From Cloacibacterium caeni (GTDB taxonomy: Bacteria; Bacteroidota; Bacteroidia; Flavobacteriales; Weeksellaceae), in assembly GCF_907163125.1 (NCBI RefSeq), contig NZ_OU015319.1, forward strand, positions 2,294,001-2,358,000: a stretch of 64,000 bases of DNA. The letters are read 5' to 3'. This document shows, one piece after another, positions 1-64,000 of the stretch. Position 1 is the first letter of the stretch. Every line of letters begins with the position of its first letter. A model generated the notes under the pieces. It worked only from the letters and a program-made list of their open reading frames with translations. It did no database searches and had not been told where the DNA came from. The position numbers and the translations under genes were made by a program.

Positions 1-270
1 TTTCCTGATATTCATTTCGGGGCGCATTTTCATAATAAATATGAAGATTCTTACGTAAAACTGAAAGCGGCTTACGATAAAGGTTGCAGAAGATTTGACT
101 CTGCAATTAAAGGAATTGGCGGTTGTCCTTATGCAAAAGATGATTTGGTAGGAAATATGCCAACGGAACAAGTCATAAATTTTATGGCATCTGAAAAAAT
201 AGACCACAAACTGAACCTTCTTAATTTTGAAGCAGCTTGGAATAGAGCAAAAGATATTTTTAAGTTTTAA
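1..270 (+). CDS. mvaB: hydroxymethylglutaryl-CoA lyase, C-terminal part
   Basis: The reading frame is open from the first base of the window to the TAA at 268-270, so only the last 89 residues are present. The visible part has an AHFHNKY segment, matching the metal-binding HxH of the HMG-CoA lyase TIM barrel, and GIGGCPYAKD, matching the family signature that carries the active-site cysteine. The enzyme cleaves HMG-CoA to acetoacetate and acetyl-CoA in leucine and ketone-body catabolism in the cytoplasm. The start lies outside the window. Related DRE-TIM lyases share the fold, but the GGCPYA signature favours HMG-CoA lyase. Confidence 0.88.
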   Translation, partial: FPDIHFGAHFHNKYEDSYVKLKAAYDKGCRRFDSAIKGIGGCPYAKDDLVGNMPTEQVINFMASEKIDHKLNLLNFEAAWNRAKDIFKF

Positions 271-280
271 ATAAAATATA

Positions 281-499
281 ATGATAGAAACCTTTGAAGA
301 AAGTCCAGTTTTAGCAAGTTTAGGCTTAGTTACTTTCATCATTGTTATCTTCTCTGTGTTTGTAATTCCAGTGATGGTAATAATATCAACCTATAATTTC
401 TTCAAAAAAAGAGGCAATAAAAAACTGTCAATATTAATTCCAAGTTTACTGCTATTAATACACATTTTCTTAATTTCATATATAATATTCTTTCAATGA
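281..499 (+). CDS. small two-helix membrane protein, unknown function
   Basis: This 72-residue protein begins 10 bases after the HMG-CoA lyase stop, so the two may be co-transcribed. It has two hydrophobic stretches, about residues 14-38 and 50-70, separated by a short basic loop (KKRGNKK), which fits a small inner-membrane protein. Its TGA overlaps the ATG of the truncated sulfurtransferase copy at 496. I do not recognise a family, and the codon pattern is ordinary for the neighbourhood. Confidence 0.55.
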   Translation: MIETFEESPVLASLGLVTFIIVIFSVFVIPVMVIISTYNFFKKRGNKKLSILIPSLLLLIHIFLISYIIFFQ

Positions 500-552
500 A
501 ACCCATCATCACCGCAACCGAACTTCAAGAAATTTTCAATTAAGAAAAATTG
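496..552 (+). pseudogene. truncated copy of the sulfurtransferase 5' end
   Basis: Bases 496-552 repeat the first 57 bases of the sulfurtransferase gene at 690-746 with about six mismatches; the first 30 bases are identical. The copy encodes 15 residues and stops at a TAA (541-543) where the intact gene has CAA. It looks like a decayed partial tandem duplication or the scar of a recombination event. The 553-689 interval between the copies shows no other gene. Confidence 0.75.
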
Positions 553-689
553 TCTTTAAATTTAACTGCTCACAGATTGCACTGATAAACACTTCGCTTT
601 GCGAAGCATTTTAATGCCTTTGCTGAGTGAAACGACTTAAAATTTAAAGAAATAAATAAAAATCTTTGCGTTTAAAAAAAATATACACA

Positions 690-1547
690 ATGAAACCCAT
701 CATCACCGCAACCGAACTTTCAGAAATTTTCCATCAAGAAAACTTAGTAATTCTTGATGCGAGAACGGGAAAAGAAGCTCGTGAAAATTATCTACAAAAT
801 CACATCAAAGGCGCTAGATTTATAGACCTTGACAAAGATTTAGCAGAAATTGGCGAAAATGCAGCTTTCGGAGGAAGACATCCTTTGCCAAAGATTTCAA
901 AATTTGCAGAGACTCTGCAAAATTTAGGAATTTCTGAAGATTCACATATTGTGGTGTATGACACTTCTAACGGTGCAAATGCCGCTGCAAGATGTTGGTG
1001 GATGTTAAAATCTTTTGGAGTTGAAAAAGTTCAGGTTTTGAGTGGTGGATTTCAAACGGCAGAAAAAGCAGGAATTCCTTTAAAATCTGGGGAAGAAATT
1101 TTTGAAAAAACTTCTTTTATCTTGAAAGAAAACTGGAGTTGGCCAACCTCAACTTTGGAAGAGGTAGAAAAAGAAATTTCAGAAAATTCTGCGATCGTCA
1201 TAGATGTACGAGATGCTTACAGATACCGTGGAGAAAGTGAACCAATAGATTTAGTAGCAGGACATATTCCTGGTGCGATTAACATTCCTTTTTCTGAAAA
1301 TTTAGATGAAAATGGATCGTTTCTATCACCCGAAACACTCAAAGAAAAATATCACAACTTATTATCAGATGCTTCGACTCCGCTCAGCATGACAAAAAAA
1401 CTAATCATTCACTGTGGTTCTGGAGTTACAGCTTGTCATACCATTTTGGCTTTAGATTATGCTGGTTTCCCAATTCCTAATTTATATGTTGGTTCTTGGA
1501 GCGAATGGAGCCGAAGAGAAGGTAAGGAAATTGCGAGAGAAGTTTAG
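690..1547 (+). CDS. thiosulfate/3-mercaptopyruvate sulfurtransferase
   Basis: This 285-residue protein has two rhodanese domains, about residues 8-135 and 155-280. The second domain carries the active-site loop CGSGVTA, the form seen in mercaptopyruvate sulfurtransferases; the first is the usual inactive domain. The enzyme moves sulfane sulfur to acceptors such as cyanide or thiols in the cytoplasm. The ATG at 690 is chosen over an in-frame TTG at 666 because family members begin near MKPIITA and because the duplicated copy begins at the same ATG. An unusual insertion just before the active site (residues from about 228, LSDASTPLSMTKK) coincides with a dispersed repeat sequence at 1371-1394, so a repeat seems to have been absorbed into the frame. 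Confidence 0.9.
   Translation: MKPIITATELSEIFHQENLVILDARTGKEARENYLQNHIKGARFIDLDKDLAEIGENAAFGGRHPLPKISKFAETLQNLGISEDSHIVVYDTSNGANAAARCWWMLKSFGVEKVQVLSGGFQTAEKAGIPLKSGEEIFEKTSFILKENWSWPTSTLEEVEKEISENSAIVIDVRDAYRYRGESEPIDLVAGHIPGAINIPFSENLDENGSFLSPETLKEKYHNLLSDASTPLSMTKKLIIHCGSGVTACHTILALDYAGFPIPNLYVGSWSEWSRREGKEIAREV
1371..1394 (+). repeat. dispersed repeat inside a coding frame
   Basis: The 24 bases read GCTTCGACTCC followed by GCTCAGCATGACA, a phrase I recognise as a common dispersed intergenic repeat in Bacteroidota genomes. Here it is translated within the sulfurtransferase and inserts residues at a surface loop before the active site. The identification rests on memory of the family, not on a second copy in the window. 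Confidence 0.4.
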
Positions 1548-1654
1548 TTTTTAACGCAATGGCGCAAAGAAAATTTTTAAAGCTTTATGTTTTTAAGGCG
1601 CAAAAGAAATCCATAGATTTCAAAATCTTCCAAATCTTCCAAATTTTATAAATA

Positions 1655-1684
1655 AAAAACGCTGAAATTTTTCAGCGTTTTCTA
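1655..1684. terminator. bidirectional rho-independent terminator
   Basis: AAAACGCTGAA and TTCAGCGTTTT form a near-perfect stem with a short AT loop, flanked by A-rich and T-rich tracts. It lies between the convergent sulfurtransferase and the end of the SUF operon, so it can serve both. Confidence 0.8.
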
Positions 1685-1696
1685 TATTTTTTCAAC

Positions 1697-1733
1697 GGAT
1701 TGCTTCCTCACTTTATTCCTCGCAATGACGGTT
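1697..1733. repeat. short dispersed repeat in the convergent intergenic region
   Basis: The sequence reads GGATTGCTTCCTCAC then TTTATTCCTCGCAATGACGG, resembling a repeat found scattered through many low-GC Bacteroidota and other genomes. It abuts the stop of the DUF59 gene. Only one copy is seen here. Confidence 0.35.
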
Positions 1734-2062
1734 TAAAATAAAATTCCCAATTCAAATTTTGCTTCTTCACTCATCATATCTTTGTTCCAACTTGGTTCAA
1801 AAGTAAGCTCTAAATCTACAGATTTTACGTTTTCTACAGCTGCTACTTTCTCTTTCACTTCTTGTGGTAAAGATTCTGCAACAGGACAATTCGGTGTGGT
1901 TAAAGTCATCACTACTTTTACATCTCCATCTTCAGAAATTTGCACGTCATAAACCAATCCCAATTCGTAAATATCTACGGGAATTTCTGGGTCAAAAACC
2001 GTTTTTAAGGCTTTGATGATGTTTTCTCCTATTGTTGCAATTTGTTCGTCTGTAAATTTCAT
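1733..2062 (-). CDS. DUF59/MIP18-family iron-sulfur assembly factor (SufT/PaaD-like)
   Basis: About 109 residues, essentially one DUF59 domain: the DPEIPVDIYELGLVY segment near residues 24-38 and the TTPNCP motif near 58-63 with its conserved cysteine. Family members help mature iron-sulfur proteins. The ATG at 2062 giving MKFTDEQ is preferred to one four codons upstream because homologues begin this way. It is the last gene of the series starting with sufA, which supports a role in cluster delivery. An AT-rich gap of 74 bases separates it from the exonuclease gene. Confidence 0.85.
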   Translation of the reverse strand: MKFTDEQIATIGENIIKALKTVFDPEIPVDIYELGLVYDVQISEDGDVKVVMTLTTPNCPVAESLPQEVKEKVAAVENVKSVDLELTFEPSWNKDMMSEEAKFELGILF

Positions 2063-2135
2063 ATTTTTAATCATTTGAGATTTGATATTCGAGATTTGAT
2101 ATTTTTAGAATTTTATGTATCAAATCTTAAATCAA

Positions 2136-2834
2136 TTAATCTTCACGTCTTTCTAATAAATCTTCTTGTCTCATTTTGCGAAAGATATTTGCCAAAGTTA
2201 AGACATCTTTTTCGCAGTATTTTACAATTCTCGGCAAGTCTTTTTCTATATAATAAATAGACGAAACCATAGAACCATCTATATCATCTTTGGGAGTAGG
2301 AACGCCAAAAATATGCGCCATTAATTCCAAAGAAATAAAGCTTTTCCAATCACCAAATTTCCACAATTCCATCGTATCAAGATGCGGGATTTCCCAAGGT
2401 TTTTTTCCAAACATCTGGAACGGAATTGGCGGTTGCATTCCATTGATGAGAAATCTTCTAGCAATCCAAGGAAAATCAAATTCTTTTCCGTTGTGAGCAC
2501 ACAAAATCACGTTTTGCAATTTCGGGCGGTTGAAAATTTCTCCAAATTCTTTTAATAATTCTTCTTCATCGTCTCCTGCAAAACTTCTGATGAGAATTTT
2601 ATTATTTTTATCATAAATCCCAATAGAAATGCAGATAATTTTTCCAAATTCTGCCATTATTCCTGCTCTATCTCCGTAAAAATCTGCGGCAGAAATTTCT
2701 TCTTCTCTTTGTCTTGCAGTTTTTTTGTCCCAAAGTTTTTGTTCGGTTTCAGAAAGTTCAGCAAAATTACTTACTTGCGGAACGGTTTCTATATCCAGAA
2801 AAAGCACTTTTTCTATCGGAATATTTTTTATCAT
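2136..2834 (-). CDS. DEDDy-type 3'-5' exonuclease, PolB-exonuclease-like
   Basis: This 232-residue protein shows the three exonuclease motifs: Exo I FLDIETVP near residue 13, Exo II CAHNGKEFDFP near 113, and Exo III YCEKDVLTLAN near 205, where the tyrosine four residues before the aspartate marks the DEDDy type. It should remove nucleotides from 3' ends using two metal ions. It belongs to the stand-alone family resembling the proofreading domain of DNA polymerase B. It sits 29 bases after the HExxH gene and downstream of the SUF genes, probably co-transcribed, with no obvious functional link to cluster assembly. Confidence 0.83.
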   Translation of the reverse strand: MIKNIPIEKVLFLDIETVPQVSNFAELSETEQKLWDKKTARQREEEISAADFYGDRAGIMAEFGKIICISIGIYDKNNKILIRSFAGDDEEELLKEFGEIFNRPKLQNVILCAHNGKEFDFPWIARRFLINGMQPPIPFQMFGKKPWEIPHLDTMELWKFGDWKSFISLELMAHIFGVPTPKDDIDGSMVSSIYYIEKDLPRIVKYCEKDVLTLANIFRKMRQEDLLERRED

Positions 2835-2862
2835 TTTGGTTGTTTTTAGTTTTTTTTGGTTT

Positions 2863-3372
2863 TTATGGTTGAGAAGCTATTAAATCTTCCACTTCTTTTT
2901 TCTGTTCGGCATATTTCTGCTGCAATTCAGAACCTTCTCCCATTCTTTTGTAATATTCTAAAGCTTTACCACCAAATTGTTTAATGTAAAAAGGCGAAAG
3001 CTCAGGAATTTGTGGAAAAACTTTATGAAAAAGCATTTCATAATACGCTTGAAATTCTCTTTCATTTTTATCTTCCACTAGAGAATTTGGGTCTTTTTGA
3101 CGAACATGAAGCATTTCGTGAGCCACCATATTCAAAACCAATTTGATATCAAAATCAAACAAATTTCTAGGAATTTTCACTACTTGTTTATCTCCTATTT
3201 CTCCTTCTGCAGTTAATAAAAGCCCATCATTTTTCAGTTCATCTCTGAACCCAAAACCTGCAAAATTCTCATGTTCTAAGTCGAAATTTCTAATCAGATA
3301 CTTGGCTGCATCTAAAATTTGGTCGCTTTCTTTATAAGCATTAAGATGTAAATTAACTTGTTCTAAATTCAT
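2863..3372 (-). CDS. putative zincin-like protein with an HExxH motif
   Basis: This 169-residue cytoplasmic protein contains VAHEMLHVRQKD near residues 84-95. HEMLH fits the zinc-protease signature HExxH, and an EREFQAYYEML helix about 15 residues later could supply the third ligand. No signal peptide is seen. It begins 21 bases after sufD on the same strand, so it probably belongs to the SUF operon. It could be a small metallopeptidase or a non-catalytic metal-binding relative; I cannot name a substrate. Confidence 0.6.
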   Translation of the reverse strand: MNLEQVNLHLNAYKESDQILDAAKYLIRNFDLEHENFAGFGFRDELKNDGLLLTAEGEIGDKQVVKIPRNLFDFDIKLVLNMVAHEMLHVRQKDPNSLVEDKNEREFQAYYEMLFHKVFPQIPELSPFYIKQFGGKALEYYKRMGEGSELQQKYAEQKKEVEDLIASQP

Positions 3373-3393
3373 TTCTTAACGAAAATATGAATT

Positions 3394-4686
3394 TTAATCT
3401 AAATCTTCAAAAGCAATTTCTACTTCTAATTTTTCAGCTAAAAGTTTAGAAATTTTCAACTTTAAAGGCTCAATATCAATATTTTGCATCGCGTCATTCG
3501 CAAAAGCATACAATAACAATGCTTGAGCTTCTTTTTTAGAAATTCCTCTTGCTCTTAGATAAAATAAAGCATCTTCATTCAGCTGACCAACCGTACAACC
3601 GTGAGAACATTTTACATCATCTGCGAAAATTTCTAACTGAGGTTTTGTATCAATCGTAGCTCCTTCGTCTAACAAAATATTATTGTTTTGTTGATAAGCA
3701 TTGGTCTTTTGAGCAATTTTATCTACAAAAACTTTTCCGTTAAAAACGCCATGAGCTTTATCCTTGAAAACACCTTTGTAATTCTGATAAGATTCACAAT
3801 TCGGTTGGTTGTGATGAACCGCTGTGTGATGGTCAACTAGTTGTTCCCCACCAATAATGGTAATTCCGTTCATAAACGAGTTAATGTTTTCTCCGTTATG
3901 AATGAAATCTAGATTGTTTCTCACCAATTTTCCACCGAAAGAAAATGTATTTACGGTTGCTAAAGAATCTCTTTCTTGCTTCGCAAAAGTGTGGTCTACC
4001 AAATAAGAAGTATCAGAATCATTTTGCAATTTGTGCCAATCTGCTTTTGCGTTTTTACCTGAAAAAATTTCGGTTACAGAGTTGGTAAACACATAAGTTT
4101 CATCAAAATTATGATGAGATTCTATCACTTCTACTTTCGCACCTTCTTCTACTACCAATAAATTTCTGGTGTTATAAAAAGTGTTTTCTTCCTGATTTTG
4201 AGAAAGATAGAACACATGAATTGGCTTTTCTATCACCACATTTTTCGGAACGTGAAGGAAGAAACCATTTTCATGAAGTGCTTCATTAAGATTACAAAAA
4301 GCTAAATCTTGATTAGCAATCGTATTGAAGTGATTTTTAATAATTTCTGAATAAGATTCGTGAGAAAGTGCATAATTCAAGGTTAAAAACTCAGCATTTT
4401 CTACAGAAATATTCGATAATTCTCTGTGTAATTTTCCATTCACAAAAACAATAAAATCAAAATGTTCTTCGCCAAGGTGAAGTTCATCCAATTGTTTTTT
4501 GCTGATAGAATGGTGCTCTGAAGCAGAAAAATTGTAATCTTTTTCTACAATTTCCTTCAGATGGGTATATTTATATTCTTCATCTTTTTTGGTTGGAAAA
4601 CCTTTGCTCAAGAATTGTTCTAAAGCTTGAAGTTTGCTCCCAGAAAGTGAAGATTTTTGAAGTTCTATTTGTTCGAATAAACTCAT
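3394..4686 (-). CDS. sufD: Fe-S cluster assembly scaffold subunit SufD
   Basis: This 430-residue protein has the SufBD beta-helix core, with the conserved NYKGVFKDKAHGVFNGKV stretch near 305-322 and CSHGCTVGQLNEDALFYLRARG near 358-379, which is the SufD C-terminal signature. With SufB and SufC it forms the SufBC2D scaffold on which iron-sulfur clusters are built in the cytoplasm. It lies 18 bases after sufC in the operon sufA-sufB-sufC-sufD. Length is typical of the family. Confidence 0.95.
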   Translation of the reverse strand: MSLFEQIELQKSSLSGSKLQALEQFLSKGFPTKKDEEYKYTHLKEIVEKDYNFSASEHHSISKKQLDELHLGEEHFDFIVFVNGKLHRELSNISVENAEFLTLNYALSHESYSEIIKNHFNTIANQDLAFCNLNEALHENGFFLHVPKNVVIEKPIHVFYLSQNQEENTFYNTRNLLVVEEGAKVEVIESHHNFDETYVFTNSVTEIFSGKNAKADWHKLQNDSDTSYLVDHTFAKQERDSLATVNTFSFGGKLVRNNLDFIHNGENINSFMNGITIIGGEQLVDHHTAVHHNQPNCESYQNYKGVFKDKAHGVFNGKVFVDKIAQKTNAYQQNNNILLDEGATIDTKPQLEIFADDVKCSHGCTVGQLNEDALFYLRARGISKKEAQALLLYAFANDAMQNIDIEPLKLKISKLLAEKLEVEIAFEDLD

Positions 4687-4704
4687 TTTAATTTACAATT
4701 TTCA

Positions 4705-5448
4705 TTATTTTACGAGCCAATCGTATCCTTTTTCTTCGAGTTCTAACGCGAGAGATTTATCACCTGTTTTAATGATTTTTCCGTCTGCTAAAACATGTAC
4801 AAAATCTGGCTGAATGTAGTTTAATAATCTTTGGTAGTGCGTAATTAATAGCACTGCATTTCCTTCATTTTTGAAAGCATTTACACCATCAGCTACGATT
4901 CTCAACGCGTCAATATCCAAACCTGAATCTGTTTCATCAAGAATAGCCAATTTAGGATTAAGCATCATCATTTGGAAAATTTCATTTCTTTTCTTTTCGC
5001 CACCAGAGAAACCTTCATTCAACGAACGAGAAAGGAAGTCTTTTTTGATTCCTAATAATTCTGATTTTTCACGAACTAAGGCCAACATTTCTTTAGCAGG
5101 CATATCCTCTAAACCATTTGCTTTTCTGGTTTCATTAAGCGCAGCTTTGATGAAATTAGTCACCGTAACTCCCGGAATTTCCACAGGATATTGGAAAGAA
5201 AGGAAAATTCCTTTGTGCGCTCTTTCTTCAGGAGCATCTTCTATAATGTTTTCTCCTTCGAAAAGAATTTCTCCATCAGTAACTTCGTAATCTTCTTTTC
5301 CTGCAATTACAGAAGAAAGAGTAGATTTACCAGCACCATTTGGTCCCATAATCGCGTGAACCTCGCCTGGTTTTATTTCTAAATTAATTCCTTTCAGAAT
5401 TTCTACGCCGTCTTCAATTTTGGCGTGTAAGTTATTTATTTTTAACAT
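4705..5448 (-). CDS. sufC: Fe-S cluster assembly ATPase SufC
   Basis: This 247-residue ABC-type ATPase has Walker A GPNGAGKST near residues 35-43, signature FSGGEKKRNEI near 148, and Walker B LAILDETDSGLD near 168. SufC dimerises on SufB and SufD and powers shape changes of the scaffold. It is a cytoplasmic ABC protein without a membrane partner. It starts 24 bases after the sufB stop, consistent with co-transcription. Confidence 0.96.
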   Translation of the reverse strand: MLKINNLHAKIEDGVEILKGINLEIKPGEVHAIMGPNGAGKSTLSSVIAGKEDYEVTDGEILFEGENIIEDAPEERAHKGIFLSFQYPVEIPGVTVTNFIKAALNETRKANGLEDMPAKEMLALVREKSELLGIKKDFLSRSLNEGFSGGEKKRNEIFQMMMLNPKLAILDETDSGLDIDALRIVADGVNAFKNEGNAVLLITHYQRLLNYIQPDFVHVLADGKIIKTGDKSLALELEEKGYDWLVK

Positions 5449-5472
5449 TTTGTATATTTTCTTATTTAAAAA

Positions 5473-6921
5473 TTATCCTACAGAACCTTCTAATGAAATT
5501 TCTAATAATTTCTGTGCTTCAATCGCAAATTCCATTGGCAATTTATTTAGAACTTCTTTACTGAAACCATTTACAATTAGAGCAATTGCCTTTTCTGTAT
5601 CAATTCCTCTTTGGTTACAGTAGAAAATTTGGTCTTCACCAATTTTAGAAGTTGTAGCTTCGTGTTCTAATTGAGCAGTTGGATCTTTTATTTCGATGTA
5701 TGGAAAAGTGTGCGCTCCACATTCATTTCCCATCAAAAGGGAATCACATTGTGAAAAGTTTCTCGCTCCTTTTGCAGAAGGCATTACCTTAACCAAACCA
5801 CGATAAGAATTATTCGATTTCCCTGCCGAAATTCCTTTAGAAATAATCGTAGATTTCGTGTTTTTACCAATGTGAATCATCTTGGTTCCTGTATCTGCAT
5901 ACTGGTGATTATTGGTTACTGCAATCGAATAAAATTCGCCCACAGAATTATCTCCTTTCAAAATACAAGAAGGATATTTCCATGTTACCGCAGAACCTGT
6001 TTCTACTTGAGTCCAAGAAATTTTAGCATTCTTTTCGCATAAACCTCTTTTGGTCACAAAGTTATACACTCCACCTTTTCCGTTTTCATCTCCTGGAAAC
6101 CAGTTTTGTACGGTAGAATATTTAATTTCTGCATTGTCCATCGCAATTAATTCTACCACAGCAGCGTGCAATTGGTTTTCATCTCTTGCAGGAGCAGTAC
6201 AACCTTCCAAATAAGACACGTAACTTCCTTCATCGGCAATCACCAAAGTTCTCTCAAACTGACCAGTTCCTGCTTGATTAATACGGAAATAAGTTGAAAG
6301 TTCCATCGGACATTTTACACCTTTTGGAATATAGCAGAAACTTCCGTCTGAAAATACAGCAGAGTTTAAAGCTGCATAAAAATTATCGCCTCTTGGAACA
6401 ACTTTTCCTATATATTTTTGAACCAATTCAGGATATTCCTTAATCGCTTCAGAAATAGAGCAGAAAATAATTCCTTTTTCTTTCAAAGTCGCTTGGAAAG
6501 TGGTTTTCACAGAAACCGAATCCATCACAATATCTACTGCAACTCCAGCTAAACGCTTTTGTTCTTCGATATTGATTCCTAACTTTTCGAAAGTTTTCAG
6601 CAATTCTGGATCTACCTCATCTAAGCTTGCCAATTCTGGTTTTACTTTCGGAGCAGCGTAATATTTAATCGCCTGAAAATCAGGTTTTTCATATTTAATA
6701 TTTGCCCAATCTGGCTCTTCCATTTTTTGCCAAATTCTGAAAGATTCTAGACGCCAATTAGTCATCCATTCTGGTTCTTCTTTTTTCGCAGAAATCATAC
6801 GAACTATTTCCTCGTTTAAACCAACGGGAAAATCTTCATATTCAATATCTGTATAAAAACCAGCTTCGTATTCTTTGGTTTTGAGGTCTTCCCTCAAATC
6901 ATCTTCTGTATATTTTGCCAT
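5473..6921 (-). CDS. sufB: Fe-S cluster assembly scaffold subunit SufB
   Basis: This 482-residue protein matches SufB over its length. It has the [19 protein letters not shown] block near 198-216, the EGCTAP loop near 239 with the conserved cysteine, and the C-terminal [21 protein letters not shown] region. SufB receives sulfur from the SufS-SufE pair and hosts the nascent cluster. The sufA stop is only two bases upstream, so translation is probably coupled. No sufE is seen in the window and sufS lies 14 kb away. Confidence 0.96.
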
Positions 6922-6923
6922 AC

Positions 6924-7253
6924 TTATAAACTAAAACTTTCTCCACAACCACAAGTTCTTGCAGCATTTGGATTATTAAAAACGAAACCCTTTCCATTCA
7001 GACCACCAGAATATTCTAAAGTGGTCCCAACAAGATATAAGAATGATTTTTTATCTACCACAATCTTTACCCCATTGTCTTCAAAAACTTGGTCAGCTTC
7101 TGTTTTTTCATTGTCGAATTTCAAAACATACTCTAATCCAGAACAACCTCCACTCTTTACGCCAACTCTAATATAGTCGGTTTCTGGGTTGAAGCCTTCT
7201 TCTTTCATCAATTGAGATGCTTTTTCTTTTGCTAAATCTGATACTTTAATCAT
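6924..7253 (-). CDS. A-type Fe-S carrier (SufA/IscA/ErpA family)
   Basis: This 109-residue HesB-like protein carries the three family cysteines: one in SGGCSGLEY near residue 37 and two in TCGCGESF near residues 103-105. A-type carriers accept clusters from the scaffold and pass them to apoproteins. It is the first gene of the SUF operon, behind a good Bacteroidota-type promoter. The exact subtype (SufA, IscA or ErpA) cannot be fixed from sequence alone. Confidence 0.92.
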
Positions 7254-7281
7254 TATTTTTATTTAGAATGATTTTAGATTG

Positions 7282-7312
7282 CAAAAATACTACATTTCAA
7301 ATCAATATCAAA
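7282..7312 (-). promoter_or_regulatory. promoter of the SUF operon
   Basis: On the minus strand a TTTG at 7312-7309 and TATTTTTG at 7289-7282 are separated by exactly 19 bases. This fits the Bacteroidota primary-sigma consensus TTTG-N19-TAnnTTTG. Transcription would begin near 7275, about 20 bases before the sufA-like ATG. Confidence 0.7.
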
Positions 7313-7395
7313 TTTGTGGCGAAATATTTGTCTATGTATTTCATAGATAAATTTTAACTTTGGAGAAATTTAATCATCAAAAAGAAAATTTATAC

Positions 7396-8217
7396 ATGAA
7401 AAAAATAGGAATTTTATTTTTAGGACTCATTTCAGCATTCAGTTTTTCACAAAATACACGTTTTGTGTATCAGGTTTCTATGAAAACAGATTCTACTGCA
7501 GCTCCTAAAATAGAAAATGCTTACTTAGACATCTCTACAGAAAAATCTATTTTCTACGGCGAAAAAAGAATGAAAAGAGATTCTACCATTCGACAAGCGA
7601 TGGAAAACAGAAATTTCAATTTTGACAGAAATTCTATGGAGCAATTCAGAACCGCAATCACTTATTCCATAGAAAAAAATCACGCTACCAAAACCATTTC
7701 TTATAAAGACAGAATCGCAAGAGACCAATATTGGTACGATGAAGACAGAACTTTTAACTGGAAAATTTTACCAGAAACTGTAAAAATCGGTGAATATGAA
7801 ACTCAAAAAGCAGAAACTACTTTTGCAGGTAGAAAATGGTTTGCTTGGTTTACTCAAGATCTTCCTTTTATAGATGGCCCTTATAAATTTTCTGGATTGC
7901 CAGGATTAATCGTAAAAGTGGAAGACGAAAAAGGAGATTATTCTTTTGACTTGAAAGAAACCAAAAAAATTGCTGAACTTCCTAATTTCGAAAGCAGATT
8001 TGGCAATAATATTAAAGTGAAAAGAAGCGAATTCTTAAAACAACAAGAAAAATTCAACAAAGACCCGATGTCATTCTTTCAAAATCAAGGTGGCGGATTT
8101 GCAATGAGAATGGGAGGAAACCAAAACCCACAAAATGAAGCCGAGAGAAGAAAAATGATGGAAGAAAGGCTGAAAGAAGAAGCGAAAGCCAACAATAATC
8201 CACTGGAAAAGAATTAA
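7396..8217 (+). CDS. GLPGLI family secreted protein
   Basis: About 273 residues starting at the ATG at 7396, chosen because MKKIGILFLGLISAFSFSQ is a classical signal peptide; an upstream TTG at 7360 would bury it. The family name motif appears as FSGLPGLIVKVEDEKGDYSF near residues 166-185. The C-terminus is rich in charged residues (ERRKMMEERLKEEAK). GLPGLI proteins are Bacteroidota-specific, exported, and of unknown function. It is divergent from the SUF operon and ends in a hairpin terminator. Confidence 0.87.
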   Translation: MKKIGILFLGLISAFSFSQNTRFVYQVSMKTDSTAAPKIENAYLDISTEKSIFYGEKRMKRDSTIRQAMENRNFNFDRNSMEQFRTAITYSIEKNHATKTISYKDRIARDQYWYDEDRTFNWKILPETVKIGEYETQKAETTFAGRKWFAWFTQDLPFIDGPYKFSGLPGLIVKVEDEKGDYSFDLKETKKIAELPNFESRFGNNIKVKRSEFLKQQEKFNKDPMSFFQNQGGGFAMRMGGNQNPQNEAERRKMMEERLKEEAKANNNPLEKN

Positions 8218-8230
8218 TCCCAAAACGTTA

Positions 8231-8278
8231 AACTTTGTCAAAAACTCAACAAATGTATTTTGGCAAAGTTTTTTTTTA
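8231..8278 (+). terminator. terminator after the GLPGLI gene
   Basis: AACTTTGTCAAAA pairs imperfectly with TTTTGGCAAAGTT across an AT-rich loop and is followed by eight or more T. The hairpin overlaps the promoter elements proposed for the next gene. Confidence 0.65.
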
Positions 8279-8286
8279 TAATTTTG
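8259..8286 (+). promoter_or_regulatory. candidate promoter of the cysteine-rich/TonB receptor genes
   Basis: TTTG at 8259-8262 and TAATTTTG at 8279-8286 are spaced by 16 bases, slightly short of the usual 17-19. If used, transcription would start almost at the ATG at 8295, giving a nearly leaderless message. Confidence 0.4.
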
Positions 8287-8294
8287 CTCCATAA

Positions 8295-8666
8295 ATGGCA
8301 AAGCATTTAAAAATAATTGTAATGATTTTCGCATTGGGAATGTTCATCGTTCCGAATCAAATGCTTTTTGCCCAAAACACAGAAACCGCTTGTTGTACTA
8401 CAGAAAAATCCGAGAAAGATTGCTGTAGTGCTTCTAAAAAATCTAGCCCTTGTCACGATACTTCCAAAAAATCACAATCTTGTAATAGCAATTGTGCAAA
8501 ATGTACTTCTTGCTCATTAAGTGTTGTTTTCATTGGTGAAGAAACGGACAAATCTCTAAGCGAAATTTCTTCTCACGCAATTTCTAATAAAGTTGAAAAT
8601 TTCTACTTAGCACCTTATTTATCTCAACTTTCTATTGCTATTTGGCAACCGCCTAAAATAGGTTAA
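8295..8666 (+). CDS. secreted cysteine-rich protein next to an HMA-TonB receptor
   Basis: This 123-residue protein has a signal peptide (hydrophobic to MLFAQ at about residue 27), then a segment with about eleven cysteines between residues 33 and 77 in pairs such as TACCTT, KDCCSA, CNSNCAKCTSC, also with a histidine. The pattern suggests thiolate binding of a soft metal such as copper, or disulfides in the periplasm. The C-terminus is unremarkable. It precedes a TonB receptor with a metal-binding HMA domain by about 70 bases, which supports metal handling. I do not recognise a named family. Confidence 0.7.
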   Translation: MAKHLKIIVMIFALGMFIVPNQMLFAQNTETACCTTEKSEKDCCSASKKSSPCHDTSKKSQSCNSNCAKCTSCSLSVVFIGEETDKSLSEISSHAISNKVENFYLAPYLSQLSIAIWQPPKIG

Positions 8667-8739
8667 TAAAATTTGTACAGCCATAATTGTGGCTTATCCT
8701 GAAAATTTATTTCAACAAAATTTATTTAACTTATTAAAA

Positions 8740-11121
8740 ATGAAAAACATACAGAAAAGCCTTCTGACTTTACTCCTTTTATTCTTATTCCAAATTACCT
8801 TTTCACAAATTACCAAAGAAAAAGCTTTAGTAAAAGGCGAATGTGGAATGTGCAAAGACAGAATAGAAAAAACAGCGCTAAAATCTGGTGCTAAAACCGC
8901 AACTTGGACCGCAGAAACCCAAACTTTAGAAGTGGAATTTGATATTTCTAAAACTTCTTTGGATAAACTTCTGAAAAACATTGCAGATGTAGGCCACGAC
9001 AACGAAAAATACAAAACAGACGAAGATACTTACACCGCTTTACCAGAATGCTGTCATTATGATAGAGCCGCGAGTTTCGAAGAAGGTATCGCTGCTAAAA
9101 ACTCTGAACATACAGAATCATCCGAAAGTCATTCCGAAGATCATTCTGAAGATCATTCTCAACACATCGAAAAAGAGAAAACCATAGAAGGTGTAAAACT
9201 TACCAAATATCAAGAAGCAACTGCACTCAATAAAAAAGAAGCGGGTTTGGTTTTCAATATTAATTCAAAAGAATTATTGAAAGCAGCGTGTTGTAATCTT
9301 TCTGAAAGTTTCGAAACCAATGCAACAGTAGACGTTTCTTTTTCTAACGCTGTTACAGGAACCAAACAGTTGAAAATGCTCGGTTTAGACCAAAAATATA
9401 CCGCTTTAACCAAAGAACTTTTACCAGAAATCAGAGGGTTGGCTTCAGCTTATGGTTTGAATTTCATTCCTGGTCGTTGGATTTCAGGGATTCAATTAAC
9501 AAAAGGAGGAAGCACCGTAGTCAATGGTTACGAAAGCATTACAGGACAAATCAATACAGAATTTGTAAAATTCAATAAAAATCCGGAAAATTCTGTGAAT
9601 CTTTTTGCTGATTTTAACGGAAGATACGAAGCCAACATCGTTTCTACTTCTAAATTGAATGAAAAATGGGGACAATCTATTTTATTGCACGGAAACGCAA
9701 CTATAGGCGAAATGGATGATAATAACGATACTTTCCTTGACAGACCAAAAGGAAACCAAATCAATGCAGCCTATTTATTGGATTACAATGATTTAGAAAA
9801 CTCTGGCTTTGGTTCACATTTTGGGATTCAGTATTTGGTAGACAAAAGAATTGCAGGACAAGTTGGTTTTGATGACAAACTTCCGCAAATTTCTCAGAAT
9901 AAATATGGAGTAAATATTGACATCAATCGTTTTCAGGTTTGGAACAAAACAGGTTACATTTTCAAAGGAAAACCTTACCAAAGCATCGGTTTGATGAACC
10001 AATTTACTTATCATAAACAAAATAGCTTTTTTGGTCTTAGAAATTATTTCGGAGAACAGAAAACCTATTATTCTAACTTGATTTTTGAATCTATTTTTGG
10101 AAATACCAACCATAAATATAAAACTGGAGCTAGTTTTTTATATGATGACTATAACGAAGATTATTTAGCTCAAAATTTCCAAAGAACAGAAACCGTTCCT
10201 GGATTGTTTTTTGAATATACTTTAACGGGACTTAAATATACTTTGGTTGCGGGTTCGCGTGTAGATTTTCACAATTTAGCAGGAACTCAATTCACGCCGA
10301 GAATTAATTTCAAATATGACTTTTCGCCAAAAACCATTTTGAGACTTTCTGCTGGAAAAGGCTTTAGAACAGCAAATATTTTTGCAGAAAACCAACAGTT
10401 TTTTGCATCAAACAGAAGTGTAGAAATTTTACAAAACGGAGGGAAAACATACGGTCTAAAACCAGAAATCGCTTGGAATTATGGAGCAAGTTTGCAACAA
10501 GATTTCAAACTTTTTGGCAAAAAAGCAAGCTGGATTACAGATTTCTTCAGAACAGATTTCCAAAATCAAGTTTTAGTAGATTTAGAAAATCCACAGAAAA
10601 TCGTTTTCTATAATTTAGACGGCAAATCATTTGCCAATTCACTGCAAACACAATTAGACTTTAGCGTGGTCAAAAATCTAGATTTCAGAGTAGCGTACAA
10701 GTACTATGATGTACAGGCAGATTTTGCTAGCGGAAGAAAACAAATTCCTTTCATGGCGAAAAACAGAGGTTTTTTCAATGCAGCTTATAGCACTAAAAAA
10801 GAAGGAAAAAATGCTTTTTGGACCTTTGATACAACCGTTCAATACGTAGGAAAACAGAGAATTCCGAATACTGCTTCTAACCCTCAAAATTTACAATTGC
10901 CAGAATTTTCTGATTCTTATATGACTTGGAACGCTCAAATTGCTCACAATTTCAATAAAAATATCAGAGCGTATTTCGGTGGGGAAAACCTGACTGGAAC
11001 TCGACAAAAAAATCCGATTGTAGACGCACAAAATCCTTTCGGAAATTATTTTGACGGAGGAATGGTTTATGCGCCCATCATGCCTGCCAATTTTTATGTA
11101 GGATTTGATGTTAATTTTTAA
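8740..11121 (+). CDS. TonB-dependent receptor with N-terminal heavy-metal-associated domain
   Basis: About 793 residues from the ATG at 8740, which exposes the signal peptide MKNIQKSLLTLLLLF. Residues about 25-90 form an HMA-like domain with GECGMCKDRIE providing a CxxC. A His/Glu/Ser-rich linker with repeated SEDHSEDHS-like units follows near 115-145. The plug domain (GGSTVVNGYESITGQINTE near 250) and a long beta-barrel ending in a terminal aromatic (FDVNF) complete the protein. It should import a metal or metal complex, probably copper, across the outer membrane. The HMA module placed before the plug could capture metal in the periplasm. Confidence 0.88.
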   Translation: MKNIQKSLLTLLLLFLFQITFSQITKEKALVKGECGMCKDRIEKTALKSGAKTATWTAETQTLEVEFDISKTSLDKLLKNIADVGHDNEKYKTDEDTYTALPECCHYDRAASFEEGIAAKNSEHTESSESHSEDHSEDHSQHIEKEKTIEGVKLTKYQEATALNKKEAGLVFNINSKELLKAACCNLSESFETNATVDVSFSNAVTGTKQLKMLGLDQKYTALTKELLPEIRGLASAYGLNFIPGRWISGIQLTKGGSTVVNGYESITGQINTEFVKFNKNPENSVNLFADFNGRYEANIVSTSKLNEKWGQSILLHGNATIGEMDDNNDTFLDRPKGNQINAAYLLDYNDLENSGFGSHFGIQYLVDKRIAGQVGFDDKLPQISQNKYGVNIDINRFQVWNKTGYIFKGKPYQSIGLMNQFTYHKQNSFFGLRNYFGEQKTYYSNLIFESIFGNTNHKYKTGASFLYDDYNEDYLAQNFQRTETVPGLFFEYTLTGLKYTLVAGSRVDFHNLAGTQFTPRINFKYDFSPKTILRLSAGKGFRTANIFAENQQFFASNRSVEILQNGGKTYGLKPEIAWNYGASLQQDFKLFGKKASWITDFFRTDFQNQVLVDLENPQKIVFYNLDGKSFANSLQTQLDFSVVKNLDFRVAYKYYDVQADFASGRKQIPFMAKNRGFFNAAYSTKKEGKNAFWTFDTTVQYVGKQRIPNTASNPQNLQLPEFSDSYMTWNAQIAHNFNKNIRAYFGGENLTGTRQKNPIVDAQNPFGNYFDGGMVYAPIMPANFYVGFDVNF

Positions 11122-11127
11122 ACAAAT

Positions 11128-11163
11128 AAAAAAGGATTTCAAAATTTTGAAATCCTTTTTCTT
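11128..11163. terminator. bidirectional terminator
   Basis: AAAAGGATTTCAAAA and its exact reverse complement TTTTGAAATCCTTTT form a perfect palindrome between two convergent genes, with T tracts on both strands. Confidence 0.85.
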
Positions 11164-11175
11164 TTATATCAATTA

Positions 11176-11916
11176 CTAAGCATTTAGCCACACTGAAGAT
11201 GAAAGATACTTTTCGTCTGGATAATAAATAAATATTACGTTTTTATCTTTAATCGTATTGATAATTGGTTTTGCTAGCGCTGTGGGAACAGCTGGACAAC
11301 CCCAACTTCTACCAATTCTACGCTGAGATTTTATAAAATCTTCGCTCACGTAATCTGCTCCATGCATCACTATTGCTCGTTGTAAAGCTCTGTCATTAAA
11401 ACCTTTATCCATTCCGTGAAGCTTTAGTGAAAAACCATTACTTCCGTTATAAGTAGATTCTGTAACGTAAAAACCAAGGCTACTTTGAAGAGAACTTTCT
11501 GTATTCGAAAATTTTCTGGCAAATTCTTCACCTGTGTTTTTTCCGTGGGCTACCAGAGAATTAAACAATATTTTTTTATCATTTAAATCGATTACCCAAA
11601 GTCTTTTTTGAGTAGACGAAAGTGAAAAATCACAAACAGTTAAAAGATGACTGTCTTCATCTATTTTCCCAGCTTTTTTTAAATTATTGAAACCTAAAAT
11701 TGCTTTTTCAAAAACATTTAATTCGAGTTTATTAGAGTTATTGAATTCTATAGCATGGTATAAAGTTTCAGCTTCGCTAAGTTCTGTTGCTTTAACAGAA
11801 TTATTTTCAATTTTAGTTGATAAGGATTTTTTTGAATGAGCTTCTGCGTTTGTTTTTTTATAAAATGACATGGCAATCATCAAAATTGCCGTGAGTAATA
11901 ATAGTAATTTCTTCAT
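11176..11916 (-). CDS. exported YkuD-type murein L,D-transpeptidase domain protein
   Basis: About 246 residues from the ATG at 11916, where MKKLLLLLTAILMIAMSF gives a signal peptide or N-terminal anchor. The C-terminal half matches the L,D-transpeptidase catalytic family (the YkuD_2 type), with a histidine in VMHGADYV and the catalytic cysteine in GRSWGCPAVP. Such proteins cross-link or edit peptidoglycan, or attach proteins to it, in the periplasm. It is transcribed convergently with the TonB receptor. Confidence 0.85.
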   Translation of the reverse strand: MKKLLLLLTAILMIAMSFYKKTNAEAHSKKSLSTKIENNSVKATELSEAETLYHAIEFNNSNKLELNVFEKAILGFNNLKKAGKIDEDSHLLTVCDFSLSSTQKRLWVIDLNDKKILFNSLVAHGKNTGEEFARKFSNTESSLQSSLGFYVTESTYNGSNGFSLKLHGMDKGFNDRALQRAIVMHGADYVSEDFIKSQRRIGRSWGCPAVPTALAKPIINTIKDKNVIFIYYPDEKYLSSSVWLNA

Positions 11917-12047
11917 CGATTTTGGTTTTGGTATTTTTAGTCGGGCAAAAATACAAAACACTATAAACCAACAAATTAAATTAAAATTAATTAACTTTTA
12001 TTTAACTCTATTTAACATAATATAAAGAAACTGGAATTATAGAAATT

Positions 12048-12572
12048 CTATTTTTTCTCAGAATCTCTCTGAAAATCTAGACTCACCGAATTCATACAAT
12101 AGCGCATTCCTGTAGGTTCTGGACCGTCATTAAAAACATGACCAAGATGCGAATCACAACGCTTGCACAACACTTCTATTCTTTCCATTCCGTGAGAAGA
12201 ATCTCTCTTGTAAGAAACGCCTTCTTTATCTGCTTCGAAGAAACTTGGCCAGCCACAAGTTGACGCAAACTTAGAAGAACTTCTGAATAAATGATTTCCG
12301 CAAACTGCACAATAATATTCTCCTATTTCATCGAAATCATTGTATTTTCCTGTAAAAGGACGTTCTGTATCTGCTTCTCTCGCTACATAATATAAATCTG
12401 TAGGAAGAATTTTCTTCCATTCTGCATTAGAAACATTCAGTTTCGTTTTATCTGTTCTAGAATAATATGGGTTGTTTTTTGATGAAGTATTTTCCATAGA
12501 TTTTGGTTTTTGTATTTGTGAACAACTTTGCAGAAATAACAAGCAAAATAATATTTTTAAAATTTTATTCAT
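12048..12572 (-). CDS. msrB: methionine-R-sulfoxide reductase MsrB, lipoprotein form
   Basis: This 174-residue protein has a lipoprotein signal (FCLLFLQSCSQ, lipobox cysteine near residue 17), so it should be anchored at the cell envelope. Zinc-binding pairs are seen at CAVCG and CKRCDSH, CGWPSF is present, and RYCMNSVSLDF contains the catalytic cysteine. It reduces methionine R-sulfoxide in proteins. Envelope-anchored MsrB is common in this phylum, where it repairs exported proteins. Confidence 0.92.
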   Translation of the reverse strand: MNKILKILFCLLFLQSCSQIQKPKSMENTSSKNNPYYSRTDKTKLNVSNAEWKKILPTDLYYVAREADTERPFTGKYNDFDEIGEYYCAVCGNHLFRSSSKFASTCGWPSFFEADKEGVSYKRDSSHGMERIEVLCKRCDSHLGHVFNDGPEPTGMRYCMNSVSLDFQRDSEKK

Positions 12573-12793
12573 ATGAAAATCCTTGATTTTCGGAAAACTA
12601 AATTTCCTTGATACCTTAACGTATTCTTAATGTTAAAATTTTACCATTAAATTTTAATTAAGAAATTAAGTTCATTAAATTAAACTCTTGGTTTGTTGTT
12701 ATTTTAATTTTATAATAAAGTTTGGTAAAAATAGAAAGAAAACAATTTTTAGGATTCGTATCTTTATAAAAAATTTCGATAATCATTATTGAG

Positions 12794-14038
12794 ATGAATG
12801 AAGAAATAAAAAAACGCCAACTCAGAAATCATAAAATGCTCGCAACAGGACTTTTTGTTTTGATGACTTGTATTTTTTTGACGATGACTTATCTTCAGAA
12901 GTATCAAAATTTCGGACATTGGATAGGTTATGTAAAAGCCTTTTCTGAAGCAGCAATGGTGGGAGCTTTGGCAGATTGGTTTGCCGTGACAGCACTTTTT
13001 CACCATCCACTTGGATTAAAAATTCCGCACACCAATTTAATTGAACAATCCAAAGAAAGAATCGGGGATAATCTGGGAAATTTCGTGGTTACTAATTTTC
13101 TTTCGCCGCAAAATATTAGACCTTACATACAGAATTTGAAGGTTTCTCATTTCATTGGAGAATGGCTTCAAAAAGAGAAAAATTCGAATATTTTGGTTAA
13201 AAATTTATCAGAAATTGTGCTAGATATTCTTCAAAAATTAGAAGATGACGCTGTGGTAAATTTCATCAGCAAAAAAGCAAAAGAAATGACAGGAGATGTT
13301 AAAATCAACCAAATTTTAGGAAATGGAATGGAATATCTTCTCAAGAAAAATGACCATCAAAAACTCATTACCAGCCTTTCTGCGCAAATCAAAAACTATA
13401 TTCTAGAACACCACGAAATGGTGAGACAACGAGTGAAAAAAGAGAGTTTCACCCTTATTCCGAGTTTTGTAGATGATAAAATCGCAGAGAAAATCACTTC
13501 TGGACTTTCTAAATATTTTGAGGAAGTAGAGCAAGACCCAAACCACGCTTTGAGAAAAGAAATCACTCAAAAATTATTCGATTTTTCTTCTGAAATCAAA
13601 ATCAATCCTCAATACGAACAAGAACTCAATGCAATAAAAGATGATTTTCTACAACCAGAAAAAATTCATCAATATTCTCATGATATTTGGGTTTCTTTGA
13701 AAAAAACATTGACGGAAGAATTGACCCAAGAACATACTTCGCTCAAAAATTACCTTCACAAAAATATTACGGAATTTTCGGAAAGCCTAAGAACAGACGA
13801 AAAACTACAGCATAAAATTGACCATTGGGTAAGAGTTACTGCTTATAAATACATCTTGCGAAACACCAATAAATTTGGGGATTTAATTGCAGATACCGTA
13901 GGAAACTGGCAAGGAAAAGAACTCTCCGAAAAGCTGGAATTAGAAGTTGGGAAAGACTTACAATTTATTAGAATTAACGGGACTTTGGTTGGTGGATTGG
14001 TGGGTTTATTGATTTATAGTATTGCGCAGTTGATTTAG
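12794..14038 (+). CDS. DUF445 family membrane-associated protein (YjiN-like)
   Basis: This 414-residue protein has an N-terminal hydrophobic helix (LFVLMTCIFLTMTYL, about residues 18-32), then VGALADWFAVTALF near 56-69, the DUF445 signature, a long charged helical middle, and a C-terminal hydrophobic hairpin rich in glycine. The layout fits a protein anchored at both ends with a large coiled body. Function is unknown. The 12,573-12,793 gap upstream is AT-rich and holds no other gene. Confidence 0.85.
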   Translation: MNEEIKKRQLRNHKMLATGLFVLMTCIFLTMTYLQKYQNFGHWIGYVKAFSEAAMVGALADWFAVTALFHHPLGLKIPHTNLIEQSKERIGDNLGNFVVTNFLSPQNIRPYIQNLKVSHFIGEWLQKEKNSNILVKNLSEIVLDILQKLEDDAVVNFISKKAKEMTGDVKINQILGNGMEYLLKKNDHQKLITSLSAQIKNYILEHHEMVRQRVKKESFTLIPSFVDDKIAEKITSGLSKYFEEVEQDPNHALRKEITQKLFDFSSEIKINPQYEQELNAIKDDFLQPEKIHQYSHDIWVSLKKTLTEELTQEHTSLKNYLHKNITEFSESLRTDEKLQHKIDHWVRVTAYKYILRNTNKFGDLIADTVGNWQGKELSEKLELEVGKDLQFIRINGTLVGGLVGLLIYSIAQLI

Positions 14039-14072
14039 ACTTGCTAAATTAGAGCAATCAAAACTATTATTC

Positions 14073-14579
14073 ATGAGAAAACTATTTACAGTAATTACTT
14101 TAGTCCTTTTTCAATTTATTTTTTCGCAAGAAAACACTTCTACGAATCAACCTTCTAAAATTTCACTTTCTGAAAATGGAAATTTCTTTATTTATGACAA
14201 TCAAGCTTATGGTTTAAAACATTACAACATTATTTTTAAAAATGAAGACGCGAAAAGCATTTTAGCAAATGCTAGAGCAAATAAATCTATAGGAAATGTT
14301 CTGGGATTCACGGGTGGATTTTTAATGGGATTTGGCTTTATCATGGGAATTTCGGGAAGCAATGACCCAAACATAGACCAAGATTCTTATAAAAATGCTG
14401 GTTGGAGTGTTTTCGGTGTAGGAGCTGGGGTCGCTTTACTATCACTTCCTTTCTCACTCAGTGTAAAATCAAAATTGAGAAAAGCAGTGGATATAGAAAA
14501 TGGTCAAAAAACCGCTTTTAATCCCTATTTTAAATTTCAAACTACAGGAAATGGAATTGCCTTAAGTTATTATTTTTAA
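14073..14579 (+). CDS. secreted or membrane hypothetical protein
   Basis: This 168-residue protein starts with a signal peptide (MRKLFTVITLVLFQFIFSQ). It has one or two glycine-rich hydrophobic segments near residues 73-95 and 108-128 and ends in a beta-like stretch with a terminal phenylalanine. It lies 34 bases after the DUF445 gene and may be co-transcribed. I do not recognise a family; the glycine-rich helices suggest membrane insertion after export. Confidence 0.6.
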   Translation: MRKLFTVITLVLFQFIFSQENTSTNQPSKISLSENGNFFIYDNQAYGLKHYNIIFKNEDAKSILANARANKSIGNVLGFTGGFLMGFGFIMGISGSNDPNIDQDSYKNAGWSVFGVGAGVALLSLPFSLSVKSKLRKAVDIENGQKTAFNPYFKFQTTGNGIALSYYF

Positions 14580-14583
14580 ATTA

Positions 14584-14614
14584 AAAAAACAGAGCTAAAG
14601 ACTCTGTTTTTTTT
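14584..14614. terminator. bidirectional terminator
   Basis: AAAACAGAG and CTCTGTTTT form a stem with loop CTAAAGA, with A and T tracts either side. It sits between convergent genes and touches the pyrD stop codon. Confidence 0.8.
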
Positions 14615-15635
14615 ATGATCCCTCTAAAATTCGTTTATTAATTTCATTCATCAATCCTGGACCTTCGTAAATAAATCCTGTGTAAATCTGCACCAAACTA
14701 GCTCCTGCTTCTAATTTTTCGATGGCATCTTCTGCACTGTGAATTCCGCCAACTCCGATGATTGGGAAAGATTTGTTGGATTTTTTGGAAAGATATCTGA
14801 TAACTTCTGTACTTTTTTCACGAATAGGTTTCCCTGAAAGTCCGCCGTTTCCAATATTTTCCAAAGTTTCTTTAGAGGCTTTAAGGTTTTCTCTTGAAAC
14901 CGAAGTGTTGGTGGCAATAATTCCATCAATTTTGGTTTGGGCAACCAATTCTACGATTTCATCGAGTTGAATTTTATTGAGATCTGGAGCTATTTTCAGA
15001 AGAACAGGCTTTGGATGAGCATATTCAGCATTCACTTTCTGAATTTCTGTAATCAGTTCCTTTAAATATTCTGCGTCTTCCAATTTGGCGTGACTGGAAA
15101 CATTTGGGCAACTCACATTCAGAACAAAATAATCTACAAAATCGTGCAAACCTCGGAAACATTCTACATAATCTGCGGTGTAATTTTCGGGTAAAGTGTT
15201 TGTGTTTTTACCAATATTTCCACCGATGATTACTTTATGAGGTGATTTTTTAAGATTCTCTACAATTTTTGCTAAACCTTCATTATTAAAGCCCATTCTA
15301 TTGATAATCCCGCCGTCTTCTATCAATCTGAAAAGACGTTTTTTCGGATTACCAGATTGTGCTTTTGGTGTTACGGTTCCTATTTCTACAAATCCGAATC
15401 CTAAATCTGCTAATTCATTAAACAGCACTGCATTTTTGTCAAAACCAGCAGCTAAACCTACTGGATTTTTGAATTTCAAGCCGAATAATTCTCGTTCGAG
15501 ACGTTTGTCTTCAATGGGTTTTGGGAAAAATAATTTGGTTAAAAAACCTAAGTTTTTAAGGATAAAAAAGGTAAAATGATGGACTTTTTCAGGATCAAAT
15601 TTGAAAAAAATCGGACGAAGAAATGATTTGTACAT
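14613..15635 (-). CDS. pyrD: dihydroorotate dehydrogenase (quinone), class 2
   Basis: This 340-residue flavoprotein has the class 2 N-terminal membrane-associating helices ([20 protein letters not shown]). It also has GLAAGFDKN, the FMN/orotate contact NVSCPN with the catalytic serine, and the phosphate-binding [11 protein letters not shown] region. It oxidises dihydroorotate to orotate in pyrimidine synthesis and passes electrons to the quinone pool at the inner membrane. It is a single-gene unit here. Confidence 0.95.
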
Positions 15636-15718
15636 TTTTGAAAAAAGGTTTTACAAATTTAGTGTTTTTTTTCTTTTGTATAGAACGCTGATTTTAAGAG
15701 TTGTGTTTGTATTTTGTT

Positions 15719-15760
15719 TTCACGCAAAGTCGCTAAGTATTTCGCTAAGTACGCGAAGGT
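15719..15760. repeat. CACGCAAAGTCGCTAAG repeat, copy 1
   Basis: TTCACGCAAAGTCGCTAAG then TATTTCGCTAAGTACGCGAAGG. It is about 75 percent identical to the copy at 15,844. The unit contains its own internal repeat, CGCTAAGT. Confidence 0.7.
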
Positions 15761-15843
15761 TTTTGAAAGTTTATGATGAAGAAAGTTCTCGCTGATTTTG
15801 CAGATGATGCAGATTTTAGTGGAAGAAATATTTTAAAGTTTTT

Positions 15844-15882
15844 TTCACGCAATGTCGTTAAGTGTTTCGCAAAGTGCGCAAA
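15844..15882. repeat. CACGCAATGTCGTTAAG repeat, copy 2
   Basis: TTCACGCAATGTCGTTAAG then TGTTTCGCAAAGTGCGCAAAT, same order of blocks as copy 1 about 125 bases away. A shorter related phrase (AACGCAATGGCGCAAAG) occurs after the sulfurtransferase near 1552, showing the unit is dispersed. Confidence 0.7.
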
Positions 15883-16047
15883 TTTTAACGGTTTTTTTTG
15901 TCTTTCCGTAGGAATATAAACTCAAAATTTTCTGTAATTATTTGTAGAGATTCCTGCGGAAATCGAAGATTCGATGAAGACAATGACAAAGTGGATGTTA
16001 ATTTTTAATGCAGATTTTTCAGTGAAAGAATAATTGAAAAGTGTCTA

Positions 16048-16130
16048 TAGCCCTGATTGCAGTGGAAATCCCGCAGTAAGCGTTGGGTTAAGTAATGGAA
16101 CGAGGAATTGCAACGGAAAGCAGGACTGAG
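16048..16130 (+). repeat. structured intergenic repeat with complementary arms
   Basis: It begins AGCCCTGATTGCAGTGGAAAT and ends GGAATTGCAACGGAAAGCAGG then ACT. AGCCCTG pairs with CAGGACT except for one mismatch, and inner blocks pair partly, giving a long imperfect hairpin. I recall similar sequences scattered between genes in flavobacteria. Whether it is transcribed is not visible. Confidence 0.5.
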
Positions 16131-16191
16131 TTTCTATAAATTTACGAAATGTCTTGCTCCTTAAAAATGTAGAAAATTGCTATAAATTCCC

Positions 16192-16199
16192 TATTTTTG
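16192..16199 (+). promoter_or_regulatory. -7 element of the glyQS promoter
   Basis: TATTTTTG matches TAnnTTTG, 18 bases before the chosen ATG. No well-spaced -33 element is present; the nearest TTG is 12 bases upstream, so this is tentative. Confidence 0.4.
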
Positions 16200-16217
16200 C
16201 AATTCAATTCAAAAGTT

Positions 16218-17759
16218 ATGGCAAAACAAGAAGACGTTTTCAAGAAGGTAGTTTCTCACGCAAAAGAATATGGTTTTATTTTCCCGAGTTCTGAAATTTA
16301 TGACGGACTTTCGGCAGTATATGATTATGCACAAAATGGTGTAGAACTGAAAAATAACATCAAACAATATTGGTGGAAAGCAATGGTGCAACTGAACGAG
16401 AATATTGTAGGATTGGATTCTGCAATCCTGATGCACCCAACTACTTGGAAGGCTTCTGGACACGTGGATGCTTTTAACGACCCATTGATTGACAATAAAG
16501 ATTCTAAAAAGCGTTTTCGTGCAGATGTTTTAATTGAAGATTACTGTGCAAAACTAGAAGATAAAGCGCAAAAAGAAATTGAAAAAGCGGCAAAAAGATT
16601 TGGTGATGCTTTTGATAAAGCACAGTTTGAGGCTACCAATCCTAGAGTTTTAGAATACAGAGAAAAACAAAAAACCATTCTTGCAAGAATGGCAAAATCT
16701 CTGGAAAACAATGATTTAGCAGATGTAAAAGCACTCATTGAAGAATTAGAAATTGCTGATCCTGACACGGGTTCTAAAAACTGGACGGATGTAAGACAAT
16801 TCAACCTAATGTTCGGAACTAAATTAGGAGCTTCTGCGGAAAATGCGATGGATTTATATTTGAGACCAGAAACCGCACAAGGAATTTTTGTAAATTTCTT
16901 GAATGTACAGAAAACTTCTCGTCATAAATTACCTTTCGGGATTGCACAGATTGGTAAAGCATTTAGAAATGAGATTGTTGCAAGACAATTTATCTTCAGA
17001 ATGAGAGAATTTGAACAAATGGAAATGCAATTTTTCGTTCCACCAGGAACTGAATTGAAATTCTACGAAGAATGGAAACAAAAACGTCTGAATTGGCATC
17101 TTGCACTTGGTCTAGGACAAGAAAATTATAAATTCCACGATCACGAAAAACTGGCGCACTACGCGAATGCTGCTGCTGATATCGAATTTAAATTCCCATT
17201 TGGTTTCAAAGAATTAGAAGGAATTCACTCTAGAACTGATTTCGATTTATCTGCACATGAAAAATTCTCTGGCAGAAAATTACAATATTTCGACCCAGAA
17301 AGAAATGAAAACTACGTTCCTTATGTAGTAGAAACTTCTATTGGTCTTGACAGAATGTTTTTGGCTTTATTCTCAAATTGCTTGAAAGATGAAGTTTTAG
17401 AAGACGGTTCAGAGAGAACGGTTTTATCACTTCCGCCAGCTTTAGCACCTGTAAAAGCAGCTATTTTGCCTTTGGTGAAAAAAGATGGATTGCCAGAATT
17501 TGCAGAAAAAATCTTCAATGATTTGAAATATGATTTCAACGTAATTTCTGAAGAAAAAGACAGCATCGGTAAACGTTACAGAAGACAAGATGCTATCGGA
17601 ACACCTTTCTGTATTACCGTTGACCACGATTCTTTAACAGATGGAACGGTAACTTTAAGAGAAAGAGACACCATGAAACAAGAGCGTGTGAAAGTAGAAG
17701 ATTTAAGAAGAATTATTGATGAAAAAGTAAATTTCAGAACTTTACTTTCTAAGATTTAA
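16218..17759 (+). CDS. glyQS: glycyl-tRNA synthetase (single-chain, alpha2 type)
   Basis: 513 residues from the ATG at 16,218 (MAKQEDVFKKVVSHAKEYG); an upstream in-frame start seven codons earlier is less like homologues. Class II motifs are visible: FRNEIVARQFIFRMREFEQME (motif 2, given in parts), the ETAQG and GLDRMFLALF segments (motif 3), and a C-terminal anticodon-binding domain from about residue 395. It charges tRNA-Gly in the cytoplasm. This eukaryote-like dimeric form is usual in Bacteroidota. Its terminator is interrupted by an insertion sequence. Confidence 0.95.
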   Translation: MAKQEDVFKKVVSHAKEYGFIFPSSEIYDGLSAVYDYAQNGVELKNNIKQYWWKAMVQLNENIVGLDSAILMHPTTWKASGHVDAFNDPLIDNKDSKKRFRADVLIEDYCAKLEDKAQKEIEKAAKRFGDAFDKAQFEATNPRVLEYREKQKTILARMAKSLENNDLADVKALIEELEIADPDTGSKNWTDVRQFNLMFGTKLGASAENAMDLYLRPETAQGIFVNFLNVQKTSRHKLPFGIAQIGKAFRNEIVARQFIFRMREFEQMEMQFFVPPGTELKFYEEWKQKRLNWHLALGLGQENYKFHDHEKLAHYANAAADIEFKFPFGFKELEGIHSRTDFDLSAHEKFSGRKLQYFDPERNENYVPYVVETSIGLDRMFLALFSNCLKDEVLEDGSERTVLSLPPALAPVKAAILPLVKKDGLPEFAEKIFNDLKYDFNVISEEKDSIGKRYRRQDAIGTPFCITVDHDSLTDGTVTLRERDTMKQERVKVEDLRRIIDEKVNFRTLLSKI

Positions 17760-17781
17760 TTCTTTCAAGAAATATTAAAAC

Positions 17782-17798
17782 AAAATCCCGAAGAAAAT
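17782..17798 (+). terminator. left half of the glyQS terminator, split by an insertion
   Basis: AAAATCCCGAAGAA lies here and its exact reverse complement TTCTTCGGGATTTT, followed by T, starts at about 19,227 on the other side of the IS3-family element. Joining the halves with one copy of the AAT target duplication restores a 14-bp stem with a T tract. The element thus inserted in the loop of the terminator. Confidence 0.8.
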
Positions 17799-17842
17799 TG
17801 GACTGCCCCCAAAAAGTTAGACACTTTTTAGGGGCATTTTTT

Positions 17843-18367
17843 ATGGGGAAAAGTAAATATTCATTAGACTTTAAATTAAAAGCTATAAAGAGATATCACA
17901 AAGGGGATATTGGAACAGACGATTTAGGAAAACGCATTGGAGTTTGTGGTTCCTTGGTTCGTAAATGGATAAAATTTTATGAACTTTATGGAGTTTCAGG
18001 ACTTGTTCGGCTTTCCAATACGCATTACACAAAAGATTTTAAATTAAAGATTTTATCAGTAATTGAGAAAGAGAATTTAAGTTTAAAAGAAGCGTCGAGA
18101 AGGTTTAATATTCCTGCGGAGTCCAGTATTCTTAGTTGGCAGCGAAATTACAAAAAAAATGGTATTTTAGGTTTAGAAAACAGACCCAGAGGAAGACCTA
18201 AAACCATGAGTAATTACAAGCGAAAAAAAAAGAAAACAGGCAAGCCCTTAACAAGGGAGGAAGAACTGTTGGAGAGGATTTATTATTTAGAAGCCGAGAA
18301 CGCCATTTTAAAAAAGTTAGACGCCTTAATTCAGGAAAGGAAAAATCCAAAGCCATCGAAGAGTTAA
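17843..18367 (+). CDS. IS3-family transposase OrfA
   Basis: 174 residues from the ATG at 17,843; a start at 17,798 would lie outside the element. It has two helix-turn-helix units, about residues 10-50 (DLGKRIGVCGSLVRKWIKFY) and 58-105 (LKEASRRFNIPAESSILSW), then a GRPK basic patch, and a C-terminal leucine-zipper-like helix (LLERIYYLEAENAILKKLDAL). This is the DNA-binding and multimerising subunit. The frame continues past the slippery site for about 50 bases. Confidence 0.92.
   Translation: MGKSKYSLDFKLKAIKRYHKGDIGTDDLGKRIGVCGSLVRKWIKFYELYGVSGLVRLSNTHYTKDFKLKILSVIEKENLSLKEASRRFNIPAESSILSWQRNYKKNGILGLENRPRGRPKTMSNYKRKKKKTGKPLTREEELLERIYYLEAENAILKKLDALIQERKNPKPSKS
18310..18316 (+). promoter_or_regulatory. 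programmed -1 frameshift site
   Basis: A AAA AAG in the OrfA reading frame is a classical slippery heptamer. Slipping back by one base leads into the OrfB frame from the codon at 18,316 with no stop until 19,197, so a fused OrfAB transposase can be made. Confidence 0.8.
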
Positions 18368-19197
18368 GGCAGGACTTTGATTTAGCAGTACTGCTGCATT
18401 GTACATCGATGGCAAGAAGCAGTTTTTATTACTATCAAAAACGCTTTCAAATGAAAGATAAATATGCGGAAATAAAAGAAATGATTAAGCAGATTTATCA
18501 TCGTCATAAAGGAAGGTTGGGCTATAGAAGAATTACTTTGCTTTTGAAAGAAAAAGGAATTTTGATTAATCACAAAACTGTTTTACGACTTATGAAAATA
18601 TTAGGTTTAAAGAGTATTATCCGAGTGAAGAAATATAAATCTTACAAGGGAGAGCAAGGGAAAATTGCGCCCAATGTTCTACAGAGGAATTTCAAATCGG
18701 ACACTCCTAATCAGAAATGGGCAACCGATGTTACAGAGTTTAATGTATCGGGTAATAAACTTTACCTATCTCCAATCATCGATTTATTTAATGGTGAAAT
18801 TGTCAGTTTTGACTTATCTGAAAGACCTGTGTTTAGCCAAATCATCAGAATGCTAAAGAAATCATTCAGAAAAGTAAAATCTACACAAAACATCATTCTA
18901 CATTCTGATCAAGGTTGGCAATATCAAATGAAACATTACCAAAACTTGTTAAAAGAAAAAGGTATTATTCAAAGTATGTCCCGAAAAGGAAACTGTTTGG
19001 ACAATGCGGTGATAGAAAACTTTTTTGGAACGATAAAATCAGAAATGTTTTATGCCAGAAAGTTTGGTTCCATTCAGGAACTTAAGATGGAAATAGTGAA
19101 GTACATTCACTATTACAACAATGATAGAATAAGACTCAATCTCAAAGGAAAGAGTCCGGTACAGTACCGAACTCTTTCCTTTGAAAATATTGTTTAA
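18316..19197 (+). CDS. IS3-family transposase OrfB (DDE integrase part, via -1 frameshift)
   Basis: The frame is open from the slippery site; an internal ATG at 18,409 gives a 262-residue product. It has the HTH_21-like region (KGRLGYRRITLLLKEKGI) and the rve integrase core with TDVTEF (first Asp), LHSDQGWQY (second Asp) and DNAVIENFFGTIKSE (Glu). OrfAB catalyses transposition of the element. It ends 28 bases before the right inverted repeat tip. Confidence 0.92.
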   Translation, partial: VRRLNSGKEKSKAIEELRQDFDLAVLLHCTSMARSSFYYYQKRFQMKDKYAEIKEMIKQIYHRHKGRLGYRRITLLLKEKGILINHKTVLRLMKILGLKSIIRVKKYKSYKGEQGKIAPNVLQRNFKSDTPNQKWATDVTEFNVSGNKLYLSPIIDLFNGEIVSFDLSERPVFSQIIRMLKKSFRKVKSTQNIILHSDQGWQYQMKHYQNLLKEKGIIQSMSRKGNCLDNAVIENFFGTIKSEMFYARKFGSIQELKMEIVKYIHYYNNDRIRLNLKGKSPVQYRTLSFENIV

Positions 19198-19225
19198 TTT
19201 TGTCTAAACTTTTGGGTGCAGTCTA

Positions 19226-19244
19226 AATTCTTCGGGATTTTTTC
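19226..19244 (+). terminator. right half of the glyQS terminator
   Basis: AAT target duplication then TCTTCGGGATTTTTT, the downstream arm and T tract complementary to 17,782-17,795. It cannot fold with its partner except across 1.4 kb. Confidence 0.75.
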
Positions 19245-19267
19245 ATAATTTAGTTTATAGCGAAATA

Positions 19268-19888
19268 TTAGAATTTCATTCCTACACCAAAACCAATTAA
19301 AAGTGGATCAATGTTTACTTTTGCTGGTACACTTGTAGCACCCGGAACCGCATTAGAAGCATCTACATCTACATCTGTTTTCAAGAAAAGTTTTTTAATA
19401 TCAAAGTTTAAGAAGTACTTATCTGTAAGCATGTAATCTACACCTCCTTGTAATGCAAAACCTAAAGCATTGTCATATTTCACGTCTTTTACAGCGCCAG
19501 ATTTTACTCCATAAAAAATAGTGTAATTAAGTCCTGCTCCTACATAAGGTTTCAAAGTTTTAGTTGGATAAAAATGATACTGTAAAGTAAGTGTTGGTGG
19601 CAATAACCAAACACTTCCTAAGTCTACATCTCCTAGAGCAGATTTTTCATCTACTACATCGTGTTTTGTAGTTCCTAAGATTAATTCTGCAGCAACATTT
19701 TTGTTAAAGAAATAAGTGAAATCCAATTCTGGAATAAATGAATTAGAAATATTAACATCTCCTCCAATTGCGCTTACTTCAGATTTTTCGTTTGGCTGAA
19801 CAGCTACTCCTCTTAATCTAACTTGCCAGTTTTGTGCACTTAAGCTTACGGTAAATAATAACCCAGCTAAAAATAGTAATTTTCTCAT
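19268..19888 (-). CDS. OmpW-family outer-membrane protein
   Basis: This 206-residue protein has a signal peptide (MRKLLFLAGLLFTVSLSAQ) and alternating beta-strand pattern. The family block LPPTLTLQYHFYPTKTLKPYVGAGLNY lies near residues 95-121 (given in parts: LPPTLTLQYHF, PYVGAGLNY), and the protein ends in KF. OmpW forms an eight-stranded barrel with a hydrophobic channel. Gene stands alone, convergent with the IS element. Confidence 0.88.
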   Translation of the reverse strand: MRKLLFLAGLLFTVSLSAQNWQVRLRGVAVQPNEKSEVSAIGGDVNISNSFIPELDFTYFFNKNVAAELILGTTKHDVVDEKSALGDVDLGSVWLLPPTLTLQYHFYPTKTLKPYVGAGLNYTIFYGVKSGAVKDVKYDNALGFALQGGVDYMLTDKYFLNFDIKKLFLKTDVDVDASNAVPGATSVPAKVNIDPLLIGFGVGMKF

Positions 19889-20031
19889 TGTTATTTTTTT
19901 TGTTTGTTATGATGGCTAAGATATTATTTTCACTATAACGCCCAAAATGATTTATATCACTGAGTTTTATCATATTTATGGTGGAAATAATTTTGCTTCG
20001 AAATATTTTTTAAATTTGAAAAAAATGATTT

Positions 20032-21186
20032 ATGAAAACGCTTAAGAACCTCTTATTTGGAATTCTACTTTTTATAGCAACAGTTATTGCGCTGGCTTAT
20101 GCTTTTAATTATCAACATCTTTTTAATGCAATTGCGCTTACATATCTCAAAGGAGAAACCAGCGCTACCATAGATGATGGTGTAGATTTTCCGTCTAGAA
20201 ATATAGAAAAAGGAGTTGCACAACCTTGGCAAAAAGATTCTTTATACAATACAACTTCTTTACCGAAAAACATCATTGACAATTTAAAATCTACCAATTC
20301 TGCTTCATTTTTGGTGATAAAAGATGGAAAATTAGTTCATGAAGAATATTTCGGAGAGTACAAACCTACTACGCAAACCAATTCTTTTTCTATGGCAAAA
20401 ACCATCACCGTTTTATTAATGGGATTGGCAATAGAAGACCAAAAAATAGAATCAGAAAATCAAAAATTTGCAGATTTTTATCCTAATTTCAACGAAGTAG
20501 AATACGGCAATGAGTTAACCTTAAGAGATTTAGCAGCAATGGAAGCTGGTTATTATTGGGATGAAGATTACAGAAATCCGTTTTTACAAAATCCTAGAAT
20601 TTATTATGGTAAAAACATGGCAGAAGCACTTTTGAAATCTCCTCAATTTGAGGCAAAACCAGGAAGCAGATTCGAATATCAATCTGGTGCTACACAATTA
20701 TTGGGATTTGCGATTAGAAAGGCAGTAAATATTCCGCTTTCTGCGTATGCTTCTCAAAAACTTTGGAAACCTCTAGGAATGGAATCAGACGCTTACTGGA
20801 ATATAGATGAAGACAATAAAATGGAAAAAACGTTCTGCTGTATCAATGCTATTCCTCGTGATTATGCAAAATTAGGACAACTGATGCTTCAAAAAGGAAA
20901 TTGGAACGGAAAACAACTGATTGATTCTACCTACATTCAAAAAATGATTACTCCAACTCAACATTCTAATGGAATCTATGGTTTGGGAATTTGGATTAAT
21001 AATGACGCTCCTTATAAATATTATCATTTCTGGGGTTTTACCAGTCAATTAATTATCGTGATTCCTGAAAAAAATATGGTAGTGGTAAGAACTGGCAAGT
21101 TTAACAATGAAGCCAAAGACGAAAAGGGACGTTCTGTACAAGCTGCGTTTTTAGCCGAAAATGCTGTGAAAACGTTTGCCAATTAA
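20032..21186 (+). CDS. serine hydrolase, class C beta-lactamase-like fold
   Basis: This 384-residue protein has an N-terminal hydrophobic helix (residues 7-22), acting as signal or anchor. FSMAKTI near residue 121 is the SxxK nucleophile motif, FEYQSGATQ near 213 supplies the tyrosine motif, and HFWGFTSQ near 339 resembles the third motif of esterases and D-alanyl carboxypeptidases in this fold. It probably acts in the periplasm on an unknown ester, amide or peptide. A TAAATTTG element at 20,011-20,018 may be its promoter. Confidence 0.85.
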   Translation: MKTLKNLLFGILLFIATVIALAYAFNYQHLFNAIALTYLKGETSATIDDGVDFPSRNIEKGVAQPWQKDSLYNTTSLPKNIIDNLKSTNSASFLVIKDGKLVHEEYFGEYKPTTQTNSFSMAKTITVLLMGLAIEDQKIESENQKFADFYPNFNEVEYGNELTLRDLAAMEAGYYWDEDYRNPFLQNPRIYYGKNMAEALLKSPQFEAKPGSRFEYQSGATQLLGFAIRKAVNIPLSAYASQKLWKPLGMESDAYWNIDEDNKMEKTFCCINAIPRDYAKLGQLMLQKGNWNGKQLIDSTYIQKMITPTQHSNGIYGLGIWINNDAPYKYYHFWGFTSQLIIVIPEKNMVVVRTGKFNNEAKDEKGRSVQAAFLAENAVKTFAN

Positions 21187-21426
21187 AGCAATAGAAGAAA
21201 TTATTAGAATTTTTAATAATTTATTCCGTAATTTTGAACCGTTCTAAACAAATTTTAGAGTGGTTTTATTTTTTACTTAAATGATTTACCACAAAAGAGA
21301 CAAAAGAAAATATTGAAAACAAGCAATTCAAAAGTGAAAAAAGTGAAATTCAACTCGCTTTTTCTTCTTTTGTAAAAACTTAAAAATAAAAAATTTGTTG
21401 CTTTTGCGGTTTAAAGAAAATTTACA

Positions 21427-22653
21427 ATGTTTAATATAAAAGAAATACGCAATCAGTTTCCTATTCTTCAGCAGCAAGTTAATGGTAAACCATTGGTTTA
21501 TTTAGACAATGCAGCTTCTTCTCAAAAGCCAGTTTCTGTACTTGAAACTTGGAAAAAATACTATGAAGAAATCAATGCTAATGTACACAGAGGAATACAC
21601 ACTTTGTCTCAATTGGCAACGGAAGAAATGGAAAATTCCAGAAAAAAAGTACAACATTTCATTAATGCAAAGCATGATTATGAGGTGATTTTCACCAGAG
21701 GAACTACCGAAAGCATCAATTTAGTTGCCTACGCTTTGGGAAATTCTAATTTCTTAAAAAAAGATGACGAAATCATCATCGGTTATTTAGAACATCACTC
21801 CAATATTGTTCCTTGGCAAATGCTTTGCGAAAGAACGGGAGCAAAATTGAAAGTAATTCCGATGGACGAAAACGGAATCCTTCAACTGGATTTTTTAGAT
21901 AAAAACTTATCCGAAAAAACCAAAATTGTATCTGTAAATCATGTTTCTAATGCATTAGGAATCATTAATCCTATTGAAGAGATTATCTCAAAAGTGAGAA
22001 AAAATTCTTCTGCACTCATGATGATTGATGGAGCACAATCTGTACCACATTTCGAGATTGATGTTCAGAAATTAGACTGCGACTTTTTTGCATTTTCTGG
22101 TCACAAAATGTACGCACCAATGGGAGTTGGTATTCTCTACGGAAAGGAAGAAATTTTAGAAAAATTAGCGCCTTTTCATGGAGGTGGTGAGATGATTGCT
22201 ACTTGTAGTTTTGAGAAAACCACTTATGCTGCACTTCCCTTTAAATTTGAGGCGGGAACACCAAATGTTGGCGGAAATATTGCAATAGGAGCAGCCATAG
22301 ATTTTATGAAAAAGGTAGGCGTAGAAAATATCAGAAATCATGAAAATGAACTTCTGAATTATGCTCAAAAAAGACTTCTAGAAATAGATGGACTTAAAAT
22401 TTACGGTGAAAAAGCGAATAGAACCAGTGTAGTTTCTTTTAATTTAGAAGGAATAGGAATTGCTTCTGATGTAGGAATGATTCTGGATAAACTGGGAATT
22501 GCTGTAAGAACGGGGCATCACTGTACACAACCAATTATGGAATTTTTCAAGATTGCAGGAACGGTGAGAGCGAGTTTTGCGGTGTACAACACCTTAGAAG
22601 AGGTAGATGCTTTAGTAGAAGGTGTGAAAAAAGCTCAAAGAATGCTGATGTAA
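21427..22653 (+). CDS. sufS: cysteine desulfurase SufS
   Basis: This 408-residue PLP enzyme of the type II desulfurase group has RGTTESINLVAY, EHHSNIVPWQ with the conserved histidines, SGHKMYAPMGVG with the PLP lysine, and RTGHHCTQPIM with the active cysteine. It takes sulfur from cysteine and hands it, usually through SufE, to SufB. Here it is 14 kb from sufABCD and no sufE is beside it. The 21,187-21,426 gap before it is AT-rich, with no other gene. Confidence 0.95.
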   Translation: MFNIKEIRNQFPILQQQVNGKPLVYLDNAASSQKPVSVLETWKKYYEEINANVHRGIHTLSQLATEEMENSRKKVQHFINAKHDYEVIFTRGTTESINLVAYALGNSNFLKKDDEIIIGYLEHHSNIVPWQMLCERTGAKLKVIPMDENGILQLDFLDKNLSEKTKIVSVNHVSNALGIINPIEEIISKVRKNSSALMMIDGAQSVPHFEIDVQKLDCDFFAFSGHKMYAPMGVGILYGKEEILEKLAPFHGGGEMIATCSFEKTTYAALPFKFEAGTPNVGGNIAIGAAIDFMKKVGVENIRNHENELLNYAQKRLLEIDGLKIYGEKANRTSVVSFNLEGIGIASDVGMILDKLGIAVRTGHHCTQPIMEFFKIAGTVRASFAVYNTLEEVDALVEGVKKAQRMLM

Positions 22654-22689
22654 ATTTTAATAATTTCAAATTTAATTTCATAAAAATAC

Positions 22690-22721
22690 AAACTCCCGAA
22701 AATGATTTTCGGGAGTTTTTT
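22690..22721 (+). terminator. sufS terminator
   Basis: AACTCCCGAAAAT and ATTTTCGGGAGTT form a strong stem with a tiny loop, followed by T. Confidence 0.85.
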
Positions 22722-22737
22722 ATTGCTTCTAAACGTT

Positions 22738-23610
22738 TTATTCAATAATATTTTTAAACTCTTTTCGATATTGAGAAGGACTTTTCTGCGTATATTCTTT
22801 AAAAGTTTTATTGAAATAACTGAAATTATTAAATCCGCTTTCGTAACATATCTCGTTAATACTCAATGGTTTCTCCGCCAACAACTTCATAGAATGAATG
22901 ATACGATATTCATTCACGAATTGTATAAACGTTTTATTGGTAATTTTTTTAAAATATCTGCAAAAAGAAGGCTCCGTCATATTGGCGAGATTTGCCACTT
23001 CTTCTAAAGTAATTTGCTCTTTGAATTTATTTTTCACGTGATTGAAAATGAGGTTAATTCTCTCATTATCTTCCACTTGAGTTTGAATATAGAAATTTCC
23101 AGCATTTAGAATTTTGAAATCTTCGGTATTGGCAAGAACATTTAAAATTTCTAAAAATTTAATCAACTTGTCCAGTGAAGTCGCCTCATACATTTCTAAA
23201 ATTTTACTTTCTAAAGATTTTTTAACAGATTCACCAAAGACAATTCCACCTTTTGAAGCATCTAATAAATTCGTAATCTTCTTCATTTCAGGCGTTTTCC
23301 AGATGTGAGCTCCTAAAAAATCTGGCAAAAACTGAACTACAATTTCATACTCATTTCTGGTATTTTCATTGGTTAAACCACAATGCGGCAAATTACTACC
23401 TATTAAAACCAAATCTCCTTTAGTAAAATAAGAAATGGTGCTACCAATTTGTCTTTTTCCTGAACCTCCACCTACAAAAACCAATTCTATTTCTGGGTGA
23501 TAGTGCCAAAAATTAGATTTTAGATTTTCATTTTGAAGGAATTTGAAACAAGAAAAACTACTTCCAATATTGGGGTTAACTGCTTCATATGTAGGACTTG
23601 TCTGCTTCAT
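22738..23610 (-). CDS. AraC-family transcriptional regulator
   Basis: This 290-residue protein has an N-terminal cupin-like sensing domain (HYHPEIELVFVGGGSGKRQIG near residues 37-57, with histidines in HPE) and a C-terminal AraC domain from about residue 188. Both helix-turn-helix units are visible, LEEVANLANMTEPSFCRYFK and INEICYESGFNNFSYFNKTF. AraC regulators of this shape respond to small ligands and usually activate sugar genes. Its target is unclear; the divergent secreted-protein gene at 23,780 is the nearest candidate. Confidence 0.92.
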   Translation of the reverse strand: MKQTSPTYEAVNPNIGSSFSCFKFLQNENLKSNFWHYHPEIELVFVGGGSGKRQIGSTISYFTKGDLVLIGSNLPHCGLTNENTRNEYEIVVQFLPDFLGAHIWKTPEMKKITNLLDASKGGIVFGESVKKSLESKILEMYEATSLDKLIKFLEILNVLANTEDFKILNAGNFYIQTQVEDNERINLIFNHVKNKFKEQITLEEVANLANMTEPSFCRYFKKITNKTFIQFVNEYRIIHSMKLLAEKPLSINEICYESGFNNFSYFNKTFKEYTQKSPSQYRKEFKNIIE

Positions 23611-23732
23611 TTTGTTCTATTTCGATTTACAAATATACTATTTTATCTTTAAGTTAATGTTAATTTTGCATTAATGTTAAAATAGAACACATATAAGAAA
23701 ATTATCTTGTAAAATAACCCAATATTCAAGTC

Positions 23733-23740
23733 TAGATTTG
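23733..23740 (+). promoter_or_regulatory. -7 element upstream of the secreted-protein gene
   Basis: TAGATTTG fits TAnnTTTG. The nearest upstream TTG is 23 bases away, longer than usual, so a regulator such as the adjacent AraC protein might assist. Confidence 0.4.
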
Positions 23741-23779
23741 CAGTGTACTTAATTGACTAACACACTAACAATTATAATT

Positions 23780-24373
23780 ATGAAAAATTTATTAAAATTC
23801 AGCTTCCTTATAGGATTTCTATTTATTTCGGCGAATGTAATGGCCAATGACAAAGATTTCTCTATCTCTATTGACAACATCAATGCTAAAAAACTAAGCT
23901 TTCAGATGACGAATGCTAAGAATGTAGCACTATATGTTTACAATGATAAGCAAGGAGAACTTTTGGCTGAAAAAATTAGAAAACACGATGAAGTTTCTAG
24001 AACGTATGACTTGAAAAACTTTCCTGCTGGAACGTATTATTTAGTAGCAGAATCTGATTCTAAAATCGAAAAATATAAAATTACTATTGACGAAACTGAT
24101 GCTACAATTGAGAAGACACCAGTTTCTGAAATTTTCAAACCAGAATACACCATCGAAGGTAATCATGTAAAATTATTTATGCCTAAATTAACTGATGGAG
24201 TAACAGTTTCTGTTCAAGATTTCACGAATACTGTTTATTATAACCAAACCTTAACTCCAAATAATGGAGAATTGGTTGTACAATTTGATTTAAACCCAGA
24301 AAATGCTGATGCGTATGTAATCAGTGTAGAAAAAGGCGAAAACACCTTCAACAAAATCATATATCTAAAATAA
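23780..24373 (+). CDS. secreted beta-rich hypothetical protein
   Basis: About 197 residues from the ATG at 23,780, chosen because it exposes the signal peptide MKNLLKFSFLIGFLFISANVMA. The mature part is rich in beta-strand pattern with several acidic-lysine turns (GTYYLVAESDSKIEKYKI), resembling one or two immunoglobulin-like domains of the DUF3244-type seen in Bacteroidota. No catalytic motif is visible. It is divergent from the AraC gene. Confidence 0.65.
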   Translation: MKNLLKFSFLIGFLFISANVMANDKDFSISIDNINAKKLSFQMTNAKNVALYVYNDKQGELLAEKIRKHDEVSRTYDLKNFPAGTYYLVAESDSKIEKYKITIDETDATIEKTPVSEIFKPEYTIEGNHVKLFMPKLTDGVTVSVQDFTNTVYYNQTLTPNNGELVVQFDLNPENADAYVISVEKGENTFNKIIYLK

Positions 24374-24401
24374 ATTTTAGGATTAATTTTCACATCACAT
24401 C

Positions 24402-24438
24402 AAAAAAAGTCTCATGAAATTGAGACTTTTTGTTTTTT
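24402..24438. terminator. terminator between convergent genes
   Basis: AAAAGTCTCATGAAATTGAGACTTTT forms a stem with T tracts downstream on the plus strand and A-rich flank for the minus strand. Confidence 0.8.
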
Positions 24439-24472
24439 TTAAAGAACTTAAAATTTTAGAGAATTACTATTC

Positions 24473-24841
24473 TTATTCTGGAGTAACTAATTCATCTACT
24501 TTCTTTTCTTGTTGAGCTTTTTCTTTTTCTGCATTTTTAGCAGCGTTTTGTTCAGCCAATTTTTTCTCTAGCTCTGATTTCTTTTTTTGTTCTATTTTTT
24601 TCTTTTCCTCTGCCAATTTCTGTTCGGGACTTTTAGTGGTATCTTGTTTTAAAACAGGCGCTTTTTTAGCATCTTCAATAGCAGAATTAATTGTCGAAAA
24701 AGAAGTTTGTCCCACTACAGAATCTACCAAAGTGGTATCAATAGGAGCATTATCTTCTGCATAAAATTGCTCTTCTTCTTTGTTGTTTTTCCAACAAGAA
24801 AGTAACATAAAACTGGTTAATAAAAAGGCTATTTTCTTCAT
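24473..24841 (-). CDS. small lipoprotein with charged helical tail
   Basis: This 122-residue protein has a lipoprotein signal (AFLLTSFMLLSCWKN, lipobox cysteine at residue 16). Residues 60-115 are almost only Lys, Glu, Ala and Gln, predicting a long charged helix or coiled coil. It starts 4 bases after the upstream phosphodiesterase stop, so it is the last gene of the mutL operon. Function unknown. Confidence 0.65.
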   Translation of the reverse strand: MKKIAFLLTSFMLLSCWKNNKEEEQFYAEDNAPIDTTLVDSVVGQTSFSTINSAIEDAKKAPVLKQDTTKSPEQKLAEEKKKIEQKKKSELEKKLAEQNAAKNAEKEKAQQEKKVDELVTPE

Positions 24842-24845
24842 TTTT

Positions 24846-25835
24846 TTAATCCTTTAAACTAAATTTCACTAAAACGGGGTAATGGTCTGACAGTTTTTGA
24901 CTTCGGTCTACTTTGTACTCAGTTGATTTCAAATTATCCGAAGAAAATACATAATCTATTCTGATAGGAATTTTATAGTCATGAAAACTTGTAGCAAGGC
25001 CAGTTCCAGATTCTAAAAAACAGTCTTTCAAAACTTCTGAAATAGTGTAATACTCATACGAATTAGGAACTGAGTTAAAATCACCAGCCAAAATAACAGG
25101 ATAAGGAGATTTCTCTATAAAATTTTTCAAAATTTGTACTTGCTCTTCGTGTTTTTTGAAAACTGGCATAAATCTACGTACTAGACTTTTGGCTTTTGCT
25201 CCGTTTTCGTCTAAATCGCTTGTAGGTTTTACCATAGATTTATGCAACTGAAATGGCTCTAAATAAACATTTACAAAGCGTATTCTTTTCCCTTTCACCA
25301 TTACGTCTGCATACATTGCATCTCCATTACTCACAAAAGGAATAGAACCTTTCTCTATAATTTCATATTTTGAATAAAAACTGATGATAGGATTATGAAA
25401 CGAATATTTCATTTGTTCTAAAATAGGGTTTCCCAAGCTAGAATAACCCGCCTCTTGTAAGAAAACAAAATCTGCGTCGAAGGAATTGATATAATTCTCT
25501 ACATGCTCTTTACCAAATTCATTGACTTTATTATTAAAGCTAAGCACTTTAAAATCTGCCTTCTCACTCTTTGGCTCAGAATAATTAATCCATCTTCTTA
25601 CAGGTGTTAAAAATAATGTGGAAATCAGCAGAAAAACAAAGGCTCTTTTACGCCAAGAAAAAATCCAGAAAAAACAGAGTAAAAGATTGGCAATCATTAA
25701 AAAAGGAAATGCCAATGATAATAAATTGAGAAAAGGAAATACTTTTGGAGGGATATAAGCATTAAGCATGGTTGCTCCTAAAAGCAACACAATTACTACA
25801 TGAGCAACGGTAAAAATACTTCTGAAAATCCCCAC
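24846..25835 (-). CDS. membrane-anchored endonuclease/exonuclease/phosphatase family protein
   Basis: This 329-residue protein has three hydrophobic segments in the first 85 residues, then an EEP domain with LQEAGYSS (metal-binding Glu), ILAGDFNSVPNS near 241 and SDHYPVLVKF near 316, the three classical motifs. The domain hydrolyses phosphodiester or phosphomonoester bonds; substrate not evident. It overlaps the operon rhomboid-EEP with 3 bases between genes. Confidence 0.85.
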   Translation of the reverse strand: MGIFRSIFTVAHVVIVLLLGATMLNAYIPPKVFPFLNLLSLAFPFLMIANLLLCFFWIFSWRKRAFVFLLISTLFLTPVRRWINYSEPKSEKADFKVLSFNNKVNEFGKEHVENYINSFDADFVFLQEAGYSSLGNPILEQMKYSFHNPIISFYSKYEIIEKGSIPFVSNGDAMYADVMVKGKRIRFVNVYLEPFQLHKSMVKPTSDLDENGAKAKSLVRRFMPVFKKHEEQVQILKNFIEKSPYPVILAGDFNSVPNSYEYYTISEVLKDCFLESGTGLATSFHDYKIPIRIDYVFSSDNLKSTEYKVDRSQKLSDHYPVLVKFSLKD

Positions 25836-25838
25836 TGA

Positions 25839-26447
25839 TTAATTAATTCTATATCTGTTTCTACCCCAAATTTTTATCAAAATATATCCAACTAAAGCGC
25901 CACCAATATGTGCAAAATGGGCAACTCCTCCAACATTATTAATTCCTAAATAAATAGAACCTACAATTACAATAGGCAATAGAATTTTTGCTTTTATTGG
26001 AAATGGAATAAACATTATCATCATTTCTGCATTAGGATAAAGAGCAGTAAAAGCAGCAACAACTCCAAATATTGCGCCTGAAGCTCCTAACATTGCAACA
26101 TTTATAAATTGCTCCTCTGCTATCATTTCATAATAAATCCAAAGACTATTTAACGCATATGCTCCTAATCCAGAAAGAAAATAAAGCAGAATGTATTTCT
26201 TCTCACCTAAAAACCTTTCCAAAAGCGGACCAAAACTCGCCAATGTTAACATGTTAAAAGCAATATGCATAATTCCTCCGTGCATAAACATATGCGTGAC
26301 GATTTGCCAAGATTTAAATTCTGGAGCAAGAGGAAAATATGCTACTAAAAAATAATACATCTGTGGTAAAAATGTATTAGATAGAATGAAAACAATCACA
26401 TTCAGGATGATAATATTTTTGGTGATGGGTGTTATATTTTGAAACAT
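25839..26447 (-). CDS. rhomboid-family intramembrane serine protease
   Basis: This 202-residue protein has about six membrane helices, HMFMHGGIMHIAFNML near residues 51-66, the nucleophile motif GASGAIFG near 122-129, and the partner histidine in VAHFAHIGGALVGY near 174-187. It should cut transmembrane substrates in the inner membrane. It sits between mutL (14 bases) and the EEP gene in one operon. Confidence 0.9.
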   Translation of the reverse strand: MFQNITPITKNIIILNVIVFILSNTFLPQMYYFLVAYFPLAPEFKSWQIVTHMFMHGGIMHIAFNMLTLASFGPLLERFLGEKKYILLYFLSGLGAYALNSLWIYYEMIAEEQFINVAMLGASGAIFGVVAAFTALYPNAEMMIMFIPFPIKAKILLPIVIVGSIYLGINNVGGVAHFAHIGGALVGYILIKIWGRNRYRIN

Positions 26448-26461
26448 ATTGTTTTAGTGTG

Positions 26462-28240
26462 TTAAAATTTATTTTTTAATTCTTCTGTAGGTACTTCTAC
26501 AAAGGTTCTGTTTCCGTTTGGTGTAAACTCTGGGAAGCCTAACTTGATAAAATCCTTCAAAATTTGTTCCACTTCAGCTTTATACAGAAAATCAAACTTA
26601 GATTTTGCATTGGTTCTAATCCACTGATTGTTATAATTTTCTAAAAATTCTTCTTCGGTTTTGTATTCTAAAATTTCGAAGAGATTTTCTAAAAATTTAA
26701 TCACTTGAGATTCTTTCACATCTTCAGGCACTGCATTTATTCTCAGCACATTATCTTGTGCCAAAACAATATCAAAACCTAAATCTGGCAAGTATTTTTT
26801 TATCGAACGGAACTTATTTTTCTCAATTTCATTTAAATGATATTCTAAAGAAAACAGCAAACTTTGACTTTTCTTACTTTTAGAAACATTTTTACGGTTT
26901 TCTGCTAAGACAATTTGGTGAATTCTTCCCAAATCGAGCATCAACGTTCTGTGGTCTTTGTTAAAAAGCCAATATCCATTTGGTAATCTAAGTAAATCTT
27001 CTTCTAAATCCTCGTCTTCTTCATCAAAAAGGTTAATTTTAGATGGCAAAGCTGATGATTCCTGTTGATACATTTCGGTAAGATTTACCATCGCTGTATC
27101 ATTAATTTTAGAAGGAATTTGGTCTTTAAACGGATTAAAATTTCTATCGATATGAATTCCTGGAGCGTGATAACTTTTCGCAGCATCTACTTTTGGCGGA
27201 AAAAATGAATCCATTTGTTCATTTCGCTCAAAATCTAGACTTGGCGCTACATTATAAATTCCCAAAGATTTTTTAATCGTAGAACGAATCAATGCAAAAA
27301 TGAGGTTCTCATCTTCGAATTTCACCTCTGTTTTTTGCGGATGTATGTTGACATCTATTTTTTCTGGGTCAAGTTCCAAATACAAGAAAAAACTCGGGCT
27401 GTAATTGCTTTGCAACAGTCCTTCAAAAGCTTCCTGAACCGCTCTGTTTAAATATGGGCTTCTAAAATATCTTCCATTGACAAAGAAAAACTGTTCGCCT
27501 CTAGATTTTTTAGCTGCTTCTGGCTTTCCTACGAAACCATTGAGTTTTACCCAACCTAAATCTTCTTTGATAGGAACCAAAAGTGGATGCAATTTTCTAC
27601 CGAAAATATCAACAATTCTCTGCATTTGGCTTCCTTTTCTGAGGTTAAAAATCACCTCGTCATTATGATAGAGCGAAAATTCTAAATTTTCGTGAGCCAA
27701 AGCCACTCTTTGAAATTCGTCTATGATATGTCTGAATTCTATATTGTTGGATTTCAGAAATTTTCTACGCGCTGGAACATTAAAAAACAAATTTTTCACC
27801 GAAAAAACAGCGCCTTCCGTAGTTTGTGCAGGCTCCTGAAATTGCAGTTCACCACCTTCTATATAGATGACGGTTCCTATTTCTGAGTCTTGTTTTTTGG
27901 TTTTGAGTTCTACCTGAGCTACCGCAGCAATAGAAGCCAATGCTTCACCACGAAAACCTTTGGTAGCGATATGAAAAATATCTTCAGTAGTTCTAATTTT
28001 AGAAGTAGCGTGTCTTTCGAACGCCATTCTCGCATCGGTTTCAGACATTCCGATTCCGTTATCTGCTACTTTTATGAGATTTCTGCCCGCTTCTTCTACA
28101 ATCAATTCTATTTTAGTAGCACCAGCATCTATGGCGTTTTCTAGCAATTCCTTAACAATAGAAGCAGGTCTCTGCACTACTTCTCCTGCAGCAATCTGAT
28201 TGGCAACATGATCTGGTAAAAGTTGAATAATATCTGACAT
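26462..28240 (-). CDS. mutL: DNA mismatch repair protein MutL
   Basis: This 592-residue protein has the GHKL ATPase domain: ELLENAIDAGAT near residue 33, VADNGIGMS near 57 and FRGEALASIAAV near 94. The transducer domain contains FFNVPARRKFL. The C-terminal dimerisation domain ends near EVPTEEL. The endonuclease motif DQHAxxE is not seen; the equivalent region reads DLGRIHQIVLAE, so this MutL may lack or alter nuclease activity. It couples MutS recognition to strand removal. It leads a four-gene operon. Confidence 0.93.
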   Translation of the reverse strand: MSDIIQLLPDHVANQIAAGEVVQRPASIVKELLENAIDAGATKIELIVEEAGRNLIKVADNGIGMSETDARMAFERHATSKIRTTEDIFHIATKGFRGEALASIAAVAQVELKTKKQDSEIGTVIYIEGGELQFQEPAQTTEGAVFSVKNLFFNVPARRKFLKSNNIEFRHIIDEFQRVALAHENLEFSLYHNDEVIFNLRKGSQMQRIVDIFGRKLHPLLVPIKEDLGWVKLNGFVGKPEAAKKSRGEQFFFVNGRYFRSPYLNRAVQEAFEGLLQSNYSPSFFLYLELDPEKIDVNIHPQKTEVKFEDENLIFALIRSTIKKSLGIYNVAPSLDFERNEQMDSFFPPKVDAAKSYHAPGIHIDRNFNPFKDQIPSKINDTAMVNLTEMYQQESSALPSKINLFDEEDEDLEEDLLRLPNGYWLFNKDHRTLMLDLGRIHQIVLAENRKNVSKSKKSQSLLFSLEYHLNEIEKNKFRSIKKYLPDLGFDIVLAQDNVLRINAVPEDVKESQVIKFLENLFEILEYKTEEEFLENYNNQWIRTNAKSKFDFLYKAEVEQILKDFIKLGFPEFTPNGNRTFVEVPTEELKNKF

Positions 28241-28314
28241 TTCTATAATTGAAACTCCAAAAATAGTGTTTAATTTCTAAAAAAATTGAATTTGTGGATG
28301 AGTAATCCTGATTG

Positions 28315-29031
28315 TTAAGAAAATTTTATGAAGTCTAATTTCTGACGAAGTTTTTTAGTGATTTTCTGGGTTAATGTTCTTTCATCAGCAAGATGACGAA
28401 GTTTAAATTCTCTTTTTTTTCTCACTACAAAAAGATGATAATCTTCTTGCTCCCAAATTCCATATTTCTGAAAGAAAACCATCTCTAGATTATTTTTATC
28501 AAGATTTTCTACTAAAGTTGGCAATTCGATGGGTTGGTCTATCACTTGTAGTGATTCTGGCTGATGCTGATGAAGATATTTAATGTATTCTGGATTTGGA
28601 ATATTGATGAGTAAAAGAGATTTTTCTGAAATATAAGTGCTGATGTTTTTAAACAAATTAAAATGCTCTTCTATTGGAATATGCTCTATAACATCTAACA
28701 GTGTGATGAAATCAAAATCAGATTCTTGGGGCTGATAATGCACCACGTCTCCTACAAAAAGTTGAACGTTATTTTTTTGGATATTTTTTTGTGCGTTTTC
28801 TATACTTTTTTCGCTTAAATCTACTGCTTCTATATAACCTTTTTCTATTTTTTTAGAAAGTAAATAGGTAAAAGCTCCCACTCCACAACCCAGTTCTAAA
28901 ATTTTAGATTTTTTAGTAAGTCCTAATTTTTTAAGTTGTTTAAACAAAAAAATCAATCTTTCATTAACTCCTATTTTTATTTGTCTTTCGGAGAACTGGT
29001 CATAGAACTGAGAAACTTCTTCTTTCTTCAT
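28315..29031 (-). CDS. class I SAM-dependent methyltransferase
   Basis: This 238-residue protein has motif I ILELGCGVGAFTYLL near residues 44-58, an acidic strand-2 end (EAVDLSEKS), and the post-motif DFITLLDVIEHIPIEEH. The fold transfers a methyl group from S-adenosylmethionine; the substrate is not indicated. The C-terminus is basic. It lies 74 bases upstream of mutL on the same strand. Confidence 0.87.
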   Translation of the reverse strand: MKKEEVSQFYDQFSERQIKIGVNERLIFLFKQLKKLGLTKKSKILELGCGVGAFTYLLSKKIEKGYIEAVDLSEKSIENAQKNIQKNNVQLFVGDVVHYQPQESDFDFITLLDVIEHIPIEEHFNLFKNISTYISEKSLLLINIPNPEYIKYLHQHQPESLQVIDQPIELPTLVENLDKNNLEMVFFQKYGIWEQEDYHLFVVRKKREFKLRHLADERTLTQKITKKLRQKLDFIKFS

Positions 29032-29065
29032 CTGAAAAATATTTTGAGTTTATAAAAATACAAAA

Positions 29066-29098
29066 TAAATAAAAAAGGCGCATCCTAGGATGCGCCTT
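29066..29098 (-). terminator. terminator of the polysaccharide-utilization operon
   Basis: AAGGCGCATCCTAGGATGCG then CCTT is a perfect 24-bp palindrome (29,075-29,098). On the minus strand it is followed by at least seven T, closing the operon whose last gene ends at 29,114. Confidence 0.88.
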
Positions 29099-29113
29099 GG
29101 TCTGAAAAACGAA

Positions 29114-30541
29114 TCAAATAACTATAGTTTGTATAGAATTTGCGGGTGATTTTACGCTGACAGACTGACCTTCTATCCAAAGATTGTATTGGGTTTCTTG
29201 GTCAGAAGAATTCATTACTACTACTACCAATTGTCCGTTCGGATTCATAAATGATGTAGAAATCAGAAAATCTCTATTGGTAACGGTTCCTAGTCTTCTT
29301 GCGTTCCTTTGTACATATTTAGAAATATGTCCTATGTAATAATATTCTGCGGTGTAATGTAATTCTCCGGTTCTGGTGTCTGCGATAATCGGTGCGAAAC
29401 AGAAATTGCCTACATGATTTGGGCCTCCTTTTTCATCTAAGAGAATGTTCCAATCCGTCCAAGCAGAAATTCCGTTGTTAAAATCATTAATCATGTTTTT
29501 ACCATAAATTTCGCCCAACCTCCAATCATAGATTTCCTCGAATTTAAATTTTTCTACACAACCTTCGGTGAAGATGAGAAACTTATTAGGAAAAGCTTTT
29601 GCGGTTTCTTCTACATTTTCGAAAAGCGGTTGAGATTTTGTCCATGTTTCGTACCAGTGGAAACCTATTCCTGTAGCGTATTTATTCGCCAAAGGATCAC
29701 TTAATGTAGTGGTAGCTCTTTGGTATAATAAATCTCTATTATGGTCCCAAATGATGACTTCTTTATTTTTGTAACCGTTTTTCCAAAGGGTAGGTCCTAG
29801 ATATTTTCCTAAAAATTCTGCTTCTTCTTCGGCGGTATAGATACAAGATTCCCAAGTCTGAGTAGCCATAGGTTCGTTTTGTACAGAAAGTCCCCAAATT
29901 GGAATTCCTCTTTTCTCATATTCTTTGATGAATTTAACGTAATAATTTGCCCAAGGCTGATAGTATTCTTTTTTCAGTTTACCGCCTCTCAACATATTAT
30001 TGTTATCTTTCATCCAAGCTGGTGGAGACCACGGACTGAAATAAAATTTGAAATTTTTGCCAATCATTTTTTGAGCCTCCTTAATCATCGGGATTTTATA
30101 TTGCTCATCATGTTGAACATTGAAGGTTTTAAGCGCTTTGTCATTTTCTTCTACATAGGTATAACTTCCGCTGCTGAAATCACTAGAATTCATGCTGGTT
30201 CTAATCAAGTTATACTGTAAGCCATTTTTGCCAAAATAGGCTTCTAAAAATTCTTTTTGCTTGTCTTGGGGCAATTTATAAAAGGTTTCTGCAGAAGCAT
30301 CTGTAATGGCTCCACCAATTCCTGTGATTTTTTGGTACTTAAAATCTGGGTCTACAAAAACGCAAATATCTGTTTCCTTCGGTTGAGGAAAATTCTGAAA
30401 ACTGCCTTTGCTGGGTACAAACTTTTCGGTTTGGTTTTTGGCAGTAGTATATATCGAAACGTCTTTGAGTGTTTTCTTTTGTTGTGCAAAACCTACACTA
30501 AATGCCAAGAAAGACATGATAATCACTGCATTACTTTTCAT
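29114..30541 (-). CDS. glycoside hydrolase family 30, beta-1,6-glucanase-like
   Basis: This 475-residue protein has a signal peptide (MSFLAFSVGFAQ). It contains FYFSPWSPPAWMKDN near residue 158, the acid/base motif SVQNEPMATQTWESC near 212-226, and the nucleophile in LIFTEGCVEKF near 322. The NEPMATQTWESC pattern is typical of GH30 subfamily 3 endo-beta-1,6-glucanases, though glucosylceramidases belong to the same family. Last gene of the locus. It should act in the periplasm or at the cell surface. Confidence 0.88.
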   Translation of the reverse strand: MKSNAVIIMSFLAFSVGFAQQKKTLKDVSIYTTAKNQTEKFVPSKGSFQNFPQPKETDICVFVDPDFKYQKITGIGGAITDASAETFYKLPQDKQKEFLEAYFGKNGLQYNLIRTSMNSSDFSSGSYTYVEENDKALKTFNVQHDEQYKIPMIKEAQKMIGKNFKFYFSPWSPPAWMKDNNNMLRGGKLKKEYYQPWANYYVKFIKEYEKRGIPIWGLSVQNEPMATQTWESCIYTAEEEAEFLGKYLGPTLWKNGYKNKEVIIWDHNRDLLYQRATTTLSDPLANKYATGIGFHWYETWTKSQPLFENVEETAKAFPNKFLIFTEGCVEKFKFEEIYDWRLGEIYGKNMINDFNNGISAWTDWNILLDEKGGPNHVGNFCFAPIIADTRTGELHYTAEYYYIGHISKYVQRNARRLGTVTNRDFLISTSFMNPNGQLVVVVMNSSDQETQYNLWIEGQSVSVKSPANSIQTIVI

Positions 30542-30554
30542 TTTTTTTTTCAGA

Positions 30555-31394
30555 TTATTTCAATTGTATTTTTGCTACTATAGGAAAATGATCAGACGGA
30601 TATTTATAGTCATAAAAGTCTGTAATCGTTCTGTATTTTAAAACTTTCGTATTGTTTTTTGAGCTAAAAATAAAATCTATTTGTTCGCTAGGTTTTTCAT
30701 TGAATTTAAAACCATTCCAAGTTCCTTTTTCGGCGTAAGGTTTTGTAACGCTATTGCTTCTTGCTTCTTGTAAATTCTCAAAAAGCGGTTTCATCCATGA
30801 ATCACTTTCTACAGAATTAAAATCACCTGTAAGAACTACAGGAACATTTCTTTTCTTCTGCAAAGTTTTAATTTTTTCGAGGATAATTTCTGCAGATTTC
30901 TGTCTCGCAATTACACCTACATGGTCAAAATGCGTATTCAGTACCCAAACTTTCTTTTTGGTTTTAATGTTTTCAAAAAGAGCATACGTAACGATTCTAG
31001 GATATGCTGCGTCCCAAGATTTTCCTGATTTTTCAGGATTTTCTGAAAGCCAAAATGTATTTTGCTCCAGAACTTTGTACTTATTTTTCAGATAAAAAAT
31101 ACATGAAAATTCAGCATTGGCTTCATCTGTTCTCGGTCTTCCTAAAAAACCATAAGCAGAGTTGTTATCTAATAAATAATCAATCTGTGGTTTCTGTGCT
31201 TCTTGTAGTCCTACAAAATCTGCTTCGTAATAAGAAATAAGGTCTTTAACTTTATCTTTTCTGATATTCCAGTGGTTTTCGCCATCATCTACGCTTGCTA
31301 ATCTGATGTTAAAACTCATTACATCAATGGTTTGCGAGAATAAAAACGATGCAAAAAGTATAAACACAATGGTAGAAATGTTTTTTGTTTTCAT
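30555..31394 (-). CDS. secreted endonuclease/exonuclease/phosphatase family protein
   Basis: This 279-residue protein has a signal peptide (STIVFILFASFLFSQ), then VMSFNIRLASVDDG, VGLQEAQKPQ, VLTGDFNSVESD and SDHFPIVAKI, the full EEP motif set. It lies 13 bases from GH30 and 20 from the esterase gene within a sugar-degradation operon. Related proteins are found beside glycosidases in Bacteroidota loci and may remove phosphoester decorations; a nuclease or sphingomyelinase role is also possible. Confidence 0.82.
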   Translation of the reverse strand: MKTKNISTIVFILFASFLFSQTIDVMSFNIRLASVDDGENHWNIRKDKVKDLISYYEADFVGLQEAQKPQIDYLLDNNSAYGFLGRPRTDEANAEFSCIFYLKNKYKVLEQNTFWLSENPEKSGKSWDAAYPRIVTYALFENIKTKKKVWVLNTHFDHVGVIARQKSAEIILEKIKTLQKKRNVPVVLTGDFNSVESDSWMKPLFENLQEARSNSVTKPYAEKGTWNGFKFNEKPSEQIDFIFSSKNNTKVLKYRTITDFYDYKYPSDHFPIVAKIQLK

Positions 31395-31414
31395 ATTTTA
31401 ATTCTTGATTAAAA

Positions 31415-33337
31415 TTATTTTAACTCGAACTGATATTTCTTGTTTTCTGTAGAAAGTTTGAAAGAATCTGTTCTAAAAGGCGCTACAGGCAATCCTTTTT
31501 CGGTGAAAAGATTAATTTCTGAGTCATCTCCTTTCCAGCCATATCTTACAGCAACGGGATTGCTTACCTTTTCGCATGTAACTACAATTTTATTTTTCTT
31601 AATTTCTGCTTTTGCAGGATAGAATTTTTGGTCATTTCCTGCAATTTCAAAACCTTTTAAGATTTCATTATTTTTAGAAATTAATTTTTCTTTTGTATTG
31701 AAACTGATGGTAATTTTATTTCCTTTTACCGTTGATTTTTGATAAATTGGGCTTTTCAGACCATTATTTAATGCTAAATTAGCCAATCTTTCACCTACTG
31801 TTTTTTTATTTCTTGGGTGAATATCATTCGGATTTCCTACATCTGTAGTTACTACCATTCCTGTGTTTTTCATTTTGGTAGTATTCAGTTGAGCATCTCG
31901 CACTTCACACCAATCGCAACCTTCATTACTGTCTCCTTTAGTATTAAAAGTGGCTAATTGAACGAAATAAAAAGGTAAGTTTTCTCCAAATTTCTGTCTC
32001 CAACTGTTAATCAATAGTGGGAAACTTTGGTTATATTCATATGCTCTTTCTGCATTTGATTCTCCTTGATACCAAAGCACTCCTGAGATTCTAAAATCTT
32101 CAATCGGGTGAATCATGGCATTGTAAATCAAAGAAGGAAATTCATTTTGATTGATGGCTGCATAAATTTTTTCTACAGCAAATTTCCAATTTCCTGCCAA
32201 TGGAATACTTTTTTGAGCGGTGACTAATTTCACCTCATCATCATTACTCCACAAACCACCGCCACCACCAGTGTCATTAACCTTTACTGCAATAATATTC
32301 TCTCCTTTCTTTAAAATTTCTTTCGGAATGGTATAAATTCTATCATCTGACCATTGTTTCATTTGTCCCACTAATTTTCCATTAAAATAAGTAAGGTCTT
32401 CATCATCAATTTTTCCTAAATACAGCACCGCATTTCCGGCAAGATCTTCGTCTGAAAGAACAATGGCTTTTCTAACCCAAGCTACGCCGTCGAAACCTTC
32501 GAAACCTTGTTGTTCCCAAGCTTTTGGAACATATAAATCTTTTAAAGCAGAAGCGTTATAATCTGCACTCAAGAATTGTTCTTGATTAAAATCTGCAATT
32601 TTAGCGTTCAGTTTTTTCTCAAAAAAAACAGTTTTAGCCTCGAAATTTTTCTGTTGAAGACTTTCTATGTCTATTTGTGGCATATTGGCAATCATTTCTT
32701 TAAAATAAGGAGATTGCTCGAATGCGTTTTTAGGAATCCAAGCTTCGATTACAGTTCCGCCCCAAGAAGAATTAATGATTCCTATAGGAACTTGTCTCTC
32801 GTGATACATTTTTTTAGCAAAAAAATAGGCTACTGCAGAAAAATCTCCAATAGTAGAAGCATTCGCAACGTTCCATTCTGTTTTTACAAGGTTGTTTTGA
32901 GGCAAAGAATTTATTTTTCTTTCAATTTTAATATGTCTAATAATCGGAAATTCTTTTTGATTCAGTTCCTCTTTATAACCTTCAGAAGACGAAAGCGCCC
33001 ACTCCATATTGCTTTGTCCACTACATAACCAAACATCTCCTACCAAAACATTTTTGAAAATAATTTCATTATTTCCTTTAATCGTCAATGTAAAAGGACC
33101 ACCTTCTTTTTCTTGGTCTAAATCTACTTTCCAATTGCCATTTTGGTCAGCAACAGTGGATTTGGTTTGATTTTTAAAACTTACCGACACTTTTTCATGA
33201 GGTGATGCAAAACCCCAAACTGGAATTTTAGAATTTCTCTGCAACACCATATTATCTGAGAAAATATATGGTAAAGAAACATTTGCCATCAATAATTGAA
33301 TGGTCAATAATAAGAATACGCTGATTGATTTTTTCAT
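31415..33337 (-). CDS. sialate O-acetylesterase family carbohydrate esterase
   Basis: This 640-residue protein has a signal peptide. Its SGNH-type block I is LCSGQSNMEWALSS near residue 105 with the nucleophile serine, WYQGESNAERA lies near 428, and DVGNPNDIHPRNK near 505 holds the Asp-His pair. An inserted beta-sandwich (about residues 280-390) matches the usual galactose-binding-like domain of this family. It probably removes acetyl groups from a glycan so that the glycosidases can act. Part of the susCD operon. Confidence 0.88.
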   Translation of the reverse strand: MKKSISVFLLLTIQLLMANVSLPYIFSDNMVLQRNSKIPVWGFASPHEKVSVSFKNQTKSTVADQNGNWKVDLDQEKEGGPFTLTIKGNNEIIFKNVLVGDVWLCSGQSNMEWALSSSEGYKEELNQKEFPIIRHIKIERKINSLPQNNLVKTEWNVANASTIGDFSAVAYFFAKKMYHERQVPIGIINSSWGGTVIEAWIPKNAFEQSPYFKEMIANMPQIDIESLQQKNFEAKTVFFEKKLNAKIADFNQEQFLSADYNASALKDLYVPKAWEQQGFEGFDGVAWVRKAIVLSDEDLAGNAVLYLGKIDDEDLTYFNGKLVGQMKQWSDDRIYTIPKEILKKGENIIAVKVNDTGGGGGLWSNDDEVKLVTAQKSIPLAGNWKFAVEKIYAAINQNEFPSLIYNAMIHPIEDFRISGVLWYQGESNAERAYEYNQSFPLLINSWRQKFGENLPFYFVQLATFNTKGDSNEGCDWCEVRDAQLNTTKMKNTGMVVTTDVGNPNDIHPRNKKTVGERLANLALNNGLKSPIYQKSTVKGNKITISFNTKEKLISKNNEILKGFEIAGNDQKFYPAKAEIKKNKIVVTCEKVSNPVAVRYGWKGDDSEINLFTEKGLPVAPFRTDSFKLSTENKKYQFELK

Positions 33338-33386
33338 TTTAATTCCTTTAAGATTTATTTCTTATAAGGTTAATTTTTTAAGGATG

Positions 33387-35606
33387 TTATTTTTCCCAAT
33401 TTACTCTTTTGGTTTGTACCTGAGCAGAATTGGTGCCTATCATGATGTCAAATTCTCCTGATTCCCAATCGAAATTGAGTTCATCATCATAGAATTTTAA
33501 ATCTTCTGGTGTAATGTTAAAAGAAACGGTTTTACTTTCTCCTTTTTTCAAGAATATTTTTTGAAAACCTTTCAGTTCTTTTACAGGACGAACTACTTTT
33601 CCTACCAAATCTCTGATGTACAACTGAACCACCTCTTCTCCGTCATAATTTCCTGAATTGGTAAGCGTAACTGAAGCCGTCAAGGTTTGATTGCCTTTCA
33701 GTTGAGTAGCACTTACGTTTACGTCAGAATATTGAAATGTAGTATAACTCAAGCCAAATCCGAATGGATAAGCTGGGTCATTATCTAAGTCGATATACGC
33801 CGAAACATAGTTTCTGTCTGTATTATTTTTAGCAGGTCTTCCTGTATTGTAATGATTGTAATAAATAGGAATTTGACCTTCAGTTCTAGGAAAAGTCATC
33901 GGCAATTTACCGCCAGGATTTATTTTCCCAAAAAGTACATCTGCAATAGAATTTCCAGCTTCTGTACCTAACCACCAAGTGTAAACAATGGTAGGAATGT
34001 TTTCTGAAGCCCAATCAAAAACCAAAGGACGACCGGCATTAATCATTAAAATAATTGGTTTTCCTGTTTTGGCAATTTCTTTTAATAAATCTTCCTGAAC
34101 TCCAGAAAAATGGATGTTGCTTCTGCTTTTTGCTTCGCCACTCATTGCGTGACCTTCGCCTAAAGTCATAATTACAACATCTGCTTTCTTGGCAGTTTCT
34201 ACCGCTTCTGCAAATAGAGATTTATCATTATCATTTGCGTTACATCCTTTCGCATAAAGCAATTCTGAATTTTTATCCAATTGAGCTTTAATTCCGTCAA
34301 ACTGAGTGACAATTCTTTGACTATCATCTGGAAAAGCGATAGACCAGAAGCCGTGATTTTCTACTGTAGCTTTCGCAAATGGACCAATAATGGCCACTTT
34401 TTTAGTGGTAGGGGAAAGTGGTAATAATTGATTTTCATTTTTTAGTAAAACAATACTTTTTGAACCAATTTCTCTTGCAAATTTTCTGTGTTCTGGATTA
34501 TTGGCTTGTTCTTTCTCTCTCTTTTCATTAATGAAACGATAAGGGTCATCGAAAAGTCCAAGTTCATATTTTTTAGTCAAAATTCTGCGAACTGCATCAT
34601 CTACTAACTGAATATCTACTTTTCCTTCTTTTACCAATTCTGCTAAATGATTGGTATAAGAACGGCTTTCCATATCCATATCACTTCCCGCGATAATTGC
34701 TTTCAGAGCAGCATCTTTATTGTCTTTAGCAAAACCGTGAGGAATCATTTCGCCAATGCTTCCCCAGTCAGAAACCACAAATCCTTGGAAATTCCAAACA
34801 CCTTTTAATAAGTCTCTTTGAATGTATTTATTTCCAGTGGCAGGAATTCCGTTGATATCATTAAAAGAATTCATAAAAGTAGCTACTCCCATATCAGACA
34901 CCGCTTTGAAAGGTGGTAAATACGTTTCATGCAATTGTCTAAGGCTCATATCTACAGAATTGTAATCTCTTCCGCCAACAGCAGCTCCATAAGCAGCAAA
35001 ATGTTTAGCACAAGCCATTACTGCATCTTTATTTCCTAAGCCATTTCCTTGAAAACCTTTCACTCTAGCTTTTCCTACTAATGTTCCTAAATAGGTGTCT
35101 TCACCTGCTCCTTCCATTACACGTCCCCATCTTGGATCTCTTCCTATATCCACCATTGGTGCAAAAGTCCAGTGAATTCCATAGGCTGAAGCTTCCGTAG
35201 CTGCAATTCTAGCTGATTTTTCAATTAAATTCATATCCCAAGTAGCGGTTTCGCCTAATGGAATAGGAAAAGTAGTTCTAAAACCATGAATAACATCTTG
35301 CCCAAAAAGTAAAGGAATTTTAAGACGAGACTGCATGGCTTGGTCTTGCCAGTTCTTCGTATTTTTAGCACCGATAGCGTTTAGAATAGAGCCTAGTTTC
35401 CCTGCACGAACTTGACCAGCTTTGTCTGCATCTTTCGTAATAGGACCGGTTGCTGTAATATCATCATTGTATTGATTGAGCTGTCCTATTTTTTCTTCCA
35501 AAGTCATTTTCGCCATCAGCTCTGTAACTTTTTGGTCGATTGATTTCTGTGCAGAAATATTTATTCCCAATCCTGCTAAAACTAATGAAAGAAGTATTTT
35601 TTTCAT
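33387..35606 (-). CDS. beta-glucosidase, glycoside hydrolase family 3 (BglX-like)
   Basis: This 739-residue protein has a signal peptide. GH3 N-terminal domain motifs include FGQDVIHGFRTTFPIPLGE, DPRWGRVMEGAGEDTYL and the nucleophile in GFVVSDWGSIGEM near residue 281. It also has a GH3 C-terminal domain (IMTLGEGHAMSGEAKSR with the likely acid/base) and a fibronectin-III-like end (LYIRDLVGKVVRPVKELKGF). It releases glucose from the non-reducing end of beta-glucans in the periplasm. It lies 11 bases from the upstream GH30 gene. Confidence 0.93.
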   Translation of the reverse strand: MKKILLSLVLAGLGINISAQKSIDQKVTELMAKMTLEEKIGQLNQYNDDITATGPITKDADKAGQVRAGKLGSILNAIGAKNTKNWQDQAMQSRLKIPLLFGQDVIHGFRTTFPIPLGETATWDMNLIEKSARIAATEASAYGIHWTFAPMVDIGRDPRWGRVMEGAGEDTYLGTLVGKARVKGFQGNGLGNKDAVMACAKHFAAYGAAVGGRDYNSVDMSLRQLHETYLPPFKAVSDMGVATFMNSFNDINGIPATGNKYIQRDLLKGVWNFQGFVVSDWGSIGEMIPHGFAKDNKDAALKAIIAGSDMDMESRSYTNHLAELVKEGKVDIQLVDDAVRRILTKKYELGLFDDPYRFINEKREKEQANNPEHRKFAREIGSKSIVLLKNENQLLPLSPTTKKVAIIGPFAKATVENHGFWSIAFPDDSQRIVTQFDGIKAQLDKNSELLYAKGCNANDNDKSLFAEAVETAKKADVVIMTLGEGHAMSGEAKSRSNIHFSGVQEDLLKEIAKTGKPIILMINAGRPLVFDWASENIPTIVYTWWLGTEAGNSIADVLFGKINPGGKLPMTFPRTEGQIPIYYNHYNTGRPAKNNTDRNYVSAYIDLDNDPAYPFGFGLSYTTFQYSDVNVSATQLKGNQTLTASVTLTNSGNYDGEEVVQLYIRDLVGKVVRPVKELKGFQKIFLKKGESKTVSFNITPEDLKFYDDELNFDWESGEFDIMIGTNSAQVQTKRVNWEK

Positions 35607-35617
35607 AAATTTTATTT

Positions 35618-37030
35618 TTAAAAGGTGTAAGTAGCCACTGAATTAGATGGCAATGAAGTTGCTACAGATTTACCATCAAAGGTAATATTAAAATTTTCAA
35701 CTTCTGTTCCTTCATTTAAAACAATTAAAGCTATTTTGCCTTCTGGTGTTTTAAAAGCTACTGTACTTAAATTTCCTACTTGTGTAGAACCTATTCTTTG
35801 TGAATTTTGAGGTACAAATTTAGAAGCATGAGCAATGATGTAATACGCTACATTTTTAGTGTAAGATTCAGCAGAATTGATAGTGATTGCTCCTTTACAT
35901 TGAGTACAACCTCCTGGAGTAAATGGTTGGAATTGTGCGTCATTTGCTAAATTCCATTCTAATGCAATTTTGCTCCAATTTCTCATGGTTCCAATGATTA
36001 CATTTTTGGTATGCCAAATAAAGTCTCCTGCAAAAGTTCCTGTAGAACCCGTCCATTGTTCTGTGAAATACAGATTTTTATTTGGAAATGCGTTCTTTAC
36101 AACACCAAGAGCTGAAACATCTCCCGCATAAAGATGGAATGCAGATCCGTCTACATATTGTGCAGCTTCTGGGTCTTGGAGAATGGTAATAGGATATTCT
36201 GGTTTATCGCAATTATGGTCGTACAATACTATTTTTGTAGCAATATTGGCTGCTCTAAAAGCAGGACCTAAATTGTTTTTTATGAAATCTCTTTGTTGTT
36301 CTGCAGTCATATACATACTTGGGTTATTCCCAGGATGTAACGGTTCGTTTTGAGGAGTAATGGCGTCAATGGTGATTCCATTTTTCTTCATTTCCTGAAT
36401 ATATTTCACGAAATATTCTGCATAAACTTGATAATATTCAGTTTTCAGGCTTCCTCCTATGCTTTTTCCGTTGTCCTTCATCCAAACTGGTGGTGACCAA
36501 GGTGCGCCAATGATTTTAATATCTGGATTAATGGCTAAAATTTCTTTTAACATATCAATCACTGGTTGGTCTTTTTCTAAGCTGAATTCGCTCAGGTCTT
36601 CGTCTGTTTGACCTGCGGGAACATCATCATAAGAAAAGACAGAACTGTTAAGATCTGATGCGCCAATACTTAATCTAAGATAACTTACACCTATGGATTG
36701 TTCTGATTTTCCGAAAATATCTTGAAGAAGTTCTTTTTTCTTCGCTGGAGATAATTGATTGATTACCTCTACGCTTCCTCCGGTAAGAGTATACCCAAAA
36801 CCATCTACGGTTTGGAATTTTTCTGAAGGATTGATGAGAATATTTTGAAAATTATTTTGTGGATTATCAAAAACAAGATTGTTTTGTTTTTGAAGTTTTA
36901 AAGTTTCATCAGCATTAGTTTGCCAATATTCTATTGTTTGTGGAGCTTCTATTTTTGTAAAAGAATTACATGAGATAAGAGAAGCTATAGAGCCTAAAAC
37001 TAAGGCGGGGATCATTTTTTTTAGAACCAT
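35618..37030 (-). CDS. glycoside hydrolase family 30 lipoprotein
   Basis: This 470-residue protein begins with a lipoprotein signal (ALVLGSIASLISCNSF, lipobox cysteine at residue 21), so it is probably displayed on the outer membrane. It has IGAPWSPPVWMKDNG, acid/base motif ITPQNEPLHPGNNP near 222 and nucleophile in LYFTEQWTGS near 318. It diverges from the second GH30 of the locus, suggesting surface versus periplasmic action on the same beta-glucan. It is the first enzyme gene after susD. Confidence 0.88.
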   Translation of the reverse strand: MVLKKMIPALVLGSIASLISCNSFTKIEAPQTIEYWQTNADETLKLQKQNNLVFDNPQNNFQNILINPSEKFQTVDGFGYTLTGGSVEVINQLSPAKKKELLQDIFGKSEQSIGVSYLRLSIGASDLNSSVFSYDDVPAGQTDEDLSEFSLEKDQPVIDMLKEILAINPDIKIIGAPWSPPVWMKDNGKSIGGSLKTEYYQVYAEYFVKYIQEMKKNGITIDAITPQNEPLHPGNNPSMYMTAEQQRDFIKNNLGPAFRAANIATKIVLYDHNCDKPEYPITILQDPEAAQYVDGSAFHLYAGDVSALGVVKNAFPNKNLYFTEQWTGSTGTFAGDFIWHTKNVIIGTMRNWSKIALEWNLANDAQFQPFTPGGCTQCKGAITINSAESYTKNVAYYIIAHASKFVPQNSQRIGSTQVGNLSTVAFKTPEGKIALIVLNEGTEVENFNITFDGKSVATSLPSNSVATYTF

Positions 37031-37126
37031 AACATTTATTTTTAATATTCAAAAAAACTGCTGCACGATAATATGCGCAGCAATTTTTTTAGAATAAGGT
37101 TATATAAATTCTAATTTGATATAAGA

Positions 37127-38602
37127 TTAATAACCAGCGTTTTGAGTTAAATTAGGGTTTTTATCTAACTGAGATTGAGGAACTGGCCAAAGTAATCTTT
37201 GTTCTGTAAGATTATTAACATAACCTAACTTGTTACCTTTTCCATCAGTTCTGGCTTTAATAACTTCTAAAGCTTTACCTGTTCTCTTAAGATCAAACCA
37301 ACGTTGCCCTTCAAATGCCAACTCTAGCAATCTTTCTTTAAGGATTTTGTTAATACCATCGGTTTCACTTGTGATAGTAATAGGGTTTAAACTTACTCTA
37401 CCTCTTACTTGGTTTACTAAAGCTGCCGCCCCAGTAAAGTCTCCTAATTTCACTTTAGCTTCTGCTTTTAATAATAGTAAGTCTGCATATCTAAGAATAT
37501 ATATATGTTGGGTGCCATCTTGTATTCTTTGTTTGTATGCAAATGGATAGTTATTTTTGTCAGTCCAATAAGCATCGCTAACTCCTATATCAAACTTTAT
37601 AGAGTTTGTTTTTCTAATATTATCATTTTGTGCATCAAAAGCGTTTACTAAATCATGAGTCGGTAAATTAAATCTTTGCCATCCATCACCAATAAACATA
37701 CCTGTTCCCCACCACCAGATATTACTTGCATCTGAATTAATTTCTAATATAGATTCTACATTAGCATTGTGGTTTCCGTCAAATAATTGATTGTAGTCTG
37801 GCAATAAACTGTAATCACCTGCCAGTTGATCTACATGCTGGATTACTTTATTGTAATCTGGGTTTGGCTTTGTTGCATAAACTTTTGCCAATAATGCATG
37901 GGCTACTCCTTTTGTTGCTCTGTATTTACTTACTGAAGCATTAGGAGCTGCAGCTAGAGCACCTTCTAAATCTGATATTATAAAAGAGTAAACCTCTTCT
38001 TTTGTCTTTCTTGCAGGATAAATTTGGCTATATACTTCATCAAAATTCTCTGAAGTAACAGAAGTAACTGACTTGGTAACTAATGGGACATCACCCCATA
38101 ATTGAACCGCATGAAAATAATACAACGCTCTTACAATAGCAGCTTCAGCTTTCATTTCTGCTTTACGTTCTGCAGTTAAAGCAGGGTCTTTAATTCCATC
38201 TACAAAATTAAGAACTTTATTACAGTTATTAATTAATTCATAAATAGCTTCCCAGTTTCTTTTAACATTTCCGTTAGTAGATAAAATTCTGTACTCTGCT
38301 TGTTGTCTGTTATCTTGATTATCCCCACTTACGTATGCTTCATCAGTTTGCATAGATCCATTCGCAAAATAATCTAATTGCCAATAGTTGGAATGCCCAA
38401 ACCCTGGACCAACATACATGGTTTTCATTAGATCTTCAGCTTCAGAAGCTTTCGTATAAGGCGTTTCACTAACCTCGACAGGTCTGTCTGTTATGGGCTC
38501 TGTATCTAGATAATCTGAACAAGACACAGTACCTAAACTAAGACCAGCTCCCAATAGTATAAAATATAAACCTTTGTTTAATATTCTTTTATTTAGTTTC
38601 AT
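37127..38602 (-). CDS. SusD/RagB-family glycan-binding lipoprotein
   Basis: This 491-residue protein has a lipoprotein signal (LSLGTVSCSDYLDTEP). It carries TPR-like SusD helices (EAAIVRALYYFHAVQLWGDVPLV in parts, ELAFEGQRWFDLKRTG near 430) and ends WPVPQSQLDKNPNLTQNAGY, a typical SusD tail. SusD forms the lid over the SusC barrel and binds the glycan on the cell surface. It lies 19 bases after susC. Confidence 0.95.
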   Translation of the reverse strand: MKLNKRILNKGLYFILLGAGLSLGTVSCSDYLDTEPITDRPVEVSETPYTKASEAEDLMKTMYVGPGFGHSNYWQLDYFANGSMQTDEAYVSGDNQDNRQQAEYRILSTNGNVKRNWEAIYELINNCNKVLNFVDGIKDPALTAERKAEMKAEAAIVRALYYFHAVQLWGDVPLVTKSVTSVTSENFDEVYSQIYPARKTKEEVYSFIISDLEGALAAAPNASVSKYRATKGVAHALLAKVYATKPNPDYNKVIQHVDQLAGDYSLLPDYNQLFDGNHNANVESILEINSDASNIWWWGTGMFIGDGWQRFNLPTHDLVNAFDAQNDNIRKTNSIKFDIGVSDAYWTDKNNYPFAYKQRIQDGTQHIYILRYADLLLLKAEAKVKLGDFTGAAALVNQVRGRVSLNPITITSETDGINKILKERLLELAFEGQRWFDLKRTGKALEVIKARTDGKGNKLGYVNNLTEQRLLWPVPQSQLDKNPNLTQNAGY

Positions 38603-38621
38603 AATTGATAATTTTTGATGA

Positions 38622-41396
38622 TTAGAAATTAGCTTTTAAACCGAATACAAATGTTCTTACTTGTGGATAAGTTCCATAATCAATACCTAAAACACCATTT
38701 GTTGTAGCAAAAGCATTCACTTCTGGATCAAATCCTGAATAATTAGTCCATGTATATAAGTTTTGACCTGTTACATAAACATTAAGTTTAGTTACACCCT
38801 TAAACGGTTGAGCAAAATTATACCCCAAAGTAACACTCTTTAATTTTATATATGATCCATCTTCAATAAATCTGTCTGAAACTAATTTAGCATTTTGAGC
38901 ATTTGCTTTAGGTACATTTGTAATATCACCTGGGGTAGTCCATCTATTAAGTACTATTGTTGATTGGTTTTTATGGTCATCCATCATTTCTAGTTCAAAA
39001 CGAGAAGCGTTATAAATATCACCTCCTTGAGAACCCGTTACTAAAAGATCCATATACCAATTTTTATAGGTAAAGTTATTGGTAAAGCCGAAAGTAAAGT
39101 CAGGGTTTGGATCACCAATAAAAGTTCTATCACCTGCACTTAACATTCCGTTTCCGTCCAAGTCTTTATAAATAATTTCTCCTGTATTAGAATCTACTCC
39201 ACCATATTTATATCCATAGAAAGAACTTATTGGTTGGTCTGCTGCAAATCTTACTAAATTACCAGCACTTGGTATTCCTGCCTTATCAAGAACAGGTACA
39301 TACTTCAATTCCAAAACTTTCGACTTATTAAATGATATGTTAAAGTTGGTATTCCAAGAAAAATCAGTGTTTTTAAAGTTAACTGTATTCAAAGTAAACT
39401 CCATCCCTTTATTTTCCATTGAACCTACATTTCTTAAAACATCAGGAATTCCAAGCCCAATCGGTATTGACATAATCAAATCGTCTGTTTTTCTTTTATA
39501 GAAATCTGCAGTTAACTTAATTCTGTTATTTAAAAATCCTAAATCTACACCAAAGTTAGTATCTGTAGTGGTTTCCCAGGCTACATCACTACCTGTCTGG
39601 TAAGGAGACCATGCACCCCCATCCTTATTAAGTCTTTCTAGATTGTAGTATGCATAAGCTGGTATTCCTGAGGCATTACCTGCTTTACCCCAACCTCCTC
39701 TGATTTTAAATTCAGATATCGTAGAATTGTCTTGAAGGAAGTTTTCATTTGAAATATTCCATGAAGCAGAAACTCCAGGGAAGAATCCCCATCTTTTATC
39801 TGGATTAAGCGCTGAACTTCCATTTTCACGGAAAACAGCCATAACAGTATATTTATTATTTAGTGTGTAAACTAATCTTCCAAAGAATGATAACTCTTTT
39901 AAAATATCTTTTCTAAATATTTCTCCATGAGAAGGATTTGTTTCATCATAAACAAACGAAGATTGCATTGGATCTGCAAATTGGCTTCCCCAATAGTATT
40001 GACCACTATTCATCCTTTCATGCATTTGTAGTCCCGCCAACACGCCAAGGTCATGATTACCAGATTTAAGAGTATAATTTAATGTGTTCTCAAAATTAAA
40101 ATCACGGAAAGTTAAATCATTTTTAGAACCACTACCTTTTTGTTGTCTTCCCCATTCTGAACGATAAGGGTCTAGGAATTTATCATTTGTTGAGTTAATA
40201 TAATCTAATGATGCTGCAGATTTCCAAACTAAATTTTTAAGGATATTAACTTCAATTCCTAAATTTGATAAAAATCTCTGTGTATGTGTTTTGTCTGATT
40301 CTCTGTTCATAAAAGAAACTGGGTTTTCCCAACCACCCGTAAAAGGGTTTAGAGCAAACTGCCCATCTTTGTACCCGTTCAAATAATTTCCAGAACTGTC
40401 AGTAGGTCTAACTTTCACTTCACTACCATATGCAGGCATAAAAGTTGGTGTAGTTAAGGCTGATAAAATTACCCCACCTTGTGCTCCCGCATTGTTATCT
40501 GCTGTATTTTTTGAGTTTGTGTTAATATAATTTAAACTAGATGTTACCTTAAGCCAATTCGTTACTTTTGCATCTAAATTTACTTTTGCAGAGGTTCTTC
40601 CAAAATCAGATGGAGATACAATTCCTGCAATATTTTGATATCCTAAAGCGGTATAAGCCCTAACATTCTCATTACCAAAAGCATAGTTTACATTGTAGTT
40701 TTGGTCAAATCCAGTAGTATATACCTTTTTAACCCAATCTGTATTAATACCTGCATACATTGGATCATTGATTGTATTTAACCAAGCAGGATTAATTTCT
40801 GATATTAAAGCTTTATATTGTTCTAGATTAAGAACATCAACGTTATCTACTTTATTTGAAACTCCCCAATAAGCATTAAAGTTAAGTTGAGATTTATTTG
40901 TTTTTCCTCTTTTAGTCGTAACAATTACTACACCAGCAGAACCATTAATACCATATATTGCTGCAGAAGTCGCATCTTTAAGAACGGTAATATCTACAAT
41001 GTCATCTGGGTTAATTCCACTAATATCTTTGGTCTGAATTCCATCTACTACATAAAGTGGATCTACACCAGAAGAAATAGAGTTATTCCCTCTGATTTTA
41101 ATGTTTAAAGCTTGCCCTGGTTTACCCGAGTTTTGTACTACACTTACCCCCGCTGCTGTTCCTTGCAAAGCTTGAGTCACGTTATAAATTGGTCTGTCTT
41201 CAAAAACATCTGCTTTGATGTTTTCAATTGCACTGGTTGCATTTTTCTTTTTTACAGAACCATAACCAATCAGAACCACCTCATCTATTTTCTTCTCTTT
41301 TATAGCTGAAGAATCGCTTTTAATTTGAGCCTGAAAACTTGAGGTAAAATAAAGAACTGCTATCAGTCCTAACCCTTTTTTAATATTCATGTTCAT
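38622..41396 (-). CDS. SusC/RagA-family TonB-linked outer-membrane transporter
   Basis: About 924 residues, taking the ATG at 41,396 (MNMNIKKGLGLIAVLYFTSSFQAQ as signal region); the one at 41,390 is equally possible. It goes almost directly from the signal to a KIDEVVLIGYGS TonB-box-like stretch and the plug (VYVVDGI-type segment LYVVDGIQTKD, ATSAAIYGINGSAGVV). The CarboxypepD_reg-like domain common in SusC proteins is missing, making it a short SusC. The barrel ends with an aromatic (GLKANF). It imports oligosaccharides with its SusD partner. Confidence 0.94.
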   Translation of the reverse strand: MNMNIKKGLGLIAVLYFTSSFQAQIKSDSSAIKEKKIDEVVLIGYGSVKKKNATSAIENIKADVFEDRPIYNVTQALQGTAAGVSVVQNSGKPGQALNIKIRGNNSISSGVDPLYVVDGIQTKDISGINPDDIVDITVLKDATSAAIYGINGSAGVVIVTTKRGKTNKSQLNFNAYWGVSNKVDNVDVLNLEQYKALISEINPAWLNTINDPMYAGINTDWVKKVYTTGFDQNYNVNYAFGNENVRAYTALGYQNIAGIVSPSDFGRTSAKVNLDAKVTNWLKVTSSLNYINTNSKNTADNNAGAQGGVILSALTTPTFMPAYGSEVKVRPTDSSGNYLNGYKDGQFALNPFTGGWENPVSFMNRESDKTHTQRFLSNLGIEVNILKNLVWKSAASLDYINSTNDKFLDPYRSEWGRQQKGSGSKNDLTFRDFNFENTLNYTLKSGNHDLGVLAGLQMHERMNSGQYYWGSQFADPMQSSFVYDETNPSHGEIFRKDILKELSFFGRLVYTLNNKYTVMAVFRENGSSALNPDKRWGFFPGVSASWNISNENFLQDNSTISEFKIRGGWGKAGNASGIPAYAYYNLERLNKDGGAWSPYQTGSDVAWETTTDTNFGVDLGFLNNRIKLTADFYKRKTDDLIMSIPIGLGIPDVLRNVGSMENKGMEFTLNTVNFKNTDFSWNTNFNISFNKSKVLELKYVPVLDKAGIPSAGNLVRFAADQPISSFYGYKYGGVDSNTGEIIYKDLDGNGMLSAGDRTFIGDPNPDFTFGFTNNFTYKNWYMDLLVTGSQGGDIYNASRFELEMMDDHKNQSTIVLNRWTTPGDITNVPKANAQNAKLVSDRFIEDGSYIKLKSVTLGYNFAQPFKGVTKLNVYVTGQNLYTWTNYSGFDPEVNAFATTNGVLGIDYGTYPQVRTFVFGLKANF

Positions 41397-41495
41397 AATA
41401 TATTTTTTTATCTCATTTTGAGACAATAAATTTAAATGAATTTAGTTAAGAAAAAAATAATTTCTTAATAATTTTAATTTTTCGTTTATTTGAGA

Positions 41496-41503
41496 TACTT
41501 TTG
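41496..41503 (+). promoter_or_regulatory. candidate -7 element for the MFS/Nudix operon
   Basis: TACTTTTG fits TAnnTTTG 85 bases before the MFS ATG. No -33 TTG is found at the right distance, consistent with regulated or weak use. Nearby GGAGTGGTCAAAATCC and GGAGTAAAACC (41,504-41,536) form a loose direct repeat that could bind the Nudix regulator. Confidence 0.3.
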
Positions 41504-41547
41504 GAGTGGTCAAAATCCCTTTTTAGGAGTAAAACCTCTTATTTTTT

Positions 41548-41577
41548 CAAAAATATTTTAACTAAAAATAGCGTCAA
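41548..41577 (-). promoter_or_regulatory. promoter of the susCD operon
   Basis: On the minus strand TTG at 41,577-41,575 and TATTTTTG at 41,555-41,548 are separated by 19 bases, a good Bacteroidota promoter. It would give a leader of about 145 bases before susC. It lies in the 192-bp divergent region shared with the MFS/Nudix genes. Confidence 0.6.
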
Positions 41578-41588
41578 CTTCTAACATT

Positions 41589-42788
41589 ATGTTAATAAAC
41601 AAGAAAAAAAAATCACTTAATGTTAACTTAATGTTAAGTTTCATAGTCTTTTCTATGCTCCTTAATTCTATGAGCATTATCATATTACAACTTTCCCAAA
41701 ATGCTCAGCACACCTATACAGGATTAGGCATTTTAGAATTTTTCAAAGACATTCCTGTGGCTTTAGTCTCTGTTTTTTTCGTTGACTCTATTAAAAGAAA
41801 AAGCTTTTATCTCTCACTAGCTATTGCATTATTTATTTGCGCAGTTTGCAGTTTTAGTATTCCATTTTTAACAGAATTTTGGTTTTTAAAAATTTGGTTT
41901 GTTCTTATAGGAATTTCTTTTTCTATTGGTAAAATATGTGTTTTCAGCATCATTAAAAATACTACATCTAATGAAAAAGATTTTTCTGTAACTATGAGTA
42001 GAACGGAGGCTGCTTTTATGCTAGGTATATTTATTGTAAATATGGAGTTTGCAATTATTTTGAGCAGTAATTATCAAGAGTTTTGGAGATTTGGATTTTG
42101 GTTGGTCGGATTTATTTCGTTGTGGACCGCCATCCAACTAATTAAATATCATAAAACGCAACCCTCAGAAGAAACCATTTCTAATACGACTTCAAAAATA
42201 GATTTTAGAATATTAACAGACAAAAAAGTTTTATTCTTTCTCTCATTGATATCCTTAATCATTTTTGCCGAACAAATATTTAATTCATGGCTTCCCATTT
42301 TTTATAAAAACTCACTTAATTCTTCTGCTTTTTTTGCACTCCAATCTTCTGCTTTCTTAGCCTTTTTTTCCTTTTTAGGTAGAATTATCACATCAAAAGC
42401 AGTTAAAAGATTTAGTCCAATGAAAATCTTTTACACCAGTTTAATTTCAGGAATAATCTTAATTATTTCCGCATATTTTCTTGGTCAAGAAAATGGTCTA
42501 GGCGTAAAAATTTTATTGTTTATTTTTCCGCTTATTGGTTTCTTCATTGCACCGCTTTATCCTATGCTAAATTCCAAATTTTTAGCAAATTATCCCGAAA
42601 GAAAAATTAGCAGAATGGTTTCATTCATTATTTTATTCACTTCTTTAGGCGGTTCTATAGGTTCTATAAGCACTGCATATATTTTTCAAAAAAATTTAGC
42701 AAATTATTACTTGTTATTTGCTTCAATTCCCTTAATTTTGATTCTGATTCTTTCTTCTTTTTTTTCTATCAAAGAAAAAATGTACTAA
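41589..42788 (+). CDS. MFS transporter, probable sugar importer
   Basis: This 399-residue protein has about twelve hydrophobic segments and short loops, such as FYLSLAIALFICAVCSF and LLFIFPLIGFFIAPLYPML. It is an MFS permease; short loops and GGSIGSI near residue 355 fit a sugar or metabolite transporter. It is divergent from the susCD operon and ends 7 bases before the Nudix regulator, so it likely carries the released sugar across the inner membrane. Confidence 0.82.
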   Translation: MLINKKKKSLNVNLMLSFIVFSMLLNSMSIIILQLSQNAQHTYTGLGILEFFKDIPVALVSVFFVDSIKRKSFYLSLAIALFICAVCSFSIPFLTEFWFLKIWFVLIGISFSIGKICVFSIIKNTTSNEKDFSVTMSRTEAAFMLGIFIVNMEFAIILSSNYQEFWRFGFWLVGFISLWTAIQLIKYHKTQPSEETISNTTSKIDFRILTDKKVLFFLSLISLIIFAEQIFNSWLPIFYKNSLNSSAFFALQSSAFLAFFSFLGRIITSKAVKRFSPMKIFYTSLISGIILIISAYFLGQENGLGVKILLFIFPLIGFFIAPLYPMLNSKFLANYPERKISRMVSFIILFTSLGGSIGSISTAYIFQKNLANYYLLFASIPLILILILSSFFSIKEKMY

Positions 42789-42795
42789 ACAAATA

Positions 42796-43545
42796 ATGAT
42801 CATGAAACTTGATGACTCCAAAAATAAGATGACGCTTCAAGAATTGATTGATACTAATAATTTTATCAATCAATTATCTGTAGATTGTGCTATCTTTGGC
42901 TTTCACGACAAATCTTTAAAGATTTTATTACTTAAATATCACGAGCTCAATCTTTGGGCAATCCCTGGTGGTTTTATTTTCGAAGATGAGCACTTAGATG
43001 ATGCTGCTTATAGAATTTTATACGAAAGAACGCATCTACAAGATGTCTATTTACAACAATTTCACGCATTTGGTGGAATAGACAGAACCGAGAAAAAAAA
43101 TCCTCACCGCCAGTTATTAGCTAACAAAGGGATAAAAATAAGTAAAGAACATTGGATTAATAAGAGATTTGTCACCATAGGGTATTACGCATTAATTGAT
43201 TACACTATTTCACACACCTTCCCAGATGCTTTTAATGAAACTTGTGCTTGGTTTGATGTAAATCAACTCCCTGAAATGGCTTTTGATCATAAAGAAATCA
43301 TTGATAAAGGCTTAGAACATCTTAGAAAAACGCTAGATTATGACATTGTAGGAAGCAACCTGCTGCCAGAAAAATTCACCATGAAAGATTTGCAAAATCT
43401 GTATGAAGCCATCTTGGGAGAAAAATTCAGAAGAAACAACTTTCAGCGTAAAATGCTCAGCTTAAATATTTTAGACAGACACGAAAAACTTTTTAGCGGC
43501 TCTGCAAATAAAGCACCTTATCTTTATTCTTTTAAGAAAAAATAA
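42796..43545 (+). CDS. Nudix-type transcriptional regulator of sugar catabolism (NrtR/AraR-like)
   Basis: This 249-residue protein has an N-terminal Nudix fold (VDCAIFGFHDKSLKILLLKY, WAIPGGFIFEDEHLDDAAYR in parts) and a C-terminal winged helix (LPEKFTMKDLQNLYEAILGE near residue 193). In the Nudix box the catalytic REUxEE is replaced by RILYERT, so it should bind a ligand without hydrolysing it. Regulators of this architecture control sugar loci in Bacteroidota. Its position beside the divergent susCD operon and downstream of a transporter suggests it controls both. Confidence 0.87.
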   Translation: MIMKLDDSKNKMTLQELIDTNNFINQLSVDCAIFGFHDKSLKILLLKYHELNLWAIPGGFIFEDEHLDDAAYRILYERTHLQDVYLQQFHAFGGIDRTEKKNPHRQLLANKGIKISKEHWINKRFVTIGYYALIDYTISHTFPDAFNETCAWFDVNQLPEMAFDHKEIIDKGLEHLRKTLDYDIVGSNLLPEKFTMKDLQNLYEAILGEKFRRNNFQRKMLSLNILDRHEKLFSGSANKAPYLYSFKKK

Positions 43546-43568
43546 ATTTTTCAAAATATTATAAAATA

Positions 43569-43598
43569 AAAAAGCCTTCTCTTTTGAGAAGGCTTCTT
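43569..43598 (+). terminator. terminator of the MFS/Nudix operon
   Basis: AAGCCTTCTC and GAGAAGGCTT pair around TTTT, preceded by A and followed by a short T/A tract. Confidence 0.8.
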
Positions 43599-43600
43599 AA

Positions 43601-43622
43601 TGTACCCCAGACGGGGCTACCT
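43601..43622 (-). other. tRNA-3'-end-like sequence, candidate attachment site
   Basis: Read on the minus strand, GGTAGCCCCGTCTGGGGTAC then A resembles the T-arm and acceptor end of a bacterial tRNA without the rest of the gene. It lies between the chromosomal backbone and the integrase, where an att site of an integrative element is expected. No second copy was noticed in the window. Confidence 0.4.
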
Positions 43623-43737
43623 TAATTTTTTTCCTATTTTTAATCTTCTTAACTCATTTATATTCAGTATATTTGGATTTGGAGGGGAAAGGTTATAATT
43701 AAATTTACCTTGTTTTTTTCGCTTTTATTTTAAAAAT

Positions 43738-43761
43738 GTTCCCCCTTTTGTTCCCCCTTTT
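43738..43761 (+). repeat. tandem 12-bp repeat upstream of the integrase
   Basis: GTTCCCCCTTTT occurs twice in tandem, 25 bases before the integrase ATG. Tandem G/C-rich repeats here may be arm-type recombinase sites or lie in the att region. Confidence 0.55.
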
Positions 43762-43785
43762 ATTAACTTAATCTAATTTGAATTT

Positions 43786-45015
43786 ATGATAAAATATGTT
43801 TTTGAATTAAGAAAGGACAAAGTAACTCAAGATGGCTTAATGCCAATCAGAATATTGTTTAGAATAGGCAGTTCAGTAATAAAGCGTAATACTGGCTTAA
43901 ATTGCAAACCAGAAGATTGGCAAAACAATAGAGTAAAAGCCAATACAAAAAAAGAAAAATATTACGGATATGATTCTATTAATGAAAAACTTTCGGAGAT
44001 TGAATTTAAAATTCAAGACATTTCACTTTTTTTCAGGGCTAGTAAAATAAAACCAACGAAGGAACTTTTTCTTGAGAAATATGATTATGAAGAAAAGGTA
44101 GTTATTACTACTGAATACGAAATTTTTAAATGTTTTGAAGAATACATTGAAAAAGGAAAATTAACCAAAACACCAAATACAATAAAAGGTCAAATTACAG
44201 TAAAAAATTATTTAGAGCTCTTTTGTAAAGAAAAAAACATTTCGCTTTCTTTTGATGAAGTAAATAATGATTTTTTTGAATCATTAAGAGATTACTCCTA
44301 TGAAGTAAAAAAAATGAAACAGAACTACTTTGCTAAAGTAATTAAGGTTTTAAAATCATTTCTGAATTGGGCGATAGAAAAAGGATACAACACTAATCGT
44401 GAATTTGAAAAATTCAAAGCTGCTGAACATGATATTGACATTGTTTTTTTGACTTTTGAAGAATTAATGAACTTGTACAATTATCAATTTGAAAGTGATA
44501 GACTTTCTCAAGCAAGAGACTTCTATTGTATGGGTTGTTTTACAGGATTAAGATTTTCTGATTTATCAAAACTACACCTAGCTAATATTTCCGAGGATCA
44601 TATTGTCCTTTCTATCCAGAAAACGAAAACCCAAAACCACGCCATTAAACTCAATAAATACGCAAAAGCTATTTTGGAAAAATACAAAGGAACAATCTAT
44701 GAACCGTTACCTATAATTTCCTCTCAAAAATTTAATGAATACATCAAGGAATGTTGTGATTTAGTGGAAATCAATCAACTTTTTACTATTCATTGGTTTG
44801 TTGGTAATAAGAAAAAATCTTTAACTCAACCAAAATATAAATTTATTACAAGCCATACTGCAAGAAAAACATTCATAACCAATTCTCTACTTTTGGGAAT
44901 GGAACCGAAAGCCATTAAGAAAATTGCAAACATCAAAAAAGATGCAGTTTTAGACAAATACATGAAAGTAACAGAAGCTTTTACAGATGAGCAAATGGAT
45001 AAGGCATGGAGATAA
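43786..45015 (+). CDS. tyrosine recombinase/integrase of the mobile element
   Basis: This 409-residue protein has an N-terminal arm-binding domain (to about 100), a SAM-like core-binding domain (about 115-215) and a catalytic domain. The catalytic domain contains CFTGLRFSDL with the first arginine near residue 254, SHTARKTF with HxxR near 360, and DKYMKV with the tyrosine near 395. It should integrate and excise the element. It is the first gene right of the att-like sequence. Confidence 0.93.
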   Translation: MIKYVFELRKDKVTQDGLMPIRILFRIGSSVIKRNTGLNCKPEDWQNNRVKANTKKEKYYGYDSINEKLSEIEFKIQDISLFFRASKIKPTKELFLEKYDYEEKVVITTEYEIFKCFEEYIEKGKLTKTPNTIKGQITVKNYLELFCKEKNISLSFDEVNNDFFESLRDYSYEVKKMKQNYFAKVIKVLKSFLNWAIEKGYNTNREFEKFKAAEHDIDIVFLTFEELMNLYNYQFESDRLSQARDFYCMGCFTGLRFSDLSKLHLANISEDHIVLSIQKTKTQNHAIKLNKYAKAILEKYKGTIYEPLPIISSQKFNEYIKECCDLVEINQLFTIHWFVGNKKKSLTQPKYKFITSHTARKTFITNSLLLGMEPKAIKKIANIKKDAVLDKYMKVTEAFTDEQMDKAWR

Positions 45016-45019
45016 AGTT

Positions 45020-45041
45020 ATTGCATATTGCGATATGCAAT
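45020..45041. promoter_or_regulatory. palindromic operator, copy 1
   Basis: ATTGCATATTGCGATATGCA then AT, a 22-bp near-perfect palindrome. It is the exact reverse complement of the copy at 45,076-45,097, 34 bases away. Confidence 0.75.
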
Positions 45042-45075
45042 AATGCTAATTTGTAATTCAATTTTTTTTAATAAT

Positions 45076-45097
45076 ATTGCATATCGCAATATGCAAT
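45076..45097. promoter_or_regulatory. palindromic operator, copy 2
   Basis: ATTGCATATCGCAATATGCA then AT. It ends two bases before the ATG of the HTH gene, so a bound protein would block initiation, as expected for autorepression by an antitoxin-like protein. Confidence 0.75.
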
Positions 45098-45099
45098 AT

Positions 45100-45621
45100 A
45101 TGAAAAATTCAAAGCAAAATATGAAACCACAGGACATCGTTTTGTTACTAAAAATTATTAGCCTCGATAATGATTCGTGGAATCAATCTTCCGTTGCGGC
45201 AGATTTAGGAATAAGCCAAGCTGAAATAAGCGAATCGGTTGCAAGGTCAAAAAATTCAGGATTATTAGACCCAAAAGGAAAAGTAGTAATGAAATATGCT
45301 CTTGCCGAGTTTCTACAATATGGGATAAGATATGCTTTTCCTCAGAAGCCGGGAGCAATAGTCAGAGGAATTCCAACTGCTCATAGTGCTTTACCTCTCA
45401 ATAATGAAATCCAAAGTAATGAAAAGTATGTTTGGGCTTATGCAAAAGGAAATACAAGAGGTCAAAGTATAGAACCACTTTATCCATCTGTTCCAGAAGC
45501 AGTATTGAAAGATGAAAAACTATATGAATTACTTGCAATCACAGATGCGATTCGTGTTGGGCGAACAAGAGAAAAAGAAATAGCCGTAGAATACCTAAAA
45601 AAATATTTAAAAATTGTATAA
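45100..45621 (+). CDS. helix-turn-helix protein, probable antitoxin-like partner of a nucleotidyltransferase
   Basis: 173 residues from the ATG at 45,100; upstream in-frame starts would lie within the operators. A winged HTH occupies about residues 8-70 (SVAADLGISQAEISESVARSK). The rest contains AIVRGIPTAHSALPL and RGQSIEPLYPSVPEAVLKDE, conserved phrases I recall in proteins paired with nucleotidyltransferases. It probably binds the twin palindromes in front of it. Its stop overlaps the next gene's start by 8 bases. Confidence 0.7.
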   Translation: MKNSKQNMKPQDIVLLLKIISLDNDSWNQSSVAADLGISQAEISESVARSKNSGLLDPKGKVVMKYALAEFLQYGIRYAFPQKPGAIVRGIPTAHSALPLNNEIQSNEKYVWAYAKGNTRGQSIEPLYPSVPEAVLKDEKLYELLAITDAIRVGRTREKEIAVEYLKKYLKIV

Positions 45622-46300
45622 TAAGACCATAAATATAGGAGTTGTAGCGAAAGTAGCAGAAGGTTTACAACAATATAGGGAGCAAGTAGTGTTCGTCGGT
45701 GGAGCTGTTATCAGTCTTTATACAGATGACCCAGCAGCCGACGAAATACGTCCCACGAAAGACATTGATTTTACAATTAATATCGTAAATGTAGGAGAAT
45801 TTCTCAAAACAATCGAGGAATTGGGAAAATTAGGTTTTCATCCAGACCCTTATGGAACATCTATTTGCAGTTACACATACAAAAAATATCCAGTAGATAT
45901 AATTCCTGCCGAAGACAACGCCTTTGGTTCAACCAATCGCTGGTATAAAATAGGTTTTGAAGACTTATGGAAAGTGAAAGCAAAAGATCAGGAAATTTAC
46001 ATCTTATCAGCACCTTGTTTTCTTGCAACAAAGTTTGAAGCATTCAATAGTCGGGGAAAAGATTATAGAACCAGCCACGATATTGAGGACATTATCTACA
46101 TCATTGATAACAGAATTACCATTGTAGATGAAATAGCAAAGTGCGATGAGAGAATTTTAGAATTTATTAAATCTGAATTGCAAAAAATCATTGATAAAGG
46201 TCTTTTAGAAGAACTCTTGCAAACACATATACACCCATTGATTATTGATGAAAGGATTGAAATTGTAAAAGAAAAAATCAACAGCATTATGAATGCCTGA
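45614..46300 (+). CDS. nucleotidyltransferase-fold protein, toxin-like
   Basis: 228 residues from a TTG at 45,614; the frame has a stop at 45,608, so no earlier start exists. VVFVGGAVISLY with RPTKDIDFTI gives the GG...DxD pattern of nucleotidyltransferases near residues 26-54, and a later VDIIPAED supplies a third acidic residue. AbiEii/MenT-like toxins share this fold and pair with an HTH antitoxin, as here. The overlap and TTG start suggest low, coupled expression. A non-toxin role is possible. Confidence 0.68.
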   Translation: MYNKTINIGVVAKVAEGLQQYREQVVFVGGAVISLYTDDPAADEIRPTKDIDFTINIVNVGEFLKTIEELGKLGFHPDPYGTSICSYTYKKYPVDIIPAEDNAFGSTNRWYKIGFEDLWKVKAKDQEIYILSAPCFLATKFEAFNSRGKDYRTSHDIEDIIYIIDNRITIVDEIAKCDERILEFIKSELQKIIDKGLLEELLQTHIHPLIIDERIEIVKEKINSIMNA

Positions 46301-46444
46301 AAATATTGACGATGGATAGTTTTTGTATTTTTAATCAAAAAACAACAATCTTTATTTTTGAATCAAGTAAAAAAAACGTTAAACTTTATTAAAATAGGAG
46401 TATTTTAGTTAAAATTTGTTAAACCAGAAGATTTATTGGAGAGG

Positions 46445-46527
46445 TTAATCTGGATTAATTTAGATTAATCTGGATTGTAAAAAAATTATTTTGGACGAAT
46501 TTGGATTAAATTAGATTATTCTGAATC
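46445..46527 (+). repeat. iteron-like direct repeats
   Basis: TTAATCTGGATT occurs at 46,445 and 46,465, a 20-bp spacing. A 26-bp unit TGGATTAATTTAGATTAATC then TGGATT at 46,451 is repeated at 46,502 with 22 of 26 identical. The 46,301-46,594 interval otherwise holds no gene. It lies before the HTH and helicase genes. Confidence 0.6.
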
Positions 46528-46594
46528 ATTTTTAACTATTTGATTTTCAATTATTAAGTTGATAATATTGCATTTGAATTTAAAATACAATCAA

Positions 46595-46873
46595 ATGTCA
46601 GTACAACTTTATTCCCACACCAAAGCAGATTTGGAAAAAGCGGTTGAAATTATTCTAAAAAAAGCAACCGACTTCACATTACCCGTTAAAAAAGAAGAAG
46701 AACAACCTGAAGATTTAATTTCTCAAATCGAAGCCACAAAATTTCTGCGCATTTCTGTTCCGACCATTATTGACTGGCGGAAAAATAAGAATCTGCCTCA
46801 TTACAATTTTAATGGGCGATACTACTATTCTAAAAAGGAACTTTTGGAATACGGAAAAAACCGAAGAATGTAA
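46595..46873 (+). CDS. excisionase-like helix-turn-helix protein
   Basis: 92 residues from the ATG at 46,595 (MSVQLYSHTKADLEKAV). The C-terminal half has a MerR/Xis-type HTH (ATKFLRISVPTIIDWRKNKN then YYYSKKELLEYG), as in excisionase-family proteins of Bacteroidota mobile elements. It may direct excision or regulate replication genes. It lies just after the iteron-like repeats and before the helicase. Confidence 0.75.
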   Translation: MSVQLYSHTKADLEKAVEIILKKATDFTLPVKKEEEQPEDLISQIEATKFLRISVPTIIDWRKNKNLPHYNFNGRYYYSKKELLEYGKNRRM

Positions 46874-46935
46874 GCTCTTTTCGAGCATTACAATTTCTAT
46901 TGTTTAATAATTTCGTATAAAAAACCATTCTTAAA

Positions 46936-48174
46936 ATGAGCGAAAAAATTCCCTATTTACGAGTAGGAACTTCCTATTTCAAAATCATTGAAAAACCATT
47001 AATCTCAGGTGATAAAATTTCTATATTGGTTCGTTGGAACAAAGAAACCATTGTAAGTGATTATGGAAAAACATTCGTTTCAACAATCCCAAAATACGAC
47101 GGGTTTTGTTGTATTCCAGACCACTTGAACTACAGTCAGATTATTGAAGGATTTTATAATATCTACAATGAAATCCCTTATCAACCTATCGAAGAAAAAT
47201 TCAGTCTTGAAGCTCTAAAAGAGAATATTCCATTTTCAATTCAGTTTATAGAACATATATTCGGGGAACAAATAGAATTAGGGCTAGACTATTTAAAAAT
47301 TCTACTAGAAAAACCAACACAGATCTTGCCAATACTTTGTCTAGTTTCAAAAGAAAGAGCAACAGGAAAATCTACATTCATTAAATGGCTAAAATCTATT
47401 TTCGGACTTAATATGACTTACATCAAAGGTGATTCCTTCAGTAGTCAATTCAATTCTGATTGGACTTCTATGCTCATCGTTGCTATTGATGAAGTATTTT
47501 TTGATAAAAAAGAAATCACAGAACGATTAAAATATCTTTCTACAACAGACAAAGACAAAATGGAAGCCAAAGGAAAAGACCGTGAAGAAGTTGAATTTTT
47601 TGGCAAATTTATCCTTTGCTCCAACAATGAAGACAATTTTATTCAAATTGACGAAGAAGAAACTAGATTCTGGATTATCAAAGTAAAATCCATAAAAAAT
47701 GAGAATACAGATTTTCTGCGAAACCTTATCAAAGAAATCCCCTTTTTCTTAAGCTATCTCATTCAAAGACCTTTTCAAACTCACAAAAAAACAAGAATGT
47801 GGTTTTCGCATTCAGAAATCAGAACTAAAGCTTTACAAAGATTAGTTTGGAAAAACAATAACAAGTTAGAATCAAAAATCATTGAACTCTTGTATGAGTT
47901 TTTTGAATGCACTGATGAAAAAGAACTTCAATGTATTCCTCAGGATATTTTGAATATGCTCAACCGAATGTTTAGAAATCAATATTGGACAATCAATGAT
48001 GTGAGGAAAATCCTAAAAGAAATATGGAAACTTGAACCACAAAATAACTCTTTGGCTTATATCAAATATGACATTGATTTTTCAGGAAATTTTTATCAAA
48101 ATAATAAAACTGGTCGCTATTTCACGATAAAAAGAGATTTTATTCTTCAAAAATTTGATGAAATGATGAATTAA
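46936..48174 (+). CDS. primase-helicase family protein, D5/DUF5906-like NTPase
   Basis: This 412-residue protein has a superfamily 3-like NTPase core. Walker A is KERATGKSTFIKW near residue 137, Walker B LIVAIDEVFFDKKE near 176, and a sensor-like FILCSNNEDNF near 222. Such proteins start replication of plasmids and integrative elements by unwinding the origin. It lies between two arrays of short repeats, which supports an initiator-helicase role. Confidence 0.8.
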   Translation: MSEKIPYLRVGTSYFKIIEKPLISGDKISILVRWNKETIVSDYGKTFVSTIPKYDGFCCIPDHLNYSQIIEGFYNIYNEIPYQPIEEKFSLEALKENIPFSIQFIEHIFGEQIELGLDYLKILLEKPTQILPILCLVSKERATGKSTFIKWLKSIFGLNMTYIKGDSFSSQFNSDWTSMLIVAIDEVFFDKKEITERLKYLSTTDKDKMEAKGKDREEVEFFGKFILCSNNEDNFIQIDEEETRFWIIKVKSIKNENTDFLRNLIKEIPFFLSYLIQRPFQTHKKTRMWFSHSEIRTKALQRLVWKNNNKLESKIIELLYEFFECTDEKELQCIPQDILNMLNRMFRNQYWTINDVRKILKEIWKLEPQNNSLAYIKYDIDFSGNFYQNNKTGRYFTIKRDFILQKFDEMMN

Positions 48175-48358
48175 TTGATAATGAAAAGAAAATCAATAAC
48201 TTACTATTCATCAAAAGCCTCATCAAATTTTAAAACCTTCATTTTTGATGAAAGACTGATGAACATAAATTTTAAAGTTTGATGAAATGATGATACTTTG
48301 ATGAAAACGTAATCTTTTAAATTACAGCAACTTAAAAATATTCCTCATCAATTCATCA
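48152..48358. repeat. array of TTTGATGAAA motifs, candidate replication origin
   Basis: TTTGATGAAA-type units and their complements TTCATCAAA occur about nine times from the end of the helicase gene to 48,358. Several come in pairs about 10-12 bases apart: TTTGATGAAATGATGAA, TTCATCAAAAGCCTCATCAA, TTTGATGAAAGACTGATGAA. The interval is AT-rich and has no gene. It lies between helicase and primase genes. Confidence 0.65.
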
Positions 48359-48396
48359 AAATATTTCCAAAAAATAAACCATAATATTTTACAACT

Positions 48397-49308
48397 ATGA
48401 ACTGCAACCAATTCAACTCTATAAAGTTGGAAGAAGTCCTCGTTTCACTCGGACACCTTCCAACAAAACAAAATGAAAAAGAAGCTTGGTTTCTGAGTCC
48501 TTTTTCCACAGAAAACCACGCCTCTTTTAAACTCAATAAAAGAAACAACGTTTGGTATCTCCATTCCGAAGGAATAGGCGGAAACAATATTGACTTTATG
48601 AAAAAATATTTAAACGCTTCCATAAAAGAAGTTTTAGCTTGGGCAGAACAACAAAATTTTTCTTCTTTTCAACATCAAAGTAATTCTAATCCTAAGCAAG
48701 AAACTCTAGCAAATAATTATACAATAGTTGAAGTTAAAGACATTCAACATCCAGCACTTTTGGAATATTTAAAAAGCCGAAAAGTAGAAAATCAAACCAC
48801 ATACTTAAAAGAGATACATTATCAAATCAACGATAAAAACTATTTCGGAATAGGCTTCAAAAATGATTCTGGAGGTTACGAAATTCGCAATAAATATTCA
48901 AAAATTTGTTTGGGCAAAAAAGATGTTTCGACGATAAAAAATGATTCAGAAAATTTGAAAATTTTCGAAGATTTTTTTGATTTTCTTTCCTTTAAAAATG
49001 TAGAAAATTTTTTAGAAAAAGAACCTTCTGATTATATCATTTTGAATTCCGTTTCGATGATTCAAAAAATTAAAAATGTAGTTCAAAATTATCAAAAAGT
49101 AGAACTGTATTTTGACAACGACAATGCAGGAAACCGAGCTGTCGAAATGATAAAGAATGAAGGAGAAAACATAGAAGACTGTCGGATTCTATACAAAAAC
49201 CACAAAGACCTGAATGAGTTTTTAATGAGTTGGGAAATGCGTAAAAGAGATACAGGCAGAGAATATGAAGACCTGAATAAAATAAACACACGCAAAATTG
49301 GCAGATAG
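48397..49308 (+). CDS. TOPRIM-domain DNA primase-like protein
   Basis: This 303-residue protein has an N-terminal CHC2-like fold lacking an obvious zinc cluster (FLSPFSTENHASFKLNKRNN near residues 31-50) and a C-terminal TOPRIM domain with VELYFDNDNAGNRAVEM near 233-249. It is the usual mobile-element primase of Bacteroidota and should prime element DNA after transfer. It follows the candidate origin by 40 bases. Confidence 0.82.
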   Translation: MNCNQFNSIKLEEVLVSLGHLPTKQNEKEAWFLSPFSTENHASFKLNKRNNVWYLHSEGIGGNNIDFMKKYLNASIKEVLAWAEQQNFSSFQHQSNSNPKQETLANNYTIVEVKDIQHPALLEYLKSRKVENQTTYLKEIHYQINDKNYFGIGFKNDSGGYEIRNKYSKICLGKKDVSTIKNDSENLKIFEDFFDFLSFKNVENFLEKEPSDYIILNSVSMIQKIKNVVQNYQKVELYFDNDNAGNRAVEMIKNEGENIEDCRILYKNHKDLNEFLMSWEMRKRDTGREYEDLNKINTRKIGR

Positions 49309-49444
49309 TTAGTGCAAAAAGTACCCAAAGTTTACAATAAGCGTAGCCGCTAATTGCAAAATTGGGATTTTTGATTTCTTCCTATCGTCAGAAATGTTTT
49401 GAAAAACCTTATTAAAAACCAACTAAAATTCAAATAAAAACTAA
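49309..49444 (+). other. intergenic region before mob genes, candidate oriT
   Basis: It contains the small palindrome AGCGTAGCCGCT at about 49,338-49,349 and GCAAAATTGG-type phrases repeated on both sides (49,290 and 49,354). Transfer origins of mobilizable elements often lie directly before mobC. There is no nick-site match that I can name. Confidence 0.3.
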
Positions 49445-49912
49445 ATGCACACCAATATGGAAAAAGACTTTTTAGAAGAATTTGTCAAGAAAGCCGTCGA
49501 AGAAAATGAAAAGAAAGAGGATGGTGAAAAGAGAAAAAAACACTTTCAGGAAATCGGAAGAAAAGGCGGTTTAAAAAAGAAAACATCACAACAATTTTCA
49601 AAAATTATCTCCGTAAGATTAACCGAAAAAGAGTTTGACGAAATAGAAAAACAAGCCTCAAAATATCACTTGAAAATATCAAAATATGTAAGGATGATTC
49701 TAACCGAAAAAGAATTAAAAATCAATGAATTTAAAACCGAAGAAATCCTTCTTCAATATGGAAATCATTTCATCAGAATTAAAAATTTATTGAGACATAG
49801 AGCGTTTTCCGAATTTGAAAATAAGAAACAAATCCTCCATGAAATAGAAAATATCACCAAACTGATTTATCAATATCTGTATGAAAAACAAAACAAGCAG
49901 AAACCCACATAA
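49445..49912 (+). CDS. MobC-family mobilization accessory protein
   Basis: This 155-residue protein (start at 49,445 or the ATG at 49,457) is highly charged at the N-terminus. The ribbon-helix-helix-like core is ISVRLTEKEFDEIEKQASKY then KISKYVRMILTEKEL, with MobC-type spacing, and the C-terminal part is helical. MobC proteins open oriT and help the relaxase. The relaxase starts 13 bases downstream. Confidence 0.8.
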   Translation: MHTNMEKDFLEEFVKKAVEENEKKEDGEKRKKHFQEIGRKGGLKKKTSQQFSKIISVRLTEKEFDEIEKQASKYHLKISKYVRMILTEKELKINEFKTEEILLQYGNHFIRIKNLLRHRAFSEFENKKQILHEIENITKLIYQYLYEKQNKQKPT

Positions 49913-49925
49913 CTGAAATTCAAAA

Positions 49926-50837
49926 ATGAATAACAGCGCAACCACCAGACGAATTACCAAAATCGCCATCGAATACAATGGCAATGACAAAGGAACAGCA
50001 GAACGAGTATATCAAAACAATCTATTAAGTCAGAACCCAGAACAACAGTTTATAGAAATGAAAACCGTTGCAGACCGCAATAAAAATGTAAAAAACTGGG
50101 CATTGACAGGATATATTTCTCCAGAAAAATCTATAGGAGACCAATTATCCAATGAAGAACTCACACAGTTGGCATTAAGAGCTTTGAAGAAAATTGGAGT
50201 AAGGGATAACAACCAAATGGTTTTAGATATTCATTCCTCAACCAAACAAAAACACATCCACTTTATTGTCAATAGAGTAAATATACACGGAGAGAATACC
50301 ATTAAAGCCCACAACATAGGAGAACTCTTTGGTAAAACCGTTCGTGAAGTTTGCAAAGAAATGAACCTGAAAACCGATATTGAAATTGGCAAAGAAAAGA
50401 AAAAGCAAATGTTGAAAGCGCTCACTACTTCCCTTAGAATTTCAAGAAGCTTTGACGAACTAACGAATAATATGAAAAAGTTAGGTTATAGGGTAACACT
50501 TTCACAAAATGAAAAAGTAGGAATATCAGGAATGAGAATAGTAAAGTTTGAAGATATTAACCATCAAACCGAGAGAGAATACAAACCAGGATATAAACTC
50601 TCCGAAATCACCAATACATTAAAAATTAAAGATATTAAGCAGAAACTTCAAGAAAATCAGGAAAGGACAATCATTTTCAACTCAACAGCAACAGAACAAA
50701 TCAATAAAGATGAACAAGAAAACTCACCATCTGTGAGTAAACAGTTTGAAAATATAGCAAAAGAACTATTAAAGCCCACCTACACTTCATCACCAGAAGA
50801 CGAACTATTAAAAAAGAAAAAACGAAAATTTAGATAA
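49926..50837 (+). CDS. relaxase/mobilization nuclease (MobP-type)
   Basis: This 303-residue protein has the VirD2/MobA-type histidine motif KHIHFIVNRVNIHGE near residues 108-122 (HxHxxxN). An N-terminal region with TGYISPEKS could belong to the catalytic fold; the nucleophile tyrosine is not certain. It nicks oriT and leads the strand in conjugative transfer. Size and the mobC pairing fit Bacteroidota mobilizable elements, which need a helper for mating pores. Confidence 0.85.
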   Translation: MNNSATTRRITKIAIEYNGNDKGTAERVYQNNLLSQNPEQQFIEMKTVADRNKNVKNWALTGYISPEKSIGDQLSNEELTQLALRALKKIGVRDNNQMVLDIHSSTKQKHIHFIVNRVNIHGENTIKAHNIGELFGKTVREVCKEMNLKTDIEIGKEKKKQMLKALTTSLRISRSFDELTNNMKKLGYRVTLSQNEKVGISGMRIVKFEDINHQTEREYKPGYKLSEITNTLKIKDIKQKLQENQERTIIFNSTATEQINKDEQENSPSVSKQFENIAKELLKPTYTSSPEDELLKKKKRKFR

Positions 50838-50838
50838 A

Positions 50839-51483
50839 ATGGAAAATCAAGAAAAAAACCAAAAAGGAAACCAAGAGTACAATCAAGAACGTAATCAAGA
50901 ACACAATCAAAACAATGGCTTAGAACTATTAAAAAAAGTCATTGAAACCAATGAAAGAAACATTGAACAAGGAATAAAAACAGAATTTGTGTATGAAGAT
51001 TTATTGAATATAAAAGGAGCAACAGAATCTACGATGAGGAGATTTAACGCTACAATTTTAAAATTATCAGAATCTTTAGAAAAAGAAGGTCAAGAAAGGA
51101 ATGAATTTATAGAAAGGATACCGAAAACCATTGAAATCAGACCCTCTGAAGATTATTTGAATCTAAATAAAGCACTTGAAAAGAATTCAAAATTTATTAA
51201 AACTATCTTTTATGGGATGATTACGACATTATTCCTTTCAGTTTTAACAACAGCAGGAAACATCTTTTTTACCAAGCAATGGTATGCGGAAAGTATTAAA
51301 TCAAAAAGTGAAATCCGTCAAGAGGTTTTGGATGAAATTAAAAAAGAAGGTCAATCTATTTATAAAGATGAAGACTATCAGCAACTGCTACATAATACTG
51401 AGCTGATGAACAAATGGATGAAGAAAAACCCCAAAGATGCAAAGAATTTTTTGAGATTTAAGGATGGATTTGAAAGTAGATAA
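50839..51483 (+). CDS. mobilization-region membrane protein, unknown function
   Basis: This 214-residue protein starts one base after the relaxase stop. The first 25 residues are a degenerate Asn/Gln/Glu repeat (GNQEYNQERNQEHNQ), then a coiled-coil-like helix, one membrane segment near 120-138 (IFYGMITTLFLSVLTTAG), and a charged tail. Its position suggests a role in transfer, such as anchoring the relaxosome. I know no family name. Confidence 0.65.
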   Translation: MENQEKNQKGNQEYNQERNQEHNQNNGLELLKKVIETNERNIEQGIKTEFVYEDLLNIKGATESTMRRFNATILKLSESLEKEGQERNEFIERIPKTIEIRPSEDYLNLNKALEKNSKFIKTIFYGMITTLFLSVLTTAGNIFFTKQWYAESIKSKSEIRQEVLDEIKKEGQSIYKDEDYQQLLHNTELMNKWMKKNPKDAKNFLRFKDGFESR

Positions 51484-51668
51484 ATATCGAATTATTTAGA
51501 CATATAACTTAAGAAAATAAAAAGAACTCTTAAAAAACATTATTATATAAATTATTAGGTTTTATGCCATAATGGCGTAAAACTTTTTTATTTTTGTATA
51601 ATTCTGACAATTAAAGATTTATTAATTAAAGGTAAGGTTTTTGAGAATTTAATACTAAACTATCCAAT

Positions 51669-54600
51669 ATGAATTTAAAATTTCTATCTACTTTTTTTAA
51701 ACGAAAAGAAAATATTGAAGAAGTATCTGTTATTTCTTCGCTTGCTCCAAAAGTATTAATGAATGAAGAAGATTTAAAAAAAGTAGAACCATATTTGGAT
51801 AAACTGAAAGATACTTTAAATGCTAAAAGTATTAATAATATTGCATTAACAGGTGGATATGGTTCAGGGAAAAGTACAATTTTAAAGACATTCCAATATT
51901 GGAATAAGAATGATTATAATTTTTTGAATATCTCTTTAGCAGCATTTAACCAAACTAAAACAAAAGAAAATTTTAAGGAACTATTTGATTTAAAAATTAA
52001 GAATGGTAAATCTGAAAAAGAGGCAGAAAAAGAGATAGTAAACGAATTTAAGGAAACCATTATAAATAATGAAGAGTTAGAAAGACAGCTTGAAATTAGT
52101 ATTTTACAACAAATTGTTTATAAGGTAAAACCGTCTAATCTACCTGAATCTCGTTTTAAAAGAATTGTAAATATTCCTAATTGGAAATTATGGGGACTTA
52201 TACCATTAAGCTTTACTATTTGGATTATTAGTGTAATTCTTTTGTTTAAATATAATTTTTTAGATTATGTAAATCCTAAGACATGGACATTTAGGGTTAA
52301 GGATTTTGAATTAAGCCCAACTATGATTTTTTTATTTTCCTTTATGGGGATAGGGTATTTTTCTAAATTGGTAGTTTCTTTGTTTAGTAATTCCAAAATA
52401 AATAAGGTAAATTTAAAAGGAGAAATAGAAATTGGAGACAACTCCAATAAATCTATTTTAAATGAACATTACGATGAAATTCTATATTACTTTGAGAAAA
52501 ACCCTTTTAATGTAGTTGTAATTGAAGATTTAGACCGATTTGAGAATACAAACATATTTACCAAATTAAGAGAACTTAATATTTTACTAAATAATGCTGA
52601 TACACTAAAGAATAAAGAAGAATATAAGAAATTTGGAATAAAATTTCTTTATGCCGTTGGAGATGACTTATTCGATGATAAAAAAGAAAGAGTGAAATTC
52701 TTTGAATACATAATTCCCGTTATCCCTTTTATTAATTCTACTAATGCAGAGGAACAACTTAAAACTTTAATAAAAGATTCCGATTTAGAAGAGAATGTTT
52801 TTAGTAAAGAATTTATATCTGATATTACTACATTTATTGATGATATAGATATGAGGTTATTAATTAATATATTCCATGAATTTGTTATTTATAGAAAGGT
52901 ATTAAATCCCAATATTTTAAAAGGAAGTGAGGAAGAGTTATTTGCAATGATAACTTATAAAAACATTGAACCTGAGGACTTTAATAAACTTAATAATAAA
53001 GAAGGTAAATTGTATAATTTGATTAATAATAAGAAATCTTACATTACAGTATTAGTTAAAGAAAAAAATGATAAAATAGCAAAAAAAACTGTTGAAATTG
53101 AAGATATCGAAGAAGAAAACATATCTAATATAAAAGAACTACGACAAATCTATATAAACCAAATTTTAACGAAACTGCCAAACAATGCAATTTATTTTTC
53201 AGAAATAAAGATTAATGATTTGAAAGAAGAAGATAAATTTGATGAATTAATTTCTGAAGGTAAAATTAGCTATAGATACCAACACCCACATTACAGTAAT
53301 TCTCAAAATAATGTTTTAAATTTTGATTTTGATGAAATCGAAAATGAGGTTAATCCTAATTTTACTTTTGAGGATAGAAAATATTTTATAGAAAGTAAAC
53401 ACAATGATAGAATTGAAACCTTACAAAAAGAAATAGAAAAATTAAAGAAAGAAAAAAACGAAATAGAAAATTGGGATTTAACACAAATTTTTAGAGAAGT
53501 AGATATTAACCAATATTTAAGTGAGTTTTCCAATAATGGACTATTAAGAAATTTAGTTTTGGAGGGTTATATTAATGAAAACTACAACGATTATATTTCT
53601 CTGTTCCACGAAGTTTCTCTTACTGTAGATGATAAAAAGTTTGAAAAGAGTGTTAAGGCTTCTTTTAATGAAAGTTTTGAGTATAAACTTACACATAGTG
53701 AAACTATTGCAGACAAATTAGAATTAAAATGGTTTAGTAGAGATTCTATTTTAAATTTTGATTTATTAGATTTTTTAGGTGAGGAATATGATAAATATTC
53801 GCAAAAATATAATGCTTTTATTCAATTATTATCGAATGAAAAACAAAGGTCTATTGAATTTATTGATGGGTATATAGAAAGGAAAAAAGTTCTAAATAGA
53901 TTTATTGAAAAGATTACTATTAAATGGGGTGGTTTTTGGGATTACGTTTTTAATAAAAGTACTTATGATGTTAATAAAAAATATTACATTTTTGAAATAA
54001 TAATTTTGAATTTGAATTTGGAAAAACTGATTGAAGTCCAAAGCGGAAAATTAATTAAGAAAACAATAGAAGAAAATATAAAATATTTATATAATTATGA
54101 TAAAAATTATAGTCCCATTTGGTTTGAATCCCAAATTGAGAAATTGTTACCATTATTAAATATTAAAATTTTGAGGTTAGAGCAACCGAATGAAAATAGT
54201 AAATATTTGTTTGAGTTGATTTACAAAAAAGGACACTATAAAATTACAAATGAAAATATTTTACTTTTATTGAATGAATTTAGTGAAGAATTTGATAATT
54301 TATCTTTTGAAACGACTAATTATTCTGCAATACAGAACTCTAAATGTGAACCTTTGATAAAGTATATCAATGAAGAGATTGATAATTATATAGAAAATGT
54401 TTATTTGAAGTTAGAAAATAATGTAATAGAAGATGAAGAAAGTTTGAAACTACTTTTAAATAATGATAAATTAGATTCTAAATTAAAATTGAAAATTATT
54501 GAAAAAGTAGAAACTAAAATATCCGATTTAAGTTCTATAAATGATATCGAAGTTAAAAAATATCTGTTAATTGAGAATAAAGTTGTTCCTAAATGGGATA

Positions 54601-55430
54601 ATGTAATAAGTTATTATAAAGAAAGTGAAAATAAGATTGATGATAGTTTGGTTAAATATTTGAATTTTGAAAATGTTAATTCTACATTGTCTAAAAATAA
54701 ATTAGTTAGAGAGAATAAAGATTTTGAAATAAGTTTAATGCTATGTAATGAACTTACAGATGTAAATTATGATAAGTTTTTAAATAGTTGTTATTTTGGG
54801 TGGAATAAACTAAATTTTGAAGATGTAGATTTTAATAAAGTTGTATTTCTCACAAATAAAGTTTTAAATACAACAAAAGATAATTATGACATATTAAGAG
54901 AGAATTTTAAAAATAACCACATAAAATTATTAGAGAAAAATTTTACCGAAATTTTAGTAAAATTTGAAGATTTTGAAGCTGATGGAAATGATATTTTATT
55001 AATTTTAAAATCTGAAAAGATAAATATTGTTAATAAATTTGATTTTATTACAAAAATTGATGAAACAATAATTGGAAGTAATAAAGAGATTGCGAAAATT
55101 ATAGGAGAAATTATTTTACAAAAATCTAAAACTATTGATTTAACAATCGATATAAAGAAAATTATATTGAATTCTTTAGTATCTATTGAAAGTAAGGTGA
55201 AATTTGTTACTTTGTATAATGAAAGTTTAGGAACTTCCGAATTAATTGAATTGGTGAAAAACATTAGTTGGTCTTATGGTGAGTTATTTAAGAAACAGCA
55301 TAAACCAACGTTTAAAGCTAATAATTATAATATTGTTCTATTAGGAATACTTAAATCCAAAGGATTAATAAAAAATTTTGATATTGATAAAAAGGATAAA
55401 ACCTTAATTAGGGCAGTAGCGAATTATTAG
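51669..55430 (+). CDS. YobI-family P-loop NTPase, large membrane-associated (defence candidate)
   Basis: This 1,253-residue protein has Walker A GGYGSGKST at about 62-70, Walker B NVVVIEDLDRF at about 281-291, and two membrane segments near 174-194 and 217-238 inserted between them. A long helical remainder of about 950 residues has no recognised motif. The layout fits the YobI/KAP-like NTPases, large proteins with a membrane insertion often found as accessory or phage-related cargo. Base composition is even more AT-rich than the neighbours, and it carries its own leader, so it is probably cargo of the mobile element. Confidence 0.78.
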   Translation: MNLKFLSTFFKRKENIEEVSVISSLAPKVLMNEEDLKKVEPYLDKLKDTLNAKSINNIALTGGYGSGKSTILKTFQYWNKNDYNFLNISLAAFNQTKTKENFKELFDLKIKNGKSEKEAEKEIVNEFKETIINNEELERQLEISILQQIVYKVKPSNLPESRFKRIVNIPNWKLWGLIPLSFTIWIISVILLFKYNFLDYVNPKTWTFRVKDFELSPTMIFLFSFMGIGYFSKLVVSLFSNSKINKVNLKGEIEIGDNSNKSILNEHYDEILYYFEKNPFNVVVIEDLDRFENTNIFTKLRELNILLNNADTLKNKEEYKKFGIKFLYAVGDDLFDDKKERVKFFEYIIPVIPFINSTNAEEQLKTLIKDSDLEENVFSKEFISDITTFIDDIDMRLLINIFHEFVIYRKVLNPNILKGSEEELFAMITYKNIEPEDFNKLNNKEGKLYNLINNKKSYITVLVKEKNDKIAKKTVEIEDIEEENISNIKELRQIYINQILTKLPNNAIYFSEIKINDLKEEDKFDELISEGKISYRYQHPHYSNSQNNVLNFDFDEIENEVNPNFTFEDRKYFIESKHNDRIETLQKEIEKLKKEKNEIENWDLTQIFREVDINQYLSEFSNNGLLRNLVLEGYINENYNDYISLFHEVSLTVDDKKFEKSVKASFNESFEYKLTHSETIADKLELKWFSRDSILNFDLLDFLGEEYDKYSQKYNAFIQLLSNEKQRSIEFIDGYIERKKVLNRFIEKITIKWGGFWDYVFNKSTYDVNKKYYIFEIIILNLNLEKLIEVQSGKLIKKTIEENIKYLYNYDKNYSPIWFESQIEKLLPLLNIKILRLEQPNENSKYLFELIYKKGHYKITNENILLLLNEFSEEFDNLSFETTNYSAIQNSKCEPLIKYINEEIDNYIENVYLKLENNVIEDEESLKLLLNNDKLDSKLKLKIIEKVETKISDLSSINDIEVKKYLLIENKVVPKWDNVISYYKESENKIDDSLVKYLNFENVNSTLSKNKLVRENKDFEISLMLCNELTDVNYDKFLNSCYFGWNKLNFEDVDFNKVVFLTNKVLNTTKDNYDILRENFKNNHIKLLEKNFTEILVKFEDFEADGNDILLILKSEKINIVNKFDFITKIDETIIGSNKEIAKIIGEIILQKSKTIDLTIDIKKIILNSLVSIESKVKFVTLYNESLGTSELIELVKNISWSYGELFKKQHKPTFKANNYNIVLLGILKSKGLIKNFDIDKKDKTLIRAVANY

Positions 55431-55589
55431 AATCATTGAAATATTAATCAAAATAACACTAAGTTTTACTAATTAATTAGGATACTAATTTTACAAAACA
55501 GCCCTAAAAATGTAGGGAAATACTTTCTGTATAGGAAAATTTGGAAGGTTTCCCAATATTTATTTCCTTTATCACAATCACTATTTCAG

Positions 55590-55693
55590 AAAAAAAAGAG
55601 ACCCACGCCGTTGTATATACTGCTAGAGTATTTAGTGAGTGTTCAAGACCTCACCTTACGGGTGTACAAGCACCCTCGTTAAGCTGCTTGCTG
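55590..55693 (-). ncRNA. candidate guide RNA of the Cas12f-like/sigma system
   Basis: The minus-strand sequence begins directly after the Cas12f-like stop codon. Three short hairpins are visible: GGGTG/CACCC (55,675-55,660), GTGAG/CTCAC (55,654-55,635) and ATACT/AGTAT (55,631-55,617). Then ATATACAAC, an AAC end like many Cas12-type scaffolds, leads into GGCGTGGGTCTC (55,609-55,598) and eight T (55,597-55,590). This is the layout of an omega-RNA or Cas12f guide RNA: scaffold, short guide, U-tract termination. Transcription is inferred; it may be processed from the protein mRNA. Confidence 0.72.
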
Positions 55694-56788
55694 CTATCCT
55701 ATAATCAATTCAATACCCGCTTTTTCAGCTTTGTATTTTATTTTGGCTTGCAATTCATAATAACTCCAATTGCGAAGCACAAATTTCTGTTCTTTGGCAA
55801 TCCCAATTTTGTCCTCCTGATTTTTAAGAATAAGAGTCGCTGCCTGTTGCTCAATACAAAAATCAATAAGCTGTTTGCTGTACAAATGAAGCCGATGATT
55901 CACATACCTACTTTCAATATTTTTTCTATTGTAAAGAGCCTTTTTTTTGCGTTTCGCCCCTTTTCCAGAACGGGCAGAAGCAATACCATTTTGAATCCTC
56001 TTCAGACTAGCCTGTATAGCAAGCCTTCGGTAGAGAAACTCCTCCTTTGTGCCAATATTGATGCGCACATTATTGGCTTTAGCTACAATAGGATGTTCCA
56101 GAGACAAAGAAGCTTCAGCAATGATTTCAGGATTTAAAAGATGTTCCTCTTTTTCAAATTCAAATACAGCAAGCCAATAGATTTTCTTGTCTTTCAATTG
56201 AATCTGCGAGGTGCAAAGTTTTATTTCATCTTTTAAAAGGCGTTCCATAATCAAACGCTTATCCGTAAAGTCTTTTCCCAAATACGTTTTTACAGGAATG
56301 GCAAATGCATTAAAACAAAATGCTTTCGTTTCCTCTTCATATCTCATTTTGCTGATGCATTTAACAGGAAGCGGAATAGGAATATCTTTTCTAAAGTTCC
56401 TCAAAGATTTTACACCTCGCCAATAGTCAGATTTTTCTTTTGAAAAAACAGATTGAATGGTATTGTTCAAGCTTCCCAATATATCAGTAGGGATTTCCCC
56501 TTTGAATTTATCAAACACCATTCGTGCTGTAGTATTGGTTTTCGAGCGGTTAAACATTCCCATTTCATCTTTATTGATGTCCGCCAACTTGTATTGAATA
56601 TCTTCCGTAAAATAAAAGAAATCCTTCATCATTTCCTGAACATACAAATGAGAAACAATAAAATTAGCAGCTCTATAACACCGGTTCTGATAGCGATACA
56701 GTTTTTCCCACATCGCTTTTTTCTCCTCGCTAGAAACATCTAGGAGCAACTGAATTCTTCGGGTAAGAGTAATTGTCGATTTTTCCAT
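55694..56788 (-). CDS. nuclease-dead TnpB/Cas12f-like protein (dCas12f candidate)
   Basis: 364 residues from the ATG at 56,788, one base after the sigma-factor TGA; a longer frame to 56,893 would overlap the sigma gene. The C-terminal part aligns with the TnpB/Cas12f RuvC domain: FLYRRLAIQASLKRIQ, a basic SGKGAKRKKKALYNRK stretch, and FVLRNWSYYELQAKIKYKAE. Where active enzymes have the first Asp (DLG), this reads ASLSLEH near 226-232. Where they have the second Glu, it reads TLILKNQED near 318-326. It stops at AGIELIIG, before the zinc ribbon and third Asp. Binding without cutting is inferred. Confidence 0.85.
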   Translation of the reverse strand: MEKSTITLTRRIQLLLDVSSEEKKAMWEKLYRYQNRCYRAANFIVSHLYVQEMMKDFFYFTEDIQYKLADINKDEMGMFNRSKTNTTARMVFDKFKGEIPTDILGSLNNTIQSVFSKEKSDYWRGVKSLRNFRKDIPIPLPVKCISKMRYEEETKAFCFNAFAIPVKTYLGKDFTDKRLIMERLLKDEIKLCTSQIQLKDKKIYWLAVFEFEKEEHLLNPEIIAEASLSLEHPIVAKANNVRINIGTKEEFLYRRLAIQASLKRIQNGIASARSGKGAKRKKKALYNRKNIESRYVNHRLHLYSKQLIDFCIEQQAATLILKNQEDKIGIAKEQKFVLRNWSYYELQAKIKYKAEKAGIELIIG

Positions 56789-56789
56789 T

Positions 56790-57608
56790 TCAAAGAAGTG
56801 TTTCAGAAGTATTTTTTTTACTTTGTAGAAATTGATACGCAAAAAGAAATTCCCGATGAACATCCTTTTCAGATAAATTGAGTTCTTGAGCAATCACCGA
56901 GAAAGAGGCTTTATGCTCAAACCTTCTTTTCAAAATCTCAAGTTGTCGACTGCTGAGTTTATTGGGTTGCTTTTCATGTTCTGAGACTTTTACTTTAGGC
57001 TGTTCAAAAGAACTCCCTTTAATAATGTCCCGAAGGTCATTGATGGCTCTGTTCACTTCATTGCTAATATCTTTTACACTGCTTCCCATAGCTTCTGCGA
57101 TAGGTTTGTACTGGAAGCCATATTCAAGGCAAAGTTCTATGAGGTTTTTCCTTTTAGAATCCAAAACATTTAAAACCTTCTTCACTTCATCTAAATTTTT
57201 CTGTTCAGATTCCTGAAGGAGGAGAAGTTCTTTATCTTGAGCAGGGTCGTAACCAGCCAGATAATCCTGATAGTTCTCGTAACGTTCTAAGGAATTAATA
57301 AGGCGAGTGAATTTATTTCTTGGAGAACTGTAATAAGTGAGGCAATCTCTTTTTAAAACAAACCTTAAAAACCCCAAAATATGATTGGGTGTTTCAATAG
57401 AATCACGTTGCAACCAAAGTTTGAGAAAAACATCCTGAACAAGCGTTTCTACCACAAAATCGTCCTCCACTATTTGTTTTCCTATCCAGAAAAGAAGTCT
57501 TTTGTAGCGCAAATAAATATGTTCTAAAGAGTTTGGGTCGCCTTTTTTCAGCAGTTCATAGAGTTGAGCATCTTTCAGTATCCGAGGCAAAGAGTCTGTT
57601 CTTTTCAT
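56790..57608 (-). CDS. ECF-like RNA polymerase sigma factor with an extra C-terminal HTH
   Basis: This 272-residue protein is longer than the usual 170-200. Region 2 spans about 15-85 (LEHIYLRYKRLLFWIG, ETLVQDVFLKLWLQR, the core-binding helix). Region 4 spans about 145-195 (LIELCLEYGFQYKPIAEAMG, SNEVNRAINDLR). After a linker, residues 218-263 form a second region-4-like helix-turn-helix (LSSRQLEILKRRFEHKASFS, IAQELNLSEKDVHREF). It should recruit RNA polymerase. The following Cas12f-like gene starts one base after its stop, so the two are translationally coupled. No anti-sigma gene is adjacent. Confidence 0.88.
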   Translation of the reverse strand: MKRTDSLPRILKDAQLYELLKKGDPNSLEHIYLRYKRLLFWIGKQIVEDDFVVETLVQDVFLKLWLQRDSIETPNHILGFLRFVLKRDCLTYYSSPRNKFTRLINSLERYENYQDYLAGYDPAQDKELLLLQESEQKNLDEVKKVLNVLDSKRKNLIELCLEYGFQYKPIAEAMGSSVKDISNEVNRAINDLRDIIKGSSFEQPKVKVSEHEKQPNKLSSRQLEILKRRFEHKASFSVIAQELNLSEKDVHREFLFAYQFLQSKKNTSETLL

Positions 57609-57640
57609 AAGCAGTGTGTTTTAGCTGGAAGGAACTGCTT
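57609..57640 (-). promoter_or_regulatory. hairpin at the start of the sigma-factor gene
   Basis: AAGCAGT at 57,609-57,615 and ACTGCTT at 57,634-57,640 are exact complements and end right at the ATG. In mRNA the stem would sit against the start codon and could limit translation. Confidence 0.5.
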
Positions 57641-57708
57641 CGATCATGAAGATGAATTCTTTTGTACCATTCAACACACATACCCACTACATTTTGCCCA
57701 ATAGAAAA

Positions 57709-57720
57709 GGCGTGGAACTC
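57709..57720 (+). other. second, weaker guide-like match
   Basis: GGCGTGGAACTC on the plus strand matches the guide-like GGCGTGGGTCTC at 10 of 12 bases. Taken from the second base, it has a G directly 5'. It points toward the XRE gene. Chance similarity is quite possible. Confidence 0.3.
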
Positions 57721-57728
57721 AACTTACT

Positions 57729-57835
57729 GCATTAGAGGTACTGGTATACCCGTGTACGATAAGAGAGCCCACGCCGCGGTCGTGAGCAAATTTACTTATC
57801 TTCTCGTACACATAAAATTACCAGTTTTCTAATGC
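57729..57835 (-). other. large imperfect hairpin in the leader of the sigma/Cas12f-like operon
   Basis: Four nested stems match across 107 bases: GCATTAGA/TCTAATGC (8 bp), ACTGGTA/TACCAGT (7 bp), GTGTACGA/TCGTACAC (8 bp) and TAAG/CTTA (4 bp). The central loop of about 31 bases contains the guide-like sequence. It could be a folded mRNA leader, a second RNA gene or a protein-binding DNA element. Confidence 0.65.
57761..57776 (-). other. guide-like sequence upstream of the operon (self-target or duplication)
   Basis: Plus-strand AAGAGAGCCCACGCCG differs from AAGAGACCCACGCCG at 55,596-55,610 only by one inserted G. On the minus strand CGGCGTGGG is identical in both. The last base before GCGTGGG is a G, agreeing with a 5'-G target-adjacent motif. 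It lies about 155 bases before the sigma ATG and points toward it. Confidence 0.65.
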
Positions 57836-57897
57836 GAGATTCTAAGCAATTGCTTCAATATTTTGATTCTATATGAATAATTGCATTATGTTATTTG

Positions 57898-57928
57898 CAA
57901 ATATAGTAAAATTATCAATGTAAACCAA
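57898..57928 (-). promoter_or_regulatory. candidate housekeeping promoter of the sigma/Cas12f-like operon
   Basis: On the minus strand TTG at 57,928-57,926 and TATATTTG at 57,905-57,898 are 20 bases apart. This gives a leader of about 280 bases that includes the large hairpin. A second -7-like TAAATTTG at 57,794-57,787 lacks a -33 element. Confidence 0.45.
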
Positions 57929-57939
57929 GTGGATTACAT
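57918..57939. promoter_or_regulatory. palindromic operator between XRE gene and sigma operon
   Basis: ATGTAAACCAAGTGGATTAC then AT has matching arms ATGTAA/TTACAT and CCA/TGG inside. It overlaps the -33 region of the candidate sigma-operon promoter and lies 31 bases before the XRE ATG, so one bound protein could control both directions. Confidence 0.6.
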
Positions 57940-57969
57940 AAAAGTTGTTATTTTTTGCAAAATTGCGTT

Positions 57970-58227
57970 ATGGCTAAACTCAACGAAGAAGATATTTTGC
58001 TTAAAAATAAAATTGCTGATAGGATTAAGTTTCTAAGAGCTAATACTGGTTTAACGCAATCTGAATTTGCTAAAAAATACGAAATAGATAGGCAAATATT
58101 AAACCGTTGGGAAAGTAAAAACAATAAAAGAGGATTGACTATTTATACTATTGCAAAATTTTGCGACCTCCTTGAAATTTCTTTAAAAGATTTTTTCGAC
58201 TTCGAAGTAAAAGAAGATAAAATTTAG
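57970..58227 (+). CDS. XRE-family DNA-binding protein
   Basis: 85 residues from the ATG at 57,970 (MAKLNEEDILLKNKIADRIK). The HTH is FLRANTGLTQSEFAKKYEIDRQ then LNRWESKNN, and a DLLEISLKDFFDFE end resembles the usual XRE tail. It probably binds the palindrome in front of it. It is divergent from the sigma/Cas12f-like operon and may repress it. Confidence 0.82.
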   Translation: MAKLNEEDILLKNKIADRIKFLRANTGLTQSEFAKKYEIDRQILNRWESKNNKRGLTIYTIAKFCDLLEISLKDFFDFEVKEDKI

Positions 58228-58360
58228 AATTCTTGTCAAAACACTTTCAGAAATTGTAAAGCAAGAAAAATTACTATTAAACAGTTTTTTAAACTTATAA
58301 ATGAATAGAATACCGACGAAAGTTGGTTTATTTATTTTTCTTGTTTTTTGACATAGATAT

Positions 58361-58370
58361 GTTATGTGTA
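58361..58370. repeat. GTTATGTGTA inverted repeat, left copy
   Basis: GTTATGTGTA occurs 7 bases before the stop of the GmrSD gene and its exact complement TACACATAAC occurs at 59,986-59,995 beyond its start. The repeats flank the gene as in a cassette. Confidence 0.45.
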
Positions 58371-58376
58371 GGCCGT

Positions 58377-59960
58377 TTAAATAAAGGTTTTTAAAAATTC
58401 AAATAATTTTATCGAACGATTATCAATAAAATCATTAAAATTATTATCAATTAATTTTTGTTCATCAATTAAGGCCGAATTAAGAATATCGATCGAGTCA
58501 TCAGGCATTTCCTGTTCACGATATTGTGAAGGTTCCTTACAATCGATTTTTTTATTATCTGCACGAGAAATTATGCTAAAATTAGCTAGACAGTTTACTG
58601 AATAATCTATATTGTCTTGTTCTAAAGAATTGACAAACGCCTTTGGATAAATGTGATGAAATTCATTTCGATTATAGTCTTTTAAAACGCTTGATAAAGT
58701 TATAAGACTTCCTGAAATAAAACTTTTGGGATTGTTTTGAGCCAAAAGCAAAATTAATGACTTCGTACTTACAGAACCCATTGTGAAATCATTAGTTCTA
58801 AAAAAATGTTCATTAATATTGAACGCAACATTATTTAAATTTGATGTTGTATAATCAGCTTTAAGTTTAATAATCTCTTCAATATCTTTTTGGATATTTT
58901 TGTTTGTTCCAGCGCTATAACGCTTTCCAAAAGAACTTTTCCAAAACCAAGAAATTAATCTCTTGCGTTGTTCATCATTATAGTTAAAATGGTGATTACC
59001 TTGATTAGAGAAGAATACAGATAGTGGAATTAAAAAGTGCTCATATGGTAGATTTGCTATTTTTTCAATTTTTAGATTTCGTTTTAAAAAATCAATAGCA
59101 CCTTTAATTCCATTAGTTACTTCTTGAAATCTTTCTCGGACAGTATTTCCGTTTAATTCAATTAAGTTTTTAGAGCTTGCAGAATGAGTAAGAACAGCAG
59201 AGGATATTCTTAAAAGTAAATCCGCATTACCTCCTAACTCTTCGAAACCATATGGTTTTAATTCTTCTTGCAACTCTTCAAATTTATCTTGTAAATCAAA
59301 TTCTTCACTCCAAGTCCAAGCAGTTAATAATTGTAATGTGTCTAATGGTACTCCCTTTCTATTAATTCTTTCAAACACAATTGCAACTTTAGATTTATCA
59401 TCTGTCTCTAAAGTTTGATAAGGTATTTTTACCTCTTTAAACACAGCTTGAAGACTATCAATTTTTTCTAAAATAGACTCTTCCAATCTAGATGTTGCCC
59501 GTCGATATTTTACTGTATCAAATAAACAGTTTAACGGGAAATGCCTTTCAGGGATTACATCTTCATCTTTTAATGGTACAAATTGTGAGTCTTGAGAATT
59601 TTCATCAGCTTCTAAGTCGTAATATATTTTAAAAGGGTTTTCAATACCTTCAATTTCATCAATTTCGGTTTGAAAAACACCAAATATTGATGTAACCCTT
59701 TGTTGTCCATCTAGAACATAGTCAATAGGATATTCTTCATCTCGTTCAAAAAGTTGGAATGGTCCAAATTGTTTTTCCGTTTCTAGCTTTTCTCTTGTTC
59801 TCCATAATTGTATAGTCCCAAATGGATAGCCTTTGAAAATACTATCCATTAGAAATGCTACAGAATCTGAATCCCAAACAAAACCCCTTTGAAATGCAGG
59901 AATTCTTAAGTTCCCTTTACTTACTTGGTTTAAAATATCTCTTATAGAAAAATCACTCAT
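58377..59960 (-). CDS. DUF262/DUF1524 protein, GmrSD-type modification-dependent restriction enzyme
   Basis: This 527-residue protein has an N-terminal DUF262 ParB-like domain: RIPAFQRGFVWDSDS near residue 17, YPFGTIQLWR near 45 and VLDGQQRVTSIFG near 79. The C-terminal DUF1524 HNH-like nuclease has EFHHIYPKAFVNS near 448 and NFSIISRADNKKI. This is the single-chain arrangement of the type IV GmrS-GmrD system, which cuts modified phage DNA using NTP. It stands alone in the accessory region. Confidence 0.87.
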   Translation of the reverse strand: MSDFSIRDILNQVSKGNLRIPAFQRGFVWDSDSVAFLMDSIFKGYPFGTIQLWRTREKLETEKQFGPFQLFERDEEYPIDYVLDGQQRVTSIFGVFQTEIDEIEGIENPFKIYYDLEADENSQDSQFVPLKDEDVIPERHFPLNCLFDTVKYRRATSRLEESILEKIDSLQAVFKEVKIPYQTLETDDKSKVAIVFERINRKGVPLDTLQLLTAWTWSEEFDLQDKFEELQEELKPYGFEELGGNADLLLRISSAVLTHSASSKNLIELNGNTVRERFQEVTNGIKGAIDFLKRNLKIEKIANLPYEHFLIPLSVFFSNQGNHHFNYNDEQRKRLISWFWKSSFGKRYSAGTNKNIQKDIEEIIKLKADYTTSNLNNVAFNINEHFFRTNDFTMGSVSTKSLILLLAQNNPKSFISGSLITLSSVLKDYNRNEFHHIYPKAFVNSLEQDNIDYSVNCLANFSIISRADNKKIDCKEPSQYREQEMPDDSIDILNSALIDEQKLIDNNFNDFIDNRSIKLFEFLKTFI

Positions 59961-60216
59961 TGTTTAAGGTTTGTTTGGGTTGGTTTACACATAACGACTC
60001 GGCGACTTTGCGAGGTTTTCACAGGAAGCATTACTTCCATGGGGAAATTTTGCAAAAATACTTTTTGAGTTAGCTCAGCGTTCGTTTTTTTTGTTTTGTA
60101 AAGTTAATAAAAAAACAATCTGTTTTTTGTAAAATATTTTGTCGATAAAAAAGCTCCCGAAGCTACTGTTCAACAGGAGTTTTATTGTTGGCTTTGCAAG
60201 CCCAACGAAACTCTAG
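59961..60216. other. gene-free region with small hairpins
   Basis: It contains the right GTTATGTGTA copy at 59,986-59,995 and hairpins such as CTCG/CGAG (about 59,998-60,014) and GGAAG/CTTCC (about 60,023-60,037). It also holds the GTTGGCTTTGCAAGCCCAAC stem near 60,185. No frame of interest is seen. Confidence 0.4.
60147..60164 (-). terminator. short terminator after the nuclease fragment
   Basis: On the minus strand AGCT-TCGGG-AGCT is followed by six T. The stem is short, so it is tentative. Confidence 0.5.
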
Positions 60217-60856
60217 CTAGCAGCCAGCATTTGCATTTACTTCTTTAATAAATTGTTTAATCTTAATGTTATCAAAAATTTCTTGTTGTGATTCTTTATC
60301 ATATTCTAGAAGATTACAAATGTTTTTACATAATAATAGTTTGATTTCAAGTGTTTCAAAATCTATTTGATAGCTTTTGTCTGTGTTTCTTAATTTACAC
60401 ATTTCATTCAAGAATTTCAGAATAGGTGTTTTCTCATATATAGGTAAAGATTTTTTAGTCCTATCTTCTGATTTAATAATCGAAAAACTCCTTTTACGAA
60501 TTATTTTGTTAGCAGCATCAACCACAATGTTTATAGGAATAAAATCTTCTATTTCTATGTCATTTGGGTAAGTACCATCGTATTTGGAAATATATTTATT
60601 TACGATTTTAATATTTGAAAAATTACTCTTCTTTTTTTGACTATCTAGAGATGCAAATTCTGATCTTCCAGCAGAATCTTTATCATAAAGCACAACAACA
60701 ACTGGTTTTTTCTGCATATCTGAACAATAATCATTCATAAATTGTAAATAGCCTGAAAATTTATTTACACCACCAGCTGATAGGATATTTGGTATAGGAA
60801 AACCATATAATTTGTAAATTTGATTTAGATAATCTTTATCTTCTTGTCCCTCTACT
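60217..60856 (-). pseudogene. OLD-type ATP-dependent nuclease, C-terminal fragment
   Basis: The frame from 60,855 to the TAG at 60,217 encodes VEGQEDKDYLNQ, GGVNKFSGYL and VVVLYDKDSAGRSE, the TOPRIM pattern (Glu, then DxD) of OLD-family nucleases. It is the downstream part of the gene whose upstream part lies at 63,755-64,000. The two parts are separated by the IS3-family element, with AGTAGAGGGA repeated at both junctions. A short product from an internal ATG at 60,738 would lack the ATPase. Confidence 0.82.
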
Positions 60857-60935
60857 GTAAATCGTCAGCAAAAAGTGGACACTTTATATTATAAAAATTA
60901 AGGAGTGTTTTCAAAAAAAAGAATTACATTTAATT

Positions 60936-61289
60936 ATGGAAACACCTAAGAAAAAAAGTACTGAAAAATTCGTAAAAGACATTCGTAAAAATACACGAAG
61001 GATTTTTACAGCCGAGCAAAAAATTCTCATTGTAATGGAAGGACTTCGTGCAGAGACCTCTGTTGTAGAATTATGTAGAAAACACAACATTGCTCAATCG
61101 CAATTCTACGCATGGAACAAAGAGTTTATGGAAGCTGGAAAGAAACGTCTCAACGGAGATGTTGTCCGTGAAGCCACCAGTGATGAAGTTTCTAACTTGA
61201 GGAAAGAGAATACCCGATTGAAGGAGATGGTAGCAGATTTGGTTCTACGCTATGACATCGTAAAAAAAAGCTTAGACATGCTGGACTAA
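60936..61289 (+). CDS. IS3-family transposase OrfA
   Basis: This 117-residue protein has a helix-turn-helix (FTAEQKILIVMEGLRAETSV, LCRKHNIAQSQFYAWNKEF) and a C-terminal leucine-zipper-like region (VSNLRKENTRLKEMVADLVL), which is the OrfA pattern. OrfB follows 20 bases later in another frame. It is intact, but the element has lost a working OrfB. Confidence 0.88.
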   Translation: METPKKKSTEKFVKDIRKNTRRIFTAEQKILIVMEGLRAETSVVELCRKHNIAQSQFYAWNKEFMEAGKKRLNGDVVREATSDEVSNLRKENTRLKEMVADLVLRYDIVKKSLDMLD

Positions 61290-61752
61290 TCCATAAATAC
61301 CGAAAATATATGAGACTGACAGCAGGCGAAAAATACGAAATTATTCAAACGGTCACCACAAGTGAGATTGGAGTAAAACGAACCTTAGAAAGCTTTGGGA
61401 TTGCGAGAAGTACGTTTTACAAATGGTATCAAAAGTATTTATAAAACGGCTACGAAGGCTTAGAAACGACCGAAAGAACCTCCAAAAGACAATGGAACAG
61501 CATACCTGAAGAACAAAAAGATTTGGTAGTAGAAATAGCATTGGAACATACTGAACTTTCCTCAAGAGAACTGGCACACAAAATTACCGATGAGCAAGGT
61601 GTTTTCATCTCAGAATCCAGTGTTTACAGGATTTTAAAGCAACGGGATTTAATCCCGGCACCAAATCATTTTCTTCTTTCAGCAGCAAATGAATTTAAAG
61701 ACAAGACCGAATTCGTGCATCAAATGTGGCAAACTGATTTTACTTATTTCAA

Positions 61753-63150
61753 CCCAAATTCCGCAATAGAAAAAAAAGAGTATTTTAGTATTCTAATATC
61801 CAACTGCGTAGCAGTAGAAAAAAATAAGCGATGAAATTCGAGCTATCCTTTACCAATAAAGAGATTACGCCTTGGGGAGGCATGGTGTTTTTAAAGCAAA
61901 TGTTGGACAAAATCGGCTTTAGAGAGCAAATTGAAAAATGCGAATCTTTACCTGTGTCACTTTCCAATAATTCTTATAAAAAAGAAGTTTTGCTTGAATC
62001 TTTTATTACGAGTATTTGGTGTGGTGCCAATCGTTTTTTGCACACAGAAATTACCCGTGCAGATAAGGCTCTTGGGGAAATATTTGACTGGCGAAAGACC
62101 CCTGCTCAGGACGCATATAAACGCTATTTTGGCAAGTTTACACAACACATCAACCAGCAAGTTGGGCATTATTTTTTCAGTTGGTTTTTTCAGAATTTGA
62201 ACCTCAATTATTTTACGTTAGACATTGATTCATCTGTAATTACTCGATACGGAGAGCAAGAGGGAGCAAAAAAAGGCTACAATCCTAAGAAAAAAGGAAG
62301 AAACAGCCATCATCCTATCATTGCATTTGTGAACGATGTAAAGATGGTCGCTAATTTTTGGCTCAGGAGCGGCAATACTTCTTCGGCAAATAATTTTGTA
62401 GGATTTTTAGAAGAAACACTCTTAAATTTTGGGGATAAGAAAGTAGGATTAGTTCGTTTGGATAGTGGTTTTTTCCAGAAAGACATTATGGATTATCTTG
62501 AATTAAAAACACTCCAATACATCATCGCTGCAAAATTTACTCACCCCATTCAACACTTGATAGACCAGCAAGATTTTTGGATAAAAGTTGATGAGGGCAT
62601 CGAAATTTGCGACAAATATTATCAAGCAAAAAACTGGGAAAAGCCAAGAAGGATAGTCATTGTAAGGCAAAAAATAGCACAACGGCCGAATGCGGCAGGC
62701 CGAATATTAAGCCTGTTTCCGGAAGATGAAATCCATAGAAATTATCGCTATTCAGCCTATATTACCAACCAAGAACAATCGGCAACAGATGTTTGGAGAA
62801 CGTACCGAAACAGAGGCGATGCAGAGAATCGAATCAAGGAATTAAAGGCAGATTTTGGAGCCGAAAGTTTTAACCTTAAAGGCTTTTTCCCTACAGAAGC
62901 TGCACTTATATTTTCGATGATTGCTTATAATCTGATGTCAATTTTCAGACTGTTTGTTCTTCAGGAAAAAACGCAGAAAACATTATCTACACTACGATAT
63001 AGAACCTTTGCTATTGGAGCTTATTTTGAAAAAGTAGGTGACACACTCAAACTGAAGATTGCACTCACCAAAAAACGCAGAAAATGGTTCGTCGGAATTT
63101 GGGATTACCCCATAGACTTATCTCAAAAAATTTCAACTGCGTGATTTGGG
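61753..63150 (+). mobile_element. IS1380-family insertion sequence, intact
   Basis: The 1,398-bp element has inverted ends CCCAAATTCCGCAATAG and, read inward from the right, CCCAAATCACGCAGTTG. TTCAA at 61,748-61,752 and 63,151-63,155 is a 5-bp target duplication. It carries one transposase gene. Confidence 0.9.
61831..63144 (+). CDS. IS1380-family transposase
   Basis: This 437-residue DDE transposase has FTLDIDSSVITRYGEQEG (first Asp near residue 130), KVGLVRLDSGFFQKD (second Asp near 212) and YRNRGDAENRIKELKADFG with the glutamate near 333. It has the complete length of the family and no stop. It fills nearly the whole element. Confidence 0.93.
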   Translation: MKFELSFTNKEITPWGGMVFLKQMLDKIGFREQIEKCESLPVSLSNNSYKKEVLLESFITSIWCGANRFLHTEITRADKALGEIFDWRKTPAQDAYKRYFGKFTQHINQQVGHYFFSWFFQNLNLNYFTLDIDSSVITRYGEQEGAKKGYNPKKKGRNSHHPIIAFVNDVKMVANFWLRSGNTSSANNFVGFLEETLLNFGDKKVGLVRLDSGFFQKDIMDYLELKTLQYIIAAKFTHPIQHLIDQQDFWIKVDEGIEICDKYYQAKNWEKPRRIVIVRQKIAQRPNAAGRILSLFPEDEIHRNYRYSAYITNQEQSATDVWRTYRNRGDAENRIKELKADFGAESFNLKGFFPTEAALIFSMIAYNLMSIFRLFVLQEKTQKTLSTLRYRTFAIGAYFEKVGDTLKLKIALTKKRRKWFVGIWDYPIDLSQKISTA

Positions 63151-63754
63151 TTCAAAGTTATAGGTTGGGGCTGGTACTATCTGAGCACCATTTTGGATGA
63201 TTATAGTCGCTATATTATCCACTGGGAAATCTGCGATTCGATGAAAGCAGAAGACGTGAAAAGAACTGTGAATACCGCAATTGAAAAAGCAAAATTGAAG
63301 TCTAAAGCCAAACCAAAATTACTTTCAGACAATGGTTCTTGCTATGTGTCAAACGAACTCAAAGCCTATCTTAAAGATGATTTGAAGATGAAACAGGTAC
63401 ATGGGAAACCTATGCACCCACAAACCCAAGGGAAAATTGAAAGATACCATAGAACGATGAAAAATGTGGTAAAACTGAATCATTTTTACCATCCAGAAGA
63501 ACTTATCGAAGCTTTAAAGAAATTCGTGGAAAACTACAATAATAAACGATATCACGAATCTTTGGAAAACCTTACGCCAGCGGATGTGTACTTCGGAAGA
63601 TCTGAACAGATTTTGGAAAAAAGAAGACAAATAAAATCGGATTCTATCCGTAAAAGAAGACAATTGTATTTTCAACAAAAATTAATAAATTTATAACCTA
63701 AAATACTCCTTAAGGATTTATTCCAAAATGTCTAAGTTAGTTTGAAGACATACA

Positions 63755-64000
63755 TCCCTCTACTAAAATATTAAATGGCATAACTTCCCAATTATCATTT
63801 TTCTTTAAGCCGAAATTATCTTTTATTCTTTCTGCTTTTTCATATTCTTGACCTTCGAATATTTTAGTATCAAGTTTATAGTAGATTGAATTGTTTTTTC
63901 TCTTAAAAGGTTTCGCTTCTTTAATACTTTCAAATAAATAAGTATTAGTTAAATTGTTTACATTTATAAAGAATTGAGAATGAGTTGTTATTAAAATTTG
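63755..64000 (-). pseudogene. OLD-type ATP-dependent nuclease, upstream fragment (runs off the window)
   Basis: The 82 codons from 64,000 to 63,755 encode QILITTHSQFFINV, the ATPase end with the THS motif of OLD-like ABC ATPases. They continue to EVMPFNILVEG, where the TOPRIM domain begins. The frame continues exactly in the fragment at 60,855 after removal of the IS. The gene's start is beyond the window. Confidence 0.8.

What the first reader, a model, noticed from the sequence alone, without database searches (positions are those of the whole stretch)
55590..57608. Sigma factor plus nuclease-dead Cas12f-like protein plus adjacent RNA: an RNA-guided transcription module
Seen: an ECF-like sigma gene and a truncated TnpB/Cas12f-like gene separated by one base (TGA-A-ATG), followed directly by a structured RNA candidate. 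The RuvC positions read ASLSLEH and LKNQED, and the zinc ribbon with the third Asp is absent. Established, from memory: nuclease-dead Cas12f homologues linked to ECF sigma factors have been reported in Bacteroidota as RNA-guided activators using a minimal 5'-G motif. Inference: this locus is such a system, where the guide replaces promoter recognition and the sigma factor brings RNA polymerase. No transposase tnpA or adaptation gene lies beside it.
Basis: partly seen in the sequence, partly recalled or inferred. Interest (0 to 1): 0.97.

Follow-up and report, generated by a model that had tools for sequence, protein, structure and literature searches.

The report
RNA-guided sigma factor and its target
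The window holds a real pair of genes, a sigma factor and a cutting-dead CRISPR-like protein with its guide RNA, of a kind already known to switch genes on by RNA guidance, and in relatives the guides point at a folded, switch-like RNA leader in front of nutrient-uptake genes.

Summary
Observation confirmed, interpretation supported. Sigma gene 56790-57608(-) and dCas12f gene 55694-56788(-) resemble, over all or nearly all their length, the solved dCas12f (9n9c) and RpoE (9n9q), whose sequences are those of Allomuricauda (Flagellimonas) taeanensis. None of 28 homologues keeps the RuvC D or E. The RNA is a guide RNA: conserved scaffold, then guide GGCGTGGGTCTCTTTTTTTT (55609-55590). So: new member of a known kind.

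Beyond the finding is the target. Upstream of sigma (57698-57849) lies a covarying leader RNA without significant Rfam match, with two mutually exclusive helices, one terminator-like. It occurs in 85 of 199 relatives; 65 of 98 examined precede SusC-type, TlpA-type or sigma genes. 28 of 41 guides match such leaders over >=8 nt; a relative with the window's guide has a 14-nt match before a susCD operon. In the taeanensis group the guide hits 180-215 nt past this RNA in 7 of 8 leaders, after a 5'-G. I propose that guided initiation bypasses the attenuator. In the window's own genome only its two own leaders and one other match, over 8 nt; its natural target stays open.

The parts
56790..57608 (-). 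ECF-type sigma factor (272 aa) with region 2 and two region-4-like helix-turn-helix stretches
   Evidence: PDB 9n9q_C RpoE E 1.1e-77
55694..56788 (-). nuclease-dead Cas12f/TnpB-like protein (364 aa), RuvC acids lost, no zinc ribbon
   Evidence: guided_TnpB profile, below its cut-off; PDB 9n9c, 9n9m, 9n9o, 9n9q; E 1.3e-149
55610..55680 (-). guide RNA scaffold, three helices, ending ...TATATACAAC
55590..55609 (-). guide GGCGTGGGTCTCTTTTTTTT, running into a T tract
57698..57849 (-). structured leader RNA element (model R1) 5' of the sigma gene
   Evidence: 171 bits, E 8.9e-37 by its own model, which was built with this copy among 41; covariation
57761..57775 (-). site GGCGTGGGCTCTCTT in the leader that the guide copies over its first 8 nt; holds the 5' arm of the terminator-like helix
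57705..57720 (-). 3' arm GAGTTCCACGCC of the terminator-like helix, followed by TTTT

Best explanation
This is a dCas12f-sigmaE RNA-guided transcription module. The guide RNA encoded directly 3' of dcas12f loads dCas12f; the complex forms an R-loop without cutting, and the co-encoded sigma factor brings RNA polymerase, which starts downstream of the R-loop (mechanism recalled from published work on the F. taeanensis relative, not shown here). Shown here by comparison: guides of relatives match, in sense orientation, conserved leader regions of outer-membrane uptake operons. In Chryseobacterium-type systems the matched site is the switching strand of a structured leader RNA; in the taeanensis group it lies about 180-215 nt past that RNA. 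Inferred: initiation from the R-loop gives transcripts that lack the 5' arm of the leader's terminator, so the module overrides a cis-acting attenuator. In the window's own genome the guide matches the leaders of its own two operon copies and one other element over 8 nt, so a positive loop on itself is possible but unproven.
For: PDB matches of both proteins (14,15) and identity of the solved chains to the A. taeanensis locus (70,89,90). RuvC acids absent in 28 of 28. gRNA scaffold (63,69). Guide-leader runs of 8 nt or more in 28 of 41 guides, each reached by 0-2 of 100 letter-shuffled leader sets. In G037, which has the window's guide, the 13-mer GCGTGGGTCTCTT occurs exactly twice in the genome: in the guide and in a leader before susC and susD (53,59,92). 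In G092 a guide in another register matches one leader over 12 nt after a G (58,77). Taeanensis group: 7 of 8 leaders of other operons have the site at +332 to +365 after a 5'-G, 0 of 500 shuffled guides as good; the six of these eight leaders whose first ORF was held precede SusC-type ORFs (96,97). Alternative helices both covary (81,82); T fraction after the terminator arm 0.78 against 0.32 overall.
Against: No expression, binding or transcription data. In its own genome the window's guide has no site with fewer than 2 mismatches over nt 2-14 outside its two gRNA genes and no leader run longer than 8 nt; positions 10, 12 and 16 mismatch its own leader even with wobble pairs. Own-genome pattern counts do not exceed their reversed-pattern controls by more than one (23: 9 v 13; 53: 14 v 28; 76: 9 v 8). 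13 of 41 guides have no 8-nt leader match, several being extra guides in arrays with unknown targets. If pairing starts at the first nucleotide after ACAAC, the base 5' of the site is A, C, T or G (96). In A. taeanensis itself the leader site has 3 mismatches in 16, and two other sites have 2, both inside ORFs and after a T (86,98). Own sigma leaders of the taeanensis group are not matched (0 of 4, 96), so autoregulation is not a family rule.
Confidence: 0.9

Rival explanations
1. Autoregulatory loop: in this genome the module mainly targets the leader of its own operon (two copies), amplifying its own expression.
For: The only sites in the window for GGCGTGGGYNYNY are the guide and the own leader; in the own genome GGCGTGRGYNYNY gives nine sites: two guides, two own leaders, one further leader element (1072085) and four sites outside the leaders.
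Against: Nine sites against eight for the reversed control pattern. 8 nt exact only, with true mismatches after that. In the taeanensis group 0 of 4 own leaders match. Guide and own leader may resemble each other only because these leaders share this strand.
Confidence: 0.4
2. RNA-RNA action: the guide end acts in trans on leader transcripts, pairing with the terminator 3' arm (GAGUUCCACGCC) and preventing termination, with no DNA targeting.
For: The guide copies the terminator 5' arm, so it could pair with the 3' arm.
Against: Does not explain the sigma factor; taeanensis-group guides lie past the terminator; the solved relative is a dCas12f-sigma entry.
Confidence: 0.07
3. Transposon-end similarity: GGCGTGGG is a shared left-end and right-end motif of a TnpB-like mobile unit, not a guide-target pair.
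For: The 2.3-kb unit is present twice in the genome; the two copies align over 2302 bp, and beyond that only one 91-bp stretch upstream aligned. TnpB ancestry.
Against: The leader occurs in 60 of 173 relatives without a dCas12f match; the match begins exactly where the scaffold ends; other registers and other sites are matched in other clades.
Confidence: 0.05
4. Decayed remnant: an inactive leftover of a TnpB or Cas12f element.
For: RuvC acids and zinc ribbon are lost.
Against: Same losses in 28 of 28 homologues with full-length dCas12f frames; sigma ORF 1 or 2 nt upstream in 27 of 28; solved relative.
Confidence: 0.03

Closest known systems
dCas12f-sigmaE RNA-guided transcription system of Flagellimonas (Allomuricauda) taeanensis (PDB 9n9c, 9n9m, 9n9o, 9n9q)
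   Same: Gene pair and order, full-length protein similarity (dCas12f best segment 62% identical), lost RuvC acids, C-terminus without zinc ribbon, gRNA directly 3' with a scaffold ending ATACAAC, a leader element 5' of sigma
   Different: Guide sequence and its place: the window guide copies the leader's switching strand, the taeanensis guide fits a site about 185 nt past the leader RNA of a SusC-type operon. The window unit is present twice in its genome.
TldR (nuclease-dead TnpB repressors; abstract and passages of PMC13418256 seen)
   Same: Exapted nuclease-dead TnpB lineage acting with a guide on transcription
   Different: TldR represses flagellin genes (PMC13418256); here a sigma factor is co-encoded. 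Absence of a sigma partner in TldR is recalled.
Type V-F CRISPR-Cas12f
   Same: Sequence similarity to solved Cas12f chains; scaffold end resembles a Cas12f repeat end (recalled)
   Different: RuvC acids lost; no adaptation gene among the six window neighbours tested; single guide or short gRNA tandem instead of a repeat-spacer array

Membership tests
dCas12f-sigmaE RNA-guided transcription | ECF sigma gene directly upstream of dcas12f | tested here: met
   Gap of 1 nt; 27 of 28 homologues have a sigma ORF ending 1 or 2 nt before dcas12f after I corrected a one-codon offset in six printed rows; L027 has a broken sigma frame
dCas12f-sigmaE RNA-guided transcription | Homology to the solved dCas12f and its RpoE | tested here: met
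   E 1.3e-149 over residues 1-364 of 364 and E 1.1e-77 over 17-263 of 272
dCas12f-sigmaE RNA-guided transcription | RuvC acidic residues lost | tested here: met
   0 of 28 keep the D or E (positions taken from the alignment to a Cas12f chain)
dCas12f-sigmaE RNA-guided transcription | Guide RNA encoded beside dcas12f | tested here: met
   Scaffold conserved in 28 sequences, helices counted; expression not tested
dCas12f-sigmaE RNA-guided transcription | Targets beside a minimal 5'-G motif (recalled) | tested here: inconclusive
   G precedes GCGTGRG in 73 of 73 leader elements with that motif (79 examined) and the site in 7 of 8 taeanensis-group leaders; but if the window guide pairs from its first nt, the preceding base varies
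dCas12f-sigmaE RNA-guided transcription | Guide-dependent recruitment of RNA polymerase and promoter-free initiation | not testable with these tools
   needs experiment
TldR | Nuclease-dead TnpB repressor without sigma partner (recalled) | tested here: not met
   sigma co-encoded; best solved match is the sigma-linked dCas12f
CRISPR-Cas12f immune effector | Active RuvC, adaptation genes | tested here: not met
   RuvC acids absent; of six window neighbours tested with Pfam none matched an adaptation gene
Described Rfam RNA family (for the leader) | Match to one of 4227 Rfam models | tested here: not met
   0 matches at E <= 1 in window 55400-58000; one match over 8 loci, Histone3 at 21.8 bits against a gathering score of 34, in L071 outside the leader

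The most novel reading that the evidence does not exclude
An RNA-guided sigma factor whose job is to override RNA attenuators: one guide, rich in letters that tolerate wobble pairs, addresses the conserved switching strand of a previously uncatalogued leader RNA, so that a whole regulon of outer-membrane uptake operons is started inside or past its own leader and escapes attenuation. Two clades reached this in two different places of the same kind of leader.
Probability: 0.45. Interest if true: 0.86.

Novelty: new member of a known kind. Interest (0 to 1): 0.72.

Why it matters
The protein system is known, but what such modules regulate in nature is, as far as I know, the open question. The comparison here gives a concrete answer to test: the guides address leaders of SusC-type uptake operons that share a structured, attenuator-like RNA, with sites and positions listed. 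That RNA has no significant Rfam match, is found in 85 of 199 relatives, and may itself be a new switch. A natural activator that bypasses an RNA switch by guided initiation would link two regulatory layers not known to me to be joined.

Tried and rejected
In what was listed, library searches (20 of 53 listed; 10 of 141 listed) showed no paper on dCas12f-sigma by title or abstract; the long review PMC12857756, which holds some of the terms, was not opened. One search (15 of 264 listed) on structured RNA before SusC gave a flavobacterial transcriptome paper (PMC9723704, passages only), which in the passages seen does not describe this leader. PMC12908284 (passages) cites the TldR work at the one place found. 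Plasmids and phages: three distant matches at 25-28% identity; viral contigs: 21 relatives, 27-38% identical. Further targets in the own genome: pattern scans gave no real excess over reversed controls, and the four sites outside leaders showed no leader around them. Transposon-end reading of the repeated motif: rejected (see rivals). Extra guides in arrays (TGAGCGGTTTTC, GGGGCGGTTTTC, AGAGCTCCTCAC, AGAGCGCCTTTC) and GCAAGGGCCAATT found no leader target. Structure prediction was not run, because the relatives are solved.

Rows dropped: fragments L036 and L037; the 6 weakest of 85 leader matches (E 2.7e-6 to 0.0057; among them the only one of G103); three of 44 guides had no leader left to compare. 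The guide pattern missed at least one gRNA of G052 that one search shows. Leaders L339 (cut by its contig end) and L346 (of the other leader type) were left out; L297's genome was not held. One search's output was cut. The 50 sequences of alignment A5 were picked by me for variety.

Full report
Observation. On the minus strand the window holds a 272-aa sigma factor (56790-57608) and a 364-aa TnpB/Cas12f-like protein (55694-56788) separated by one base. Pfam finds sigma region 2 and two region-4 stretches; NCBIfam finds the guided_TnpB profile over residues 19-362, below its cut-off. A search of solved structures is decisive: the TnpB-like protein matches 'Nuclease-deactivated Cas12f' (9n9c, 9n9m, 9n9o, 9n9q) over its full length at E 1.3e-149, and the sigma matches 'RpoE' of entry 9n9q over residues 17-263 at E 1.1e-77. 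The proteins of the Allomuricauda taeanensis locus (L282 and L326; in recalled work called Flagellimonas taeanensis) align letter for letter with those chains. In 28 full-length homologues none keeps the RuvC aspartate or glutamate, and all end before the zinc ribbon (positions from the alignment).

Family and host. Of 199 relatives (own genome included) 26 hold a dCas12f match. A collection scan confirmed 221 relatives, of which the best 80 were kept: Chryseobacterium and kin at 77-86% identity, then marine Flavobacteriaceae, Echinicola and others at 60-64%. The own genome carries the unit twice: 2302 bp at 96% identity; of the outer flanks only one 91-bp stretch upstream aligned, at 85%.

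Guide RNA. Downstream of dcas12f lies a conserved scaffold AGGGTG...CACCC...GTGAG...CTCAC...hairpin...ATACAAC. Its three helices are 97.3% paired in 28 sequences, 0 of 500 shuffles as high; three pairs in helix 3 change on both sides, a number that 75 of 500 shuffles reach. The guide follows. In the window it is GGCGTGGGTCTCTTTTTTTT. Some genomes carry gRNA units in tandem with different guides: three in G052, G104 and G117, two in G092; in G117 a dcas12f 3'-end remnant of 92 codons lies among the units, in G104 a short one (by eye).

The leader. Upstream of sigma lies a 150-nt element with strong covariation in 41 sequences: 90.1% of cells paired, 17 pairs with both-sided changes, 0 of 500 shuffles as high, slid controls at 35-44%. 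Against it: helix 4 is only 51.6% paired as aligned, the count of further pair types is reached by 128 of 500 shuffles, and the sequences were chosen through a pattern in the apical hairpin, so helices 5 and 6 are biased. Two mutually exclusive helices share the strand GGCGTGGG: an apical hairpin (99.7% paired, three pairs with both-sided change) and a terminator-like stem with GAGTTCCACGCC (94.9%, four pairs); in 50 more diverse sequences picked by me 0 of 500 shuffles reach the paired cells or the both-sided pairs of either. In the first set the terminator stem had one both-sided pair, reached by 387 of 500 shuffles. Nine nt after the stem are 78% T, against 32% overall. Two stretches of the window's own copy, one for each form, fold with z about -4.5. 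Rfam gave no match at E <= 1 in window 55400-58000; over 8 loci it gave one, Histone3 at 21.8 bits against its gathering score of 34, at L071:1954-1998 (minus strand), outside the leader. A covariance model finds the element in 85 of 199 relatives: 25 of the 26 with dCas12f and 60 of the 173 without. In 62 of the 80 named loci it matches upstream of dcas12f. Of 98 elements examined (79 of 85 from dCas12f genomes, 19 picked from others) 33 have a SusC-type ORF downstream, 28 a sigma of this family, 16 an ORF of an unnamed family, 9 a TlpA-type ORF, 6 the family of a 149-aa ORF, 12 none of these; classes overlap, and 65 of 98 have SusC, TlpA or sigma (Pfam of examples).

Guide and leader. In the dCas12f genomes 44 gRNAs were picked up, 41 with a leader to compare. 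Of these, 28 match a leader of the same genome exactly over 8 nt or more from the first guide base; letter-shuffled leaders reach that in 0-2 of 100 trials each; 13 do not. With wobble pairs allowed, 13 of 41 reach 15 nt or more, without a control. Many of these guides share ancestry, so they are not 28 independent tests. Three cases go beyond that. G037 has the window's guide, and its 13-mer occurs exactly twice in that genome: in the gRNA and in one leader, before a SusC (1000 aa) and SusD (456 aa) operon. G092 has a guide in another register, AGCTCACTTATC, that matches one of its leaders over 12 nt after a G. The taeanensis group uses a wholly different guide, TTGTGGGATA(T/C)ACGCT: 7 of 8 leaders of other operons carry its site 332-365 nt after the leader start (about 180-215 nt past its end), after a 5'-G, with 0 of 500 shuffled guides as good; the eighth has its best match elsewhere, with 10 of 500 as good; 0 of 4 own sigma leaders have it. 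The first ORF could be read for six of the eight and is a SusC-type TonB plug protein in all six. In A. taeanensis itself the leader site has 3 mismatches in 16; the genome holds 34 sites with up to 3 mismatches against 29 for the reversed control, and two others have 2 mismatches, both inside ORFs and after a T.

Mechanism. Shown: gene pair, gRNA gene, dead RuvC, leaders with alternative helices, guide sites in sense orientation upstream of uptake operons. Recalled, not read: dCas12f-sigmaE complexes start transcription at a set distance downstream of the R-loop beside a minimal 5'-G. Inferred: in both guide classes any start downstream of the R-loop yields RNA without the terminator's 5' arm, so guided initiation would bypass the attenuator. 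That the leader attenuates at all is inferred from structure alone.

The window itself. In its genome the model finds four leaders: two before its own modules, one before the 149-aa ORF beside genes read on the other strand, one weak. The guide matches three of them over 8 nt only, and none carries the TCTCTT extension. So either a short match suffices (autoregulation), or the unit came from a host with the cognate susCD leader, or the target was missed. The 5'-G rule is met if pairing starts at the second guide base and not if it starts at the first.

Verdict. The added value is the likely natural target logic. Searches that did not show it in print were made; the key papers are not held, so I do not claim that it is unreported.

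Noticed in passing
window 57698-57849 and 85 of 199 relatives: Structured leader RNA without a significant Rfam match, with a pseudoknot-like pairing (TCTC/GAGA, 97.5% of cells paired) and two alternative helices; a candidate new cis-regulatory RNA in its own right.
   Followed up: yes
L016/L228, L029, L040, L033: Tandem gRNA units with different guides, in G117 with a dcas12f 3'-end remnant among them: guide arrays seemingly made by tandem duplication; several guides have no known target.
   Followed up: partly
L203 (own genome C1:1072009) and five other elements: A leader variant (GGCGTGGGCGCTCGC in 5 of 6) sits before a family of about 130-160-aa ORFs; the one tested has no Pfam match. In the own genome the neighbouring genes read on the other strand look like a mobile element.
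   Followed up: partly
L058:1784-2329 and 15 other elements: An ORF family (101-258 aa as read) lies downstream of the leader in 16 of 98 elements; the member tested has no Pfam match. In L077 a SusC-type ORF follows it.
   Followed up: no
window 49926-63144: The module sits among a relaxase, a YobI-like P-loop NTPase (1253 aa), a GmrSD-type restriction protein, a small helix-turn-helix protein and a DDE transposase: perhaps a mobile or defence-like island.
   Followed up: partly
L027 (G047): The sigma gene is split into two frames (201 and 82 aa) beside a full-length dcas12f, a gRNA and a leader.
   Followed up: no
leaders of the taeanensis group, e.g. L324 and L330: By eye, the site of the taeanensis-type guide (TTGTGGGATA) faces a complementary CCCACAA or CCCATAA stretch about 50 nt downstream, so it too may lie in a hairpin.
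   Followed up: no
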